From assembly GCA_012519205.1 (NCBI GenBank), contig JAAYQR010000026.1, positions 62,001-126,000 of the forward strand: a stretch of 64,000 bases of DNA, in the 5' to 3' direction. A model generated the notes under the pieces. It made no database searches. It was not told the DNA's origin and saw only the letters and a list, made by a program, of their open reading frames with translations. Source of the DNA: Candidatus Epulonipiscium sp. GTDB taxonomy: Bacteria > Bacillota > Clostridia > Lachnospirales > Defluviitaleaceae. The translations under genes and the position numbers were made by a program. The number at the start of each line of letters is the position of its first letter. The stretch's first letter is position 1. Below are positions 1 to 64,000 of this stretch, in pieces.

Positions 1-125
1 TCCTTTGAGAAAAGCTTAATAAGTTCTTCACCTTTTTTAATAGAATGGCGCTCATACTGAGAGGAGAGAAGAAGAACAGTTGATAAAGAAAATAAAGAGA
101 CAAATATAACCGCTATAGTTTCCAT
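1..125 (-). CDS. N-terminal part of an unknown membrane protein
   Basis: The reverse strand carries an ATG at 125-123 behind a strong Shine-Dalgarno (reverse complement of aactccccctt), and the frame stays open to the window edge. The 41 visible residues begin METIAVIFVSLFSLSTVLLL, a hydrophobic stretch typical of one membrane-spanning segment or an uncleaved signal, followed by a charged stretch (YERHSIKKGEELIK). The rest lies outside the window, so no function can be assigned. It is transcribed divergently from ileS. Confidence 0.6.
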   Translation of the reverse strand, partial: METIAVIFVSLFSLSTVLLLSSQYERHSIKKGEELIKLFSK

Positions 126-216
126 AAAACTCCCCCTTTATGAATTTAAAATTATGATATATACTTTAAAAATATGATGGGGATCAAATAAAATGCTAGA
201 TAAATTCAAAAAACCC

Positions 217-245
217 TTTACAAATTCAAAAAATCTTTCTATAAT
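217..245 (+). promoter_or_regulatory. Promoter of the ileS T-box transcript
   Basis: TTTACA (217-222) and TATAAT (240-245) are separated by exactly 17 bp, close to the sigma-A consensus. It lies just before the T-box leader, so transcription would start near 252. Confidence 0.7.
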
Positions 246-251
246 TATATA

Positions 252-513
252 TTGAGTTGTATATTGGGATATTTGCATAAACACGAAGAAAAGGACAAGT
301 ATGTATTTTTGGAATCTATAGCGAATTGGGGATGGTGGAAGCCCAAGATAAGGAAAATACAGAAGATCACCTTGGAGTGGCAGACTGAAAATAAAGTAGG
401 CTCTGACGGCATTCCACCGTTAATAGGGAGACATATAAATGTATGTAATAGGTTTTCAGGTGGTATAGCGAAAGAAGCCCTTTCGTCCTGTTAAAGGATG
501 AAAGGTTTTTTTA
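252..513 (+). ncRNA. T-box leader of ileS (isoleucine specifier)
   Basis: The leader has the stem I landmarks of T-box riboswitches: the 5' strand with AGUA, the distal GGGGATGGTGG...AAGCCC loop region, and the specifier loop GAA-G-ATC-A, which puts the Ile codon ATC at 366-368. The T-box sequence AGGTGGTATAGCG lies at 458-470. The base after TGG is T, which would pair with A73, the discriminator of tRNA-Ile. Uncharged tRNA-Ile should stabilise the antiterminator and allow ileS transcription. The 80-codon ORF overlapping this region is a by-product of the RNA, not a gene. Confidence 0.9.
479..513 (+). terminator. T-box attenuator terminator before ileS
   Basis: The 10-bp stem CCTTTCGTCC (479-488) / GGATGAAAGG (496-505) is followed by a run of T. 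Its 5' arm overlaps the region that pairs in the antiterminator form. Confidence 0.85.
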
Positions 514-538
514 TTTATATAAGAATGGAGGAAATACG

Positions 539-3500
539 GTGTATAACAAAGTCTCGACGGACCTTAATTTTGTGGAACGGGAAAAACAGGTATTAAAGTT
601 TTGGAAGGATAACAATATCTTTGAAAAAAGTATTTCATCAAGGGAGAAAGGAACAACTTTCACATTTTATGATGGGCCCCCAACAGCTAATGGAAAACCT
701 CATATAGGACATATCTTAACCCGTGTTATGAAAGATATCATTCCTAGATATAAAACCATGAAGGGATATAAGGTTTTAAGAAAAGCAGGTTGGGATACCC
801 ATGGGCTTCCCGTGGAATTAGAGGTCGAAAAAATGCTCGGTATCAGTGGTAAGCCACAGATAGAAAGCTATGGGGTAGAGCCGTTTATTAAAAAATGTAA
901 AGAAAGTGTTTGGAAATATCAAAGTGAGTGGGAAAGAATGAGTGATAGGGTAGGATACTGGGTGGATATGGAGGAACCCTATGTAACCTATCATAATAAT
1001 TATATAGAATCGGTTTGGTGGTCCCTAAAGAAAATATGGGATCAAGGATTATTATATAAGGGACATAAGATAGTGCCTTATTGTCCAAGATGTGGAACAT
1101 CCTTGTCAAGTCATGAGGTTGCCCAGGGCTATAAGGATGTTAAAGAAGCTTCTGTTTATGTAAAATTTCCGGTAAAGGATCAAAATGGGGTTTTCCTAAT
1201 GGCATGGACTACCACCCCTTGGACTTTGCCATCTAATGTTGCCTTAGTTGTAAATCCCAAGGAAACCTATATACGAGCTAAATGTGCTGATGAAGTGTAT
1301 GTTTTGGCAGAAGCTTTAGCTTCCACAGTTTTAAATGAAGAATATGAAGTTTTAGATACAATGGTTGGGCAAGATTTAGTGGGATTAGAATACGATACAA
1401 TATTCGACTTTGCTCAAATAGATAAAAAGGCATATTATGTTGTAGCAGATGATTATGTAACCTTAACTGATGGAACAGGTATCGTTCATACTGCCCCTGC
1501 CTTTGGGGAAGACGATGCCAGGATAGGTCGCACCTATGATCTTCCATTTGTGCAGTTAGTTAATGAACAAGGGAATTTTATAGAAGCGGTAACTCCATGG
1601 AAGGGTGTATTTGTAAAAGATGCAGATCCACAGATTATAAAAAATTTAGACGAAAGAAATCTCCTCTATAAATCTCAGGATTATGAACACTCCTATCCCT
1701 ACTGCTGGAGATGCGATACACCCCTTTTATATTATGCACGGGATACATGGTTTATAAAAATGACAGAAGTAAGGGATAGATTACTTAAAAATAACAAAAA
1801 AATCAATTGGCTACCTGAAAATATCCGTGACGGTCGATTTGGTAAATTCTTAGAGAATGTTATAGATTGGGGCTTAAGTCGTGAAAGATACTGGGGAACG
1901 CCTTTGCCTATTTGGGAATGTAACTGCGGTCATCGCCATGCCATAGGAAGCATAGAAGAATTAAGGCAAATGGGTAAAAACGTTCCAAAAGATATAGAGC
2001 TTCATAAACCTTATATTGATAATGTGCATCTTACTTGCCCTAAGTGTAATGGTGAAATGAAAAGAGTATCAGAGGTAATCGACTGTTGGTATGATTCGGG
2101 TTCCATGCCTTTTGCACAGTGGCATTATCCTTTTGAGAACAAGGAGATTTTCGAAGCTAATTTTCCTGCTAATTTCATCAGTGAGGCAGTGGACCAAACT
2201 AGGGGATGGTTTTATACCTTGCTTGCTATATCCACACTTTTATTTGATGAGCCGGCATATAAAAATGTAATTGTTTTAGGGCTCGTTCAAGATAAAGATG
2301 GCTTTAAAATGAGTAAACATAAAGGGAATGTAGTAGATCCATGGACTGTTTTAGATAATCAGGGGGCTGATGCAGTTAGATGGTATTTCTATACTAACAG
2401 TGCTCCATGGCTTCCAAGTAGGTTTTATGGAGATGCAGTAAGTGAGGCCCAAAGAAAATTCATGGGAACTCTTTGGAATACCTATGCTTTTTATGTGCTA
2501 TATGCAAATATTGATAGCTTTAATCCAATAGAATATAAACTTGAATATGATAAATTGTCATTGATGGATCAATGGATTTTATCCAAGCTCCATTCATTGA
2601 TAGAAATAGTAGATAAAAATCTTGGTAATTATAAAATCATAGAATCCGCAAGGGGATTACAGGATTTTGTAAGTGATTTAAGTAATTGGTATGTAAGGAG
2701 AAGTAGGGAGCGCTTTTGGTATAAGGATATGCCACAGGATAAAATCAATGCCTATATGACCCTTTACACCGTACTAATAGAACTGACAAAGATAGTAGCT
2801 CCGTTTACTCCGTTTATGGCAGAAGAAATCTACCAAAACCTTGTGGGTAATGTGGATAAGTCTGCTCCAGAAAGTGTCCACTTATGTTCTTTTCCACAAG
2901 TAAATACCGAATTTATAAATAAGGACTTAGAAGAAAACATGAATGAAGTGCTTAAAATAGTGGTTCAGGGAAGAGCCTGCAGAAATACTGCAAATATCAA
3001 GAACAGACAGCCCATTGGAAAAATGTATGTAAAATCCTCTAAGGAGCTACCGGAATTGTTTAAAGATATAATTGCCGAAGAATTAAATCTAAAAGAGATA
3101 ATATTTACAACAGATGTGGCGAATTTTACAACCTATTTATTCAAGCCACAACTAAAAACCGTAGGTCCAAAATATGGCAAATTAGTGGGCAAAATCCGCA
3201 AAGCCTTAGAGGAGCTTGATGGCAATAATGCTATGGATGAACTTAAAAGTAATAAGCCACTGACCTTTGATTTTGATGGAGAAAAGGTAGAGTTATTCGA
3301 AGAGGACCTTCTAATAGAGACCCAGCATAAGGAAGGATATGTAGCTGAAAGTGAAAAAGATATAACGGTAGTATTAGACACAAATCTTACAGAGGAACTT
3401 ATAGAGGAAGGATTCGTAAGAGAAATCATCAGTAAAATCCAGACGATGAGAAAAGAAGCTAAGTTCGAGGTACAAGATAATATTAACGTTCACCACTGGG

Positions 3501-3655
3501 GAAATGAAAAATTAGCCAAGATTATAGAAAGAAACAAAAATGAAATATCTGGAGAAGTATTGGGCAAAACAATAGCAGAAGGAGAAAAGACAGGCTACCA
3601 AAAAGAATGGAAAATAAATAAAGAGGATATTAATTTAAGTATAGAAAAGGCATAA
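539..3655 (+). CDS. ileS: Isoleucyl-tRNA synthetase (IleRS2 type)
   Basis: This enzyme charges tRNA-Ile with isoleucine in the cytoplasm. The GTG start at 539 follows GGAGG (527-531). At 1038 residues it is longer than the 910-940-residue bacterial type 1 enzyme. The HIGH motif is in KPHIGHI (about residue 55) and KMSKH stands in place of KMSKS (about 595). The motif PYCPRCGTSLSSHEVAQGYK and the long C-terminal region match the eukaryote-like IleRS2 branch, known for low mupirocin sensitivity; sensitivity here is inferred from type only. Further Cys pairs (CWRC, CPKC) may bind zinc. The gene is monocistronic under an Ile-specific T-box. Confidence 0.97.
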   Translation: MYNKVSTDLNFVEREKQVLKFWKDNNIFEKSISSREKGTTFTFYDGPPTANGKPHIGHILTRVMKDIIPRYKTMKGYKVLRKAGWDTHGLPVELEVEKMLGISGKPQIESYGVEPFIKKCKESVWKYQSEWERMSDRVGYWVDMEEPYVTYHNNYIESVWWSLKKIWDQGLLYKGHKIVPYCPRCGTSLSSHEVAQGYKDVKEASVYVKFPVKDQNGVFLMAWTTTPWTLPSNVALVVNPKETYIRAKCADEVYVLAEALASTVLNEEYEVLDTMVGQDLVGLEYDTIFDFAQIDKKAYYVVADDYVTLTDGTGIVHTAPAFGEDDARIGRTYDLPFVQLVNEQGNFIEAVTPWKGVFVKDADPQIIKNLDERNLLYKSQDYEHSYPYCWRCDTPLLYYARDTWFIKMTEVRDRLLKNNKKINWLPENIRDGRFGKFLENVIDWGLSRERYWGTPLPIWECNCGHRHAIGSIEELRQMGKNVPKDIELHKPYIDNVHLTCPKCNGEMKRVSEVIDCWYDSGSMPFAQWHYPFENKEIFEANFPANFISEAVDQTRGWFYTLLAISTLLFDEPAYKNVIVLGLVQDKDGFKMSKHKGNVVDPWTVLDNQGADAVRWYFYTNSAPWLPSRFYGDAVSEAQRKFMGTLWNTYAFYVLYANIDSFNPIEYKLEYDKLSLMDQWILSKLHSLIEIVDKNLGNYKIIESARGLQDFVSDLSNWYVRRSRERFWYKDMPQDKINAYMTLYTVLIELTKIVAPFTPFMAEEIYQNLVGNVDKSAPESVHLCSFPQVNTEFINKDLEENMNEVLKIVVQGRACRNTANIKNRQPIGKMYVKSSKELPELFKDIIAEELNLKEIIFTTDVANFTTYLFKPQLKTVGPKYGKLVGKIRKALEELDGNNAMDELKSNKPLTFDFDGEKVELFEEDLLIETQHKEGYVAESEKDITVVLDTNLTEELIEEGFVREIISKIQTMRKEAKFEVQDNINVHHWGNEKLAKIIERNKNEISGEVLGKTIAEGEKTGYQKEWKINKEDINLSIEKA

Positions 3656-3661
3656 AAAGCA

Positions 3662-3687
3662 GGGGGCATTGCTCCCCACTTTTTTTA
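3662..3687 (+). terminator. Terminator after ileS
   Basis: A short GGGGG/TCCCC hairpin is followed by a T tract (3680-3686), directly behind the ileS stop codon. Confidence 0.6.
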
Positions 3688-3781
3688 AATTCTTAAAGTT
3701 AAAGTTATAAATGTAATGCTTTTGTGTTACAATAGTAGAGCATTTATTGATGGATTCAAAATCTTTAAAAAGGAGGAAACC

Positions 3782-5074
3782 ATGGATAATACCTTGGCAA
3801 AGGAACTGATTTCTTTCATAGATAATAGCCCGTCGCCATTCCATGTGGTAGATAATATAAAAAGAACCTTAAAGGACAATGGATTTATTAGCTTAGATAC
3901 AAGGAACCGCTGGGAAATCCAAAAAAATGGACGATACTTTGTAACTACTAACGATTCCGCAATTGTTGCTTTTGATGTAGGAGAAGGCAGTGTGGAAGAG
4001 CAGGGATTTAAAATAATAGCCGCCCATACTGATAGTCCTACATTTAGGATAAAACCTACACCTGAAATGAGGGTGAAAAACTATATAAAACTAAATACAG
4101 AAAGTTATGGAGGACCCATATTACACACATGGCTTGATAGACCCCTATCTGTAGCAGGAAGAGTAGTACTAAAAAGTAATAATATTTTTAAGCCTGTTGT
4201 TAAGCTAGTGGATTTAAAAGACCCCATTGTAATAATTCCTAGTCTTGCAATTCATATGAATCGCAAGGTCAATGAAGGAATACAAATAAATAAACAAAAA
4301 GACACACTTCCACTTCTGGGAATTGTAAAAGAGGATTTAGAGAAAAACAATAGAATTGTTAACCTATTAAGCCATGAGCTGGAAAACGATACAAAAGAAA
4401 TCATAGATTTTGATTTGTTTTTATATACTGTTGAGAAGGGAACAATTATGGGTATGAATAGGGAATTTATATCTTCGCCCAAACTGGACGATTTAGCCAT
4501 GGTTCATGGGGGGCTTAAGGCTATCGTTCATACGAAGCCCAAATCTGGTATTAATGTTTTAGTTTGTTTTGACAATGAGGAAGTGGGAAGCGCCACAAGG
4601 CAAGGGGCAGATTCTCCAATGCTTTATAATATATTAGAAAGAATATTGATTTCCTTGGGGAAAGATAGAGCAGATTATTTTAGGGCATTAGCTCATTCTT
4701 ATATGATTTCTGCAGATATGGCCCATGCTCTTCACCCGAATTATGAGGAAAAACAAGATCCGACCCACCATCCATTAATAAATGGAGGACCAGTTATTAA
4801 AATCAGCGCAAATCAAAAATACACCAGTGATGCAATCACAAGTAGTATTTATGAACAAATATGTAAAGAAGCAGGGGTTCCCGTTCAACGATTTGTAAAT
4901 CGTTCTGATGAAGCAGGAGGCTCTACCATAGGACCGATAATCTCAACACAGCTAGGAATACAATCGGTAGATATAGGAAGCCCTATGCTTTCTATGCATT
5001 CGATAAGAGAATTAGGGGGAGTACTAGACCATGAGTATATCATAAGATCCTTTGAAAGATTCTATTGTTCATAA
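3782..5074 (+). CDS. M18 family aminopeptidase (aspartyl aminopeptidase type)
   Basis: This is a cytosolic metallo-aminopeptidase that removes N-terminal residues from peptides; M18 members prefer acidic residues and form dodecameric shells. The ATG at 3782 follows AAGGAGG, so the longer upstream frame from 3716 is not used. The 430 residues match the family. Metal-site signatures are visible: AAHTDSPTFRIKP near the N-terminus, CFDNEEVGS near the middle, and DMAHALHPNYEEK with a following THHP near the C-terminus. It stands alone between ileS and glgP, with no sign of a shared operon. The family assignment is firm; the exact substrate is not shown. Confidence 0.93.
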   Translation: MDNTLAKELISFIDNSPSPFHVVDNIKRTLKDNGFISLDTRNRWEIQKNGRYFVTTNDSAIVAFDVGEGSVEEQGFKIIAAHTDSPTFRIKPTPEMRVKNYIKLNTESYGGPILHTWLDRPLSVAGRVVLKSNNIFKPVVKLVDLKDPIVIIPSLAIHMNRKVNEGIQINKQKDTLPLLGIVKEDLEKNNRIVNLLSHELENDTKEIIDFDLFLYTVEKGTIMGMNREFISSPKLDDLAMVHGGLKAIVHTKPKSGINVLVCFDNEEVGSATRQGADSPMLYNILERILISLGKDRADYFRALAHSYMISADMAHALHPNYEEKQDPTHHPLINGGPVIKISANQKYTSDAITSSIYEQICKEAGVPVQRFVNRSDEAGGSTIGPIISTQLGIQSVDIGSPMLSMHSIRELGGVLDHEYIIRSFERFYCS

Positions 5075-5077
5075 TAT

Positions 5078-5124
5078 ATTTGTAGCTATAAGATTTATGC
5101 TATCCATAACAAATAGCTGCAAAT
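5078..5124 (+). terminator. Nested hairpin between the M18 gene and glgP
   Basis: ATTTGTAGCTAT (5078-5089) can pair with ATAGCTGCAAAT (5113-5124), and a smaller TTATG/CATAA stem lies inside. The T tract is short, so this is either a weak terminator or a leader structure for glgP. Confidence 0.4.
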
Positions 5125-5149
5125 TTATAATACAAATGGAGGGATTTAA

Positions 5150-7597
5150 TTGAATTTTATTTTTAATAAGGAAGAATTCAAAAAAGAAGTCATTGAGAAT
5201 ATCAAGACCTTATCAAGGAAGACAATTAATACAGCTTCAAAGCAAGAAATTTATCAGGCGGTTGCCTTTGTGCTTAGGGATCTAATTGTGGATAGATGGA
5301 TTGCTACCCATAAGGCTTATGAAGAACAAGACGGCAAGGTGCTTTATTATTTATCTATGGAATTTTTGATGGGTCGCGCCCTAGGAAATAACATAATTAA
5401 TATAATGGCAAAGGAAGAAATAAAAGAAGTCCTAGAAGAATTAGGTATTGATTATAATGATATAGAAGAAGAAGAACCTGATCCAGGTCTTGGAAATGGA
5501 GGACTTGGAAGGTTAGCTGCATGTTTTTTAGACTCCCTTTCTACTTTAGGGTATCCGGCTTATGGCTGTGGAATAAGGTATAGATATGGCATATTTGAGC
5601 AGAGAATTATAGACGGATATCAGGAGGAGTATCCCGATAATTGGCTGGAATACGGCAATCCATGGGAAGTGATGAGACCAGAGTATTCCTGTGAAGTAAG
5701 ATTTGGGGGTAATGTTAGGGTAGAAAAAAAGGAAAATGGAGAAGACAAGTTTATTCAAGAAAATTATCAATCGATAATCGCCATCCCCTATGATATACCT
5801 ATTACAGGCTATAATAATTATACGGTAAATACTTTAAGAATATGGGATGCTAGAGCAGTTAATAAATTTGACTTAAAGAAATTTGAGCAGGGAGATTATC
5901 AAAAGGCAGTAGAAGAACATAATCTGGCAGAAACCATAGTAAAAGTATTATATCCTAATGATAATCATATAAAGGGAAAAGAGTTAAGGTTAAGGCAGCA
6001 GTACTTTTTTATATCTGCCAGTGTGCAACAGGCGGTTAAAAAGTTCAAAGTAAACCATACCGATCTTAAAAAAATGCCGGAGAAAGTAGCCATCCAAATG
6101 AATGACACTCATCCGTCTATGGCAGCGGCAGAACTTATGAGAATTCTCTTGGATGAGGAGAACCTATCTTGGGGTGAAGCATGGGAGATTACCCAAGGAG
6201 TTTGTGCTTATACCAATCACACCATAATGTCCGAGGCCTTAGAAAAATGGCCTATTGAATTGTTTGAAAGACTTCTGCCAAGGATTTATCAAATAATAGA
6301 AGAAATTAACCGAAGGTTTTGCCTTAAACTTATGGAAACTTACAAATTTGATTCCGAAAAAATAAGAAGAATGGCTATTATCGCCGATGGGCAGGTTAAG
6401 ATGGCATACCTTGCCATAGAGGGAAGTCACTCCGTAAATGGAGTAGCAGCCCTTCATACCGAAATCTTAAAACATCAAGAATTAAAGGATTTCTATGAGA
6501 TATACCCTCATAAATTTAATAATAAAACTAATGGAATTACACAAAGAAGATGGCTACTAAAATCCAATCCAAAATTGGCAGATTTGATTACCAATACCAT
6601 AGGAGATAAGTGGATTACAGATTTATCAGAACTAAAGAAACTTATGATTTATAAAGAAGATGAAACCTTTAGAAAAGAGTTCATAGAAATAAAAAAACAT
6701 AACAAAATAAAATTGGCTGAATACATAAAAAAACACAATAACATAGATATTGACCCCGACTCTATTTATGATATCCAAATAAAAAGACTTCATGAATATA
6801 AAAGACAGCTTCTTAATATATTGCATGTTATGTATTTGTATAATAAACTTAAGGCTAATCCTAATATGGATTTTCATCCCCATACTTTCATATTTGGGGC
6901 AAAGGCATCCTCTGGTTATAGAAGTGCAAAATTAGTCATTAAATTAATTAATACCGTGGCAGATATTATTAATAATGACGTAGGCATTGGAGGTAGAATA
7001 AAAGTAGTATTCATAGAAAACTATAATGTATCCAGTGCAGAGAAATTATTCCCTGCAGCCGATATTAGTGAACAAATATCAACTGCAAGCAAAGAAGCAT
7101 CCGGTACGGGGAATATGAAATTTATGTTAAATGGAGCTGTTACTATAGGAACCCTTGATGGAGCCAATGTAGAAATAAAAGAAGAAGTAGGGAGCGATAA
7201 TATATTCATATTTGGTCTAACAGCTGAAGAAGTAATAAAATATTATAAGAACGGTGGGTATAACCCCTGGGATATTTATAATAGCAATGAAGATATTAGA
7301 TTGGTATTGACTCAGTTGATTAATGGATTTTTATGCAAGGAAAATCCAGAACTCTTTAGAGAGATATACGATAGTCTTTTAAATAATGGTGATTATTATT
7401 TCATATTAAAAGACTTTGAAAGTTATGCTGCTACTCATAGAAGGATGGCTGAAGTTTACAAGGATAGAAACCAATGGGTAAAAATTCAAATAGCAAATAC
7501 AGCCTCAAGTGGAAAATTTTCTAGCGATAGAACCATAGAGGAATATGCGAAGGAGATATGGAATCTAAGGCCTATTCCAATAGAATATGATAATTAA
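5150..7597 (+). CDS. glgP: Glycogen/maltodextrin phosphorylase (GT35)
   Basis: It phosphorolyses alpha-1,4-glucans to glucose 1-phosphate, mobilising glycogen. The start is TTG at 5150, spaced well from AATGGAGGG. The 815 residues are of normal family length. The N-terminal glycine-rich segment EEEPDPGLGNGGLGRLAACF and the pyridoxal-phosphate site EASGTGNMKFMLNGA (the Lys in GNMK) are intact, as is TLDGANVEI. Synthesis genes glgC and glgD are 50 kb away in this window; glgA and glgB are not seen. It is monocistronic, with its own terminator. Confidence 0.96.
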   Translation: MNFIFNKEEFKKEVIENIKTLSRKTINTASKQEIYQAVAFVLRDLIVDRWIATHKAYEEQDGKVLYYLSMEFLMGRALGNNIINIMAKEEIKEVLEELGIDYNDIEEEEPDPGLGNGGLGRLAACFLDSLSTLGYPAYGCGIRYRYGIFEQRIIDGYQEEYPDNWLEYGNPWEVMRPEYSCEVRFGGNVRVEKKENGEDKFIQENYQSIIAIPYDIPITGYNNYTVNTLRIWDARAVNKFDLKKFEQGDYQKAVEEHNLAETIVKVLYPNDNHIKGKELRLRQQYFFISASVQQAVKKFKVNHTDLKKMPEKVAIQMNDTHPSMAAAELMRILLDEENLSWGEAWEITQGVCAYTNHTIMSEALEKWPIELFERLLPRIYQIIEEINRRFCLKLMETYKFDSEKIRRMAIIADGQVKMAYLAIEGSHSVNGVAALHTEILKHQELKDFYEIYPHKFNNKTNGITQRRWLLKSNPKLADLITNTIGDKWITDLSELKKLMIYKEDETFRKEFIEIKKHNKIKLAEYIKKHNNIDIDPDSIYDIQIKRLHEYKRQLLNILHVMYLYNKLKANPNMDFHPHTFIFGAKASSGYRSAKLVIKLINTVADIINNDVGIGGRIKVVFIENYNVSSAEKLFPAADISEQISTASKEASGTGNMKFMLNGAVTIGTLDGANVEIKEEVGSDNIFIFGLTAEEVIKYYKNGGYNPWDIYNSNEDIRLVLTQLINGFLCKENPELFREIYDSLLNNGDYYFILKDFESYAATHRRMAEVYKDRNQWVKIQIANTASSGKFSSDRTIEEYAKEIWNLRPIPIEYDN

Positions 7598-7599
7598 AT

Positions 7600-7624
7600 C
7601 CCCTAAATTTTAGGGGGTTTTTTA
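7600..7624 (+). terminator. Terminator after glgP
   Basis: The CCCCTAAA/TTTAGGGG stem is followed by a T run directly after the stop codon. Confidence 0.85.
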
Positions 7625-7709
7625 TTGCTTCTATTATTAATATGAACCAAACGGGCCAAAGGGCATATATTATTATTGGATACAAAACATATATAAAGGA
7701 GGATAAAGA

Positions 7710-8357
7710 ATGTCCCAAGAATTTGAACAAGATAGAGTAAATTGTAAAGAGCAAAAGGCGGTGCAGCAACCGATGATGCAGCAACCGATGATGCAGCAAC
7801 CGATGATGCAGCAACCAATGATGCAGCAACCGATGATGCAGCAACCAATGATGCAGCAGCCAATGATGCAGCAGCCGGGTATGCAGTGCCCGTCGACACA
7901 TCAAGGAGCATGTCCTAATATGCATCAAGGAATACAACAGCCGATGATGCAGTGTAATATGTCTGGTATGGACGATTTAGATGAAAGAGATATGGTATAT
8001 ATGAAGAAAATGTATCCTGAATTATGTCAAAGGATACAAGGATATGTAGAAGGCGAATGTGATAGGATGGATTACAGTGGAAGTCCTATGTATGAAGACT
8101 ATCCTGACCAAGAGAGTGTAGAACAGATGGTAGATAGGGTATACGAAAGAATAAAAAGTGAAATGCCAGAAGTTCTAAGCGAAGGGGATATGGATAGACA
8201 GGGCGTTCCAAGAAATAGGTTAGTTCGTTCATTAGCAGGTGCATTATTACTTACAGAGTTATTTGGAAGAAGAAGGGGGTATAGGAGAAGGTATCCTTTT
8301 TATTATGGAACCGGCTATGGTTATCCATATTATCAATATCCCTACCCATATTATTAA
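7710..8357 (+). CDS. Repeat-rich protein, spore-coat-like
   Basis: This 215-residue protein starts at an ATG behind AAAGGAGG. It has three parts: an N-terminal low-complexity tract of eight QQPMM-type repeats (about residues 19-58); a conserved-looking acidic segment (about 90-155: DERDMVYMKKMYPELC..., then a helix ending in MPEVL); and a basic, tyrosine-rich tail (GRRRGYRRRYPFYYG... ending PYPYY). Tyr/Gly/Pro-rich tails and QQP repeats are common in clostridial spore-coat and exosporium proteins. I recognise the middle segment as a recurrent clostridial hypothetical family, but cannot name a function. It has no signal peptide. Confidence 0.75.
   Translation: MSQEFEQDRVNCKEQKAVQQPMMQQPMMQQPMMQQPMMQQPMMQQPMMQQPMMQQPGMQCPSTHQGACPNMHQGIQQPMMQCNMSGMDDLDERDMVYMKKMYPELCQRIQGYVEGECDRMDYSGSPMYEDYPDQESVEQMVDRVYERIKSEMPEVLSEGDMDRQGVPRNRLVRSLAGALLLTELFGRRRGYRRRYPFYYGTGYGYPYYQYPYPYY
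7764..7877 (+). repeat. 15-bp in-frame tandem repeat
   Basis: About seven and a half copies of the 15-mer CAGCAACCGATGATG encode QQPMM units. Copies differ only at a few third positions (CCG/CCA, CAA/CAG), which suggests recent expansion by slippage. Confidence 0.95.
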
Positions 8358-8359
8358 AA

Positions 8360-8388
8360 ATTACGGGCGGTTTTAGACCGCCCGTAAT
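8360..8388. terminator. Bidirectional terminator between convergent genes
   Basis: ATTACGGGCGG pairs with CCGCCCGTAAT around a short loop, with A/T tracts on both sides. It serves the coat-like gene and the HD-GYP gene. Confidence 0.85.
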
Positions 8389-8391
8389 TAA

Positions 8392-9498
8392 TTATAATTT
8401 CATTGCCCTCAAAATGGATGGATTGTTTATATATTCTTCTGAAATTAATTCCCTTTGTATTGTTATTGTATCATTTAGAATCAAATCTACTCTTTTAAAA
8501 ACTTCTCTTTGACTTCCCAAATCATATATAACTCTTACAACCGGCTGGGTGATAGATTCTATTCTATTTTGTTCAACAATTGCAATGGTATTATCAGATA
8601 ATAAGACGGTTGTACCTACAGGATAATAGCATATAATGCTTCTAAATATCTTAAATATATCCTCATCTAGATGATTTTTTGTCATTCGTTCCATTTCATT
8701 AAGAGTATCCACTATGGTAAAAGGGTCCCTATAAATTCTTTTACTGGTCATAGCATCAAAGACATCACAAATAGCACAAATTCTGGCCCCTTCATGAATT
8801 TGTTCTTTTGATAATCCAAGGGGGTAGCCTTCGCCATTTAACTTTTCATGATGCATAAGAATCATAACCTTACTTATTGGTGTAAGCTGGGGGTGTTCTT
8901 TGAAAATTTGGTATCCCTGAAAGGGGTGCTGCTTGACAATGCTGAATTCATCGTAGGACAATTCTGTTGGCTTACTTAGTATTTCATCAGGGATTAATAT
9001 CTTCCCAAAATCATGGAGGAGTCCCCCTAAGGCCAACTTTTTCAAGTAAGGCCTATCTGCCCCCATTTTTCTTCCAAGCATCACGCATAATACCGCCACA
9101 TTGACACAGTGAGCATAAGTATAATCATCTTTTGATTTGATATCTACCATATCATAAAGAAGATCTTTATGGTCTAAGATATCTTCTATTATATTAATAA
9201 CGGATACTTCTAATCTATCTACATCTATTTGCTGGGTTGTTTTAAACCTTGATAGGGTATCTTTTACTAAATCAATAGTTTCTAATCTGACTTTTTCCGA
9301 GATGACATCCTTTACTTGAATCCCTTCAGAGAGGTTATCGGCAATGTATATCTGATCAATTCCCCTATGTTTTAGTTTTTGTTTATAATATATTTTAAAA
9401 CTTGTATTCGTCGCTAAAAGCCTACTGCCACTTTCATCAGTAACAGTTTTTGCTATGATTTCTCCACCTTTTAAGCAATCAACCGGGATTAAGCGCAT
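8392..9498 (-). CDS. HD-GYP domain c-di-GMP phosphodiesterase
   Basis: It probably hydrolyses cyclic di-GMP. The ATG at 9498 lies behind GGAGGG. The first 110 residues form an uncharacterised N-terminal region without membrane segments. The HD-GYP domain follows: HCVNVAVLC, then HDFGKILIPDEIL (HD pair), QHPFQGYQIF, LMHHEKLNGEGYPLG (the GYP motif) and CDVFDAMTSKR. All metal ligands expected for an active enzyme are present. It is monocistronic and divergent from rubrerythrin. With the GGDEF protein at 39-40 kb it makes two c-di-GMP enzymes in this window. Confidence 0.92.
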   Translation of the reverse strand: MRLIPVDCLKGGEIIAKTVTDESGSRLLATNTSFKIYYKQKLKHRGIDQIYIADNLSEGIQVKDVISEKVRLETIDLVKDTLSRFKTTQQIDVDRLEVSVINIIEDILDHKDLLYDMVDIKSKDDYTYAHCVNVAVLCVMLGRKMGADRPYLKKLALGGLLHDFGKILIPDEILSKPTELSYDEFSIVKQHPFQGYQIFKEHPQLTPISKVMILMHHEKLNGEGYPLGLSKEQIHEGARICAICDVFDAMTSKRIYRDPFTIVDTLNEMERMTKNHLDEDIFKIFRSIICYYPVGTTVLLSDNTIAIVEQNRIESITQPVVRVIYDLGSQREVFKRVDLILNDTITIQRELISEEYINNPSILRAMKL

Positions 9499-9540
9499 AT
9501 ATATATGCCCTCCGTTTCATATATAGCCTTTTTATGATAA

Positions 9541-9555
9541 TTAATATTATTATAA
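9541..9555. promoter_or_regulatory. PerR-box-like palindrome
   Basis: TTAATATTATTATAA matches the PerR box TTATAATNATTATAA at all but two positions. It lies in the divergent HD-GYP/rubrerythrin intergenic region. PerR control of rubrerythrins is established in clostridia; the site here is only a sequence match in A/T-rich DNA. Confidence 0.35.
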
Positions 9556-9635
9556 GATAAAAGTGCCCTATTTTCCACATATTTAGCCGAACTTAATAAA
9601 ATTTGTTTAAAAAGATACGTATAAAATAAATAGTA

Positions 9636-9665
9636 TTGCATAAAATAATCAAGTCAAGGTATAAT
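9636..9665 (+). promoter_or_regulatory. Likely promoter of rubrerythrin
   Basis: TTGCAT (9636-9641) and TATAAT (9660-9665) are spaced by 18 bp, 27 bp before the rubrerythrin start codon. Confidence 0.55.
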
Positions 9666-9692
9666 AAGGAAGGCAAAAGAAGGAGGATTTTT

Positions 9693-10247
9693 ATGGTTAA
9701 TAATGCAATGACTGCTGATTATTTACGTTCTGCTTATGGGGGAGAAAGCATGGCCCATATGCGTTATCTTATTTGGGGGGAAGCCGCAGAAAAAGAAGGC
9801 TTTAAAAATATAGGTATTCTTTTTAAAGCTATAGCTTATGCTGAATATGTTCATGCTAATAACCATTTTGAGGTACTAAAAGAACAAAAGGGTGATTACA
9901 CTGTTCCGGCAGGGGGAGTTTTTGGACTTACCAATACTGTAGAAAATCTCCAAGGAGCAATTGATGGAGAACTCCATGAAATTGAACAAATGTACCCAGT
10001 CTATTTAAACACTGCCGAATTTCAAGAAGAAAAAGGAGCAAAGCGTTCCTTCCATTATGCGTTGGAGGCTGAGAAAATTCATGCTAAAATGTTCAAGGAA
10101 GCCCAAGAAGCAGCAAAAGCGGGCAAGGATTATGATCTTGAAGCTGTTTACATATGCCCTGTTTGCGGGTATACAGTATTGGATGAAGCACCGGACAAAT
10201 GTCCAGTCTGCGGAGCTAAAAAAGAAGTATTTAAAGAGTTTAAATAA
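9693..10247 (+). CDS. rbr: Rubrerythrin
   Basis: This non-haem di-iron peroxidase reduces hydrogen peroxide in anaerobes, fed by rubredoxin-type electron transfer. The start is ATG 9693 behind AAGGAGG; an upstream in-frame ATG at 9636 has no ribosome site. The 184 residues hold the ferritin-like four-helix domain with its metal-ligand Glu residues (GGESMAHMRY, AYAEYVHANNHFE, ALEAEKIHA), then a C-terminal rubredoxin-like domain with two CPVCG motifs about 30 residues before the end. It is monocistronic. Confidence 0.96.
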   Translation: MVNNAMTADYLRSAYGGESMAHMRYLIWGEAAEKEGFKNIGILFKAIAYAEYVHANNHFEVLKEQKGDYTVPAGGVFGLTNTVENLQGAIDGELHEIEQMYPVYLNTAEFQEEKGAKRSFHYALEAEKIHAKMFKEAQEAAKAGKDYDLEAVYICPVCGYTVLDEAPDKCPVCGAKKEVFKEFK

Positions 10248-10262
10248 CTTAAACAATTAAAG

Positions 10263-10291
10263 GGCGGTCTATTGATATGGCCGTCTTTTTG
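10263..10291 (+). terminator. Terminator after rubrerythrin
   Basis: GGCGGTC (10263-10269) pairs with GGCCGTC (10279-10285), with two G-U pairs, followed by TTTTT. Confidence 0.75.
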
Positions 10292-10430
10292 TGTGTCTAG
10301 AAATAATATGTCTTAAAACCCAAATAGGATAAGGCCTAAGGGTACAGTCCATAATAATTTATAGCAATGTTTAAGTAGGATATCATAAAAAAGTATTTTT
10401 ATTATTTTTTCTGAAGGGGAATAAAAATGG

Positions 10431-10538
10431 CTTCAGCTAAACCAATTATTAGACAGATTAGCTGTATTGGAAGAATTTCCAGATAGTGGAATGACTAAAA
10501 AGGGATTAAGGATGATAGAAACAGTAAAGAATATATAA
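10431..10538 (+). pseudogene. Possible remnant of a small gene
   Basis: The frame encodes LQLNQLLDRLAVLEEF then PDSGMTKKGLRMIETVKNI before a stop, which looks like real protein (amphipathic helix, low stop density). It lacks a start in frame. An ATG at 10427 is one base out of register (MASAKP...), so a single indel would restore an ATG-started ORF of about 37 codons. No family is recognised. It lies in the 640-bp gap between rbr and the next T-box. Confidence 0.3.
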
Positions 10539-10604
10539 GGACTACCGTATGAATATTATTTACAATACGTATACATTATGATATTATAATAAGCATAAAT
10601 AATC

Positions 10605-10892
10605 ATAAAGGCTATGAAAAGAAGAGTAGTAAATTATTCTTTTAAAGAGAGCTCCATTAGGTGAAAAGGAGTAAAGAGTAATTTGTCGAACCAAGACTTG
10701 GAGCCGCATACGGATTTTTATAATTTTTTATAGAATGATGATATGTCGGGAGTTCCCGTTATAGAACTAGGGTATAAGTATACAATACCGTACCCAAAAG
10801 ATTAATATGGCAACATATTAGTAAAATAAGGTGGCACCACGAAGCAGCGCTCTCGTCCTTAAGATGATAAATCTTGGACGGGGGCTTTTTTA
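10605..10892 (+). ncRNA. T-box leader with a glutamine-like specifier
   Basis: Stem I is clear: AAATTATTCT (10631-10640) pairs with AGAGTAATTT (10675-10684), with AGUA on the 5' side of the specifier loop. The loop reads C-GAA-C-CAA-G-A. In the register shared with the ileS leader (GAA-N-codon-purine), the specifier is CAA (10692-10694), a Gln codon, not ATG. The T-box sequence AAGGTGGCACCAC (10828-10840) has C after TGG, which pairs with a G73 discriminator, as in tRNA-Gln; tRNA-Met has A73. The terminator at 10849-10892 ends the leader. Confidence 0.85.
10849..10892 (+). terminator. T-box attenuator terminator
   Basis: GCTCTCGTCC pairs with GGACGGGGGC across a short inner stem, followed by a T run (10886-10891), 44 bp before the start codon. 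Confidence 0.85.
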
Positions 10893-10935
10893 TTCTTGAG
10901 ATTTTTTACAATTAATATAAAAGGAGATAGATATA

Positions 10936-12894
10936 ATGAAAAAAGATATAACCAATACAACAAGGCCTACATTTCCCAAAAGAGCTATAATCACCGGGGG
11001 AATGCCCTATGGAAATAAGGAGCTGCATTTTGGACATATAGGAGGAATGTTTGTCCATGCCGATGTATTTACAAGATTTTTAAGGGATCGTATAGGAAAA
11101 GAAAATGTTATATTCGTTTCAGGAACAGACTGCTATGGTTCCCCTATATTTGAAAATTATCGTCGTTTGATAAAAGAAGGTGAATTTACGGGCACCATCG
11201 ATGAATTTGTAGAACAAAATCATAAAAAACAAAAGGAAGTATTAGATGCATATGATATTTCTCTAAATTTTTATGGGGCTTCAAGTTTTGGTGATGCTGC
11301 TGATATTCATAGAGAAACCTCTGATGAATTTATTAATACTTTGTATAGGAATGGGTATTTATCCAAAATTACAACCTCTCAATTCTATGATTCGGAATTA
11401 GATGTTTTATTAAATGGCAGACAAGTAATAGGACAATGTCCTATAGAAGGCTGTTCTTCGGAAAAAGCGTATGCCGATGAATGTTCCTTAGGTCATCAAT
11501 ACATGCCAAAGGATTTGATTAATCCCAAAAGTACATTAACAGGGAAAAAGCCTGAGATGAGAGATGTGATTAATTGGTACTTTAATCTAGAGGATTTTAA
11601 CGAAAATATAAAGGAATGGATAGATGAGATTAAGAAGAAACCTAACACCCGTAAACTATTGATAAAGGCCATAGAAGAATTTATTAAGCCCCCTATGATT
11701 TATGTAAAAAAGGACCAAATAGATGAATTAAATGCTATTACGGATATGCCTCCGTACACCCTGTCGGAAGAAGGAAAAAGCTCTGTTACCTTAATTTTTG
11801 ATAATTTAGATGATAGGGATAAGGCATCTCAGGCTTTATCGGATAAAGCAATCCGCTTTAGAACAGGAAAGACCCTAGTGCCTTTCCGTCTTACAGGAAA
11901 CATAGAATGGGGAGTGCCTGCTCCAGCTATCGAGAACATAGAAAACTTAACCTTCTGGGTATGGCCTGAATCCCTTTGGGCGCCCATTTCTTTTACTAAA
12001 GCTTATTTAAACCAATCCGATAAAGATTTAGGCAGCTGGGAAGATTGGTGGTGCTCTAAGGATTCATCTATTTATCAATTTATAGGGGAGGACAATATCT
12101 ATTTTTATGGTCTTGCAGAAATAGGTATGTTTATGGGGATGAAAAAAGAGCTCAATCTTCCCATATTGGTCCCTAATAGCCATATCCTATTTTTAGATAA
12201 AAAGGCAAGTAGCAGTGGTAAAGTAAAACCTCCTATGGCAGGAGAATTATTAGATTATTACACTGCTGAACAACTAAGAGCTCATTTTATAAGTTTAGGC
12301 CTTGCTAATAGAAGTGTGGGATTCCAACCAAAACCCTTAAATCCAAAGGCCACAGAAAAAGATAGCGATCCAGCTCTTAAAGAGGGTAATCTCCTTACTA
12401 ATGTATTCAATAGGGTTATTCGTTCTAGCTTCTATACGGTTCAACAACACTACGATGGGAAAATACCCGTAGGAGAAGTTAGTAAAGAAGTATTAGAAGA
12501 TGCAAAAAATATCATTCTTGAATATGAAATGCTGATGTACAAATACGAATTCAATACTCTAACCTACTCAATGGATATTTATATCCGTAATATTAATAAA
12601 TATTGGGTAAAAAACATAAAGATAGCAGAACAAACCAAAGACAGCGAATTTCATAAGCAGGTAATAATAGATACCTTCCATATGATTCGAACTGCAGCAA
12701 TCCTTATGCATCCTATCGCCCCAGAAGGCACAGAAATGCTTAGAGACTACCTTAACTTCGGTGAGGAATTTTGGAGCTGGGATAGAATATTTGATACCAT
12801 ATACAATTTTATGGAAGACAAGGAAAATCACCCCGTAAAATTCTTAGAACCTAGGGTAGACTTTTTCGAAAAACATCCAAGTCAGCTAGGATAG
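10936..12894 (+). CDS. MetRS-like class I aminoacyl-tRNA synthetase paralogue
   Basis: This 652-residue protein has the MetG fold: HFGH at 31-34 (HIGH), a Cys-rich knuckle (about 168-187), WGVPAP near 325-330 and a degenerate KMSKS, KASSS (423-427). About 70 residues (roughly 250-320) are inserted before WGVPAP. Hand alignment to E. coli MetRS keeps Tyr15 (Y25), Asp52 (D65) and Trp253 (W343). The other methionine-pocket residues are changed: His301 to Tyr391, and the A256/P257/Y260 segment to a different loop. No MetRS anticodon-domain Trp was checked. Its T-box does not read as Met. The real substrate is unknown; 'class I tRNA ligase family protein' is the safe name. Confidence 0.8.
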   Translation: MKKDITNTTRPTFPKRAIITGGMPYGNKELHFGHIGGMFVHADVFTRFLRDRIGKENVIFVSGTDCYGSPIFENYRRLIKEGEFTGTIDEFVEQNHKKQKEVLDAYDISLNFYGASSFGDAADIHRETSDEFINTLYRNGYLSKITTSQFYDSELDVLLNGRQVIGQCPIEGCSSEKAYADECSLGHQYMPKDLINPKSTLTGKKPEMRDVINWYFNLEDFNENIKEWIDEIKKKPNTRKLLIKAIEEFIKPPMIYVKKDQIDELNAITDMPPYTLSEEGKSSVTLIFDNLDDRDKASQALSDKAIRFRTGKTLVPFRLTGNIEWGVPAPAIENIENLTFWVWPESLWAPISFTKAYLNQSDKDLGSWEDWWCSKDSSIYQFIGEDNIYFYGLAEIGMFMGMKKELNLPILVPNSHILFLDKKASSSGKVKPPMAGELLDYYTAEQLRAHFISLGLANRSVGFQPKPLNPKATEKDSDPALKEGNLLTNVFNRVIRSSFYTVQQHYDGKIPVGEVSKEVLEDAKNIILEYEMLMYKYEFNTLTYSMDIYIRNINKYWVKNIKIAEQTKDSEFHKQVIIDTFHMIRTAAILMHPIAPEGTEMLRDYLNFGEEFWSWDRIFDTIYNFMEDKENHPVKFLEPRVDFFEKHPSQLG

Positions 12895-12993
12895 ATTAAA
12901 ATCTAATAGTACCTCTTTCAAAGGGGTGGGTATACCTTTTGGGATTTAGAATTTTAAGCTGGTAGCAGTAACTCTTTTGCTATGGTATTTAAT

Positions 12994-13034
12994 AATAAGG
13001 CTATTGATGAATGATGTTCATCAATAGCCTTATT
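12994..13034. terminator. Perfect 18-bp inverted repeat
   Basis: AATAAGGCTATTGATGAA (12994-13011) and its exact complement (13017-13034) flank a 5-base loop. No long T run follows, but it sits midway between two genes of the same direction, so a terminator is the simplest reading. The remaining bases of 12895-13141 show nothing else clear. Confidence 0.55.
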
Positions 13035-13141
13035 AATTATATTATAAAGTGTCAGTATCAGTTGATATGTATTTGGGTCTAATATATTATTGTATTATAG
13101 GAGAACAATTTTTAAGTAATTTTTCATAGGAGGAATTGAGA

Positions 13142-14848
13142 ATGGATAAAGGACCAAAAGCACCAAAAGACCCAGTATCAAAAAGAAATGGATTTTATAT
13201 TATGGTAGATACGATTGTCGAGGCAACAGAAAGACAAAAGACAAGACCATCCCAAGAGATTTATTTAGATGATGGAAGACTTATTAATAAGGCTCAGATT
13301 GTGGGTGGCATAGAAGATGAAAATATCCTAGAGCTTTTAAAAGATTGTAAGGGATTTCGCCAATTGGTTCATAGTATAGGGGTATCTGTAACAGCCTCTA
13401 AGGATACAAAGTCAATAGAATTTGTGTTTCATAACTATGGGGAAACCAATAAATATGATGGGGGTACAATGATTCGTATTCCCTGTAGTAATAATGGAGA
13501 AGAAATAATTATTCCCCTAGGGGATATAAATTGGTCAGAGGATGATAATATTCCCGGAAAACTTGCTTTTGAATTTTTAAATCCTGGTGAAAGTGCCAAA
13601 GTAAGTGTAAAACTATATTTACATGATGGATACAAGGTTCCCGAATTTAATATTGATCCTCCAATTGACTTTGAAGACTTTCAATATAAAGAAATGATTA
13701 CTAAGTCCCTTATGAATATGGGTAATAATTTAAGATTAAAAAGGGCCATAAAAAAGGCCAAAAAAGGTGAAGACCTCACAATAGCATATATCGGAGGCTC
13801 TATAACTCAAGGAGCTGGGGCTAAACCTATTCATACGAATTCCTATGCATATAGGTCTTACCTAAGCTTCAAAAAGATATTTGAAAAAGAAGGGGCAAAT
13901 AATGTTCATTTTCTAAAGGCAGGGGTAGGTGGAACTCCTTCAGAATTGGGTATGATAAGGTATGAAAGAGATGTTCTTAGGGATGGAACAGTATCCCCAG
14001 ATATAGTTATAGTAGAATTTGGAGTTAATGATGATGGGGATGAAACAAAAGGAGAGTGCTATGAGAGCCTTGTACTCAAAATTCTAAATGCTCCCAATAA
14101 ACCTGCCGTAATCTTGTTATTTAGTGTATTTGCTAATGATTGGAATTTACAAGAACGGCTTAGTCCCGTCGGAAAATTATATAACTTACCTATAGTTAGT
14201 GTGCTAGATGCAGTGGTAGAACAATTTTCCCTAAAAAGAGGGGAAGGCAATGTAATAACAAAAAGACAGTATTTTTATGACACATATCACCCAACCAATG
14301 ATGGACATAGGATAATGGCTGATTGCCTTACTTATCTTTTTAAAAGAGTGGATGAAACAAAATTAGATGAACAGGATATTATAATAGATAAAAACCCTGT
14401 AATAGGTAATGCTTTTATAGAAGTTAAACTTCTTGATAGAAAGGATTTTACAAAAGATATAGAAATAAATTCAGGTAGTTTTTCAGATGTGGATAAGGAG
14501 CTTCAAATGGTTGAAATAGATAAGGAGCCTAAGCCAGTTCCACAATTTCCATATAATTGGATGCACACCCCTGCAACAGGTACAGATAGTTTTCGCATGA
14601 AAATCAAAAGTAAAAATCTCCTTTTGATATATAAGGATTCAGGTAGGGAAGACTTTGGTAAAGCAGATATATATGTGGATGGAAAGCTAGTGCTGACAGC
14701 TAACCCCCATATTAATGGTTGGACCCATTGTAATACAGTTATATTATATAAGGAAGATATCTCAAAAGAACATATGATAGAAATAAAAATGACAAAAGGC
14801 AATGAAAATAAGTATTTTACAATATTAGGATTTGGGTATACCCTATAA
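13142..14848 (+). CDS. SGNH/GDSL-type esterase, probably carbohydrate acting
   Basis: ATG 13142 sits 8 bases after GGAGG; the TTG at 13136 is too close. The protein has 568 residues. An N-terminal beta-rich region (about 1-200) precedes the SGNH hydrolase core: block I IGGSITQGAG (the Ser nucleophile replaces the usual GDS with GGS), GVNDDGDE (block III Asn) and DTYHPTNDGH (catalytic Asp-His). The last 170 residues form a second beta-rich domain like those on carbohydrate esterases. There is no signal peptide, so it acts inside the cell. The next gene, a GH2 glycosidase, starts 25 bp downstream, which suggests deacetylation of imported oligosaccharides. The substrate is inferred from context only. 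Confidence 0.8.
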   Translation: MDKGPKAPKDPVSKRNGFYIMVDTIVEATERQKTRPSQEIYLDDGRLINKAQIVGGIEDENILELLKDCKGFRQLVHSIGVSVTASKDTKSIEFVFHNYGETNKYDGGTMIRIPCSNNGEEIIIPLGDINWSEDDNIPGKLAFEFLNPGESAKVSVKLYLHDGYKVPEFNIDPPIDFEDFQYKEMITKSLMNMGNNLRLKRAIKKAKKGEDLTIAYIGGSITQGAGAKPIHTNSYAYRSYLSFKKIFEKEGANNVHFLKAGVGGTPSELGMIRYERDVLRDGTVSPDIVIVEFGVNDDGDETKGECYESLVLKILNAPNKPAVILLFSVFANDWNLQERLSPVGKLYNLPIVSVLDAVVEQFSLKRGEGNVITKRQYFYDTYHPTNDGHRIMADCLTYLFKRVDETKLDEQDIIIDKNPVIGNAFIEVKLLDRKDFTKDIEINSGSFSDVDKELQMVEIDKEPKPVPQFPYNWMHTPATGTDSFRMKIKSKNLLLIYKDSGREDFGKADIYVDGKLVLTANPHINGWTHCNTVILYKEDISKEHMIEIKMTKGNENKYFTILGFGYTL

Positions 14849-14873
14849 TATTAAAAAAGCGAGGATATCTAAA

Positions 14874-17800
14874 ATGAATAAAAAAATACTTTTTAATGAT
14901 GGATGGGAATTTTCAAAAAGCGAAGTAGAGCTTAATGAAAATAAGGATTTGATTTTTGAACCTATAGATATTCCCCATGATTGGTTAATATATAATACCT
15001 TAAACCTTTATGAAAACAGTATAGGATGGTATCGAAGAAAATACAATTATATAAATTTAAAGAAACAGATTTTTTTATATTTTGAAGGAGTTTATATGGA
15101 TTCTTCCCTATATGTTAATGGGAAACTTATAGGGGAATGGAAATACGGATATTCTTCTTTTGAATATGATATAACCAAAGCATTGATTGAAGGGGAAAAT
15201 GAAATCCTAGTTAAAGTAATTCACCAAAGTCCTAATAGCAGATGGTATTCGGGAGCAGGGATATATCGTAATATTTGGCTAAAAGAAAGAAACAAAAACT
15301 ATATCATAAGTGATGGCATATATATAACAACGAGGAAAAAAGAAAAACAATGGGAAGTTGAAGTTGATACAACAATAAAAATTAATCAAAGGGTAGAAAT
15401 TTCTCATATCATAATGGATAAGGATGCGATTATTTCATCTTCTAAAAATATCATAGAAGTAGAAGATGCCAATATATATTCTCGTACTGATAGACAAAAA
15501 CTCCTAGTAGAAAACCCCTTATTATGGAGTACTGATAAACCTAATTTATATAAGATTATTACTATACTATCCCTAGTTGGTGATGAGGAAAAGGTCGAGG
15601 AAATCGAAAGAATAAAACAAAACCTTGGTTTTAAGGAAGTAATTCTAGATCCAGATGAAGGTTTTATTTTAAACGGTAAAAAGACAAAATTAAACGGAGT
15701 TTGTGAACACCATGACTTAGGTGCCTTAGGCTCTGCTTTTAATAGGTCTGCTTTAATGAGGCGTTTTAAAATACTTAAAAATATGGGGGTTAATGCCATA
15801 AGAACAGCCCATAATATGCCCGCAGTAGAATTTATGGATTTAGCTGATGAGATGGGTTTTCTTATTATTTCAGAAGCATTCGATATGTGGGAAAGATCAA
15901 AAACTACTTATGATTATGCAAGATTTTTTAAGGAATGGGCAGAGAAGGATATAAAAAGTTGGATAATAAGAGATAGAAATCATCCAAGCCTTCTTTTATG
16001 GAGTATAGGTAACGAAATTTATGATACCCATGCAGATAAAAGGGGACAAGAACTTACGAGAATGCTTATGGATTATGTATCAAAATACGACCCAAAACAA
16101 AATGCTAGGGTTACCATAGGTTCCAATTATATGCCTTGGGAAAATGCTAGAAAATGTGCTGATATTGTAAAAATTGCAGGATATAATTATGCTGAAAAAT
16201 ATTATAACCAACATCATAAAGAGCATCCTGATTGGATAATCTATGGCAGTGAAACGGCCTCTGTGGTACAAAGTAGGGGGGTATATCATTTTCCCTTCGA
16301 AAAGCCTATTCTAGCCGATGATGATGAGCAGTGTTCAGCCCTTGGTAATAGTTCAACCAGTTGGGGAGCAAAATCACCAGAAGCATGTATTATAGCCGAA
16401 AGAGATACCCCATTTTCTCTAGGACAATTTATTTGGACAGGATTTGATTATATAGGAGAACCAACTCCTTATCATACGAAAAATTCTTATTTTGGACAAA
16501 TTGATACTGCTACATTTGAAAAAGATTCATATTATATATATAAAGCAGCTTGGACTGATTATAAGACAGACCCAATGGTGCATATTTTCCCTTATTGGGA
16601 TTTTAATGAAGGACAGATGATAGATGTAAGGGTATGCTCTAATGCCCCAAGAATTGAATTATTATTTAATGATAAACAAATAGGAGCATATGATATTGAC
16701 CATAAAAATGGGACACAGCTTTTAGGTTGGTGGAAGATACCTTATAAAGAGGGAGAATTAAAGGCTATAGCCTATGATGAAAATGGCAATATAATTGCAA
16801 CGGATATAAGAAAATCTTTTAAAGATGCTAGGAAAATTTGTCTTGATTGTGATAAAGATAAGGTTATGGCTAATGGCTTAGATTTGGCATTTTTAGAAAT
16901 TACGGTAGAAGATGAGAATGGTAATACAGTAGAAAATGCAAATAATAGGATCCATGTATCGGTTACAGGTGAAGGCCGACTTATTGGTCTTGATAACGGA
17001 GATAGTACAGATTATGATCAATATAAGGGATTAAGTAGACGACTTTTTAATGGAAAGTTAATGGCAATCATAGCACCAACCTTAAATTCAGGTAAAATCC
17101 AAATAGAGGTTACGGGAAAAGGTCTAGAAAGTGAAAAATTACAACTAGAAGCCATAAAGTCAGAAGACAAAGAAAACAAAGGAATTATAGTCCATACTAA
17201 AAATAAAGAAATGCCTTGTACTATGGGAAGTTATGATGAGATACCCCTTAGAAAAATTGAGATTATTTCCAAAGAAAGGGAGTTTAATAAGTTAAGAAAA
17301 GAGATAAATGTACAGACAAAACTATATCCCGAAAATACCACCTATAAAGAACTAGAATGGAGTGTAGTAAATGATATAGGAGTTGCATCAAATATTGCCA
17401 AAATAGAAGCAAAGGGGGATAAAGCTAAGATAATAGCCTTAGGAGATGGTGTATTTCGAGTTCGTTGTATGAGTAAAAACGGTACCGATAAAATTAAATT
17501 AATTTCAGAACTAGAATTTAAGTCAACAGATCTTGGGATAGCCTATAAAAACCCTTATGAGTTCATTTCTGCGGGACTTTATGATTATAGTAAAGGTGAA
17601 ATTGGAAACGGTAATGAAAGGGGAGTAGCTACGGCTAGGGATGGGGAAACCCAGGTAGGTTTTAGAGGAATTGACTTTGGTCCTTATGGTTCTGATAGTA
17701 TAACCATTCCTATTTTTGCCCTGTCTAGTGAAGCTTATGATTTACAAATTTGGGAAGGCATGCCCGAGGAAGAGGGAAGCATGTTATTAGCTGATGTTAT

Positions 17801-18302
17801 TTACCAAAAAGAAACTAAATGGAATGTGTACCAAGAAGAAACTTATCAATTATCAAAGAGGCTTAAGGGTATTACTTCAATTTGTTTCATACTTAATCAA
17901 AAAGTTCATATTAAAGGTTTTTACTTTGAAAAGAAAAACAGAGCCTTTGGTAAGAATATGGCTTTAGAATGTGAACATATATATGGAGATACATTTACAA
18001 TAAAAGATGATTGCGTTAAAGGCATAGGGAACAATGTTTCTCTCGAATTTAATGAAATGGATTTTACTGATAAGGGAATTAAAAGAATTAGGATTTTTGG
18101 TAAATCTCCTATTGATAAAAATACGATTCATATTAGATTTAATGATGGAAAGGTTGATAATAGTCAAATAGTAGAGTTTATGTACTCGGATGATTATGAA
18201 GAACAAGTTTTTGATCTGGAAAAAATAACTGGGGTACAAAAGGTGACATTCGTATTTCTTCCCGGCTCTAATTTTGATTTTGGATGGTTTAGATTTGAAT
18301 AA
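14874..18302 (+). CDS. GH2 family glycoside hydrolase (beta-galactosidase-like)
   Basis: A retaining beta-glycosidase of 1142 residues without signal peptide. The ATG at 14874 follows a GAGG; the longer frame from 14832 overlaps the upstream gene end and lacks a site. Domain order: sugar-binding jelly roll (about 1-140), immunoglobulin-like domain (150-260), TIM barrel with acid/base E381 in WSIGNE and nucleophile E460 in YGSE, then a DUF4982-like domain (about 570-650) and two further beta-rich modules to the C-terminus. Beta-galactosidase, beta-glucuronidase and arabinosidase activities all occur in this architecture. It is translated in an operon with the SGNH esterase. Confidence 0.88.
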   Translation: MNKKILFNDGWEFSKSEVELNENKDLIFEPIDIPHDWLIYNTLNLYENSIGWYRRKYNYINLKKQIFLYFEGVYMDSSLYVNGKLIGEWKYGYSSFEYDITKALIEGENEILVKVIHQSPNSRWYSGAGIYRNIWLKERNKNYIISDGIYITTRKKEKQWEVEVDTTIKINQRVEISHIIMDKDAIISSSKNIIEVEDANIYSRTDRQKLLVENPLLWSTDKPNLYKIITILSLVGDEEKVEEIERIKQNLGFKEVILDPDEGFILNGKKTKLNGVCEHHDLGALGSAFNRSALMRRFKILKNMGVNAIRTAHNMPAVEFMDLADEMGFLIISEAFDMWERSKTTYDYARFFKEWAEKDIKSWIIRDRNHPSLLLWSIGNEIYDTHADKRGQELTRMLMDYVSKYDPKQNARVTIGSNYMPWENARKCADIVKIAGYNYAEKYYNQHHKEHPDWIIYGSETASVVQSRGVYHFPFEKPILADDDEQCSALGNSSTSWGAKSPEACIIAERDTPFSLGQFIWTGFDYIGEPTPYHTKNSYFGQIDTATFEKDSYYIYKAAWTDYKTDPMVHIFPYWDFNEGQMIDVRVCSNAPRIELLFNDKQIGAYDIDHKNGTQLLGWWKIPYKEGELKAIAYDENGNIIATDIRKSFKDARKICLDCDKDKVMANGLDLAFLEITVEDENGNTVENANNRIHVSVTGEGRLIGLDNGDSTDYDQYKGLSRRLFNGKLMAIIAPTLNSGKIQIEVTGKGLESEKLQLEAIKSEDKENKGIIVHTKNKEMPCTMGSYDEIPLRKIEIISKEREFNKLRKEINVQTKLYPENTTYKELEWSVVNDIGVASNIAKIEAKGDKAKIIALGDGVFRVRCMSKNGTDKIKLISELEFKSTDLGIAYKNPYEFISAGLYDYSKGEIGNGNERGVATARDGETQVGFRGIDFGPYGSDSITIPIFALSSEAYDLQIWEGMPEEEGSMLLADVIYQKETKWNVYQEETYQLSKRLKGITSICFILNQKVHIKGFYFEKKNRAFGKNMALECEHIYGDTFTIKDDCVKGIGNNVSLEFNEMDFTDKGIKRIRIFGKSPIDKNTIHIRFNDGKVDNSQIVEFMYSDDYEEQVFDLEKITGVQKVTFVFLPGSNFDFGWFRFE

Positions 18303-18370
18303 TAACTTATGGATAAAAATACTAAAGGTGTATAAGTTTCTTTCTTCTTTCCATAATAAGAATATAAGTA

Positions 18371-18401
18371 AAAAAACCACTTTAAATAAAGTGGTTTTTT
18401 T
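18371..18401 (+). terminator. Terminator after the GH2 gene
   Basis: AAAAAACCACTTT pairs with AAAGTGGTTTTTT around a short loop. Confidence 0.85.
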
Positions 18402-18421
18402 ATAGAGAAAGAAGGGAAAAA

Positions 18422-20200
18422 GTGAACTGGGATAAATATAAACAAAAACTTATACACGAAAATGGAGAATATCATCTTATATTTTATTTACCGGAAGATG
18501 TTGAGTTTTCTAGGGAATTTGATGAAATTCCTATAGAAAAAAAGAAAATAAGTATACAGCTTTATATTCAAAAAGCATATCCAAGTATTAAGATTGCATC
18601 AGTAAAACTTATGGTAGGTTCTATGGTACTAGGCACCCTTGTCCTTCAAAATCCAAATTCTGATGTTTATGGAGCCCTAACTAGTAAGACAAATCCTATT
18701 CAAATTCGTATAAATAATCAATATGTACAATCTGATACCTCCCCAGTAATAGAAAACGGTCGGGTCTTAGTTCCCATCAGAGTAATAGGGCAGTCCATGG
18801 GAGCTTTTGTCCATTGGGAAGAAAAAAATAAGGTTGCTATAATTAAAAAAGAAAATACAACTATTTATCTTCAAGCTAATTTAAATCAGGCCTTTGTAGA
18901 TGGGAGGCTTCACTTTTTGGACACCCCACCAAAGATTATTAACGGTAGGCTAATGGTTCCTATTCGTTTTGTTTCAGAATCTTTTAACACCCCTGTGAAT
19001 TGGGATAATAAGTCAAAGACTGTCTTAATAAATAGCACTCTACCTACAGTTTCTGATTATGTTGTAAAAAAGGGGGATACCCTGCTTGAAATAGCCCTGA
19101 AGTTTAACACATCAGTTTTAGATTTAAAAAAATGGAATAATCTTAAAACAGATATGATTTATGTAGGACAGCTTCTTAGGGTTATTCCCCCTTCAGCAAT
19201 TATTGAGGGGCCTTCTATGGAAGAGATAGAGGTTATTCCTTATAAATTTGATACGGTTTTAGGGTTTACTGTTAAATATTATGAAGGTCATAATAGCTCC
19301 TATAATTCATTGAGGGATAATAATAAAAAAATAACAGATATATCAACCTTTAGTCATGGTATAACAAAAGAAGGAACTTTAGAGTCAGATTATTCCCATA
19401 TAGATATGATAGGTTTTTCAGATAAAAACAATATAGATTCATTTATGTTGATTCATAATGCCCAAGGGGGTAATTTTGATAAAAACTTGGCTGAAGATGT
19501 ATTGGAAAACCCCATTCTTAGAAGAAAACTGATACAAAGCATATTAGAGGGGGTGGAGCAATATGGGTATAAAGGAGTAGAGATAGACATAGAAGGGTTA
19601 AGCTCCGATGTTAGGGCTGAATATAGTTCTTTTATTAAGGAATTAAAAGCAGAATTAGGTCCTAAGGGGTATCTGGTTTCAGCAACTCTTCCCGCCAAAA
19701 GCTTTGATAATCCCAAGGATAACTGGGTTGGGGCTTATGATTATAAGGCTATAGGTGAGTATGCAGATAGGGTAGTTCTTATGACCTATGACGAACATTG
19801 GGCCGGGGGAGATTCAGGGCCCGTAGCGTCTTACGGCTGGGTGGAAGGGGTAATTGATTATGCGGTAAAAGAAATTCCCCCGGATAAATTAGTTATGGGT
19901 ATCGGTGCATATGGTTATGATTGGCCAACAGGAGAAAAAGGGGGAAAGGCCGTTACGGTTTTTGAGATAGATGGATATCTCAAAAAATACGGGGGTAAAA
20001 TTTTATGGAATGATACCTATAAGGCTCCTTATTATAGGTATAAGGATGATAAGGGAAAGAACAAAATAGTCTGGTTTGAAAACGAAAAAAGTGCCCAGTA
20101 TAAATACAAATTAGCAAAAGCAAGGGGACTTCAGGGTATAGCGATATGGCGCCTTGGCCTTGAGGATAATAATTTTTGGAGTGGGATATCTTACAAATAA
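18422..20200 (+). CDS. Membrane-anchored stalk-domain/LysM/GH18 protein
   Basis: This 592-residue protein (GTG start) probably binds and cuts cell-wall or spore-cortex glycan. Order: a 57-residue cytoplasmic N-terminus, one membrane segment (about 58-76), a copper-amine-oxidase N-terminal-like stalk domain with two NGR-LVPIR repeats (about 100-205), one LysM domain ([10 protein letters not shown]..., 212-256), and a GH18 catalytic domain (about 275-590). The GH18 motif is GVEIDIEG; the catalytic Glu (E391) is kept, while the usual first Asp of DxxDxDxE is not. The architecture resembles YaaH/SleL-type spore-cortex enzymes. A role in sporulation or germination is inferred. Confidence 0.85.
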
Positions 20201-20290
20201 ATTTAAAAGACTAATCTATAGTAAATTAAAATCACCTATGGTATAATAAAATAGGGTAATAAGGATTATATCTCCAAAGGAGGGGATTTG

Positions 20291-20719
20291 GTGTCAGAGA
20301 AAGTACTAGCTTGCATTACGATCCAGCAGAATAGTCGAAGGCTTATTAAAAAAGGTGCGCAATTAGCATCACAAATTGGAGGGGAACTCCATGTACTACA
20401 TGTCGAACATGGGAATAATATTCTATCCCAAAACAACACGGCAGAGCTACTGCAAGAATTGTTTGACTATGCCTCGGATATAGGTGGGGAAGTCCATGTA
20501 GTTTGTGACGATAATGTACCGGAGCGGATAGTAGAGTTCATTAAGGAAATGGACATCACCCAGTTAGTGTTAGGGGAAACCATGAGAAATAAAATCCATA
20601 GACTTATTGCCAAAGATATAGAAAACTATATTACATCAACAACCCCGGAAGTAGAAATTATGGTTCTAGAAAGAGAAAAGAAATTAAATATAAAAGACAA
20701 AGAAGCATTTTCTTCATAG
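20291..20719 (+). CDS. Universal stress protein (KdpD-type USP domain)
   Basis: A 142-residue single-domain protein with an alpha/beta nucleotide-binding-like fold: beta strand VLACITI, then HVLHVEH, VHVVCDD and ITQLVLGET. The sequence pattern is closest to the UspA-like domain found in KdpD. GTG 20291 is chosen because AGGAGGGG lies 5 bases upstream; TTG 20288 is too near. No kdp genes are in the window. Its role is unknown. Confidence 0.75.
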   Translation: MSEKVLACITIQQNSRRLIKKGAQLASQIGGELHVLHVEHGNNILSQNNTAELLQELFDYASDIGGEVHVVCDDNVPERIVEFIKEMDITQLVLGETMRNKIHRLIAKDIENYITSTTPEVEIMVLEREKKLNIKDKEAFSS

Positions 20720-20751
20720 TAGAAACTTATATTAAGATTTGATTACATTCC

Positions 20752-20780
20752 TTGACAAATTTCTAGGAAAAAACTATCCT
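20752..20780 (+). promoter_or_regulatory. Sigma-A promoter of the exporter leader
   Basis: A perfect TTGACA (20752-20757) lies 17 bp before TATCCT (20775-20780), 38 bp upstream of a 33-codon ORF. This isolates the leader plus exporter genes as one transcription unit. Confidence 0.7.
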
Positions 20781-20818
20781 ACAATAGGAAACAAAAATTT
20801 TGAAAAGGAGGTAGGACT

Positions 20819-20920
20819 ATGTTTTTAAAAAACATTAATATTCGATTTACCAAAATTATTCAACTTAATATGGATTTTCATAACAATAACCCTACCTCAA
20901 ATGAATATGCCGCTCACTAA
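20819..20920 (+). CDS. 33-residue leader peptide before an ABC exporter
   Basis: The ATG at 20819 follows AAAAGGAGG, a site as strong as any in the window, and the ORF closes after 33 codons (MFLKNINIRFTKII... ending EYAAH). No transmembrane segment or family is recognised. Its stop codon lies inside a hairpin (20900-20933), and a terminator-like hairpin follows 28 bp later. In B. subtilis the short bmrB ORF controls the bmrCD exporter by ribosome-dependent attenuation; the layout here is the same, and that role is inferred. Confidence 0.65.
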   Translation: MFLKNINIRFTKIIQLNMDFHNNNPTSNEYAAH

Positions 20921-20933
20921 TGGTGCATTCATT
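20900..20933 (+). other. Hairpin spanning the leader stop codon
   Basis: AATGAAT (20900-20906) pairs with ATTCATT (20927-20933), extended by a GC/GC step across a 2-base bulge. A ribosome stalled on or near the leader stop would unfold it. Confidence 0.45.
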
Positions 20934-20947
20934 TTCATATAAAGATT

Positions 20948-20980
20948 AAGGTCATGGGTAGTGTTATCCATGGCCTTTTT
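20948..20980 (+). terminator. Attenuator-like terminator in the exporter leader
   Basis: AAGGTCATGG (20948-20957) pairs with CCATGGCCTT (20968-20977), followed by TTT. Its 5' arm can instead pair with CATGGCCTT at 21024-21032, so a competing form exists. Confidence 0.7.
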
Positions 20981-21017
20981 ATGCTTTCCAATAGATTTCT
21001 AATTGATTTATTGCATA

Positions 21018-21045
21018 AAACGTCATGGCCTTCATGGCGTTTTTA
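21018..21045 (+). terminator. Second hairpin with T run before the exporter
   Basis: AAACGTCATG pairs with CATGGCGTTT around GCCTT, then TTT, 20 bp before the first exporter start codon. It shares the CATGGCCTT element used in the alternative pairing. Confidence 0.6.
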
Positions 21046-21064
21046 GGTTATTAGGAGGAAAATT

Positions 21065-22804
21065 ATGAGACGTTTATTTGTATATGTTAAAAGATATGGA
21101 AGTATTTATATTCTAGGGTTTTTTATTATGTTATCTGCTTTAATACTTGATATGTTTAATCCCCACTTAACTAGGCTCATCATTGATGATGTCATTACTG
21201 AGGGTAATCTTGGAATTTTTAAGCAAGTACTTTTAGGATTGATTGCGGTGACAATCGGTAGAGGGATTTTGGGTTATGGTAAGGAAATTGTATTTGATAT
21301 AGTTAGTGCAAGAGTAGTAGTTAACATAAGAAAGGATTTATTCGATCATATTCAAAGCCTGTCCTTTTCATTTTTTGATGGCATGAATACAGGGGAACTA
21401 ATGTCTAGGATTAAAGAAGACGTGGATAATATATGGAGAGCATTAGGCTTTGGTATTATGCTTTTTTTAGAACAGATATTTTACCTTATTATTGCCTCTT
21501 TTATGATTTTTACTCTTAACTGGAAGCTGGCTATTGTTACTTTAGCCCTTATGCCGTTTATTGGGTACATTGCCTTTAAACTAGAAAAAAGAATAGGAAA
21601 AACCTATGGAAAAATCAGTGACCAAGGGGCAGTACTTAATACTACGGCCCAAGAAAATATCGCAGGGGTTAGGTTGGTTAAAGCTTTCGGAAGGGAAAAA
21701 TACGAGATTCAAAAGTTTTTAAGACAAAATGAAAAGAATTTTGATTTGAACCTCGATCAGGCATATATTTGGGCAAAATATAACCCTATGATTGAATTTT
21801 TATCTAATCTAGTTGTTGTAATCGTAACAACTATAGGTGGAATATTTGTTATCCAAGATAGGATGTCCATAGGAACCTTAGTGGCCTTTAGTAATTATGT
21901 ATTCATGCTTATATGGCCCATGAGAATGTTAGGATGGCTTACAAATCTTGTGGCCCAAGCCTTGGCATCTACTAAGAAATTAGAAAAATTATTTAGGGAA
22001 CAAGCTGTAATAAAAAATCCTGAAAATCCTATAATCCCAAAAGAAATAAAAGGACATATCATCTTTGATAATATAGGTCTAGAATTCGGAGGCAGTAAAG
22101 TTTTAGAGGGAATCTCCTTCGAAGCTAAGCCGGGGGGTACTATTGGGATTATGGGGGTAACCGGTTCAGGTAAGAGCTCTATTATAAACTTAACAGGAAG
22201 ATACTATGATAGTACCGAGGGAAGGATTTTGATAGACGGAATTGATATAAAGAAAATGGATATTAAAACCCTAAGAAAAAGCCTGTCTGTTGTTATGCAG
22301 GATACATTTCTATTTTCTGATACAATTAAGGAAAATATTAAATTTGGAAATAAAAAGGCTTCTGACGAGGAATTAATAGCTGCAGCTAAGGATTCAGATG
22401 TTCATTCCTTCGTGATGGAGATGCCGGAAGAATATGATACTGTTATTGGTGAAAGGGGTATCGGCTTATCGGGGGGACAAAAGCAAAGAATTTCTATTGC
22501 CAGGGCTCTTCTTAAAAACAGCCCGATATTAATCTTAGATGATGCTACATCGGCCCTTGACATGGAAACAGAATATCAAATTCAAAAATCCATAGAAGAA
22601 AGGGAAAATATCACTAAGATAATCATAGCCCATAGAATTTCAGCGGTAAAAAATGCCGATGAAATACTAATACTAGAAGATGGCAAGGTAGTAGAAAGAG
22701 GTAGTCATAAAGAACTCTTAGAAAATAGAAAGGAATACTACAATATATACCAAGAACAGTTTAGAGGGCTTGAAAATGCAGCAGTTAAAGAGGTGATAGG
22801 TTAA
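21065..22804 (+). CDS. ABC exporter half, degenerate-site subunit (BmrC-like)
   Basis: A 579-residue half-transporter: six membrane helices (about 1-300), then one nucleotide-binding domain. Walker A is GVTGSGKSS, the signature is the intact LSGGQ, and Walker B is LILDDATSALD, in which the catalytic Glu is replaced by Asp. This is the pattern of the BmrC-type partner in heterodimeric multidrug exporters. The gene overlaps the next one by 1 base, so the two are translationally coupled. It follows AGGAGG and lies behind the leader ORF and hairpins. Confidence 0.93.
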   Translation: MRRLFVYVKRYGSIYILGFFIMLSALILDMFNPHLTRLIIDDVITEGNLGIFKQVLLGLIAVTIGRGILGYGKEIVFDIVSARVVVNIRKDLFDHIQSLSFSFFDGMNTGELMSRIKEDVDNIWRALGFGIMLFLEQIFYLIIASFMIFTLNWKLAIVTLALMPFIGYIAFKLEKRIGKTYGKISDQGAVLNTTAQENIAGVRLVKAFGREKYEIQKFLRQNEKNFDLNLDQAYIWAKYNPMIEFLSNLVVVIVTTIGGIFVIQDRMSIGTLVAFSNYVFMLIWPMRMLGWLTNLVAQALASTKKLEKLFREQAVIKNPENPIIPKEIKGHIIFDNIGLEFGGSKVLEGISFEAKPGGTIGIMGVTGSGKSSIINLTGRYYDSTEGRILIDGIDIKKMDIKTLRKSLSVVMQDTFLFSDTIKENIKFGNKKASDEELIAAAKDSDVHSFVMEMPEEYDTVIGERGIGLSGGQKQRISIARALLKNSPILILDDATSALDMETEYQIQKSIEERENITKIIIAHRISAVKNADEILILEDGKVVERGSHKELLENRKEYYNIYQEQFRGLENAAVKEVIG

Positions 22805-24594
22805 TGGCAAGGGATAATTATAAAAAAGATGAAGTATTAGAAGAACAATTAAATACAGAGATTATAGCTAGGCTACTGACTTATTTGAAACCATATAAGG
22901 TAGAGGTTTTAAAAACCTTATTCTTCATGGTGATAGTTATAGCGGTAGAACTGCTAAATCCCTACTTTCTAAAGAGGGGAATAGATTATTATATTGTGGA
23001 AAGAGATAGTGGAGGATTAATTTTACTAGGGATTTTAATGGTTATTATAAATATAGTAGCTATGTTTTGCAGTAGAAAGAGAATAATAGTTATGGCAAAG
23101 GTAACTAATCAAATACTTTTAACCATAAGGCAAGAGCTATATACCCATATCCAAACCCTATCTTTCTCATTTTTTGATAATAGACCTATAGGAAAAATAT
23201 TAGCTAGGATAATAGGTGATGTAAATTCTTTGAATGAATTATTCACCAATAGTGTAACAAATCTTATTCCTGACTTTGTCAAAATAGTGGCAGTTATACT
23301 CATTATGGTAACGATGAATTTTAAACTAGCTCTCATTTCCCTTACAACCCTGCCCTTTTTACTTGTTGCTATGTTTATTATCCAGGGGATATCACGAAAA
23401 AGATGGCAGCTCCATAGAAAGAAAAATTCTAATATGAATGCCTATACCCATGAGGATTTTTCAGGAATCAAGGTGGTCCAAAGCTTTACTCAGGAGAAAC
23501 ATACAAGTACCATTTTTAAGGGTTTACTAGAGGAAGTAAGAAAAACCTTCGTTTCTGCCATTATGATGAACAATATGTTTTGGCCTTTGGTTGAACTTTC
23601 TTGGGGAATCGGTTCAGTAATCGTATTTTGGTATGGTGTTAAAATGTTAAATAGCGGGGATATTACTGTGGGGCTCTTGGTTGCTTTTACAGGATATGTT
23701 TCGATATTTTGGCAACCTATTATGAACATCAGTAATTTTTATAATGTACTCATAACCAATATGGCAGGGGCAGAAAGAATTTTTGAAATAATGGACATAG
23801 AACCAGATATAAAAGATAAGGAAGGAGCCAAAATACTTCCTAAAGTTAAAGGAAGGGTATCCTTTAGGGATGTATCTTTTGCTTATGACGATAAAAATCT
23901 TGTTTTAAATGATGTAACTTTCCATGTAGAACCTGGAGAAACTATTGCCCTAGTCGGTCCGACGGGAGCAGGTAAAACAACTATTATTAATTTAATCAGT
24001 AGGTTTTATGAAAATCAAAAAGGAAAGGTATCTGTTGATGGTTATAATGTTAGTGAAGTAACCCTAGAAAGTTTAAGGGGACAAATGGGCATCATGACTC
24101 AAGATACCTTTATGTTTTCAGGAACTATAAAGGATAATATTAGATATGGTAAATTAGATGCTACAGATAAAGAAATTATAAGCGCGGCTAAGGCAGTCTG
24201 TGCCCATGATTTTATTATGAAGCTAGAAAAGGGTTATAATACGGATGTAAATGAAAGGGGGTCAAGATTATCTGTAGGTCAAAGACAGCTTCTTGCTTTT
24301 GCAAGAGCCCTACTAGCTGATCCTAGGATACTAATTTTAGATGAGGCAACGGCGAGTATCGATACACAAACAGAAAGGCTCATCCAGAAAGGAATCGGAA
24401 AGCTTTTGTCAGGAAGAACCTCCTTTGTCATTGCCCATCGTCTTTCCACTATCCAGAATGCCGATAGGATTATGGTGATAGACGATGGGAAAATAAAAGA
24501 AATAGGGAGCCATGAAGAATTAATGGAACAAAAGGGATTATATTATGAACTGTTTAATGCCCAATTTAAATTTTTGGCTGGAGAGGCAATCTAG
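22804..24594 (+). CDS. ABC exporter half, catalytic-site subunit (BmrD-like)
   Basis: A 596-residue partner half-transporter with six membrane helices and a nucleotide-binding domain. Walker A is GPTGAGKTT and Walker B LILDEATASID is canonical, but the signature reads LSVGQ instead of LSGGQ. Together with the upstream subunit this gives one consensus ATP site (this Walker A/B with the partner's LSGGQ) and one degenerate site, as in BmrCD, TM287/288 and LmrCD. Drug export is the likely role; the substrate is unknown. Confidence 0.93.
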   Translation: MARDNYKKDEVLEEQLNTEIIARLLTYLKPYKVEVLKTLFFMVIVIAVELLNPYFLKRGIDYYIVERDSGGLILLGILMVIINIVAMFCSRKRIIVMAKVTNQILLTIRQELYTHIQTLSFSFFDNRPIGKILARIIGDVNSLNELFTNSVTNLIPDFVKIVAVILIMVTMNFKLALISLTTLPFLLVAMFIIQGISRKRWQLHRKKNSNMNAYTHEDFSGIKVVQSFTQEKHTSTIFKGLLEEVRKTFVSAIMMNNMFWPLVELSWGIGSVIVFWYGVKMLNSGDITVGLLVAFTGYVSIFWQPIMNISNFYNVLITNMAGAERIFEIMDIEPDIKDKEGAKILPKVKGRVSFRDVSFAYDDKNLVLNDVTFHVEPGETIALVGPTGAGKTTIINLISRFYENQKGKVSVDGYNVSEVTLESLRGQMGIMTQDTFMFSGTIKDNIRYGKLDATDKEIISAAKAVCAHDFIMKLEKGYNTDVNERGSRLSVGQRQLLAFARALLADPRILILDEATASIDTQTERLIQKGIGKLLSGRTSFVIAHRLSTIQNADRIMVIDDGKIKEIGSHEELMEQKGLYYELFNAQFKFLAGEAI

Positions 24595-24632
24595 ATCTAC
24601 AATAGTCCTTCTAATACAATTTTCTGAAGAAG

Positions 24633-24672
24633 AAGGAAGTATTTAAGCTTTATGCTTAGATACTTCCTTTAA
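24633..24672 (+). terminator. Terminator after the exporter operon
   Basis: AAGGAAGTATTTAAGC (24633-24648) pairs with GCTTAGATACTTCCTT (24654-24669) over 16 bp, with one G-U pair, followed by T. Confidence 0.8.
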
Positions 24673-24700
24673 TTTTATAAATTCAAAAGGTAATATCATA

Positions 24701-24729
24701 TTGTTATTATCAGACAATAACTATATAAT
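24701..24729 (+). promoter_or_regulatory. Promoter of the MoxR operon
   Basis: TTGTTA (24701-24706) and TATAAT (24724-24729) are 17 bp apart, 33 bp before the MoxR start. Confidence 0.65.
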
Positions 24730-24761
24730 TGAAATCAGAATATACAGAGGGAGTATTGTTT

Positions 24762-25697
24762 ATGTATACTATTATAAATGATGTGATTGAGTCTGTGGAA
24801 AAGGTGATTATAGGAAAAAGAGAAGTAATAGAAAAGCTTTTGGTTGCTCTTTTAAGTAATGGTCACGTATTAATTGAGGATATTCCGGGAGTGGGAAAAA
24901 CTCAACTGGCAGCAGCCCTAGCCCGTTCCCTAAATGGGGATTTTAATAGGATTCAATTCACACCGGATGTTATGCCTTCGGATATTACAGGGTTTTTCAT
25001 GTATAATCAGGATACAAAGAAGTTTTATTACCATAAGGGGGCTGCTATATGTAATTTCCTTTTGGTAGATGAAATCAACAGAACATCTCCAAAAACGCAA
25101 TCAAGTCTTTTGGAGATTATGGAAGAGTTTCAGGTAACGGTAGATGGTAAAACATTTCCTCTGCCTAAACCATTTATGGTATTGGCAACTCAAAATCCCA
25201 TAGAAAGTTCAGGAACATATCCACTGCCAGAGGCACAAATGGATAGATTTTTTCTAAAAATATCTCTTGGTTATCCCAGTAAAGGTGAGGAGAAAAAGAT
25301 ATTAGATAGATTTGAAATAAATAATCCTTTACAGGATTTAAATGGGGTGGTAACAACAGAAAACATTTTAAATCTACAAGAGGAAGTAAAGGGAGTAAAG
25401 GTCCACGATGGTTTGAAAAATTATATTGTAAGCATTGCAGAAGCTACCCGAAATAGCCCCCATGTAGTTCTTGGAATAAGTCCAAGGGGAAGTATAAATC
25501 TTCTAAAGGCTTCTAAGGCGTGGGCATTTATTAAGGGGAGGAGATATGTTATACCGGATGATATTAAGGAAATAGCTCCCCATGTCCTATCCCATAGAAT
25601 TATTACAAAGCCTGGGAAAAATATTAATGGGGAAGAAATTATAAGACAGATTATAAATAGCATTACGGTACCGGTATTTCAAAGAGATATTATATAA
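24762..25697 (+). CDS. MoxR-family AAA+ ATPase
   Basis: A 311-residue AAA+ ATPase. ATG 24762 is chosen for its spacing to GAGGGAG; the TTG frame from 24729 starts inside the promoter. Walker A is PGVGKTQ, Walker B LLVDEINR, and sensor region ATQNPIES, with SPRGS near the C-terminal lid. MoxR ATPases act as chaperones for complex assembly and are often encoded beside a DUF58 protein and a transglutaminase-like membrane protein, exactly as here. The client is unknown. Confidence 0.93.
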   Translation: MYTIINDVIESVEKVIIGKREVIEKLLVALLSNGHVLIEDIPGVGKTQLAAALARSLNGDFNRIQFTPDVMPSDITGFFMYNQDTKKFYYHKGAAICNFLLVDEINRTSPKTQSSLLEIMEEFQVTVDGKTFPLPKPFMVLATQNPIESSGTYPLPEAQMDRFFLKISLGYPSKGEEKKILDRFEINNPLQDLNGVVTTENILNLQEEVKGVKVHDGLKNYIVSIAEATRNSPHVVLGISPRGSINLLKASKAWAFIKGRRYVIPDDIKEIAPHVLSHRIITKPGKNINGEEIIRQIINSITVPVFQRDII

Positions 25698-25718
25698 TTA
25701 GTTTTAAGGATGTATATT

Positions 25719-26828
25719 ATGAAAAATTTTATGGCATTTCTTACTATGATTTTTTGTATTTACACATATGCATACATTTTTAAGGAAGAAACGGCTATAT
25801 TGCTCTTATTTATGTTTATGACAGCATTTCTTCTATCAATAATATCTATTTTAATACCTCTTAGGAAACTTTCCATCTCCTTTAAAATTCCCGAGGGGGA
25901 AGTAGAAAAAAAAGAAAATCTAAATGTTGATGTACATATTAAGAATAATTCATTTCTACCCATTCCAAGGTTGGATATAATATTTCTAACGGCTTCTAAT
26001 CTTAAGGAACTGTCATCTACTCATTTAAGATTATCACTAGGTCCGATGCAGGCTAAAACTGTTTCTATGGGATATATGAGCAAGACGAGGGGGAAAGTCT
26101 ATCTTGGAATAGATACTATTGTAGTACGGGATTACTTAAACTTCATAAAGATGGAGCCCCTTAAAAATATAGAGGAAAGTGATTATAGAAAAACCTTGCT
26201 AATCATTCCAAGGATTTACTATAAGGATGAGAATTTTAATAGTAAAGGCTTAACCGAGGATACAGGATATCTTGACGGAAGATTTACTTATATTGTAGAA
26301 CCCGGATATGAATTAAGAGATTTTGTTGGTGGGGATTCCCTTCAAAAAATACATTGGAAGTTATCAGCAAAAAAGGGTAAACTCATGGTCAGAAAAGATG
26401 AGTATATAGCTGATTTAAGGCCGTGTATTGTGGTAGATTTTATCCTTCCCCAAAAAAACATTATAATAGAAGAGAATATACTAGAAGCAGTACTGGCTAC
26501 GGCCTGGGGCTTGGCTAAACAAGGAAAAGAATTAGAAGTATGGCTTTTTGAAGGTAGTAATTGGAATATGTACTACATAAATGATAGGCAGGGAGTTGTA
26601 GAACTACAAAGAATATTTGGGGAATATGAGTTTATGTCTGCTAAGAAGTGGATAGAGATTGAAAGACTACCCATATCTCATATGAAAAGACAGAATTTAA
26701 ACCTAAGCGATAGGGAATTTGTTGTTTTTACGGGATGGCATGATGATGAGTTATCTAAAATAATGGGTGCATGTAGGCAGAAAAAGATAGCGATAGATAT
26801 GGTTTTACTGGAAGGCGATGAGATATGA
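25719..26828 (+). CDS. DUF58 domain membrane protein
   Basis: A 369-residue protein with two N-terminal membrane helices (about 3-22 and 25-45), then a beta-rich region and the DUF58 core around DFVGGDSLQKIHWKLSAKKG, whose R/HWK-type motif marks the family. ATG 25719 is chosen because AAGGA lies 8 bases upstream and overlaps the earlier ATG. It ends in an ATGA overlap with the next gene. DUF58 proteins are partners of MoxR ATPases. Confidence 0.88.
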   Translation: MKNFMAFLTMIFCIYTYAYIFKEETAILLLFMFMTAFLLSIISILIPLRKLSISFKIPEGEVEKKENLNVDVHIKNNSFLPIPRLDIIFLTASNLKELSSTHLRLSLGPMQAKTVSMGYMSKTRGKVYLGIDTIVVRDYLNFIKMEPLKNIEESDYRKTLLIIPRIYYKDENFNSKGLTEDTGYLDGRFTYIVEPGYELRDFVGGDSLQKIHWKLSAKKGKLMVRKDEYIADLRPCIVVDFILPQKNIIIEENILEAVLATAWGLAKQGKELEVWLFEGSNWNMYYINDRQGVVELQRIFGEYEFMSAKKWIEIERLPISHMKRQNLNLSDREFVVFTGWHDDELSKIMGACRQKKIAIDMVLLEGDEI

Positions 26829-28129
26829 AAAATATCATACAGCAACTAAAAAATGAAGGAATAGCCTGTTTGTTTTCTATCTTATTAGTATATTGGATGA
26901 TGGGTATACTTTGTGATAAATATAAATTAATAGGTTTATTTTTGGTTGCTATGATTCATATTGTATTATTTGCATTTTTTTTATACTGTAAGTGGCAAAA
27001 AGAAGTAGGCAATAAAGGTGTTGAAATATTATTCGTCTTTGTATTTATAGTTTATATATCCATAGCGATTTTTATAATAAAGACTACTTCCCTTGCTAAG
27101 GGAAGTAGCTATGGGTTATGGTTTATATATGGGTCAAATACGGGTAATATAGATATAGGATATTGGGTGGGAAGCATCCTCTTGGTATCTTTTTTATTTG
27201 GAGGAACTGTTTTTTACTTCACAAATATAAGATTTAGAATATGGGTTATTTTACTCTTATCTATGATTGTATTCATTATGGAAACGACAAAGGGAAGCCT
27301 AGGAATAACATTCGATTTTATTATTTTTTGTTTCTTGTTTTTTATATTATATACAGAATACGAAAATAAAATGAAGGGGAATAGTATACTTTTTGTTTTT
27401 ATTACTTTAGGAATTACTTTAATAATACCAAAACCTGATGTTCTTCCTCAAATTCCAGTGATGGATGCTATTATTTATGGAACGGTAAAAACCTTAGGAG
27501 GTAATGTACAAATCCTAACTGGGGGAAACGGTATCAATAGGCTAAATGGATCTATTCTTACAACAAAAAGATTTATTAATGGTGGTTTGGTTCCTGATGG
27601 GAAGGAAGTTCTTTTCGAAGTCGAAGGTAAAGAACCTCTTTATCTAAGAATGCAGAGCTTTGATCAATATGAAAAAAACTATTGGTACACAGGGGAAGGA
27701 AGTCTAGATAATGGGGGAATTTTAAAAAAAGAATACTATAAAAGAAATGCTCAAAAATTTAATACTATTATTAGCATTCTTGATAAGCTAAAAGATGAGG
27801 GATGGATGGAGGAGAATTTTTCAAATATATATAAATATCTTGAATATCCCTCCTACCCCCAAAGAGTTAACCGTGCCCAAGTAATATTGAAAAATCACTA
27901 TACGAAGTCATTTTTTAACCCATTAGGGGTTTTTGGTATCAAGGAGATGGGAAGGGAGAGAAATATATACATATCACAAAGCACCATATGCTTTTTAGGT
28001 ATGGGGGAGTCCATTGATCTTAATTCTAAATATTACATAGATTATATTTCCCAAGGGATTACCCCCAATTCAAGAGAATTTGGGGTAATGACACAAATGA
28101 ATAAAAAACTTTTAAAGATATATCCATGA
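26825..28129 (+). CDS. TgpA-like protein, membrane half (split gene)
   Basis: A 434-residue protein with about six to seven membrane helices in the first 200 residues, then a beta-rich extracytoplasmic region. It matches the N-terminal half of TgpA/YebA-like transglutaminase membrane proteins, which normally continue into the transglutaminase core in one chain. The ORF stops at 28127-28129, in an ATGA overlap with the next ORF in the -1 frame. The two pieces add up to 739 residues, about the length of an undivided TgpA-like protein. A frameshift or a natural split are both possible. Confidence 0.75.
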   Translation: MKNIIQQLKNEGIACLFSILLVYWMMGILCDKYKLIGLFLVAMIHIVLFAFFLYCKWQKEVGNKGVEILFVFVFIVYISIAIFIIKTTSLAKGSSYGLWFIYGSNTGNIDIGYWVGSILLVSFLFGGTVFYFTNIRFRIWVILLLSMIVFIMETTKGSLGITFDFIIFCFLFFILYTEYENKMKGNSILFVFITLGITLIIPKPDVLPQIPVMDAIIYGTVKTLGGNVQILTGGNGINRLNGSILTTKRFINGGLVPDGKEVLFEVEGKEPLYLRMQSFDQYEKNYWYTGEGSLDNGGILKKEYYKRNAQKFNTIISILDKLKDEGWMEENFSNIYKYLEYPSYPQRVNRAQVILKNHYTKSFFNPLGVFGIKEMGRERNIYISQSTICFLGMGESIDLNSKYYIDYISQGITPNSREFGVMTQMNKKLLKIYP

Positions 28130-29043
28130 TGCTTTCAAAGAAAATTAATTCCTTAACAGAATATGAGCAAGATACATTATCTATAGCTGCTTTAGAAATG
28201 AAAGATGCTTATGACTATTATACAAAACTAGATAAAAATACATCTTTAGGGGTATATGAGTTGGCACAGGAAATTACAGATGGAAAGGATACAGACTATG
28301 ATAAAGCCCTAGCTATACAGAACTTTTTTCATAATTCTAGCTTTATCTACACTAAACAACTCCCAAGGGTACCAAGAGATATTGATTATAACGAATACTT
28401 TATATTCGAAAGCAAAAAGGGGATTTGTGTTCAGTTTGCTTCTGCTATGGTAATTTTGGCAAGAGCATCAGGGCTTCCGGCACGGTATGTGGAAGGATAT
28501 GTAGTCAATGAAAAAGACCTTAATACTGATAGATACCTAGTTAGAAGTGAACATGCCCATGCTTTTCCGGAGGTTTATATAGCAGGATATGGCTGGATGA
28601 CCTTTGAACCAACGGCGGGTATAATAGAGGAAAATAAAGAAGGAGTAGGTTTATTTAAAAAACTTTTGGAAGACTATTTCTCAGTACTGGTATATATTGC
28701 AGGTATATTGGTATTTGCCCTTATAATTTTGATTGCCCTTAAATATCTAAGGGAAGTATATTGGAAAAGGAAAATCAAAAGAATTAATAAAAGCCAGGCA
28801 GTTCACGATATCTTACAAAGAACTGCTAAGAATCTAGATAAAATAAAACTTGGCAAAAAAGACTATGAAACTATGATGGAGTTTCTTACCCGTATCCATG
28901 AGATAACAAAGATTCCTATGATGGACTTAGGAAAAGTATTTGATCATGCTATATATGGGGAGACGGAGCCAAAAAAAGAAGATATAGAAAAGGCAATGGC
29001 TGTATATGAAAAGATAAAGGTATTTATTAAAAAGTATAAATAG
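28126..29043 (+). CDS. TgpA-like protein, transglutaminase half (split gene)
   Basis: A 305-residue protein that begins at ATG 28126, overlapping the previous stop. The transglutaminase core has its Cys in KKGICVQFASAMVILAR, His in RSEHAHAFPEVY, and the third residue as Glu in GWMTFEPTAG, a common variant in this family. One membrane helix (about 185-205) and a DUF4129-like cytoplasmic tail follow. The frame is open back to 28105, upstream of its ATG, so it could also be reached by slippage on the A6 run at 28103-28108. Confidence 0.8.
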   Translation: MMLSKKINSLTEYEQDTLSIAALEMKDAYDYYTKLDKNTSLGVYELAQEITDGKDTDYDKALAIQNFFHNSSFIYTKQLPRVPRDIDYNEYFIFESKKGICVQFASAMVILARASGLPARYVEGYVVNEKDLNTDRYLVRSEHAHAFPEVYIAGYGWMTFEPTAGIIEENKEGVGLFKKLLEDYFSVLVYIAGILVFALIILIALKYLREVYWKRKIKRINKSQAVHDILQRTAKNLDKIKLGKKDYETMMEFLTRIHEITKIPMMDLGKVFDHAIYGETEPKKEDIEKAMAVYEKIKVFIKKYK

Positions 29044-29067
29044 ATTACTAAATTTTAAAATAAGGCT

Positions 29068-29095
29068 TTTACTTATACAAAAAATATGTTATATT
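29068..29095 (+). promoter_or_regulatory. Promoter of the queT transcript
   Basis: TATATT (29090-29095) with a weak TTTACT (29068-29073) 16 bp upstream, just before the preQ1 aptamer. Confidence 0.45.
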
Positions 29096-29102
29096 ACAAA
29101 CT

Positions 29103-29146
29103 GAGTCAGTTCGAAACCATCCTGACTATAAATAAAACTAGGAGGA
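29103..29146 (+). ncRNA. preQ1-I riboswitch
   Basis: The compact aptamer shows P1 GTCAG (29105-29109) / CTGAC (29122-29126), a loop with TTCG and ACC, and the A-rich tail TATAAATAAAACTAGG, whose last bases are the ribosome-binding site GGAGG (29141-29145). Binding of preQ1 would form the pseudoknot and hide this site. It precedes a queT-family transporter, the usual target. Confidence 0.8.
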
Positions 29147-29151
29147 GAAAG

Positions 29152-29640
29152 ATGAATAAGAAGATTTTATTTTTGGTGCAATCAGCACTTATTGCTGCAA
29201 TTTATGTGGTACTAACCCTGCCCTTTGCCGTAATCAGTACGGATTACTTGCAGGTACGTATTTCAGAAGCTCTAACCGTACTGCCGTTTTTCACCCCAGC
29301 GGCAATACCAGGATTATTTATTGGATGCATGATATCCAATATCTTTATAAGCAAATTTGGTATGGCAGATATTGTCTTTGGCAGCTTAGCTACATTACTG
29401 GCGGCTTATCTATCCTATAAAATGCCAAAAAAGATATTGGTTCCAATTCCACCAATCATTGTTAATGCCGTAATTGTGGGATTGCTTATTTACTATGGAA
29501 CCTTTGGCAATATCAAGTGGAACCTAACCCTTCTTATATTTATGGGAGGAGTGGGATTAGGACAGCTTATATCTTGTTATATATTTGGGTATCCGTTAAT
29601 GTTAGTTTTGGAAAAATATAAAAAATATATCTTTAAATAA
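29152..29640 (+). CDS. queT: Queuosine-precursor ECF transporter S component (QueT)
   Basis: A 162-residue integral membrane protein with about five to six helices and the family segment DYLQVRISEALTVLPFF. It is the substrate-binding S subunit of an energy-coupling-factor transporter for queuosine precursors (preQ1 or preQ0). ATG 29152 follows GGAGG; the frame from 29086 runs through the riboswitch and is not used. The preQ1 riboswitch upstream supports the substrate. The energising ECF module is not in the window. Confidence 0.9.
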   Translation: MNKKILFLVQSALIAAIYVVLTLPFAVISTDYLQVRISEALTVLPFFTPAAIPGLFIGCMISNIFISKFGMADIVFGSLATLLAAYLSYKMPKKILVPIPPIIVNAVIVGLLIYYGTFGNIKWNLTLLIFMGGVGLGQLISCYIFGYPLMLVLEKYKKYIFK

Positions 29641-29671
29641 AAAAGAACAAGAAAAACTTCTTGTTCTTTTT
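29641..29671 (+). terminator. Terminator after queT
   Basis: AAAAGAACAAGAA pairs with TTCTTGTTCTTTT over 13 bp. Confidence 0.85.
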
Positions 29672-29793
29672 ATATTGTGCGATTAATATGGAGCAAACTA
29701 ATCAGCAAAGGTCTATTATGGAGGCTTATAGTGTTAATATTAACTTAAGATAGGGGTTTTTAATTATAATCATACCTATGGATTAAAAGTTGT

Positions 29794-29822
29794 TTGAAGA
29801 TTCTCTCGAAAACGTGTATAAT
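29794..29822 (+). promoter_or_regulatory. Promoter of the histidine kinase gene
   Basis: TTGAAG (29794-29799) and TATAAT (29817-29822) are 17 bp apart. Confidence 0.65.
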
Positions 29823-29881
29823 ATTATTATTAAAATTAAAACCTTAATAAACTAATTCTTAAAATTTTTAGGAGAGATAGT

Positions 29882-31525
29882 ATGGGTGTAGATGATTATA
29901 CAAAAGATATTTTCTTAAATGAAAGGGACAAGGTAGAAATATTTCTTGAACTAGCAATACAAGGATCTAATGATGGAATTTGGACATGGGACATTACCGA
30001 TAATAAGATATATTATGCTGGAACCCTCAGAAGTTATTATGATGCTGACAGCTCCCCTGCACATATCCCCTATGATTTTTTGGCAGAATTTATTTGCCCC
30101 TTAGACATTGATGCATTTTACAATTATTTAAAAAAATATTTAGAAAAGGAAATTCCTCATTTTAAAGTGGAGTGTAGATTTGGAAATTCCCCTGAATATG
30201 AACCAGTTTTAGTTCAAGGTAAGGCAATGTGGAATGAGAAAGGTGAGCCCTTGCTTATGGCTGGCTCTTATACCTTAATTGCAGATTTTAAAAAAACAGC
30301 AAATGAACACAATAATGTAAAGAACAGGTTAAAGGAAACATCAGCCCTTTTAAATGTTATATTTGATAATATTCCAGATCCAATATGTATAAAAGATATT
30401 GAAGATAAAATCCAGCAGTGCAATTCGGCAGCCCTTTCATTCTGGGGTAAATCAAGGGGAGAGATTATAGGAAAGACATGTGAAGAACTGGAAATATGCA
30501 GCGACCCCTGCAAAGAATCCGCAACAAGGAAGGCCCTTAAATATAAAAAACCAATAAAGATTCAAAAATATATATATTTACAAAGCAAATGGGTGGATAT
30601 AATGGCATACCCAGTACTGGATGAAAACAATAATGTTAAAAGCGTTATTGAACATATTAAAGATATTACGGAACTTAAAAGGGTAGAGATGATTCTTCAA
30701 AAGAATATAAAATCTCAAAAGGAACTTATTAAAGACGCAGAGAAATATGATAAAATAAAAACAGAGTTTTTTGCAGATATATCTCACGAAATAAAAACTC
30801 CATTAAATGTTATCTTATCCAGTCTTCAGCTTCTAGAAATTTATTATACATCGACGGATGCTGTGGCAAAATATATAAAAGTTATGAAACGAAACTGCTA
30901 TCGACTTCTAAGGCTTCTGAATAATCTTATCGATATAACAAAAATTGAATCAGGATATTATAAGCTTCATTTACAAAATAATGATATTGTAGATATTATA
31001 AAACAAATTACCTCCTCTGTTAGCCAATATATAGAAAATAAGGCTATAAGATTTGAATTTCAAAGCAAAGTAGATAAGAAGATTATGGCATTTGATACAG
31101 AAAAAATTGATAGGATTATGTTAAATCTTTTATCCAATGCTGCTAAGTTTACTCCGCGAGGGGGAAAAATTATGGTAAACATAGAACAAAAGGGCAATTC
31201 CATTATCGTATTTGTAGAAGATACTGGAATAGGCATTCCCCTCGAAAAACAAAAGGTTATTTTCGAGAGATTTGGACAAGTCGATTCTGAGGAAACAAGG
31301 GAGAATGAGGGCAGTGGTATAGAATTATCCCTTGTAAAATCTTTAGTAGAAATGCATGGAGGTACAATCGGATTTAGCAGTATGGAAAATAAGGGAAGCA
31401 AGTTTATAATTGAACTTCCTATTAAGGTCGCAGACGAGGAGATTAACGAAAGCAGTATAAACGATACGAAAAAAATAAAGAATATTGAAACCTTGAATAT
31501 AGAGCTTTCAGATATTTATTCATAA
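29882..31525 (+). CDS. Cytoplasmic PAS-PAS sensor histidine kinase
   Basis: A 547-residue kinase without membrane segments. A PAS-like domain (about 20-130) and a second PAS domain (about 150-265, FDNIPDPICIKDIEDKIQQC) precede a short coiled coil, the dimerisation domain with the phosphorylated His in ISHEIKTPLN, and the ATPase domain with N-box NLLSNAAKFTP, G1 EDTGIGIP, and a G2 that reads GSGIEL. No response regulator is adjacent, so it is an orphan. Many clostridial orphan kinases feed Spo0A; that link is only a guess here. Confidence 0.9.
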   Translation: MGVDDYTKDIFLNERDKVEIFLELAIQGSNDGIWTWDITDNKIYYAGTLRSYYDADSSPAHIPYDFLAEFICPLDIDAFYNYLKKYLEKEIPHFKVECRFGNSPEYEPVLVQGKAMWNEKGEPLLMAGSYTLIADFKKTANEHNNVKNRLKETSALLNVIFDNIPDPICIKDIEDKIQQCNSAALSFWGKSRGEIIGKTCEELEICSDPCKESATRKALKYKKPIKIQKYIYLQSKWVDIMAYPVLDENNNVKSVIEHIKDITELKRVEMILQKNIKSQKELIKDAEKYDKIKTEFFADISHEIKTPLNVILSSLQLLEIYYTSTDAVAKYIKVMKRNCYRLLRLLNNLIDITKIESGYYKLHLQNNDIVDIIKQITSSVSQYIENKAIRFEFQSKVDKKIMAFDTEKIDRIMLNLLSNAAKFTPRGGKIMVNIEQKGNSIIVFVEDTGIGIPLEKQKVIFERFGQVDSEETRENEGSGIELSLVKSLVEMHGGTIGFSSMENKGSKFIIELPIKVADEEINESSINDTKKIKNIETLNIELSDIYS

Positions 31526-31595
31526 CTATATGTATTAATTAATGCCTAGTTTTTGTTTTTATGATTTTTTATTCAATAAATTAATTCAGATTATA

Positions 31596-31626
31596 AGAAA
31601 TGTAGGGCATAACGCCCTACATTTCT
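31596..31626 (+). terminator. Terminator after the kinase gene
   Basis: AGAAATGTAGGGC pairs with GCCCTACATTTCT (13 bp) around ATAAC. Confidence 0.75.
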
Positions 31627-31634
31627 ACTTAAAA

Positions 31635-31663
31635 TTGATTTTTCAATTTGGTTTGTATATAAT
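31635..31663 (+). promoter_or_regulatory. Promoter of nfnAB
   Basis: TTGATT (31635-31640) and TATAAT (31658-31663), spacing 17 bp. Confidence 0.65.
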
Positions 31664-31733
31664 ATAAAGATGTAAAATTTGAGCTATGGGAAAAGGCTTA
31701 TTATGGATTGATTATTTGAAAAGGAGAGGGACA

Positions 31734-33948
<2,215 letters not shown>

Positions 33949-33951
33949 GCG

Positions 33952-33991
33952 AAAAAGACCGTATCTTATTAGGCATGAGATACGGTCTTTT
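33952..33991 (+). terminator. Terminator after nfnAB
   Basis: AAAAAGACCGTATCT pairs with AGATACGGTCTTTT over 14 bp, then T-rich. Confidence 0.85.
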
Positions 33992-34030
33992 GTATAATCA
34001 GAAACCTTTAGAGTTTATCTATTAATTATA

Positions 34031-34059
34031 TTGACATATTAATTAAGCATAAGTATAAT
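34031..34059 (+). promoter_or_regulatory. Consensus promoter of the mannan operon
   Basis: A perfect TTGACA (34031-34036), 17-bp spacer and perfect TATAAT (34054-34059). Such a strong promoter is expected to need repression. Confidence 0.85.
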
Positions 34060-34070
34060 TAAATATAAGC

Positions 34071-34080
34071 TAATCGTTTA
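34071..34080. promoter_or_regulatory. LacI-family-type operator
   Basis: TAATCGTTTA is a TAAnCGnTTA palindrome with the central CG typical of LacI/CcpA-family operators. It sits about 12 bp after the -10 box, where bound repressor would block initiation or early elongation. No lacI-type gene is in the window. Confidence 0.5.
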
Positions 34081-34115
34081 AGTAAATTAATTAAAAAACT
34101 TTTGGGGGGGATAAA

Positions 34116-36524
34116 ATGATTGATATCGATATTGAAAGAGTTCTCAAAGAAGAAGCAGAGGAAGAGGTTAGACAAAACATCCTTAGATTTTGGCAAAGTC
34201 GCGGTGTGGATAAAGAAAATGGTGGATTCTTTGGATATATAGATAATGATTTAGGAGTAGACAAAGAGGCTCCTAAGGGCGCTGTATTAAATGCGAGAAT
34301 CCTTTGGACTTATTCTAAGGCGTACAATATTTTCAAAGAAGATGAATATCTTAAGATGGCAAATGTAGCTTATGAATACATTAAAAACTATCTATGGGAT
34401 AAAGAATTTGAAGGTCTTTTTTGGCTGGTAGACTATAAAGGGGAGCCCCTTAATACAAAAAAGCAAATATATGCTCAAGCTTTTGGAATATATGCCTTAG
34501 TCGAATACTATAGGGCGGCTAATAGCAAGGAAAGCCTAGATATAGCAATAAAGCTATACAATCTAATAGAAAAGCATAGTTATGACATAGATTATAAAGG
34601 ATATTTTGAAGCTTGCTCGAGGAATTGGGAACCTACAGAGGATTTACAATTAAGCGAAGTGGATATGAATGAAAAAAAATCTATGAATACTCATCTACAC
34701 GTTTTAGAAGCCTATACTAGTCTTTATGGGGTATGGAAAAACAAGGATTTTAAGCTAAGATTTAAGGAATTAATTGAAATTACCTTAGACTATATAATAG
34801 ATAAAAGTAGTTTTCACTTTAAATTGTTCTTTGATGAAGCGTGGAATTCGAAGTCAAAGGTTATTTCCTATGGTCATGATATAGAAGGGAGCTGGCTTTT
34901 AGTTGAAGCAGCGGAGACTTTAGGGGATAAAGATTTATCGAACTATATAGAAAAAATATCCATATCAATGGCTCAAAAGGTATATGAAGAGGCTATAAAT
35001 AAGGATGGCTCAATAATAAATGAAATGACACAAGAAGGAGATTTGGATAAAACTAGGGTTTGGTGGGTACAGGCAGAAGGGGTGGTAGGATTTTTAAATG
35101 CCTATCAATTAACTAAAAAACAGTACTTTTTAGAAGCGGCATATAATACCTGGAAATACATTAGGGACCACATTGTAGATAAAAAAAAGGGAGAATGGTT
35201 TTGGGGACTTTCAGAAAATAATGAGATAAAAAATGAAAAACCTAAAGTGAGTCCATGGAAATGCCCTTATCACAATAGTCGGACCTGTTTTGAAATAATT
35301 AAAAGAACAATGAAAGGCAATACTTCGGAGATTAATATGAATCCTGGAAAAGAATTCGATGAAAGATTAAAAAAATTATTGCGTCAATATGAAAAATTAA
35401 TAAATTGTCAGAATGAAAAACTAGAAGATACGAATGGCGTTTTTTTCCGTTATAAATATCCCGTCCTAACTAAAGACCATACGCCAATTTTTTGGAAATA
35501 TGATTTAGATATGGACACCAATCCTTATTTGATGGAAAGGCTAGGAATCAATGCGGTATTTAATGCAGGGGCAATTGAACTTAATAATAAATTTTATTTA
35601 GTTGCTAGGGTTGAGGGTAATGATAGGAAATCATTTTTTGCTGTGGCAGAAAGTGATACAGGTATAGATGGCTTTAGGTTTTGGGATTATCCCATATTGA
35701 TGCCTGAGACAAAGAATCCAGATACAAATGTTTATGATATGCGTTTGGTAAAACATGAGGATGGATGGATTTACGGTCTTTTTTGTACTGAAAGAAAAAA
35801 TCTTAATGTCCCTCTTGGAGATACTTCCAGTGCCATAGCCCAATGTGGCATAGCAAGAACAAAGGACCTAAAGCATTGGGAAAGACTTCCGGATTTAGTA
35901 ACCAAATCTCCACAGCAAAGAAATGTAGTTTTGCACCCTGAATTTATTAATGGTAAATATGCATTTTATACAAGACCACAAGATGACTTTATAGAAGCCG
36001 GCAGTGGCGGGGGGATAGGCTTTGGATTTTCAAAGAGTATGGAAAATCCTATTATTGATGAGGAAAGAATTATCGATGAAAAAGTATATCATACAATAAA
36101 AGAAGTGAAAAATGGCCAGGGGGCAGCACCTATTAAAACGGCCAAGGGGTGGCTTCATATTGCCCATGGTGTTAGGAATACTGCTGCAGGCCTTAGGTAT
36201 GTGCTATATGCCTTCTTAACCGACTTAAAGAAGCCTGATGAAGTAATAAGCGCTCCCGGAGGGTATCTTATAGCCCCAGAGGGAGAGGAAAGAATCGGGG
36301 ACGTGTTAAATGTAGTATTTTGTAATGGGGTTATTGCAAGAAAGAGTGGAGAAATATACATATATTATGCTTCTTCTGATACACGCACCCATGTGGCAAC
36401 AACAACAGTAGATAGACTTTTAGATTATGTACTTAACACACCGTCTGATCCGCTTTATTCCTATGCCTGCGTAAAGCAAAGGTATGAATTAATAGATAAG
36501 AACCTTAAGCTTATGAAGAGTTAG
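34116..36524 (+). CDS. Fusion: 2-epimerase (AGE/CE type) + GH130 mannosylglucose phosphorylase
   Basis: A single 802-residue chain without signal peptide. Residues 1-400 form an (alpha/alpha)6-barrel epimerase of the cellobiose/mannobiose 2-epimerase type: H193 in NTHLH, H254 in GHDIEGSW, H386 in [12 protein letters not shown] charged linker of about 35 residues follows. Residues 435-802 form a GH130 subfamily 1 phosphorylase: [25 protein letters not shown], and NVYDMRL with D541 the likely catalytic acid. In the known pathway the epimerase turns beta-1,4-mannobiose into mannosylglucose, which the phosphorylase splits into mannose 1-phosphate and glucose. The frame is continuous with no internal start signal. 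Both halves look complete. Confidence 0.92.
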
Positions 36525-36554
36525 ACGGATTAAATATTTATTGGGGGGAAAATT

Positions 36555-39014
36555 ATGATTGAAATGACTTTAAACGGACAATGGTTAATGAAAAAAGTTG
36601 ATGATAGCAAATGGATGGGGGGCGAAGTACCCGGCTCCGTTTATAAAGATTTTTTAGATAATGGTATAATACCTGACCCCTATTACAGAGATAATGAAGA
36701 AAGCATTATGAAGCTTTCTGATTATGACTATGAATATAAGAGAAATTTCAAGATTGATTGCGATATGCTCTCTTATGATAAAGTTTATTTATCCTGTGAT
36801 GGTATTGATACTCTAAGTACCGTGGAGATTAATGGTAAAGAGGTATTAAAGACAGATAATATGCATAGTCAATATGAAATAGAGATAAAAGATTTTTTGA
36901 TAGTAGGTGAAAATGAAATAAGGGTGGTTATATATTCTCCAACAAAATATATAAAGTTAAAAAACAAAGAACAGTTCCTGTGGAATACGTCAGATGCTCT
37001 AAAAGGCATCGGACATATCAGGAAAGCCCATTATATGTTTGGATGGGATTGGGGACCAAAGCTTCCTGATATGGGAATTTGGAGAGATATTAGCCTTAAG
37101 GCATATTCCAAAAAAAGAATAAAAGATATATATATAACCCAACACCATAAGAAAGAAAAAGTAATATTAGATTTGGATATTTCATGTGAAAACTGGGAAA
37201 ACAATTTTAATGACATTACTATACAAGTTACTTCTCCTGATGGAGAAAGCATAGAATTTAAAAAAGAAAATATGAGTAATAAAGATAAGATACAGATAGA
37301 TATTTTAGACCCTAAATTATGGTGGCCTAATGGATATGGGGAGCAGCCACTATACAAAATCGAGGTAATCTTAAAAGAAAATGCAAGAATCCTAGACAAA
37401 AGATTCTTAAGAATTGGTCTTAGAACCCTAACCATTAAGCAGGAAAAGGACAAATGGGGTGAAAGTTTTGCCTTTGAAATTAATGGGATAATGATATTTT
37501 CTAAAGGGGCAAATTATATCCCAGAGGATAATATCCTTGGGCGATGCAATAAAGAAAGAACAAAAATGCTCATAGAAGACTGCATTGATGCAAATTTTAA
37601 TACCATAAGGGTATGGGGTGGAGGAATATATCCAGAAGATTACTTTTATGATTTATGTGATAAATATGGTCTAATTGTATGGCAGGATTTTATGTATGCT
37701 TGCACAGTTTATGATTTGAACGGGGATTTTAAGAAAAGTATAGAAAAAGAGACTATAGATAATGTAAAGCGGATTAGGCATCATGCTTGTTTAGGATTAT
37801 GGTGTGGGAATAATGAAATGGAATCCGCTTGGGTGGAATGGAATTTTCCTAAAACCCCAAAATTAAAATGTGATTACATTAAGCAGTTTGAGGTATTGAT
37901 TTTCGATATAGTAAACGAATATGACCCTAATACCTTTTATTGGCCTTCATCTCCATCTTCAGGGGGGAATTTTGATAATCCTAGTTCGGAAGCAAAAGGA
38001 GATATGCACTATTGGGGGGTATGGCATAGCAGGGAACCTTTTACGGCATTTAGGAAGCATTACCCTAGATTTATGTCTGAATTCGGTATCCAGTCCTTTC
38101 CGGGAATTAAGACTATAGAAAGTTTCACACTACCGAAAGATAGGAATATTTTTTTCTATGTAATGGAATCCCATCAGAAAAATCCTACAGGAAATGAAAA
38201 GATATTTTATTACATAGCACAAAACTTTAAATATCCCAAAGACTTTGAATCCGTTTCTTATACTTCCCAATTGGTTCAGGCTGAAGGAATAAAATATGGG
38301 GTGGAACATTGGAGAAGGAATAAGGGAAGGTGTATGGGGGCTATTTATTGGCAGCTTAATGATTGTTGGCCTGTAGCTTCTTGGTCTAGCATCGATTACT
38401 ATGGTAGATGGAAGGCCCTACATTACTATGCAAAGAGATTTTTTAATCCCGTGCTGATATCTGCGAAAGAAGAGGGTACCTTAGTAAAGCTTCATATTGT
38501 AAATGATAGGTTAGAGGATATTAAAGGAAAAATCAATTGGAAATTAAGGGATAATAGATTCAACATTTTAGAAGAAGGAATAAGGTCTGTGGAAATCCCT
38601 AGGAATAGTACGGGTATGTATGAAGAATTGGATTTTAGAAAGAGTTTAAGTAACTTTAATCAAAAATCAAAAACATATTTAGAGTATGAATTAATCATTG
38701 ATAGAAAAATAGAAAATGCAGGAACCTTTTTATTTGTTCCGCCAAAGCACTTTGAATTATTAGATCCTGCCATCAAATGGGATATAGAAGAAACTACAGA
38801 TGAATTTATTTTTAGTATATATTCTATAGCTTTTGCAAAGGCTGTAGAGATTGATACTAAGGAAATAGATATAAAAGTAGAGGATAATTATTTTGATATA
38901 TCTAGTGGTAAGGTTTACAAGGTAATTTTACAAAAGAAAGACATTTCAAAACCGATATCCATGAAAGAATTAAGAAATAAAATAACGATAAAAAGCTTAT
39001 TTGATACATTTTGA
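36555..39014 (+). CDS. GH2 beta-mannosidase
   Basis: An 819-residue intracellular exo-beta-mannosidase that removes terminal mannose from mannooligosaccharides. ATG 36555 follows TTGGGGGG, 30 bp after the fusion gene, so they share a transcript. The sequence has the beta-mannosidase landmarks: N-terminal jelly roll with GWDWGPKLPDMGIWR (about 163-177), acid/base E421 in WCGNNEMESAW, nucleophile E509 in MSEFGIQSFPG, and CMGAIYWQLNDCWPV. It complements the fusion protein: long chains are trimmed here and mannobiose goes to the epimerase/phosphorylase. No mannan transporter or mannanase is in the window. Confidence 0.93.
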   Translation: MIEMTLNGQWLMKKVDDSKWMGGEVPGSVYKDFLDNGIIPDPYYRDNEESIMKLSDYDYEYKRNFKIDCDMLSYDKVYLSCDGIDTLSTVEINGKEVLKTDNMHSQYEIEIKDFLIVGENEIRVVIYSPTKYIKLKNKEQFLWNTSDALKGIGHIRKAHYMFGWDWGPKLPDMGIWRDISLKAYSKKRIKDIYITQHHKKEKVILDLDISCENWENNFNDITIQVTSPDGESIEFKKENMSNKDKIQIDILDPKLWWPNGYGEQPLYKIEVILKENARILDKRFLRIGLRTLTIKQEKDKWGESFAFEINGIMIFSKGANYIPEDNILGRCNKERTKMLIEDCIDANFNTIRVWGGGIYPEDYFYDLCDKYGLIVWQDFMYACTVYDLNGDFKKSIEKETIDNVKRIRHHACLGLWCGNNEMESAWVEWNFPKTPKLKCDYIKQFEVLIFDIVNEYDPNTFYWPSSPSSGGNFDNPSSEAKGDMHYWGVWHSREPFTAFRKHYPRFMSEFGIQSFPGIKTIESFTLPKDRNIFFYVMESHQKNPTGNEKIFYYIAQNFKYPKDFESVSYTSQLVQAEGIKYGVEHWRRNKGRCMGAIYWQLNDCWPVASWSSIDYYGRWKALHYYAKRFFNPVLISAKEEGTLVKLHIVNDRLEDIKGKINWKLRDNRFNILEEGIRSVEIPRNSTGMYEELDFRKSLSNFNQKSKTYLEYELIIDRKIENAGTFLFVPPKHFELLDPAIKWDIEETTDEFIFSIYSIAFAKAVEIDTKEIDIKVEDNYFDISSGKVYKVILQKKDISKPISMKELRNKITIKSLFDTF

Positions 39015-39037
39015 TAAATATCTTCCCTCATTTTAAA

Positions 39038-39077
39038 ACGCAAAAGAGCCCCATCTATGATGCGGGCTCTTTTGTGT
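39038..39077. terminator. Bidirectional terminator
   Basis: ACGCAAAAGAGCCC pairs with GGGCTCTTTTGTGT. It ends the mannan operon and overlaps the last codons of the convergent GGDEF gene. Confidence 0.8.
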
Positions 39078-40125
39078 TATATATTTTCAAAGGAAGGTTC
39101 ACCCTGTTTCTTCCAAATTTTTTAGCCTTATAAAGGGCATCATCGGCAGATTTTATAAGGTCGCCTTTATTTTTTGCTGTATCGGGATAAACGGATATTC
39201 CTATGGAAACAGTAATATTAACAGGGGGGCCAATGTCGATATCAAAAGGATTTTCTTGAACAGCTATACGAATTTTTTCCGCCATATCATAGGTTTTAGA
39301 CATGGAAGAATTAAAAAGTAAAATGCAAAATTCTTCTCCGCCTATTCTAAAGACATTTTGGGGGGAACAGTTATTTTTTAATATAGATGCAAATTGTTTT
39401 AATATTTTGTCCCCAGCAGGATGACCATAGGTATCGTTTATATGTTTGAAATAATCAATATCCAGCATTATAAGAGAGAGTTTTGCATTTTCTTTAGAAA
39501 CAGATGAAAATGCCTTTGAAAATTTCAGGTGAAATTGTCTAGTATTATTAATCCCTGTTAAAAAATCTTGGGTGGCTTGGGTTTTAAGATGAAAAAACAA
39601 ATGATAGTTTTTCCTTATTATATTTAGAAGAATATATATATAAGAACTTAGTAATATACAAATGATAATAAAAAGATATAAGGGAGGGGATATGGATTTC
39701 GAATAAATAAAAAATGTTATAAAACAAGAAACATTTAAAAATATCCACTTTTTTAATAGAGAGAAAGGAAGTCTACCGATAATTGTGCAGAAAGCTATAA
39801 TAAGTATACTTATTATAGCTTCTTCAAAGGAAGGGGTGGAAATAAAACGAAATCCAAGAAGTATAACTCCCCCTATTAAAGAAGAAATATAGCCACCTAA
39901 TAGGCTTAAGGGGGAAAGAATCGTCCATAAAATGCCTAAGTACAATAAGGAATTTGCAGGGAAATTAGGATAAAAAAGCAAGAATATTCCGGTAAATCCT
40001 CCTACTAGGCCGAGAGTTTGTTTTTTATATTCATTTTCCTTAAACCAATAATCCTTAAATAAAATACTGCCAAGGGTTACAACAGAAGTAACCAAAAGTA
40101 GTTTACTTAAAATTTCATAGGGCAT
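39055..40125 (-). CDS. Membrane diguanylate cyclase (GGDEF)
   Basis: A 356-residue protein that probably makes c-di-GMP. The first 180 residues contain about six membrane helices resembling the 5TMR-LYT sensor type, and the GGDEF domain follows (about 185-350). The active-site loop is RIGGEEF, an active variant, with LIMLDIDYFKHINDTYGH upstream. The inhibitory I-site RxxD is absent at its usual place (CSPQ there), so product inhibition is not expected. It is monocistronic and convergent with the mannan operon. Confidence 0.92.
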   Translation of the reverse strand: MPYEILSKLLLVTSVVTLGSILFKDYWFKENEYKKQTLGLVGGFTGIFLLFYPNFPANSLLYLGILWTILSPLSLLGGYISSLIGGVILLGFRFISTPSFEEAIISILIIAFCTIIGRLPFSLLKKWIFLNVSCFITFFIYSKSISPPLYLFIIICILLSSYIYILLNIIRKNYHLFFHLKTQATQDFLTGINNTRQFHLKFSKAFSSVSKENAKLSLIMLDIDYFKHINDTYGHPAGDKILKQFASILKNNCSPQNVFRIGGEEFCILLFNSSMSKTYDMAEKIRIAVQENPFDIDIGPPVNITVSIGISVYPDTAKNKGDLIKSADDALYKAKKFGRNRVNLPLKIYNTKEPAS

Positions 40126-40276
40126 ATGAATTCCTTCTTTTTCATAATTTAGAATTATAGCTGTATAATACTATTATAAGTATTTTCACATAAAATACAA
40201 ATAGAAATGGTTCGAAATTACTACAAAGATATAATATTATCGGATTAGCATGAAGGTTTTAGATATTTATTCCTAC

Positions 40277-40305
40277 TGGACAAGTGGTAGATTCTATGTT
40301 AAAAT
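40277..40305 (+). promoter_or_regulatory. Promoter of the tRNA pair
   Basis: TGGACA (40277-40282) and TAAAAT (40300-40305), spacing 17 bp, 31 bp before tRNA-Gln. Confidence 0.5.
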
Positions 40306-40335
40306 AAGTTGTTGTTTGGACAAGTAAATAAGTGA

Positions 40336-40407
40336 TGGGTAGTTGCCAAGCGGTAAGGCTCAGGATTCTGACTCCTGCATGCGAAGGTTCGAATCCTTCC
40401 TACCCAG
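40336..40407 (+). tRNA. tRNA-Gln (CTG)
   Basis: The acceptor stem TGGGTAG/CTACCCA, D arm, anticodon arm CAGGA-TTCTGAC-TCCTG with anticodon CTG (40368-40370), and T loop GGTTCGAATCC are all present. The discriminator is G73 (40407). CCA is not encoded (TCA follows). Confidence 0.95.
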
Positions 40408-40416
40408 TCATCGCGA

Positions 40417-40500
40417 GCGGGTGTGGCGGAATAGGCAGACGCAGCAGACTCAAAATCTGCCGGTGGCAACACCGTGGGGGTTCGACTCCCTTCATCCGCA
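40417..40500 (+). tRNA. tRNA-Leu (CAA)
   Basis: A class II tRNA with a long variable arm (CGGTGGCAACACCG). The acceptor is GCGGGTG/CATCCGC with A73 at 40500. The anticodon loop CTCAAAA gives anticodon CAA (40451-40453). Its 3' end is the left boundary of the genomic island. Confidence 0.95.
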
Positions 40501-40536
40501 TTAAATAAAGTAGAGTACATATGTACTCCACTTTTG
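40491..40536 (+). repeat. attL-like site: tRNA-Leu end plus terminator
   Basis: TTCATCCGCATT, then the near-palindrome GTAGAGTACATATGTACTCCAC and TTTTG. The hairpin also ends the tRNA transcript. Confidence 0.7.
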
Positions 40537-40674
40537 CGTTGGTTGCCAAGATTGTTCTATAGGCTTTACGGCTATTCTAATGCATTTTTACCCTATAATA
40601 TCTTTTAGAGAGCAATAGATAGCAACCTTTATGACCATCTTAAAGTTTACCCCCAAATAAAGCCAAGAAAAATT

Positions 40675-41620
40675 TTAATTGTATTTTCCTTTTATCTCTA
40701 AAAAGCATTCTGGTATCTCTTCGTTTATTAGATACATCATATGAGCCAGTTGGTTACTTGCCTCTTGGTTTTCTGCCTTATTATAATCAATGCTCGCTTG
40801 AAGTTCGTCGATGTAGGGGATGACATCTCTTTTAGAGGGCTCAAATTGCTCTAAGGATTTAGCCAATATTTTACCGTCTACGCCCCAAGTTTTTGCAAAA
40901 TTGGCTGTTTCCTTTTTGACCCTTGCTCGTTTCCAATTTTCAAAGTCTTGGTCAAAATCCAATTCCGCTCTTATATGCCCGGTCAATAGTTCAGTTTCCA
41001 CAAACTCTTTAAGCAGTTTAGCCTGTTCCGCCTGACCCATATCACTTAGTTCCTGTATTTCTTCATAAATTAGCCTAAGAGTTTCATCGTCTACGGTTTT
41101 AAAACCCTTCTCGTTCTTTATTCTAGAGCCTATAAGGCTTAATATATGCTCATCCATTTTAAATCGCTCGTTCTGCCACACATATTCATAGTACTGCATA
41201 ACAGTCCCCAGTTGTTTAGAAGTATCCACAAAACATAAAATAAAATACTCCTTTGCTTTGGCATCAGATTTTAGACTTTCCCATTGCTACTATATCCTCA
41301 AAATATGCTTCTTTGCCTTCCATAAGCTCTTTGACTAAATTGTTAAGTTTAAAGGTTGTGGTTACTATGATGCCTCTCTTTGGTGATATTAGTTGCTTCT
41401 TTAGCTGGTAGGTATGTTTAGTATCATCAACTGATACGGCTTCATAGGCGGAGTAAGCTTTAAAGTTTTCACTAGTACTTTTATCCAGTTCATTTCTGTC
41501 TACTAGGAAGATAACCTTATCAAAACCACCACGGGTAGAGAGAAAGAGGGCGGTCTTAAAGCTGGTAATTGTCTTGCCCGAACCTGTGGCAGAATAAGTA
41601 CAGCTGTAAATGATAAACAA
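40675..41620 (-). pseudogene. hsdR: hsdR fragment, C-terminal and helicase pieces
   Basis: Two out-of-phase ORFs encode parts of a type I restriction endonuclease R subunit. The piece 41620-41264 starts inside Walker A (SATGSGKTITSFKTAL) and runs through KVIFLVDRNELD and IIVTTTFKL. The piece 41229-40675 (VMQYYEYVWQNERFKMDE...) is the C-terminal domain. Between them the helicase motif II to VI region is missing; the sequence jumps from EDIVAMG to ESLKSDAKAKEYF across a frame change at about 41275, an internal deletion. It cannot be functional. Confidence 0.85.
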
Positions 41621-41660
41621 GGATTTACACCTATAGCACTATTATTATCTTAATAAAATC

Positions 41661-42662
41661 CTATTTTTTATCTTCTACACTTTGCAACTTAGTTTCCATA
41701 TCCTCCAAGGCCTTGATATAATCCTTTTCTACTTTTGAAATATCATCGATGTATAGTTCCTTATATTTTTTATATTCTTCCTTTGCCTTAAGCTCAGCTG
41801 TTTTAGCACTAATCTTTCCAGCATGAGTTAGAATTTCATGCTTGGACAGTTTAAGAAATCCATCCAAGGTCTCAATCCAATCTAACATATACATAGGTAT
41901 TCTTCTTCTTGCTTGCATTTCAGCAAATTCAAGATAAGCAGAAACTATGCTATTTAGTGCAGATAATTCCTCTTCTGTACAATAGTTTTTTGCAACTAAT
42001 GCATCCGCTTGTCTTGGTTGTTCTCCTTTAAAACTTAGCATTCCCATATAAGGCTTGTCTGCATCTGCTGAGTAATATATCTTTTCTGCAGCAGTTTGCC
42101 CATGAGCTGCCCAATGCATTTTGTTCTGTACTGTTTTAAAAAACAAAGTTGATTCACCAGTTTTAGGGTTATAGTCAACACTTGTTGCATAAATATCAAG
42201 TATTTTTCTCCAGAATACCTTTTCTGATGAACGTATATCTCGAATACGTTCTAACAACTCATTAAAATAGATTCCGCCACCATTATTTTTAAGAAGATCA
42301 TCATTTAGGGCAAACCCTTTTTTCATATATTCCTTTAAAACATTGCTGGCCCAAATTCTAAACTGTGTACCTCGCAGAGATTTCACACGATAACCCACAG
42401 AAATAATAACATCCAAGTTATAATAGTCTACTTGGTATGTTTTTCCATCGGTTGCAGTTGTTGCAAAATTTGCAACAACTGAATCTCTTATCAGCTCACC
42501 CTCATTAAATATATTTTTTATATGCCTCGAGATAGTAGATTTATCACGCTGAAATAATTCAGCCATCTGATCTATAGAAAGCCAAACCGTATCATCCTCA
42601 AAAGTCGTTTCTATTTTAGTCAAACCGTCTTCTGTTTGGTACATTATAATTTCAGAGCTCAT
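41661..42662 (-). CDS. RhuM family protein
   Basis: A 333-residue protein of the virulence-RhuM family. The N-terminal part (about 20-110) resembles a winged-helix/Bro-like DNA-contact region (DTVWLSIDQMAELFQRDKS, then SVGYRVKSLRGTQFRIWA). The middle has HWAAHGQTAAEKIYYSADA, and the C-terminus is a charged coiled coil. ATG 42662 is preferred over 42668 because AAGGAG lies 7 bases rather than 1 base upstream. RhuM genes are often embedded in type I restriction loci, which fits its place between hsdR pieces. The frame is intact; its molecular role is not established. Confidence 0.88.
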   Translation of the reverse strand: MSSEIIMYQTEDGLTKIETTFEDDTVWLSIDQMAELFQRDKSTISRHIKNIFNEGELIRDSVVANFATTATDGKTYQVDYYNLDVIISVGYRVKSLRGTQFRIWASNVLKEYMKKGFALNDDLLKNNGGGIYFNELLERIRDIRSSEKVFWRKILDIYATSVDYNPKTGESTLFFKTVQNKMHWAAHGQTAAEKIYYSADADKPYMGMLSFKGEQPRQADALVAKNYCTEEELSALNSIVSAYLEFAEMQARRRIPMYMLDWIETLDGFLKLSKHEILTHAGKISAKTAELKAKEEYKKYKELYIDDISKVEKDYIKALEDMETKLQSVEDKK

Positions 42663-42690
42663 ATTCATACTCCTTACATGATTTTATTTT

Positions 42691-43116
42691 TTATTTCAAT
42701 GGTTCAATATAAGAAAGGAAGTCCACTAATCCTTTTTTTAGTTCATAGACCCCAATATAAGGCTGCTCTATATACCACATTGAATTTTTATTATAAATAA
42801 ATATTCTATATACCCAATCCTCACTCATTGTATTGAGGTTAAGAGTATAGTAATCTCTTACCATGGGCCTATCATGTACTGTCATTATTCTTGTAGGTTT
42901 CGCACCTGATAGAATGTTTAATATTTCTGTAATTTCTTCATTATTTGTATACTTTACTAGAAGATTATCCTTATCTATTTCTACAACATTAACCTCATTT
43001 GCTAGGGGTAATTTTATAGGTTTGGCTAAAGGAAAAGTATTTATATAAATCACTGATACACTAATAATTATAATAAAAATAACAACTATACCAATACGTA
43101 TTATTCTTTTCTTCAA
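42691..43116 (-). CDS. Small membrane-anchored protein, DUF5301-like
   Basis: A 141-residue protein with a basic N-terminus and one membrane helix (about 7-27), followed by an exposed domain with the segment PTRIMTVHDRP and a C-terminal WYIEQPYIGVYELKKG. This pattern resembles DUF5301 proteins of clostridia, recalled rather than searched. It has a good ribosome site (AGGAGAG). No function is known. Confidence 0.6.
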   Translation of the reverse strand: MKKRIIRIGIVVIFIIIISVSVIYINTFPLAKPIKLPLANEVNVVEIDKDNLLVKYTNNEEITEILNILSGAKPTRIMTVHDRPMVRDYYTLNLNTMSEDWVYRIFIYNKNSMWYIEQPYIGVYELKKGLVDFLSYIEPLK

Positions 43117-43244
43117 ATTCTTCTCTCCTAACTTTTCGATTAAGGAACCTGGTACTTTACAAAAAGTTTTTAATTAGAACTACCCTTCTTTGATTTCCTT
43201 GTCCGAATAATCAACCAGAGTTTTCCTACATTTCTTACAAAACC

Positions 43245-43727
43245 TTACATAATAGTTGGATCCGCCGCATACCATGTTTGAACTTCATTTGCTTCATTAC
43301 GTCCCTTTATCCAAGCTACTCCAAAAATAAGTTTTTGTGATTTTGTGGTTGGAAGTATGTGATATCCCAAACCATTGTGAAGGTTAACGCTATCGTAATC
43401 ATAACTACTAATCCTTTTACCATCTACGTAGATAGTATCAGCTGCAATTCCAATGGATAATTTAATGTCATCTTGATAAAAAGCTTTACATTCCAGCCCT
43501 TCTCCTGACTCATCATAAGATTCAATACTACTAAAATCAATTCCTTCCAAGGTACAATAAATTAGTTGAGGAAACATATCATTTTCATATTCTACAATTA
43601 TCTTATATCTACCATCGATATCTGGAAATATATTTGAATTGCAATCAAGTTTAACTATCTTATATTTTATTTTGTTAGCATTATTATATATAGCTACAAC
43701 TCCTAATGGTGTTATTAGTTTTTCCAT
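43245..43727 (-). CDS. Unknown 160-residue protein, possibly frameshifted at its end
   Basis: I do not recognise this gene. The protein is soluble, mostly beta-predicted and acidic, beginning MEKLITPLGVVAIYNN. Directly after the stop, the neighbouring frame continues with NYYVRFCKKCRKTLVDYSD and closes near 43170, giving a CxxC zinc-ribbon-like tail. A one-base shift near 43250 would join the two, so the ORF may be a truncated version of a protein of about 185 residues. Confidence 0.45.
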   Translation of the reverse strand: MEKLITPLGVVAIYNNANKIKYKIVKLDCNSNIFPDIDGRYKIIVEYENDMFPQLIYCTLEGIDFSSIESYDESGEGLECKAFYQDDIKLSIGIAADTIYVDGKRISSYDYDSVNLHNGLGYHILPTTKSQKLIFGVAWIKGRNEANEVQTWYAADPTIM

Positions 43728-44049
43728 TTAATCACCTAACCTTTAGTTCATGGATATTTGCTACATATTTATCTACATATACGCAACTGATTACCATTTC
43801 AAATATATTTATACTATATAATCTTAAATGATTAAAGAACAAGCTCCTACCTCATGCACTACTTACAACAATTATACCTAATTCCTCTAAGCAATGCATG
43901 GATTATTTTCAATAAAAGCCTCTGAAGCCCTTGATATTAAAGCATCTATGCACTCTGTCACTATTATGACACGAGCCCCGGTGGCAAAATAAGAGCTAGA
44001 TTAAACAATCTAGCTCTTATTGGAAGTATTGTATCTATTGGTTATTTTT
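43728..44049. other. Gene-poor stretch with decayed coding sequence
   Basis: It holds repeat copy A (43922-43973). On the minus strand a frame reads YFATGARVIIVTECIDALIS and on to a stop, resembling the end of a broken P-loop-like gene. The inverted repeat AAGAGCTAGATT...AATCTAGCTCTT (43991-44020) is a probable terminator for the XRE gene. Nothing else is supported. Confidence 0.4.
43922..43973. repeat. 52-bp direct repeat, copy A
   Basis: It is 48 of 52 bases identical to 44789-44840, with no gaps; all four differences are transitions. The pair brackets the XRE gene. Confidence 0.9.
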
Positions 44050-44556
44050 CTATTTGGATTTAAGAACTCTTTTCTTAAATGAGCTGAATTTTGAAATATA
44101 TTTACTGGTATATAATAGAGCAATTATAAGCATTCCAAAAGCTAACCCCAAGCAAAAATCTGCAATATTTTTAGTAATACCAAGTCCAACTAAATCAGTA
44201 TATTCCAAAATCATAAAAACAATAAAACTCACTACACCAATCCAGGAAAAAACATGTAATTTCCTCATCAGTTTTATTTTTTCATCATTAGTAAAATCAG
44301 CAACTTTCAATACAGTTTCTTTTAATTCTTCATTCATTTTTTCACTTCTCCTTTCCCCATCTAATAATTCTTCGAGATCCACATTATAATAATCTGCCAA
44401 TTCAATAATTATGCATATATCTGGCAAGTTTGAGCCGGTTTCCCATCTGGATACGGTTCTATTGGATACACACATAATTTCTGCTAATTGTTCTTGGGTA
44501 ATACTTTTCTCTCTACGAAGTTCTTTCATAAATTCGCCTATCTTCTTTTGATTCAT
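44050..44556 (-). CDS. XRE-family regulator with two membrane helices
   Basis: A 168-residue protein. Residues 1-60 form a helix-turn-helix of the Cro/C1 type (SITQEQLAEIMCVSNRTVSRWETG). After a linker, two membrane helices lie at about 105-125 and 130-155. The start has a strong AAAGGAGG site. Such membrane-tethered XRE regulators usually control an adjacent operon; here neither neighbour is an obvious target. It lies between the two 52-bp repeats. Confidence 0.88.
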   Translation of the reverse strand: MNQKKIGEFMKELRREKSITQEQLAEIMCVSNRTVSRWETGSNLPDICIIIELADYYNVDLEELLDGERRSEKMNEELKETVLKVADFTNDEKIKLMRKLHVFSWIGVVSFIVFMILEYTDLVGLGITKNIADFCLGLAFGMLIIALLYTSKYISKFSSFKKRVLKSK

Positions 44557-44788
44557 TAATTTTTCCTCCTTTCTTTTTTAGGCTAAGGGAAATAAGTGAG
44601 ATTTAACAGGACATAGATAAGGAAATAGCTTGTATTTCATAACTGGACACAAGATGTCTAGCTATTTTATTTGTACCAGTTCCATATGCTTCTATCGGTA
44701 TCTGCCAGTTAGCATATGATATTACAAGTTTCTTAATCTTTGCTTTTGTAATTCTATGCAAAACCAAGTTAACTTTTAATAATAGTTC
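44557..44788. other. Gene-free stretch with decayed coding sequence
   Basis: A minus-strand frame reads KIKKLVISYANWQIPIEA and TGTNKIARHLVSSY before a stop, suggesting a fragment of a larger lost gene. I recognise no family. Confidence 0.3.
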
Positions 44789-44840
44789 CTGAAGCCCTTG
44801 ATACTAAAGCATTTATGCACCCTATCACTATTATGACACG
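44789..44840. repeat. 52-bp direct repeat, copy B
   Basis: The partner of 43922-43973. On the minus strand it is fused directly after the WHTT of the hsdR Walker A region. Confidence 0.9.
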
Positions 44841-44846
44841 CTCCTC

Positions 44847-45409
44847 TGTAGTATGCCATACATAGCCACCATGGGGGATTTTATCTTCATTGTCAAGACC
44901 AAAGGCTGCCAATTCCACTGCTTGCAGGGCATATACCTGATCGGGTCGCATTATCATATGTTTGCTGTTTTCTTCGTCTTCGTCGATAATTAAGTAGTCA
45001 CCAACTAGCTGGTGAGCCATTGGTATCATTAGAAAACTGGCTATAACCTCTTTCCAATCGTTGATGGGTTATTGTCTCTATCTGCCCAGCCAAAGACAAA
45101 CTTTGGATTAAAGTCATTTATAGTCTTTGGAGTTGCAAAATACCTTGTGGCTACTTCTGAAGTGACAACCATTATTTAGGAAAAAGCCATAAAGTTATTG
45201 GTATATTCGCCATCTCCATAGTATCTTTTAAACTGATAAAATGCCTCTGTTAAGGACTTGTCCGTTCTCTTTTGCTCAATATTAATTAAGGGTAAACCAT
45301 TGATTAAAAGGACTATATCAAAACGGTTACCATTAGGTGTAGATACTTCACGGGCTATGGTATAGCTGGAATCACCACCGCTGACCTGTGCCTTTTTAAA
45401 TATAGTCAC
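44847..45409 (-). pseudogene. hsdR: hsdR fragment, N-terminal piece
   Basis: It encodes the nuclease-side part of a type I restriction R subunit: RFDIVLLINGLPLINIEQK and YQFKRYYGDGEYTNNFMAF, then a stop at 45176-45178 where a Gln is expected, then IMVVTSEVATRYF...FGWADRDNNP, then a frameshift near 45066, and WKEV...RPDQVYALQAVE...GGYVWHTT. It ends inside Walker A, which continues at about 41600. The true N-terminus is missing, cut by the ISLre2 insertion. Confidence 0.85.
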
Positions 45410-45411
45410 TT

Positions 45412-46184
45412 AGTGTAAAATGATTGTAGGAAAAAAATAAAAGAGAATAACTCCTTATGTTATAATGCAAGTGCCAAAACCCACAAATAACAAAGAAAGG
45501 AATCATTCTCATGAATACTATTGTACATCAAATTATCGAAAAAATCATTAGTGGAAGTAACGAAAATTTAGAAAGTCTTTTTAAAAAGGATAAAGATATA
45601 TCAACCTATATATTAAACACAAAAGGAATGTTAAATGGAATAGGGACAGATCTTGTCAAGATGGCATTAGAAATGGCAGATGAAATAGTCAAAGAATCAA
45701 GCAGCAGAAAAGAAAACTGGAATGTTCAAAGAAAAGCTGATGAGAAAGTATTATTAACACTGTTTGGAGAAGTTAATTATAAGCGAACCTATTATAAACA
45801 TAAGCACAATAAGGAATATAGCTATCTATCAGATGAGATACTTTGCCTATCCCCTCATGAACGAATGGATGCTTCTCTTGAAGCAGAATTAATCACAAAA
45901 ACCACCGATTTATCTTATGAAAAAAGTGGGAAAAGGTCAGCAACAAATTTACGTATTAGTAAACAAACAGTAATGAACAGTATTAGAAACTTAGGAGCGC
46001 TAGATTATGATGCATTGATCCCAACTACTAATTTGAAAGATCAAAAGAAGGTCAAAATTATATATATAGAAGCAGACGAAGACCATGTTGCTATGCAAGA
46101 TGGTAGTAATAGACAGGTAAGATTAATCTATGTTCATGGAGGAAGAAAAAAACAAGCTCAGGGCGTACGCCGTGCAATAGTAAG
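45412..46184 (+). mobile_element. Truncated ISLre2-family insertion sequence
   Basis: The left end lies at about 45412, where hsdR coding stops and TTAGTGTAAAATGATTG begins. The right end is lost at the attR-like site, so the element is incomplete and has no visible terminal repeat pair. Confidence 0.6.
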
Positions 46185-46242
46185 TTCATCCGCATTGAAG
46201 TACGTGGAGTACATATACTCTACTTTTGTATATCGTGCATAA
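45511..46242 (+). pseudogene. ISLre2-family (UPF0236) transposase, C-terminally truncated
   Basis: The 243-residue ORF matches the N-terminal half of ISLre2 transposases (about 450-480 residues in full): GEVNYKRTYYKHK, DEILCLSPHERMDASLEAEL, SYEKSGKR, then IIYIEADEDHVAMQDG. From about residue 220 on, the frame runs into the attR-like site and non-transposase sequence (SSALKYVEYIYSTF). The rest of the catalytic domain is missing, so it should be inactive. The ribosome site AAAGGAATC is intact. Confidence 0.8.
46185..46229 (+). repeat. attR-like site
   Basis: TTCATCCGCATT followed by GTGGAGTACATATACTCTAC and TTTTG: the same order as at 40491-40536, with a 2-base deletion and several substitutions. 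Confidence 0.65.
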
Positions 46243-46284
46243 TTTTCTAAAACACGGGGATAACTATGGAGAAGAGCATACTCC

Positions 46285-46316
46285 AATCCTAAATAGGAAA
46301 TGACCTATTTAGGATT
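46285..46316. repeat. Perfect 13-bp inverted repeat
   Basis: AATCCTAAATAGG and CCTATTTAGGATT flank AAATGA. No T run follows. It lies between the island end and the xylA promoter. Nothing else is recognised in 46243-46398. Confidence 0.6.
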
Positions 46317-46398
46317 CTATCTAAGAATAGGTAAAACAAGGAATCCACACGAAGAATGGAAATAGTATTAAAGGTAATTTAAGATTTTAAGAAACAAC

Positions 46399-46461
46399 TT
46401 ATTAAAATGGGTTGAAAAAGTTCTAAGAAGAGTATATAATTAAGATGAAGTTATTAAAATG
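46399..46461 (+). promoter_or_regulatory. xylAB promoter with flanking direct repeats
   Basis: TTGAAA (46412-46417) and TATAAT (46435-46440) are spaced 17 bp. The 11-mer TTATTAAAATG occurs just before the -35 box (46399-46409) and again downstream of the -10 box (46451-46461), 52 bp apart, about five helical turns. Their placement suggests operator sites, perhaps for a ROK-family XylR; no such gene is in the window. Confidence 0.5.
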
Positions 46462-46487
46462 CATTTAAAAAGTTTAGGAGGGATCTT

Positions 46488-47804
46488 ATGAAAGAATATT
46501 TTGAAGGTGTAAGTAAGATTCAATATGAAGGACCAAATTCTACTAATCCTTTAGCATTTAAATATTATGACCCAAATAAAGTAGTGGCAGGAAAACCAAT
46601 GAAAGATCATTTTAGATTTGCCATGAGTTATTGGCACACTCTAACAGCTATGGGTACTGACGTATTTGGTGAAGGAACAGCCCAAAGACCTTGGGCGGGC
46701 AAAGAAGGAATGGAATTAGCTAAGGCAAGGGCTGAGGCAGGATTCGAATTTATGAGTAAACTAGGCATAGAGTATTTTTGTTTTCATGATCTTGATATTG
46801 CCCCAGAAGGTAACTCATTAGAAGAAAAATTTGCTTACTTAGATGAGATTTCCGATTATATTTTAGAGTTAATGCAAAAGACAGGTATAAAATGCTTATG
46901 GGGAACAACTAATGCATTTGGAAACCAAAGATTTGTTCATGGGGCATCTACCTCTCCTAATGCCGATGTATTTGCTATTGCTGCTGCACAGGTTAAAAAA
47001 GCAATGGATATTACCAAAAAGCTCGGTGGAGAAAACTATGTATTTTGGGGTGGAAGAGAAGGTTATGAAACCCTGCTTAATACGGATACAGCCTTGGAGC
47101 AAGATAATTATGCAAGATTTTTGCAAATGGCAGTGGATTATGCTAAGAAAATAGGTTTCACAGGACAATTCCTAATTGAGCCTAAACCAAAAGAGCCTAC
47201 AAAACATCAATACGATTTTGACGTTATGACTGTTTTAGGTTTTCTCAGAAGATACAATTTACAAGATTATTTTAAGGTGAACATAGAAGCTAATCATGCG
47301 ACATTGGCAGGCCACACATTCCAACACGAACTTAACTTTGCTAGAATCAACGGTGTATTGGGAAGTATCGATGCTAACCAAGGAGATGTAATGTTAGGCT
47401 GGGATACGGATCAATTCCCAACTAATATTTATGATGCAGTTTTAGCTATGTATGAAGTACTTAAAAATGAAGGTATAGCTCCGGGAGGATTTAACTTTGA
47501 TGCTAAGGTAAGAAGGGGTTCCTTTGAGGTAGAAGACCTATTTATCGGATACATTGTTGGAATGGACACCTTTGCTAAGGGACTTATGGTAGCGGATCAA
47601 ATGCTTTCTGATAAGGCATTAGAAAGTTTTGTAGAAGAAAGATATAAAAGTTACACAGAGGGTATCGGAAAGGATATCGTAGAAAATAAAGTTGGGTTTG
47701 AAGAATTAACAGCTCACGCTCTTAAAAATGATAAAGTTGTTAATAAATCTGGTAGGCAGGAAATGTTAGAAGATATCGTTAACAAATACATCTACACTGT
47801 ATAA
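46488..47804 (+). CDS. xylA: Xylose isomerase
   Basis: It converts D-xylose to D-xylulose using divalent metal. The 438 residues start at ATG behind TTAGGAGGG. The active-site landmarks are present: [12 protein letters not shown] (catalytic His), [16 protein letters not shown], the metal ligands in [18 protein letters not shown], and [17 protein letters not shown]. This is the class II (long) type with an N-terminal extension. It forms an operon with xylB. Confidence 0.97.
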
Positions 47805-47868
47805 TCCATTAAACATAGGGTCGTCTTCCATGGCGGCCCGTTTTATATCAAAGGTGAGGAGGAATATA

Positions 47869-49356
47869 ATGATATTTTTGGGGATTGATTTAGGTGCTTC
47901 TTCTGTAAAGGTATTGGCAGTAGACCAAGAAGGAAACATTCTAGGAGAAGCATCAAGGGAATATCTGGTACATTATCCTAAAAGCAATTGGGCGGAACAA
48001 AACCCTGAGGATTGGTGGGTTAATACCAAAGAAGCAATAAAAGAATTAATAAGTAAAAGCAATATCCCGTCTGATAAAGTCCGCTCCATAGGCTTTAGTG
48101 GTCAGATGCATGGATTGGTAGCTTTAGATGAAAGTAATAATGTGTTATTTCCTGCTATATTGTGGTGTGACCAAAGGACCACAGAAGAATGCGAGGATAT
48201 TACCAATCATTTTGGACAGGAAAAATTAACAGAACTTGTAGGAAATAAAGCCTTAACTGGCTTTACTGCTCCTAAAATATTATGGGTTAAGAAAAATAAA
48301 CAAGAGCTTTTTGAAAAAATTCGCCATATACTTCTTCCTAAAGATTATATTCGTTTTAAATTGACAGGAGATTATGCAACGGATGTTTCTGATGCCTCGG
48401 GAATGCTTCTTTTGGATGTTGAAAACAGAACTTGGTCCCAGGAAATGATAGAATACATGGGAATTGATAAGGATTGCCTCCCCAAATTGTATGAATCCTA
48501 TGAAATAACAGGGAATCTCACAAAAGAGGTTAAAGAGGAACTAGGGTTAAGTGGAGATGTGTTAGTTGTTGGTGGGGCTGGAGATAATGCTGCTGGTGCT
48601 ATAGGAACGGGGACTGTAAAAGAAGGGACTGTAATGGTTACCTTAGGAACATCTGGGGTTGTATTTGCCGCCCATGATGAGTATGCAGTAGATAGTAAAA
48701 ACCGACTTCACGCTTTTTGTCATTCCAATGGAAAATATCATTCTATGGGGGTTATGCTTTCGGCAGCTAGTTGCCTTAAATGGTGGGTGGAAGAAGCAAA
48801 TAAAGGAATGGATTTTGATGAACTTTTAAATGAAGCGGCGCTATCTAAGCTGGGATGTGACGGTGTAATATTCCTTCCCTATCTGATGGGAGAAAGAACC
48901 CCATATGCGGACCCTAATGCCAAGGGAACATTTTTAGGACTCTCTATGACGAGTACAAGGGGGGATATGACAAGGGCAGTTTTAGAAGGAGTTGCCTTTG
49001 GACTTCGAGATTCCCTTGAAATTTTGAAAGATATAAAGGTGAATATATCACAAATAATTGCCATTGGAGGGGGTTCAAAAAGCCCTCTTTGGAAACAAAT
49101 TCTTGCAGATATTTTCGGTCAGACCATAGAAGAAATAAATACAAATCAAGGAGGAGCCCTAGGGGCTGCCATACTGGCAGGAGTAGGAGCAGGGGAATTT
49201 AAGACTATTGAAGAGGCCTGCACAAAGTTCATAAAGGTTGTTGGTTCGGTTAAACCTATAGATGAAAATGTAAAAAGATACAATAAAATTCATAAGATTT
49301 ATACCAAAGCTTACGAATCCTTAAAGGATTGGTTTGAATTAAGTGCTAATATATAA
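47869..49356 (+). CDS. xylB: Xylulokinase
   Basis: It phosphorylates D-xylulose to xylulose 5-phosphate, for the pentose phosphate pathway. ATG 47869 follows GAGGAGG; the frame from 47830 begins in the intercistronic hairpin. The 495 residues carry the FGGY-kinase motifs: FLGIDLGASSVK (phosphate 1), GFSGQMHGLV, the catalytic Asp region DVSDASGMLLLD, GGAGDNAAGAIGTG, and the C-terminal AIGGGSKSPLWKQI. A GGGTCG/CGGCCC hairpin with a short T run (about 47818-47845) separates it from xylA and could lower xylB expression. Confidence 0.96.
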   Translation: MIFLGIDLGASSVKVLAVDQEGNILGEASREYLVHYPKSNWAEQNPEDWWVNTKEAIKELISKSNIPSDKVRSIGFSGQMHGLVALDESNNVLFPAILWCDQRTTEECEDITNHFGQEKLTELVGNKALTGFTAPKILWVKKNKQELFEKIRHILLPKDYIRFKLTGDYATDVSDASGMLLLDVENRTWSQEMIEYMGIDKDCLPKLYESYEITGNLTKEVKEELGLSGDVLVVGGAGDNAAGAIGTGTVKEGTVMVTLGTSGVVFAAHDEYAVDSKNRLHAFCHSNGKYHSMGVMLSAASCLKWWVEEANKGMDFDELLNEAALSKLGCDGVIFLPYLMGERTPYADPNAKGTFLGLSMTSTRGDMTRAVLEGVAFGLRDSLEILKDIKVNISQIIAIGGGSKSPLWKQILADIFGQTIEEINTNQGGALGAAILAGVGAGEFKTIEEACTKFIKVVGSVKPIDENVKRYNKIHKIYTKAYESLKDWFELSANI

Positions 49357-49360
49357 ATAT

Positions 49361-49392
49361 AAAAGAAGATGATTTTTAAATCATCTTCTTTT
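49361..49392 (+). terminator. Terminator after xylAB
   Basis: AAAAGAAGATGATTT pairs perfectly with AAATCATCTTCTTTT. Confidence 0.85.
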
Positions 49393-49407
49393 GCTATAAA
49401 TATATAT

Positions 49408-49435
49408 TTGTTGAGTATCCAAGGTATGCTATAAT
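49408..49435 (+). promoter_or_regulatory. Promoter of the chemoreceptor gene
   Basis: TTGTTG (49408-49413) and TATAAT (49430-49435), spacing 16 bp. Confidence 0.55.
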
Positions 49436-49486
49436 TTAGTTATAACAAAATATCAATCACATAAACAAAACTTGGGGAGGAATAGT

Positions 49487-51175
49487 ATGAAGGGCTTTCA
49501 ATTTAGAATAAGGGGAAAGATGACTGTTTTTTTTGCCGCTCAGTTGTTGCTATCAGGGATTATAATTTTTATGTTTATTTGGAATGGCATTAATGAATTA
49601 AATGATTACAATATGAATAAACAACTTCAATCTATTATTGACTTAGAATACAAGATATTTTCCCGTCAGTTTGAAGGGGAATGGAATATAAAGAACGGTA
49701 ACCTTTATAAGGGAGATATTCTTTTAGAAGGAGATAGCGAAGTAGTAGATGCTGTAAGTGGTGCTACAAAATATTCGGTTGCCCTATTTTCAGAGGATAA
49801 GGCTATAGTAACTTCCATTAAAGACTCTAGGATTTCAGGAAAAACCTTAGAAGAATTAGGAGCAAAAAGGGAAACTGTAATGGAAGAAGTTCCATTAGAA
49901 AACGGCACATATCAGGCAATGCATAAACCTATTTTTGATGGAGAACAAAATTTAATAGGGACTTTTAGCATATGGGTTTTAAAAGAAGATGTTACAGATA
50001 TAAGTCGTAGGATATTAATGAAAATTATGATGATTACTTTAGTAACGATTCTTATAGTTATTACTGCCGCATTTGCCTTTGGAACTATAATTAATAAATC
50101 TCTTTCTAGGGTAATTAGGGATGTTTTAAAAATATCCAATGGGGATTATTCGATAGATACTAAAAAATATAATACCAGCAAAAGAGATGAGGTAGGGGAT
50201 TTATCCCGAGCTATTGTAGAGATGAAGGAAAGACAAACTAATATATTGATAAATATGTCAGAAAATGCAGAGAAGATGAATACTTCTTCAAAAAATCTCC
50301 ATGAAACTGCTGAAGTTATTACAGCCCAGGTAGAAGAAATTACTTCTTCTACAGAAGATATAGCCTCTGTTATGGAAGAAATTGATGCCTCTGTTATGGA
50401 AGTCAATAACACTAGTGCAATGGTTACGGATAATATTAGAAATTTAGCAGAAGACATAAAAGAAAGCAATTTTACAGTAGAACAGATTAAAGGCAGAGCG
50501 GAAAATATGAAAGAGGCATCACAAAGATCTCAGGAAGAGACCAGTATTATATACACACAAAAGCAAGAAAAGATTCTAGAAGGAATCAGAAAAGGAGCAA
50601 TAGTAAAAGAAATAAAAAATATGGCCCAGCTTATTTCAAGCATTGCTCAGCAGACAAACCTTCTTGCCCTAAATGCCAGTATTGAGGCATCAAGAGCAGG
50701 GGAATCTGGTAGGGGATTTGCCGTTGTAGCGGAAGAAATTCGAGTTTTAGCAGAGCAATCAGCAAAAACGGTTACCAATATAGATATTATAATAACTGAA
50801 GTATATGAAGCTTTTGAAAGCCTTTCAAGTAGTGGTAAGGAAGTATTAGAATTCATCAATGAAAGGGTTATAAAAGATTATAATTTGATGCTTGAAACCA
50901 GCATACAATATCAATCAGACTCTAAATTAGTCGATGAATTGGTACAAAATTTCATACAAACTACACAGGAGATAGCTGCTTCAGTTGAACAGATAAAAGG
51001 ACAAATACAAAATGTATCCCAAGCAATATCAACAGCTACTCACAATACCCAAAGCATTTCTTTCGGGTTGAGGGAGACCACTGCAACCGTAGAAGGTATA
51101 GAATCCGTTGCGGCAATGCAAGCAGAGCTAGGAGATAAATTAACAGCAATCTTAAGTGGATTTAAAGTGAATTAA
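49487..51175 (+). CDS. Methyl-accepting chemotaxis protein
   Basis: A 562-residue transmembrane chemoreceptor. ATG 49487 follows GGGGAGG. Order: membrane helix (about 10-32), an extracellular Cache-type ligand domain (about 38-180; [34 protein letters not shown]), a second helix (about 185-207), a HAMP domain, and the signalling domain. The conserved hairpin tip reads [29 protein letters not shown], with Ser where most receptors have Ala. The ligand is unknown. No che genes are adjacent. Confidence 0.93.
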
Positions 51176-51180
51176 GAAAA

Positions 51181-51211
51181 GGGTTTATACCTACTCCATA
51201 GGTATAAACCC
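51181..51211. terminator. Bidirectional terminator
   Basis: GGGTTTATACCTA pairs perfectly with TAGGTATAAACCC around CTCCA. It overlaps the end of the convergent L,D-transpeptidase gene. Confidence 0.8.
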
Positions 51212-51889
51212 CATTTTTTCATACATTGCATAGCTAATCTTATTGCTAATGGGAAGTTTATTATCCTTTTGGAACTTATGGATTGCCCCTTTCATTCCAT
51301 CACCGTATTTCCCATCGCAATAGCCATTATAATAACCCAAATCATTTAGCCTTTTTTGTATCATGAGTACATCAGAACCCGCATCCCCAGGTTCTAACAC
51401 CCTAAAGTAGTCCCCAAAGGGTCCTAGTATCCCCTTTACTATAGTAACTTTTGTCCCATGGGGAATCGTTTTTTTGAGTTCTTTTGCATCTTTATTTTTC
51501 ATACGAATGCAGCCATGGGACATAGGTCTGCCAATAGACCAAGGCTCATCCGTACCATGAATACCATATTTACCCCAGGGTACATTAAATCCCATCCAGG
51601 TTCCTCCAAAGCCTTCTCCCCAATCGGCCTTAGATATAATGGTCCAGGTTCCAAGGGGAGAAGGGGTACTTTGTTTCCCGCCTGACACAGGATAAACCTT
51701 TATTACTTCTTGGTTTTTAAATATATACATTTTATAGTAATCTAAATCGATGTGAATGGAGTATGTGTTTTTGTTTTGCTTAGAAAGAGCATGATAAAGA
51801 TGAGTATAATTATAACGGTAATACACCATGTCACATAAAATCAAGCCCAAAATTAAGACTGGTAAGATCTGTCTTAGCAATGACTTCAT
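51191..51889 (-). CDS. L,D-transpeptidase (YkuD) with peptidoglycan-binding domain
   Basis: It probably makes 3-3 cross-links in cell-wall or spore peptidoglycan. The 232 residues hold an N-terminal membrane anchor or signal (LRQILPVLILGLILCDMVYY), a YkuD domain (about 45-160) with HGT and the catalytic SHGCIRM motif, and a C-terminal peptidoglycan-binding-1 domain (about 168-228: VLMIQKRLNDLGYYNG). The ATG lies behind AAGGGGGA. It stands alone. Confidence 0.92.
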   Translation of the reverse strand: MKSLLRQILPVLILGLILCDMVYYRYNYTHLYHALSKQNKNTYSIHIDLDYYKMYIFKNQEVIKVYPVSGGKQSTPSPLGTWTIISKADWGEGFGGTWMGFNVPWGKYGIHGTDEPWSIGRPMSHGCIRMKNKDAKELKKTIPHGTKVTIVKGILGPFGDYFRVLEPGDAGSDVLMIQKRLNDLGYYNGYCDGKYGDGMKGAIHKFQKDNKLPISNKISYAMYEKMGFIPME

Positions 51890-51963
51890 AAAATTCCCCC
51901 TTAATTTGGGTAAGGTTAAACATTATATGATATGAAAAAAGGGGGATGGTATAGAACCAAAAA

Positions 51964-51985
51964 AGACCAAAGTTTAATTTGGTCT
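51964..51985 (-). terminator. Terminator of the dnaD operon
   Basis: On the minus strand AGACCAAA/TTTGGTCT is followed by a T run (AAAAAA at 51958-51963 on the plus strand). Confidence 0.7.
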
Positions 51986-52981
51986 CTAAATGTATTTCTT
52001 AACTATTCTTATATCTTTTCCAATTAGTTTTAATGCTTTGTAATTACCAAATACTCTAGAAACAATTCTTTCTGAATATTGATTTTGCCAGTTGTTTGGA
52101 GAGAGATTGGTGGAAATGATAGTATGTTTTTTGTCTAAAAGCCTGACGTTTAGGCAGTTGAATAATTCCGCTCCTGTAAGGGCTGTGGAAAATTCTGTGC
52201 CCAAGTCATCGATTATAAGTAAGTCAACCGTAAAAATCGAATCCAAATAGGCTTTAGAATCTTCTGTTTCTTTATCTTTATTAAATCTTGCCTGTTCAAA
52301 AAGTTTAAAAAGCTGGAAGGCTGTCAGATATATTACAGTCTTTCCCCTGTCCAAAAGGTCCTTGGCAATACAGTTACATAGGAAGGTTTTTCCAAGGCCG
52401 GGATCTCCATAAAATATAATATTATTAAATTGCTCGTCAAACTGTTCTACAAAGCGAATGCAGTGACTAAAAATCTGTCTTATGTTTTCCTGTGGGGATA
52501 TACCCGTTTTAGGATCAATCTCCCTAGGGTAATATTCAAAATTAAAGGTATCAAAATTCTCTATGGACAAAATATCTTTTAAATTGGATTGGTCGTAGGC
52601 CATGTTAATAAGAGTTTGTTTTAGACAACTACATGGAATAGTATCAATATAGCCAGTATCCTTACAGGAGGAGCACTCATAAAAGGGTTTTAGATAGTTT
52701 TTATTGTATCCATTAGTATGTAGTAACTCTGCTTTTTCAATAATTAAATCTAGATTTTTTTGTTCAAGGGATTTTAGAAGTTCTTCAGCCTTTTCAGGAT
52801 TTTGCAAAATTGTCTTGGAAATTTCTATTCCTGTAGAAGCTAAAACTTTATCAATTTGAAAGATGCGGGGGATTTTATTATAGATTTCTTCCTGTCTAAG
52901 TTTAAGTTGCTTAAGAGAATTATCTCTTTTAATTTCATAATTTCTTAAGATGTTTTTATATTGATTTTCTTTTATAGTCAT
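51986..52981 (-). CDS. DnaC/DnaI-type helicase-loading ATPase
   Basis: A 331-residue AAA+ ATPase that loads the replicative helicase. The N-terminal third is helical, with a zinc motif (CSSCKDTGYIDTIPCSC at about 107-123). The ATPase follows: Walker A GDPGLGKTFL, Walker B LLIIDDLGTE, sensor I ISTNLSP. It lies 5 bp after the DnaD-domain gene in one operon, the common clostridial primosome pair. DnaI is the B. subtilis name; IstB-like ATPases are related, but no transposase is nearby. Confidence 0.9.
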   Translation of the reverse strand: MTIKENQYKNILRNYEIKRDNSLKQLKLRQEEIYNKIPRIFQIDKVLASTGIEISKTILQNPEKAEELLKSLEQKNLDLIIEKAELLHTNGYNKNYLKPFYECSSCKDTGYIDTIPCSCLKQTLINMAYDQSNLKDILSIENFDTFNFEYYPREIDPKTGISPQENIRQIFSHCIRFVEQFDEQFNNIIFYGDPGLGKTFLCNCIAKDLLDRGKTVIYLTAFQLFKLFEQARFNKDKETEDSKAYLDSIFTVDLLIIDDLGTEFSTALTGAELFNCLNVRLLDKKHTIISTNLSPNNWQNQYSERIVSRVFGNYKALKLIGKDIRIVKKYI

Positions 52982-52986
52982 TTATA

Positions 52987-54075
52987 TTATCCCTCCCCAG
53001 AAAGCTCTTTCTTTAGATATTCCCTTTCTAATCTTTCCAGCTCCTCAAAATCCCATTCTCTTTGTTTAAAATTAACAAACTTACTAGGCTTATTGTAGTA
53101 TGCCTTATTTTGTGTATTGTTTGAAGAAATATCAATTTGCATATTTTTCTTTTGCTGATACGCATTATCCAATATCCCTATGTCTTCTAGGGTTTTTACA
53201 TTATTTTTATTCCAGCTTGTTATTATAGAATCAGTATATTGAAAACTTGGCTTTTGGGTTTGGGAAATTGTTCTTTTGCAGGCTTCTAGTATAATTTCCA
53301 TTGGGGTATTTAAGTTTTTTATCCATTTATCCATAAGCTCTATTTCCAAAGGTGCAGGATCCCTATTAAGCCCAAAGGATTTCATTATTTGTCTATAATC
53401 TTTATTGAAAATCTTCATTCTATTTTTTGCTTTTTCAACCGTATTAATGCCTTCCTCGGCCCAAGTGATAGCTACCTTTTCGATATATCTAACGCTTCTA
53501 TGGTTATTGGATATACAATGTTCAAGAACTAGTTCAATAACATCAAGGGGAAGTCTTAACCAATCATAAAGGCTATACAATACCCTTAAATCATTATGAT
53601 TTAACATACGCCCAAGATACCTTTCTGCAATTTTGAAAAGTCTTGAGATTTCGGGGTTTTTCATATATATGGTTAATTCCTCAGGACTATAGTTTGGTTT
53701 TGTTTCAAGACGAATATGTACATTTGTATTTTCTGGGATAGTCTTGGATAAATCCTTCTTAAAATCTTCCTTGTTAGAGGTTTTAGGCATTTGATAAACA
53801 ATATAGATAGTATCATCTTCGTTCCATTCAAATTCCATTAACCCTTGTTCTTTCCAATACTGGAATGCATTTATTACATCAGATTCTAAGAGGTCCAATC
53901 TCTCTGCCATTTCCTTTGAGGTAAGGGTTTGCTTTTGGTGATAACAAAATCTATATCCGTATAAATAGACCTTAACAAAGTTCCCATTGGCTTTAGGCAT
54001 ATAGCTATCTATAAATTCATTTGATATTGGAGTTGTAAATAAATCTAAGCTGTTTTTTATATTTAGAATTGCCAC
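52987..54075 (-). CDS. DnaD-domain primosome protein
   Basis: A replication-restart or initiation protein with two parts: an N-terminal winged helix (about 20-80, TSKEMAERLDLLESDVINAF) and two DnaD C-terminal domains (about 135-200 and 230-290; YLGRMLNHNDLRVLYSLYDW and a YRQIMKSFG-type motif). GTG 54075 is chosen because AAAGGAG is 7 bases upstream; ATG 54081 is 1 base away and would add two residues. The upstream region has TATAAT (54118-54113 on the minus strand, with extended TGT) and two DnaA boxes about 80 bp further up. Confidence 0.88.
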   Translation of the reverse strand: MAILNIKNSLDLFTTPISNEFIDSYMPKANGNFVKVYLYGYRFCYHQKQTLTSKEMAERLDLLESDVINAFQYWKEQGLMEFEWNEDDTIYIVYQMPKTSNKEDFKKDLSKTIPENTNVHIRLETKPNYSPEELTIYMKNPEISRLFKIAERYLGRMLNHNDLRVLYSLYDWLRLPLDVIELVLEHCISNNHRSVRYIEKVAITWAEEGINTVEKAKNRMKIFNKDYRQIMKSFGLNRDPAPLEIELMDKWIKNLNTPMEIILEACKRTISQTQKPSFQYTDSIITSWNKNNVKTLEDIGILDNAYQQKKNMQIDISSNNTQNKAYYNKPSKFVNFKQREWDFEELERLEREYLKKELSGEG

Positions 54076-54197
54076 CACCATGCTCCTTTCTAAGGGGTAG
54101 AATTGTATTGATATTATAACACATAGTTTTAGTATTGTTTACAAAAGAAAATTTAGACTTTTAAAAGATTCATTAACAAAGATTATGTTAATAACTA

Positions 54198-54215
54198 TGT
54201 GGATAATGTGGATAA
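54198..54215 (-). promoter_or_regulatory. Two abutting DnaA boxes
   Basis: Two perfect TTATCCACA 9-mers (minus strand) lie side by side without a gap, about 80 bp upstream of the dnaD promoter. Confidence 0.75.
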
Positions 54216-54248
54216 GTATAAAATAAAATCTCTATTCATAGATAAAAC

Positions 54249-54275
54249 TCCCAAAAGGCAGACCTTTTGGGAATT
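54249..54275 (-). terminator. Terminator of murC
   Basis: TCCCAAAAGG pairs with CCTTTTGGGA, with a short T run on the minus strand. Confidence 0.65.
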
Positions 54276-54319
54276 GAAACCAATGTAAAAATATGGAATG
54301 AAGGTATTTTGTTAAAAAG

Positions 54320-54376
54320 TTATTCACAAGAACTTATTTGTTTTTCTGTTGAAAACTTTGTGGATAATGTGGATAA
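54320..54376. promoter_or_regulatory. Three further DnaA boxes in the end of murC
   Basis: TTATTCACA at 54320-54328 (plus strand, overlapping the murC stop) and two abutting TTATCCACA at 54376-54359 (minus strand). The latter pair encodes LSTLST in murC. Confidence 0.6.
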
Positions 54377-55762
54377 GTTTAATCCTAGAAGGTCATCCCC
54401 AATAGTATTAACATCTCCAGCCCCCATAGTTATCAACAAGTCCCCGGGGACACAATTTTCTAAAATAAAGTTTTCTATATTTTCAAAGTCGGAAAAATAA
54501 TAGGCTTCTTTACCAAGGATTTCTAATTCATTTAGTAAATCTTTAGAATGGATTTCACCCAAATCTTTTTCTCTAGCGGCATAGATATCAGTTAAAATTA
54601 TTTTATCAGCTTCTTTTAAGGCTACGGCAAAATCTTTTAGAAAGGCCTTTGTTCTTGTATAAGTATGAGGCTGAAATACACACCAAAGAGTATTGTGAGG
54701 ATAATGATTAGCAACTGCTAGGGTAGCTTTAATTTCAGTAGGATGATGGGCATAGTCATCTACCACAGTTACTCCTTTTAGGTTTCCTTTTATTTCGAAT
54801 CTTTGGCAAGTCCCTGTATAGTTTTTTAAACCTCTTATAATATCTTCTATAGAAATATTTAGTATATATGCAGCGGCACAGGCAGCTAAGGCATTATAAA
54901 TATTATGAATACCGGGAACACTTAAAGAAACTCTACCCATACATTTCCCGTCATAAAACAAGTCAAAACTTCCCCAAGCTTTTTCAGTATATTCGATATT
55001 AACGGCAGTCCACATTACCCTATTTGAATCCGTACCAAAAGTTATGATTTTGCAATTAACTTCATCTAGGATAGAATGAAGGTTCTCGATATCTCCGTTT
55101 ATAATCAAGGCTCCACTTTCTGGTATTCTCTTAGCAAAGGTTATAAATGACTCTCTGATATGATTTATATCTTTAAAATAATCCAGATGATCTTCATCAA
55201 CATTTAATATAATTCCTATATAAGGGTGAAGTTTAAGAAAACTATCATAATATTCGCAGGCTTCCGTGATAAAATATTCAGAGTTGCCAGTTCTTATATT
55301 TCCCTTTATAACATCTAAAATTCCACCTACAGATATGGTAGGATCCTTTTTAGCTTGTAATAAGATATGGGAAAGCATAGATGTAGTAGTAGTCTTTCCA
55401 TGAGTTCCAGAGACAGCTATGCTATATGGAAAGTTTTTCATGATTTGCCCAAGAAGTTCAGCTCTATCTAATACCTTAAGATTTCTTTGTCTTGCTTCGA
55501 TTAATTCAGGGTTATCGTCTTTAATAGCGGCAGTATGTACTACAAAATCTATATCGTTTTTAATATTCGAAGCTAAATGTCCTAGATGGAAATTCACCCC
55601 CACTTCCTCTAGGTGGTTGATTATTTTAGAATTCTTCATATCAGAGCCTGAAACCTTAAAGCCTTTTTTTAGAAGAATTTCCGCTAGGCCACTCATGCTA
55701 ATACCGCCAATGCCTATAAAATGAACCTTTTGATTGACTTTATCAAAATTAATGTCTATCAT
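54320..55762 (-). CDS. murC: UDP-N-acetylmuramate--L-alanine ligase
   Basis: It adds L-alanine to UDP-MurNAc, the first peptide step of peptidoglycan synthesis. The start is ATG 55762 behind GGAGG; the longer frame lacks a site. The 480 residues show the Rossmann-like N-domain (VHFIGIGGISMSGLAEIL), the ATP loop GTHGKTTTTSM, the central domain and DDYAHHPTEI. The last 25 residues are a Ser/Thr-rich tail containing LSTLSTKFSTE, encoded by two DnaA boxes. It is monocistronic here, facing the dnaD operon. Confidence 0.96.
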   Translation of the reverse strand: MIDINFDKVNQKVHFIGIGGISMSGLAEILLKKGFKVSGSDMKNSKIINHLEEVGVNFHLGHLASNIKNDIDFVVHTAAIKDDNPELIEARQRNLKVLDRAELLGQIMKNFPYSIAVSGTHGKTTTTSMLSHILLQAKKDPTISVGGILDVIKGNIRTGNSEYFITEACEYYDSFLKLHPYIGIILNVDEDHLDYFKDINHIRESFITFAKRIPESGALIINGDIENLHSILDEVNCKIITFGTDSNRVMWTAVNIEYTEKAWGSFDLFYDGKCMGRVSLSVPGIHNIYNALAACAAAYILNISIEDIIRGLKNYTGTCQRFEIKGNLKGVTVVDDYAHHPTEIKATLAVANHYPHNTLWCVFQPHTYTRTKAFLKDFAVALKEADKIILTDIYAAREKDLGEIHSKDLLNELEILGKEAYYFSDFENIENFILENCVPGDLLITMGAGDVNTIGDDLLGLNLSTLSTKFSTEKQISSCE

Positions 55763-56058
55763 AATATCCTCCATTCTGCCGCTGTGGCATAAATTCAAGA
55801 AATAGAATCAAAGATGAATAATTAAGTCTTCGAACTGTGAACCCTGTAATAAAATATATTTCAATTCCCAAACATATTATATGCTTTTTAAAGAATTCTA
55901 TAAATACTTATAAATTTATATTATACTATATTCCCAAGAAAGAAAAAAGCAATACCCCAAATCTGAATATTTTATGGAAAAGGGTTTAAAATATTCGATA
56001 TATTGGTGTATAATATATTAAAGGATTGTTTTCCTTTATAAATGGAAGGAGTATGAAA

Positions 56059-56868
56059 GTGAACCGAGTTCATAAGAATGAAAGAATAGGAACAATAATT
56101 AAAGTTCTTACAGAAAACCCCCAGAAAATATATACCTTAAATCAATTTGGGGATATGTTTCAATGCGCTAAATCTACTTTAAGTGAAGATATCGATATCA
56201 TAAAAAGCCTATTTGAAAGATTCGAGTTAGGTGAAATTGAAACAGTTGCTGGGGCAGCCGGAGGCGTGCTTTATAAACCGGTTATGGCAAAGGAGCAGAT
56301 TAAGGACTTTTGTATAGAACTTTGTGGGAACATTAATCAAACGGATAGAATTATCCCAGGGGGATATATATATCTTAACGATATTCTTTATTCACCGGAC
56401 GTAAGTTATAATATAGGAAGGGCATTAGGTAGCTTTTTTCAAAATCAAACCTTTGATTATATTGTTACCATTGAGACAAAAGGCATACCCATTGGACTTA
56501 TGACTGCTAGAGTATTAAATAAACCCCTAGTTGTCATAAGAAAGGAAGGGAAATTAACGGATGGGACAGCAATACATATGAATTATCTAAGTGGCTCATC
56601 TAAGAGGATTCAAACTATGTCTTTGGCAAAAAGGGCCATACCTAAGGGGTCTAAAGTTATTTTTATTGATGATTTTATGAAGGCTGGAGGAACAGCTAGA
56701 GGAGTTATTGACTTAATGAAGGAGTTTGAAGCGGAGGTAGTTGGGGTAGGTGTTCTAATGGCAACTAAAGAACCTGAAGAAAAACTCATTGAAGAATATG
56801 TAAACTTGTTAATCTTGGAAAAAGTAGACGAGGAGAAAAAAGAAGTTTTCGTACAATCTTATTTATAA
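56059..56868 (+). CDS. purR: Purine operon repressor
   Basis: A PRPP-sensing repressor of purine genes in Firmicutes. GTG 56059 has the better spacing (7 bases) to AAGGAG; ATG 56053 is 1 base away and adds two residues. The protein of about 270 residues has a winged helix (about 1-70: YTLNQFGDMFQCAKSTLSEDI) and a phosphoribosyltransferase-like domain with the PRPP motif FIDDFMKAGGTARG and MNYLSGSSKRIQTMSLAKR, both close to B. subtilis PurR. No purine genes are in the window. It heads a chromosome segment ordered as in B. subtilis. Confidence 0.94.
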   Translation: MNRVHKNERIGTIIKVLTENPQKIYTLNQFGDMFQCAKSTLSEDIDIIKSLFERFELGEIETVAGAAGGVLYKPVMAKEQIKDFCIELCGNINQTDRIIPGGYIYLNDILYSPDVSYNIGRALGSFFQNQTFDYIVTIETKGIPIGLMTARVLNKPLVVIRKEGKLTDGTAIHMNYLSGSSKRIQTMSLAKRAIPKGSKVIFIDDFMKAGGTARGVIDLMKEFEAEVVGVGVLMATKEPEEKLIEEYVNLLILEKVDEEKKEVFVQSYL

Positions 56869-56937
56869 GGCTACCATTTAGGCTGCCTTTTTATTTTTTT
56901 ACTGCAGAGATATATAGAAATATAAAGTAAATTTGGA

Positions 56938-56967
56938 TTGTTAAGATATAACATATTATGGTATTAT
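56938..56967 (+). promoter_or_regulatory. Possible promoter of glgCD
   Basis: TTGTTA (56938-56943) and TATTAT (56962-56967), spacing 18 bp, in a 190-bp A/T-rich intergenic region. Confidence 0.4.
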
Positions 56968-57058
56968 ATATATACATTAAAAATTTACAAATATAGATTT
57001 TAAATTGCTTCATTTAATGTTTAAAATCTATAAATAACAAGCAGAGGAAGTGGGGGCT

Positions 57059-58336
57059 ATGCGTAAAAAGGAATTTATTGCCATGATACTAGCGGGGGGG
57101 CAAGGGAGTCGTTTAGGAATATTGACTAAAAATATTGCAAAGCCGGCGGTAACTTTTGGGGGTAAGTATAGGATTATCGATTTCGCCCTAAGTAACTGCA
57201 TCAATTCGGGAATTGATACAGTCGGCGTTTTAACCCAGTATGAGCCATTGCGTCTAAATCAGCATATAGGAATTGGAATTCCCTGGGACCTAGACAGGAG
57301 AACAGGGGGGGTTACAATTTTATCTCCTTATGTAAATGAACAACAAGGGGCTTGGTTTTCTGGGACAGCCAATGCGATTTATCAAAATATAAAATTTATT
57401 GACGACTATAACCCAGAGTACGTTTTGATTCTTTCAGGAGATCATATATATAAGATGGATTATAGTAAGATGCTTGATTATCATAAGAAAAACAAATGTG
57501 ATGCAACTATTGCAGTTTTGGAAGTACCCCTAGAAGAAGCTAGCCGTTTTGGGATTATGAACACAGGGGAAGGGGACCGCATTGTTGAATTCGAAGAAAA
57601 ACCTAAGGAGCCAAAGAGCAATCTAGCTTCTATGGGGATTTATATATTTACTTGGAGTAAATTGAGGCAAGCTCTCATTGAAGACAATGCATGTAACCCG
57701 GACAGTGATTTTGGAAAGCATATCATTCCCCGAATGATAAATAATGGAGATTCACTTTTTGCTTATCGTTTCAAGGATTATTGGAAAGATGTAGGGACAA
57801 TAGAATCCTATTGGCAGGCGAACATGGAGCTTATAGAAACCCTGCCTAGTTTTAATTTATACGAAGAATTCTGGAAGTTCTATACAAACCTAGATCACCA
57901 ACCACCTCAATACATAGGAAGTGAAGCAGATATTCAAAGGAGTATTTTATCCGAAGGTTGTGAAGTTTACGGAGGAGTTTATAATTCTGTATTAGGCCCT
58001 GGGGTTGTTGTCGAAAGCGGCGTCGTTATAAAGGATTCCATTGTAATGGCCAATACCATAATCGGGAAAAACTCTACCCTTAATCATTGTATTGTGGCGG
58101 AAGATTGTATAATTGGTGAAAATACAAAAATTGGCGAAGGCGAAAATATTCTTAACCGAGATAAACCTAATATATATAGTACGGGTATTAGTGTTATTGG
58201 CGAACATACTAAGATTCCAAAGGAGACCTGGATCGGAAAGAATTGTGTAGTATACGGTAATACTAACGAAAACCATTATACAAAGGGAAGATTAGAAAGT
58301 GGATATTCTCTTGTTCTGGAAGGGGTGGAAGCATGA
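57059..58336 (+). CDS. glgC: Glucose-1-phosphate adenylyltransferase, catalytic subunit
   Basis: It makes ADP-glucose for glycogen synthesis. The 425 residues begin with the nucleotide site [22 protein letters not shown] and contain GTANAIYQN, the glucose-1-phosphate region [10 protein letters not shown], and [11 protein letters not shown] with [12 protein letters not shown]-terminal left-handed beta-helix follows. ATG 57059 is chosen over GTG 57050; the G-rich stretch before it serves as ribosome site. It overlaps glgD by 4 bases. Confidence 0.95.
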
Positions 58337-59442
58337 GAGCTATCGGAATAATACTAGCAGGGGGCAGAAGTGAACATCTAAAGGGACTAGCCACCAAGAG
58401 AGCTATTCCGGCTATGCCCATAGGAGGGTGTTATAGAACGGTAGACTTTAGTATGAGTAATATGTCTAATTCAGGGGTAAATAAGGTAGCAGTTATTACC
58501 CAATACAGTTCCCGTTCTCTTGTAGATCATTTATCCTCGGCAAAATGGTGGGATTTAGGGAGAAAACAAGGAGGACTTTTCGTATTTTCTCCTTACATTA
58601 CCAGTGATAATCCCTTTGGATATAGAGGTACCGCTGATGCCATTTATAAAAATATAAATTTTTTAAAGAGAAGTAATGAGCCCTACGTGATTATTGCCTC
58701 TGGAGAGCATGTTTACAAGATGGATTTTGATAAAGTTTTAGAATACCACAAGGAAAGACAGGCGGATATTACGATTGTTTGCAAGGATATGAGGGATGAG
58801 GATATTTCAAATTATGGAGTAATGACATTAGATGAGAATAATAGATTAAAAGAATTTGAAGAAAAACCAATAGACCCCCAGACTAGTACCATATCCCTTG
58901 GTATTTATATTATACAAAGGACATTACTCATTAAGCTTTTGGAAGATATAAATTCTGAAAGTCGCTATGATTTTGTAAGTGATATTATCATACGATATAG
59001 GAGAAGACTTAGGATATATGGATATCCTTTCGAGGATTACTGGAGAAGCATAAGAACAATTCAAACATACTTTGATGCAAATATGGATTTCTTAAAGAAG
59101 GGTGTAAGGGACTTATTTCTAAAGCAGTATCCTTATATTACATCTAAAGTAAAGGATGAACCCCCAGCAAAGTATAACTACAGTTCTTCCGTAAGGAACA
59201 GTTTGGTGGGTGGAGGTTCAATTCTGAATGGATATGTAGAAGACTCGGTTTTGTTTAGGAAGGTTTTTACAGGGACAGATTCTACAATTAAAAATTCTGT
59301 CATAATGGAAGGAACATATATTGGAAATAATTGCAGGATAGAATATGCTATTTTAGATAAAGAAGTGGTGGTTTCTGACGGAAGGGAATTAATAGGAACT
59401 AGGGAAAAGCCTGTTATTTTGGAAAAGGGGAGCGTTATATAA
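58333..59442 (+). CDS. glgD: Glucose-1-phosphate adenylyltransferase, GlgD subunit
   Basis: The 369-residue partner of GlgC; the ATGA overlap implies coupled translation and complex formation. It keeps the fold ([40 protein letters not shown]), but parts of the nucleotide loop differ from GlgC. In Firmicutes GlgD has little activity alone and modulates GlgC. The C-terminal beta-helix is short. Confidence 0.94.
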
Positions 59443-59485
59443 TACGCCATATATTATTTTGTAAAATTAGAATATATAAAACATA

Positions 59486-59514
59486 TTGATATTTGGATAA
59501 ATATGTTTTATAAT
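59486..59514 (+). promoter_or_regulatory. Promoter of spoVG
   Basis: TTGATA (59486-59491) and TATAAT (59509-59514), 17 bp apart. It reads as a sigma-A promoter; no clear sigma-H motif was seen, although spoVG is a sigma-H gene in B. subtilis. Confidence 0.6.
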
Positions 59515-59589
59515 AGTAGCATAAATTCCAAACGGTATCCGGGGGGCTACTCTAGGACTGCATCATGTTACAGAGAGGGGTTTACAAAA

Positions 59590-59898
59590 ATGGAAATCAC
59601 AGATATTCGCGTACGCAAAATCAACAAGGATGGTAAAATGAAGGCGGTTGTTTCTGTTACTTTTGATAACGAGTTTGTTGTACATGATATCAAAGTAATC
59701 GAAGGAGACAAAGGCCGTTTCATTGCAATGCCAAGTCGCAAGACTATGGATGGAGAATTTAGAGATATCGCTCATCCAATTAACTCCACAACAAGAGACA
59801 AAATCCAAACAGCAGTTTTGGAAAAATATGAAATGGTTCTTCTTTCAGAAGGAGAAGATATGGCAGGAGAAGAAATTGCTGCCGATATCGAATTGTAA
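59590..59898 (+). CDS. spoVG: SpoVG RNA/DNA-binding regulator
   Basis: A small nucleic-acid-binding regulator first found as a stage V sporulation protein. The 102 residues start [11 protein letters not shown] and include the conserved FIAMPSRKT and [13 protein letters not shown] 59590 is chosen from family length (95-105 residues); the ribosome site GAGGGG lies about 10 bases upstream. It stands between glgD and glmU, as in B. subtilis (spoVG-glmU). Confidence 0.97.
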
Positions 59899-59909
59899 GT
59901 AGTATATAG

Positions 59910-59958
59910 AATGGTGCCAGGCACTGCAGTTATGCAGTACTTAGCACCATTTATTTTT
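59910..59958 (+). terminator. Terminator between spoVG and glmU
   Basis: AATGGTGC (59910-59917) pairs with GCACCATT (59944-59951), with an inner CTGC/GCAG stem, followed by seven T. Confidence 0.8.
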
Positions 59959-60024
59959 TTGTTGAAAAAATTTATTAAACGTGAGAGAATAAATAAGATA
60001 CTATGAATCAAGGATGGGATATAA

Positions 60025-61398
60025 ATGAAAAATTTAGAAGCAAAAGAATTATCAGCTCTTATTTTAGCTGCAGGTGAAGGAACTAGAATGAAATCTAAAA
60101 AATCAAAGGTTTTGCATAGGGTCTTGGGGAAAAGCCTAGTACAACATGTAATAGATGCTGCAAAATATGCAGGGAGTGGTAAAGTTTGCGTAGTGGTTGG
60201 ATACAAAGGGGAAGAAGTTAAAAAAGAGATTGATGAGGCAGTAGAGTATGCCATACAAAGTGAAAGGTTAGGAACAGGCCATGCTGTAATGCAGGCTGAT
60301 TCTTTTATCAAGGAGGATGGGGATATTCTTATATTATATGGGGATACTCCCCTTATTACAGGGGAAACCCTTAAAAATTTAATAGAAATTCATAGAAAGG
60401 AAGATAACGGGGTAACAATTTTGTCTGCATTGGTTGATGACCCCACGGGATATGGAAGAATTATAAGGGACAAAGATGGAAACTTTATAAAGAATGTAGA
60501 GCATAAGGATGCTACAAAAGAACAATTAAAGGTAAATGAAATCAACGGAGGCATGTACTGTTTTAAGTCTAAATTACTAAAAGAGGCCCTAGCAGAACTT
60601 ACAAATGATAACACTCAAGGGGAATACTACCTAACAGATACTCTCCATATTATTCTTTCTAAGGGATATGGGGTAAATGCGGTAGTAGCTCAGGATAATA
60701 ATGAAATACTAGGGGTTAATTCAAGGATACAATTAAGTGAAGTAACTCAGATTATGAAAAGGCGTATTAACAAAAGACATATGGAAGCAGGGGTTACTAT
60801 CATAGACCCTGAAAACACTTATATAGAACCCGATGTAATTATCGGAATTGATACAATAATAAATCCGGGAAGTAGCCTTCAAGGAAATACCGTAATAGGT
60901 GAAGATAGTATTATAGGACCCAATACAAGGATATACAACTCTAAAATCGATAATAATGTCAATATTGAATCCAGTGTTATATTAGAAAGCAGTGTAGAAT
61001 CAGAGACTACCATAGGGCCTTTTGCTTATATTAGACCAAATAGTAAGATAGGAAGTCATGTGAAAATAGGGGATTTTGTTGAAATAAAAAATGCAACCAT
61101 AGGAGACAATACAAAGGTATCTCACCTAACTTATATAGGAGATGCAGACATAGGTAAAAAGGTTAATTTTGGATGCGGTACAGTGGTTGTAAACTATGAT
61201 GGAAAAGATAAGCATAGAACCATTATACATGATGGAGCTTTTATAGGTTGTAATACCAATTTGATTTCACCGGTTACAATTCATAAAGAGGCATTTACTG
61301 CAGCAGGATCTACAATTACTGATGATGTACCTGAAAAAGCTTTGGGTATCGCTAGGGCAAGACAGATTAATAAAGAAAATTGGTTAGATAAAAAATAA
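60025..61398 (+). CDS. glmU: Bifunctional GlmU (N-acetylglucosamine-1-phosphate uridyltransferase/acetyltransferase)
   Basis: It acetylates glucosamine 1-phosphate and then makes UDP-GlcNAc for the cell wall. The 457 residues comprise an N-terminal uridyltransferase (LILAAGEGTRMKSKKSKVLH, GTGHAVMQA, YGDTPLI) and a C-terminal left-handed beta-helix acetyltransferase (hexapeptide repeats from about residue 250, ending FGCGTVVVNYDGKDKHRT with the catalytic His region). Family length is normal. Confidence 0.97.
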   Translation: MKNLEAKELSALILAAGEGTRMKSKKSKVLHRVLGKSLVQHVIDAAKYAGSGKVCVVVGYKGEEVKKEIDEAVEYAIQSERLGTGHAVMQADSFIKEDGDILILYGDTPLITGETLKNLIEIHRKEDNGVTILSALVDDPTGYGRIIRDKDGNFIKNVEHKDATKEQLKVNEINGGMYCFKSKLLKEALAELTNDNTQGEYYLTDTLHIILSKGYGVNAVVAQDNNEILGVNSRIQLSEVTQIMKRRINKRHMEAGVTIIDPENTYIEPDVIIGIDTIINPGSSLQGNTVIGEDSIIGPNTRIYNSKIDNNVNIESSVILESSVESETTIGPFAYIRPNSKIGSHVKIGDFVEIKNATIGDNTKVSHLTYIGDADIGKKVNFGCGTVVVNYDGKDKHRTIIHDGAFIGCNTNLISPVTIHKEAFTAAGSTITDDVPEKALGIARARQINKENWLDKK

Positions 61399-61477
61399 AA
61401 CCATAAAAGAATAATGTATAATGTATGAGAAATACACAAAAATAGAGAATGTCCTTTTTTAGTTCAAAAAGTTATGA

Positions 61478-61656
61478 TATAATTGAGCCGAAATAATGAA
61501 GAGAAGCATCGGCAAAAATGGATAGATGCACTCAATGTATAAGGCTTCTCTTAGATAGATTCCAGTAAGATTAGTAACATTTATTAGGCTTTATAGGTGA
61601 GAATTTATAGGGGGCGCAGTATAAGGATTATTAATCTAAGGAGGATTTTTTGAAAA
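61478..61656 (+). ncRNA. Structured leader before prs, type unknown
   Basis: After TATAAT (61478-61483) come about 165 untranslated bases. AGAGAAGC (61500-61507) can pair with GCTTCTCT (61544-61551), or its end can form GCATC/GATGC (61506-61510 with 61525-61529); the two overlap, so they compete. I match it to no known riboswitch class. The gap of 12 bases between AAGGAGG and the prs ATG is longer than usual. Confidence 0.4.
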
Positions 61657-62610
61657 ATGAGGAGTAGCAACAGTGAAATTAAAATTTTTTCGTGTAATGC
61701 CCATCCTAGTTTGGCGAGGGAAATCGCAAAGGAATTGGGATTGAAATTAGGGGCTTCAGAGGTTGGAAGATTCAGCGATGGAGAAATTTCTGTACGGATT
61801 GATGATAAGGTAAGAGGAGCGGACGTATTTATTATTCAGCCTACTTCTACTCCGGTGAATGAACATTTAATGGAACTGCTTATAATGATAGATGGATTAA
61901 GACGAGCTTCGGCGGGAAGAATTACTGCAGTTATACCTTATTATGGATATGCAAGACAGGATAGGAAAGCAAGGGCAAGAGACCCTATTAGTGCAAGATT
62001 AGTGGCGGATTTAATCCAAACTGCAGGGGCAGATAGGGTGCTCACAATGGATTTACATTGTGCCCAAATCCAGGGATTTTTTACTATCCCCTTAGACCAC
62101 TTAGTGGGAATGCCTTTATTAACAAAGTATTATCTAGAAAAATATGAGAGTTTAGATGATTTTGTTGCAGTATCTCCGGATCTTGGGAGTGTAGGAAGAA
62201 CACGAGCTTTTGCTACAAAATTAGATATACCTATAGCTATCATTGACAAGAGAAGACCAAAGGCTAATGTATCAGAAGTTATGAATATTATCGGAAATAT
62301 AGAAGGGAAAAAAGTTATATTAGTAGATGATATGATAGACACTGCCGGGACGATTACAAATGCAGCCAATGCCCTAAGAGATAGAGGGGCAACAGAAGTG
62401 ATGGCTTGCTGCACCCATCCGGTACTTTCAGGTCCTGCCATAGAAAGAATAGAGGATTCAGTTATTTCTGAGTTGCTTGTACTTAATACAATCAATCTGG
62501 TAGAAGAAAAAAGAACCCCCAAAATAATGGAAATTTCTGTTGCCGCAATTGTGGCAGATGCTATTAATAGAATTCATGAAGATTTATCAGTTTCGAAATT
62601 ATTCGATTAA
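61657..62610 (+). CDS. prs: Ribose-phosphate pyrophosphokinase
   Basis: It makes PRPP from ribose 5-phosphate and ATP. The 317 residues show the class I enzyme motifs: [29 protein letters not shown] (the catalytic flexible-loop region), [25 protein letters not shown] and the PRPP loop [11 protein letters not shown]. Its product is the ligand of PurR, encoded 5 kb upstream. Confidence 0.97.
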
Positions 62611-62626
62611 AACACCCTTACATTCA

Positions 62627-62653
62627 AGCCCTAGTATTACTAGGGCTATTTAA
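62627..62653 (+). terminator. Weak terminator after prs
   Basis: AGCCCTAG pairs with CTAGGGCT around TATTA; the T tract is interrupted, so read-through into pth is likely. Confidence 0.55.
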
Positions 62654-62701
62654 TATTTAATAATATTAGAGAATTCATTTTTTATCACACGGAGGTGCAC
62701 A

Positions 62702-63274
62702 ATGTTTGCAATTATAGGTTTAGGAAATCCAGGGATGCAATATGCAGCGACTAGGCATAATGTTGGCTTTGAAGTTATTGAACGGTTTGCATATGAAAAC
62801 AGTATTGATATAAATAAGAAAAAGCATAAGGCCCTAATTGGTGAGGGGCTAGTAGGAGGAAAGAAGGTAATCCTTGCAAAACCCCAAACCTATATGAATT
62901 TGAGTGGTCAAAGTGTTATAGAAATCATGAATTGGTATAAGGTGGAGAGAAGTCATATAATTATAATATATGATGATGTAAGCCTCCCCATAGGAAATAT
63001 AAGAATCCGAACAAAAGGCAGTGCAGGGGGGCATAATGGGATAAAAAGTATTATAACCCATTTAAATTCTGATGAATTTTTGAGGGTGAAAGTAGGTGTA
63101 GGTGAAAAACCGCCAGGATGGGATTTAGCAGATTATGTACTAAGTCGCTTTGCTAAAAATGAAATAGGAGAAATAGTGGAGTGTGTTAAAATGGCATCTG
63201 AAGCCACTGATGCTATTTTAAAAGAGGGTATTAATAAGGCAATGAATAAGTATAATCAAAAAGCAAGGGAGTGA
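62702..63274 (+). CDS. pth: Peptidyl-tRNA hydrolase
   Basis: It releases peptides from stalled peptidyl-tRNA. The 190 residues contain GLGNPGMQYAATRHNVGFEV (with the catalytic His), KPQTYMNLSG, YDDVSLPIG (catalytic Asp) and GSAGGHNGIKSI. ATG follows GGAGG. mfd begins 4 bp after its stop. Confidence 0.97.
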   Translation: MFAIIGLGNPGMQYAATRHNVGFEVIERFAYENSIDINKKKHKALIGEGLVGGKKVILAKPQTYMNLSGQSVIEIMNWYKVERSHIIIIYDDVSLPIGNIRIRTKGSAGGHNGIKSIITHLNSDEFLRVKVGVGEKPPGWDLADYVLSRFAKNEIGEIVECVKMASEATDAILKEGINKAMNKYNQKARE

Positions 63275-63278
63275 TGGC

Positions 63279-64000
63279 TTGAATAATGCTAACTTTAACG
63301 GGATTATAGAACCACTTCTTGAACTGGATGTATATCAAAAGTTATTAGACAGCTTAAATAAACGGAAAACTCCTGTGCTTGTGACGGGGGTATTGGATTC
63401 CCAAAAGATACATCTTACTTACTCTTTGCAAAGTCATAGTAAAAGACCTGTCATTATTCTCACATCCGATGAACTTAAGGCAAAACAAATATACGAAGAT
63501 ATGCAATTTTTTTTAAAGGATAAAGTGCATTTATATCCTGCAAAAGACATTCTTTTTTATAGTGCAGATGTCCATAGTACAGATATAATAAAACAAAGGT
63601 TATATATCCTAAAGGAGTTAATAGAAGGGAAAAAGCCTATTATCATTTTATCTATTGAGGCTATGCTAGATAGACTGGTCAAAAAAGATATATTTAAATC
63701 ATTTATCTTAAAACTAGAAGTAGGAAATATCATAAATATTAAAGAATTAACAAGACAACTGGTCTTAATGGGTTATGAGCATACAGAATTAGTAGAAAAT
63801 CCTGGTCAATTTGCCCTTAGAGGGGGGATAGTAGATATTTACCCAGGGATATCCTCGACCCCTTTTAGAATGGAATTTTGGGATGATGAAATAGATTCCA
63901 TAAGGGAAATGGATGCCCTTACTCAAAGGTCAATAGAAAAACTAAATAAAATAGAAATATTTCCGATGAGGGAATTGGTATTTACCGAGGAAATAATCGA
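63279..64000 (+). CDS. mfd: Transcription-repair coupling factor, N-terminal part
   Basis: The frame runs off the window end. It starts at TTG 63279, 7 bases after AGGGAG; the nearby ATG at 63286 is out of frame. The visible 240 residues form the UvrB-like N-terminal domain of Mfd: VLVTGVLDSQKIHL, VHLYPAKDILFYSADVHS, and the family signature GYEHTELVENPGQFALRGG followed by IVDIYPG. Mfd removes stalled RNA polymerase and recruits UvrA. The pth-mfd order matches B. subtilis. Confidence 0.94.
   Translation, partial: MNNANFNGIIEPLLELDVYQKLLDSLNKRKTPVLVTGVLDSQKIHLTYSLQSHSKRPVIILTSDELKAKQIYEDMQFFLKDKVHLYPAKDILFYSADVHSTDIIKQRLYILKELIEGKKPIIILSIEAMLDRLVKKDIFKSFILKLEVGNIINIKELTRQLVLMGYEHTELVENPGQFALRGGIVDIYPGISSTPFRMEFWDDEIDSIREMDALTQRSIEKLNKIEIFPMRELVFTEEII

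Follow-up and report, generated by a model that had tools for sequence, protein, structure and literature searches.

The window analysed here is a stretch of 64,000 nucleotides from the genome of a Candidatus Epulonipiscium species. One of its genes (10936–12894) encodes a 652-residue protein of the methionyl-tRNA synthetase (MetRS) fold, predicted here to be a glutaminyl-tRNA synthetase (GlnRS). It is preceded by a T-box leader extending from stem I to the antiterminator (10605–10863) and by an intrinsic terminator, a hairpin with its U-run (10849–10891), which competes with the antiterminator; the open reading frame begins ca. 45 bases beyond the terminator. All of these features, and the tRNA gene described below, are on the forward strand. 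Farther upstream, a repeat-rich ORF with MMQQP repeats (7572–8357), overlapped by opposite-strand frames, looks like a low-complexity coat-type protein.

The leader matches the Rfam T-box covariance model RF00230 over its full length (model positions 1–219 of 219) with 95.3 bits, against a gathering score of 93 (E 1.2e-19), and the hairpin at 10849–10885 plus the U-run folds with −21.3 kcal/mol (z −6.3). A specifier codon, a bulge fitting the G73 tRNA-Gln(UUG) of the host and the competing terminator are all found. The specifier loop (10688–10695) consists of GAA (10688–10690), C, the glutamine codon CAA (10692–10694) and a stacking purine, G (10695); ATG is not placed in the specifier position. 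The same register, codon-purine-helix, was tried on the genome's remaining T-boxes, the genes downstream of which were named by reading translations, not by family search. It yields the expected amino acid for Leu (leuS, leuA), Val (valS), Trp (trpB, trpE), Cys (cysE), Tyr (two tyrS), Ile (ileS), Gly, Thr, Ser, Phe, and Pro – the exceptions are the ilvB T-box, which is ambiguous, and that of a hisS-like gene (L022), which has an Asp specifier. Altogether, the 2.1 Mb genome has 17 T-boxes (L019–L035), and two of these (L026, L035) precede separate tyrosyl-tRNA synthetase genes.

A T-box is recognisable in 11 leaders of the MetRS-like gene, that of the window and those of 10 orthologues, while the motif is absent from the other 24 of the 35 loci in genomes that carry the gene, up to 900 bases upstream. 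Ten of the 11, the window's included, have the specifier CAA, in the motif GAA-N-CAA-G with N being A, C or G; the eleventh has the synonymous CAG, in GAA-G-CAG-G, and none has ATG. The variable base before CAA excludes readings as Asn (AAC) and Pro (CCA). A reading as Lys (AAG) is out as well – it becomes AGG in one leader (L045), and the base that follows it is no conserved purine. Because CAA or CAG is conserved while the preceding base varies, it is close to certain that the leader reads glutamine. The preliminary description of this DNA had proposed CAA and preferred it to AAC and CCA, and the comparison of leaders confirms both the codon and the preference.

The T-box bulge, UGGC (10832–10835), is complementary to the GCCA of a tRNA-Gln with G73. 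The preliminary description had taken the C after UGG as evidence for tRNA-Gln over tRNA-Met, and the bases on which it relied are as described: every tRNA-Gln gene found in the window's genome has G73, as do all tRNA-Gln in the genomes examined, and every tRNA-Met of the window's genome has A73. The argument is weaker than first stated, because the base after UGG is C in 4 of the 11 leaders and U, which would form a G:U wobble with G73, in 7. Within this genome, the trpB T-box provides an example of a G:U pair at the bulge site, with U facing the G73 of a tRNA, and such wobble pairs are reported for 46% of Trp T-boxes (PMC7778990). Of the three tRNA-Gln genes in the genome, the single one for tRNA-Gln(CUG), with G73, is in the window (40336–40407), and the two for tRNA-Gln(UUG), the better fit to CAA, are elsewhere. 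The end pair of tRNA-Gln is U1-A72 in the window's genome and apparently A1-U72 in some other carriers of the MetRS-like gene (L118 and L132 of G039; L124 and L125 of G291 and G383), possibly an adaptation to a different enzyme.

The protein is a member of the class Ia MetRS superfamily. It matches PF09334 with 220 bits, has the HIGH motif as HFGH (residues 31–34, 11026–11037), and in the PDB matches the Pyrococcus MetRS 1rqg (E 1e-51). Against the metG equivalog models it scores 244 of 587 bits, 192 of 336 bits, and lower for the others, no more than 57% of any cut-off, and it has no match to the canonical GlnRS model TIGR00440 at E up to 1. A separate, strongly scoring MetRS gene is found elsewhere in the genome (C25, 398 bits). 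A tree separates the MetRS-like family from the sampled MetRS by a branch with 91/97 support, though few MetRS were sampled and the branches are long.

Residues were numbered against an E. coli MetRS sequence that agrees with the PDB alignment where the two overlap. The zinc knuckle (Cys168, Cys173, Cys183 and His187; 11437–11496) is invariant in the family alignment (A1). Across 34 family members the HIGH motif, the zinc ligands and the equivalents of Tyr15 and Asp52 are kept; in MetRS these elements hold ATP, the metal and the amino acid backbone. The side-chain pocket has changed. Asn387, Tyr391 and Glu395 (12094–12120) stand at the positions of E. coli Ile297, His301 and Trp305, in an alignment that is ambiguous around E. 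coli Ala256–Tyr260; the Asn and the Tyr are present in 34 of 34 members and the Glu in 26 of 34. This Asn/Tyr/mostly-Glu pocket is a polar set that, judged from sequence, could hold an amide. The assignment rests on alignment because an AlphaFold2 model built from nine sequences was poor, its confidence too low for use (pLDDT 56, pTM 0.44). KMSKS is replaced by KASSS (residues 423–427, 12202–12216), and its second lysine is absent; human TyrRS, with KMSSS, has likewise lost this lysine and uses potassium instead. In the anticodon domain the equivalents of Asn391 and Arg395 are invariant, while Trp461, which in MetRS stacks on C34 of tRNA-Met, is lost (Ile563 in the window's protein). An insertion of ca. 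70 residues (251–319, 11686–11892) is specific to the family, being absent, in alignments, from the MetRS of E. coli and from that of the window's genome. Tyr391, KASSS and the insertion had been put forward in the preliminary description as departures from MetRS, and all three are present as described.

Formation of Gln-tRNA has been described as following two routes: GlnRS, or GluRS plus an amidotransferase. No match to GatB is found in the window's genome, which is 98.75% complete, while control genomes match as expected, and its single gene of the GluRS/GlnRS superfamily (PF00749), a frame of 498 codons, scores far under the GlnRS cut-off. With GatB and GlnRS absent and one GltX, there is no known route to Gln-tRNA(Gln) in this genome. 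Its three tRNA-Gln genes mean that glutamine codons are read and that some enzyme must charge these tRNAs.

GlnS (TIGR00440) and GatB (TIGR00133) were scored in 119 genomes, 35 carriers of the MetRS-like gene and 84 non-carriers; most are drafts, absences rest on genome searches, and GatCAB was scored through GatB only. Canonical GlnRS is encoded in 6 of the 35 carriers vs. 76 of the 84 non-carriers (Fisher p 8e-15). The MetRS-like gene is present where GlnRS and GatCAB, judged by GatB, are lacking – 11 of the 35 carriers have neither, vs. 1 of the 84 non-carriers (p 4e-6). Because related genomes are not independent, permutation within taxonomic families was also run, with p < 1e-5 for GlnRS and p = 2e-4 for the lack of both GlnRS and GatB. 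The one non-carrier without GlnS and GatB (G086) is 88% complete with 5% contamination; it is probably incomplete and could hide another route.

All 7 other sampled genomes of the window's own family have GlnS, and none has the MetRS-like gene. Within one genus (g45), G048 has the MetRS-like gene and no GlnS, and G069 has the reverse. Nine of nine carriers from a second collection, Coriobacteriia included, are without GlnS, and eight of the nine have GatB. Six carriers encode canonical GlnRS too (G014, G183, G253, G291, G360, G383), and GatB is present in 23 of the 35; the MetRS-like gene is thus not the sole possible route in most carriers. Where it coexists with GlnS or GatB, it may be a second GlnRS or may mark a stage before the loss of the older one.

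Orthologues of the gene were found in 25 other genomes among 392 of the order, in 9 further genomes and in three named plasmid-collection records. None of the phage records covers 80% of the protein, and their partial MetRS-like matches are below 60% identity. No conserved operon partner beyond gltX was found in six regions examined; in one genus gatB lies ca. 12 kb or less from the gene, and unrelated genes separate the two. At four loci gltX adjoins the MetRS-like gene. In Monoglobus pectinilyticus the MetRS-like gene starts 48 bases past gltX on the same strand, in Ruminococcus albus 7 the plasmid pRUMAL02 has a GluRS-family gene, one small gene and then the MetRS-like gene, and at two loci in Coriobacteriia gltX is its convergent neighbour. 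The Ruminococcus albus 7 homologue has the accession WP_013483668. Proximity to a GluRS gene is consistent with a glutamine enzyme. The adjoining GluRS at two of these loci (L188, 4265–5911; L189, 131–1789) is divergent, with ca. 550 residues and ca. 30% identity to the GltX of the window's genome, and scores just above or below the gltX_bact cut-off. In pRUMAL02 (L189, NC_014825.1, 131–4468) the GluRS-family and MetRS-like genes are together on a conjugative plasmid, which suggests that the pair can move between strains.

Taken with the comparative evidence, the ORF is probably a glutaminyl-tRNA synthetase of MetRS descent, independent of the GluRS-related GlnRS. No other reading accounts at once for the T-box, the missing pathway, the exclusion of GlnS and the gltX neighbours, which is why this one is favoured. 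The preliminary description had gone as far as a new enzyme-regulator pairing, a MetRS-fold protein with a T-box that reads glutamine; the glutamine specifiers in all 11 T-box leaders support that pairing, and a specific enzymatic function is likelier than the mere pairing because the GlnRS/GatCAB route is missing. The predicted enzyme would use ATP to activate glutamine, in a Rossmann site of MetRS type, before its transfer to tRNA-Gln, and would take the place of GlnRS as well as of the route through GluRS and GatCAB. In the window's lineage, uncharged tRNA-Gln(UUG) would pair with the CAA specifier and with the UGGC of the leader and stabilise the antiterminator, so that the gene would be on when Gln-tRNA is low. 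Glutaminylation of tRNA-Gln, a pocket for glutamine and induction of the gene are predictions of this reading. On a broader scale, it is likely, if a little less so, that a second, non-orthologous GlnRS arose from MetRS and occurs sporadically in Clostridia and Coriobacteriia, and that some of these bacteria depend on it alone for Gln-tRNA(Gln).

Three other explanations were weighed. The six carriers that also have GlnRS, the sporadic distribution and the copy on the conjugative Ruminococcus albus plasmid would all suit an accessory enzyme, induced by starvation and acting on tRNA-Gln without being the main maker of Gln-tRNA – one that charges another amino acid in adaptive mistranslation, for example, or serves a peptide pathway. 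Such an enzyme would leave 11 carriers without any other visible route to Gln-tRNA(Gln), it would not account for GlnRS being missing specifically where the MetRS-like gene is present, and the gene is mostly alone or beside gltX, with no pathway partner; this explanation is unlikely. Fold and sequence ancestry are what a paralogue of MetRS would show, such as an inhibitor-resistant MetRS whose leader reads glutamine by drift or appears to through mis-alignment. Yet the glutamine specifier is conserved in 11 leaders, the same genome has a canonical MetRS, and Ile297, His301, Trp305, Trp461 and KMSKS have all been replaced while Asn387 and Tyr391 are invariant, all of which makes a MetRS paralogue hardly credible.

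A role outside translation is the remaining alternative, in which an adenylate-forming enzyme would make a glutamine-derived product and be regulated by the glutamine supply via tRNA-Gln. T-boxes do control biosynthetic genes, here trpB, leuA, ilvB and cysE, and some synthetase paralogues, AsnA for example, are adenylate-forming enzymes with no part in translation. The C-terminal anticodon-binding region is present in this protein, however, with its Asn391 and Arg395 equivalents invariant, and Gln-tRNA formation in the 11 genomes would be left unexplained, so that such a role is quite improbable.

The predicted GlnRS of MetRS descent can be set beside several known systems. With MetRS (PF09334/PRK00133 type, as in E. 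coli and Pyrococcus abyssi, 1rqg) it shares the class Ia Rossmann fold, HIGH, the zinc knuckle, the alpha-amino-group residues Tyr15 and Asp52 and a C-terminal helical anticodon domain with Asn391 and Arg395, and it differs in its pocket, KMSKS and Trp461, in the insertion and in the glutamine T-box. Canonical GlnS (TIGR00440), a class Ib enzyme derived from GluRS, has the reaction predicted here (Gln + ATP + tRNA-Gln to Gln-tRNA-Gln) but is of another subclass and ancestry, and the two genes are largely mutually exclusive across genomes. GluRS with GatCAB is likewise a source of Gln-tRNA-Gln in many bacteria, although by an indirect, two-step route, and GatB is missing from the window's genome. 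The class I and class II LysRS are a case of one specificity served by two unrelated synthetases (PMC2916919); unlike that pair, both forms for glutamine would be class I, from different subclasses.

No report of the MetRS-like family or of a MetRS-derived GlnRS was found in the open-licence literature. A survey of Gln-tRNA formation in bacteria recognises five classes, each with GlnRS or GatCAB (PMC3927822). If the prediction is true, genomes with one GluRS, no GlnRS and no GatCAB would form a class outside that scheme, and the MetRS-derived GlnRS would be a third route to Gln-tRNA. Glutamine would then be among the very few amino-acid specificities invented twice in synthetases, and efforts to engineer synthetase specificity would have a new enzyme to start from. 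Proteins that at present bear no annotation beyond 'class I tRNA ligase family protein', in Ruminococcus, Monoglobus, Collinsella and elsewhere, would then also gain a function.
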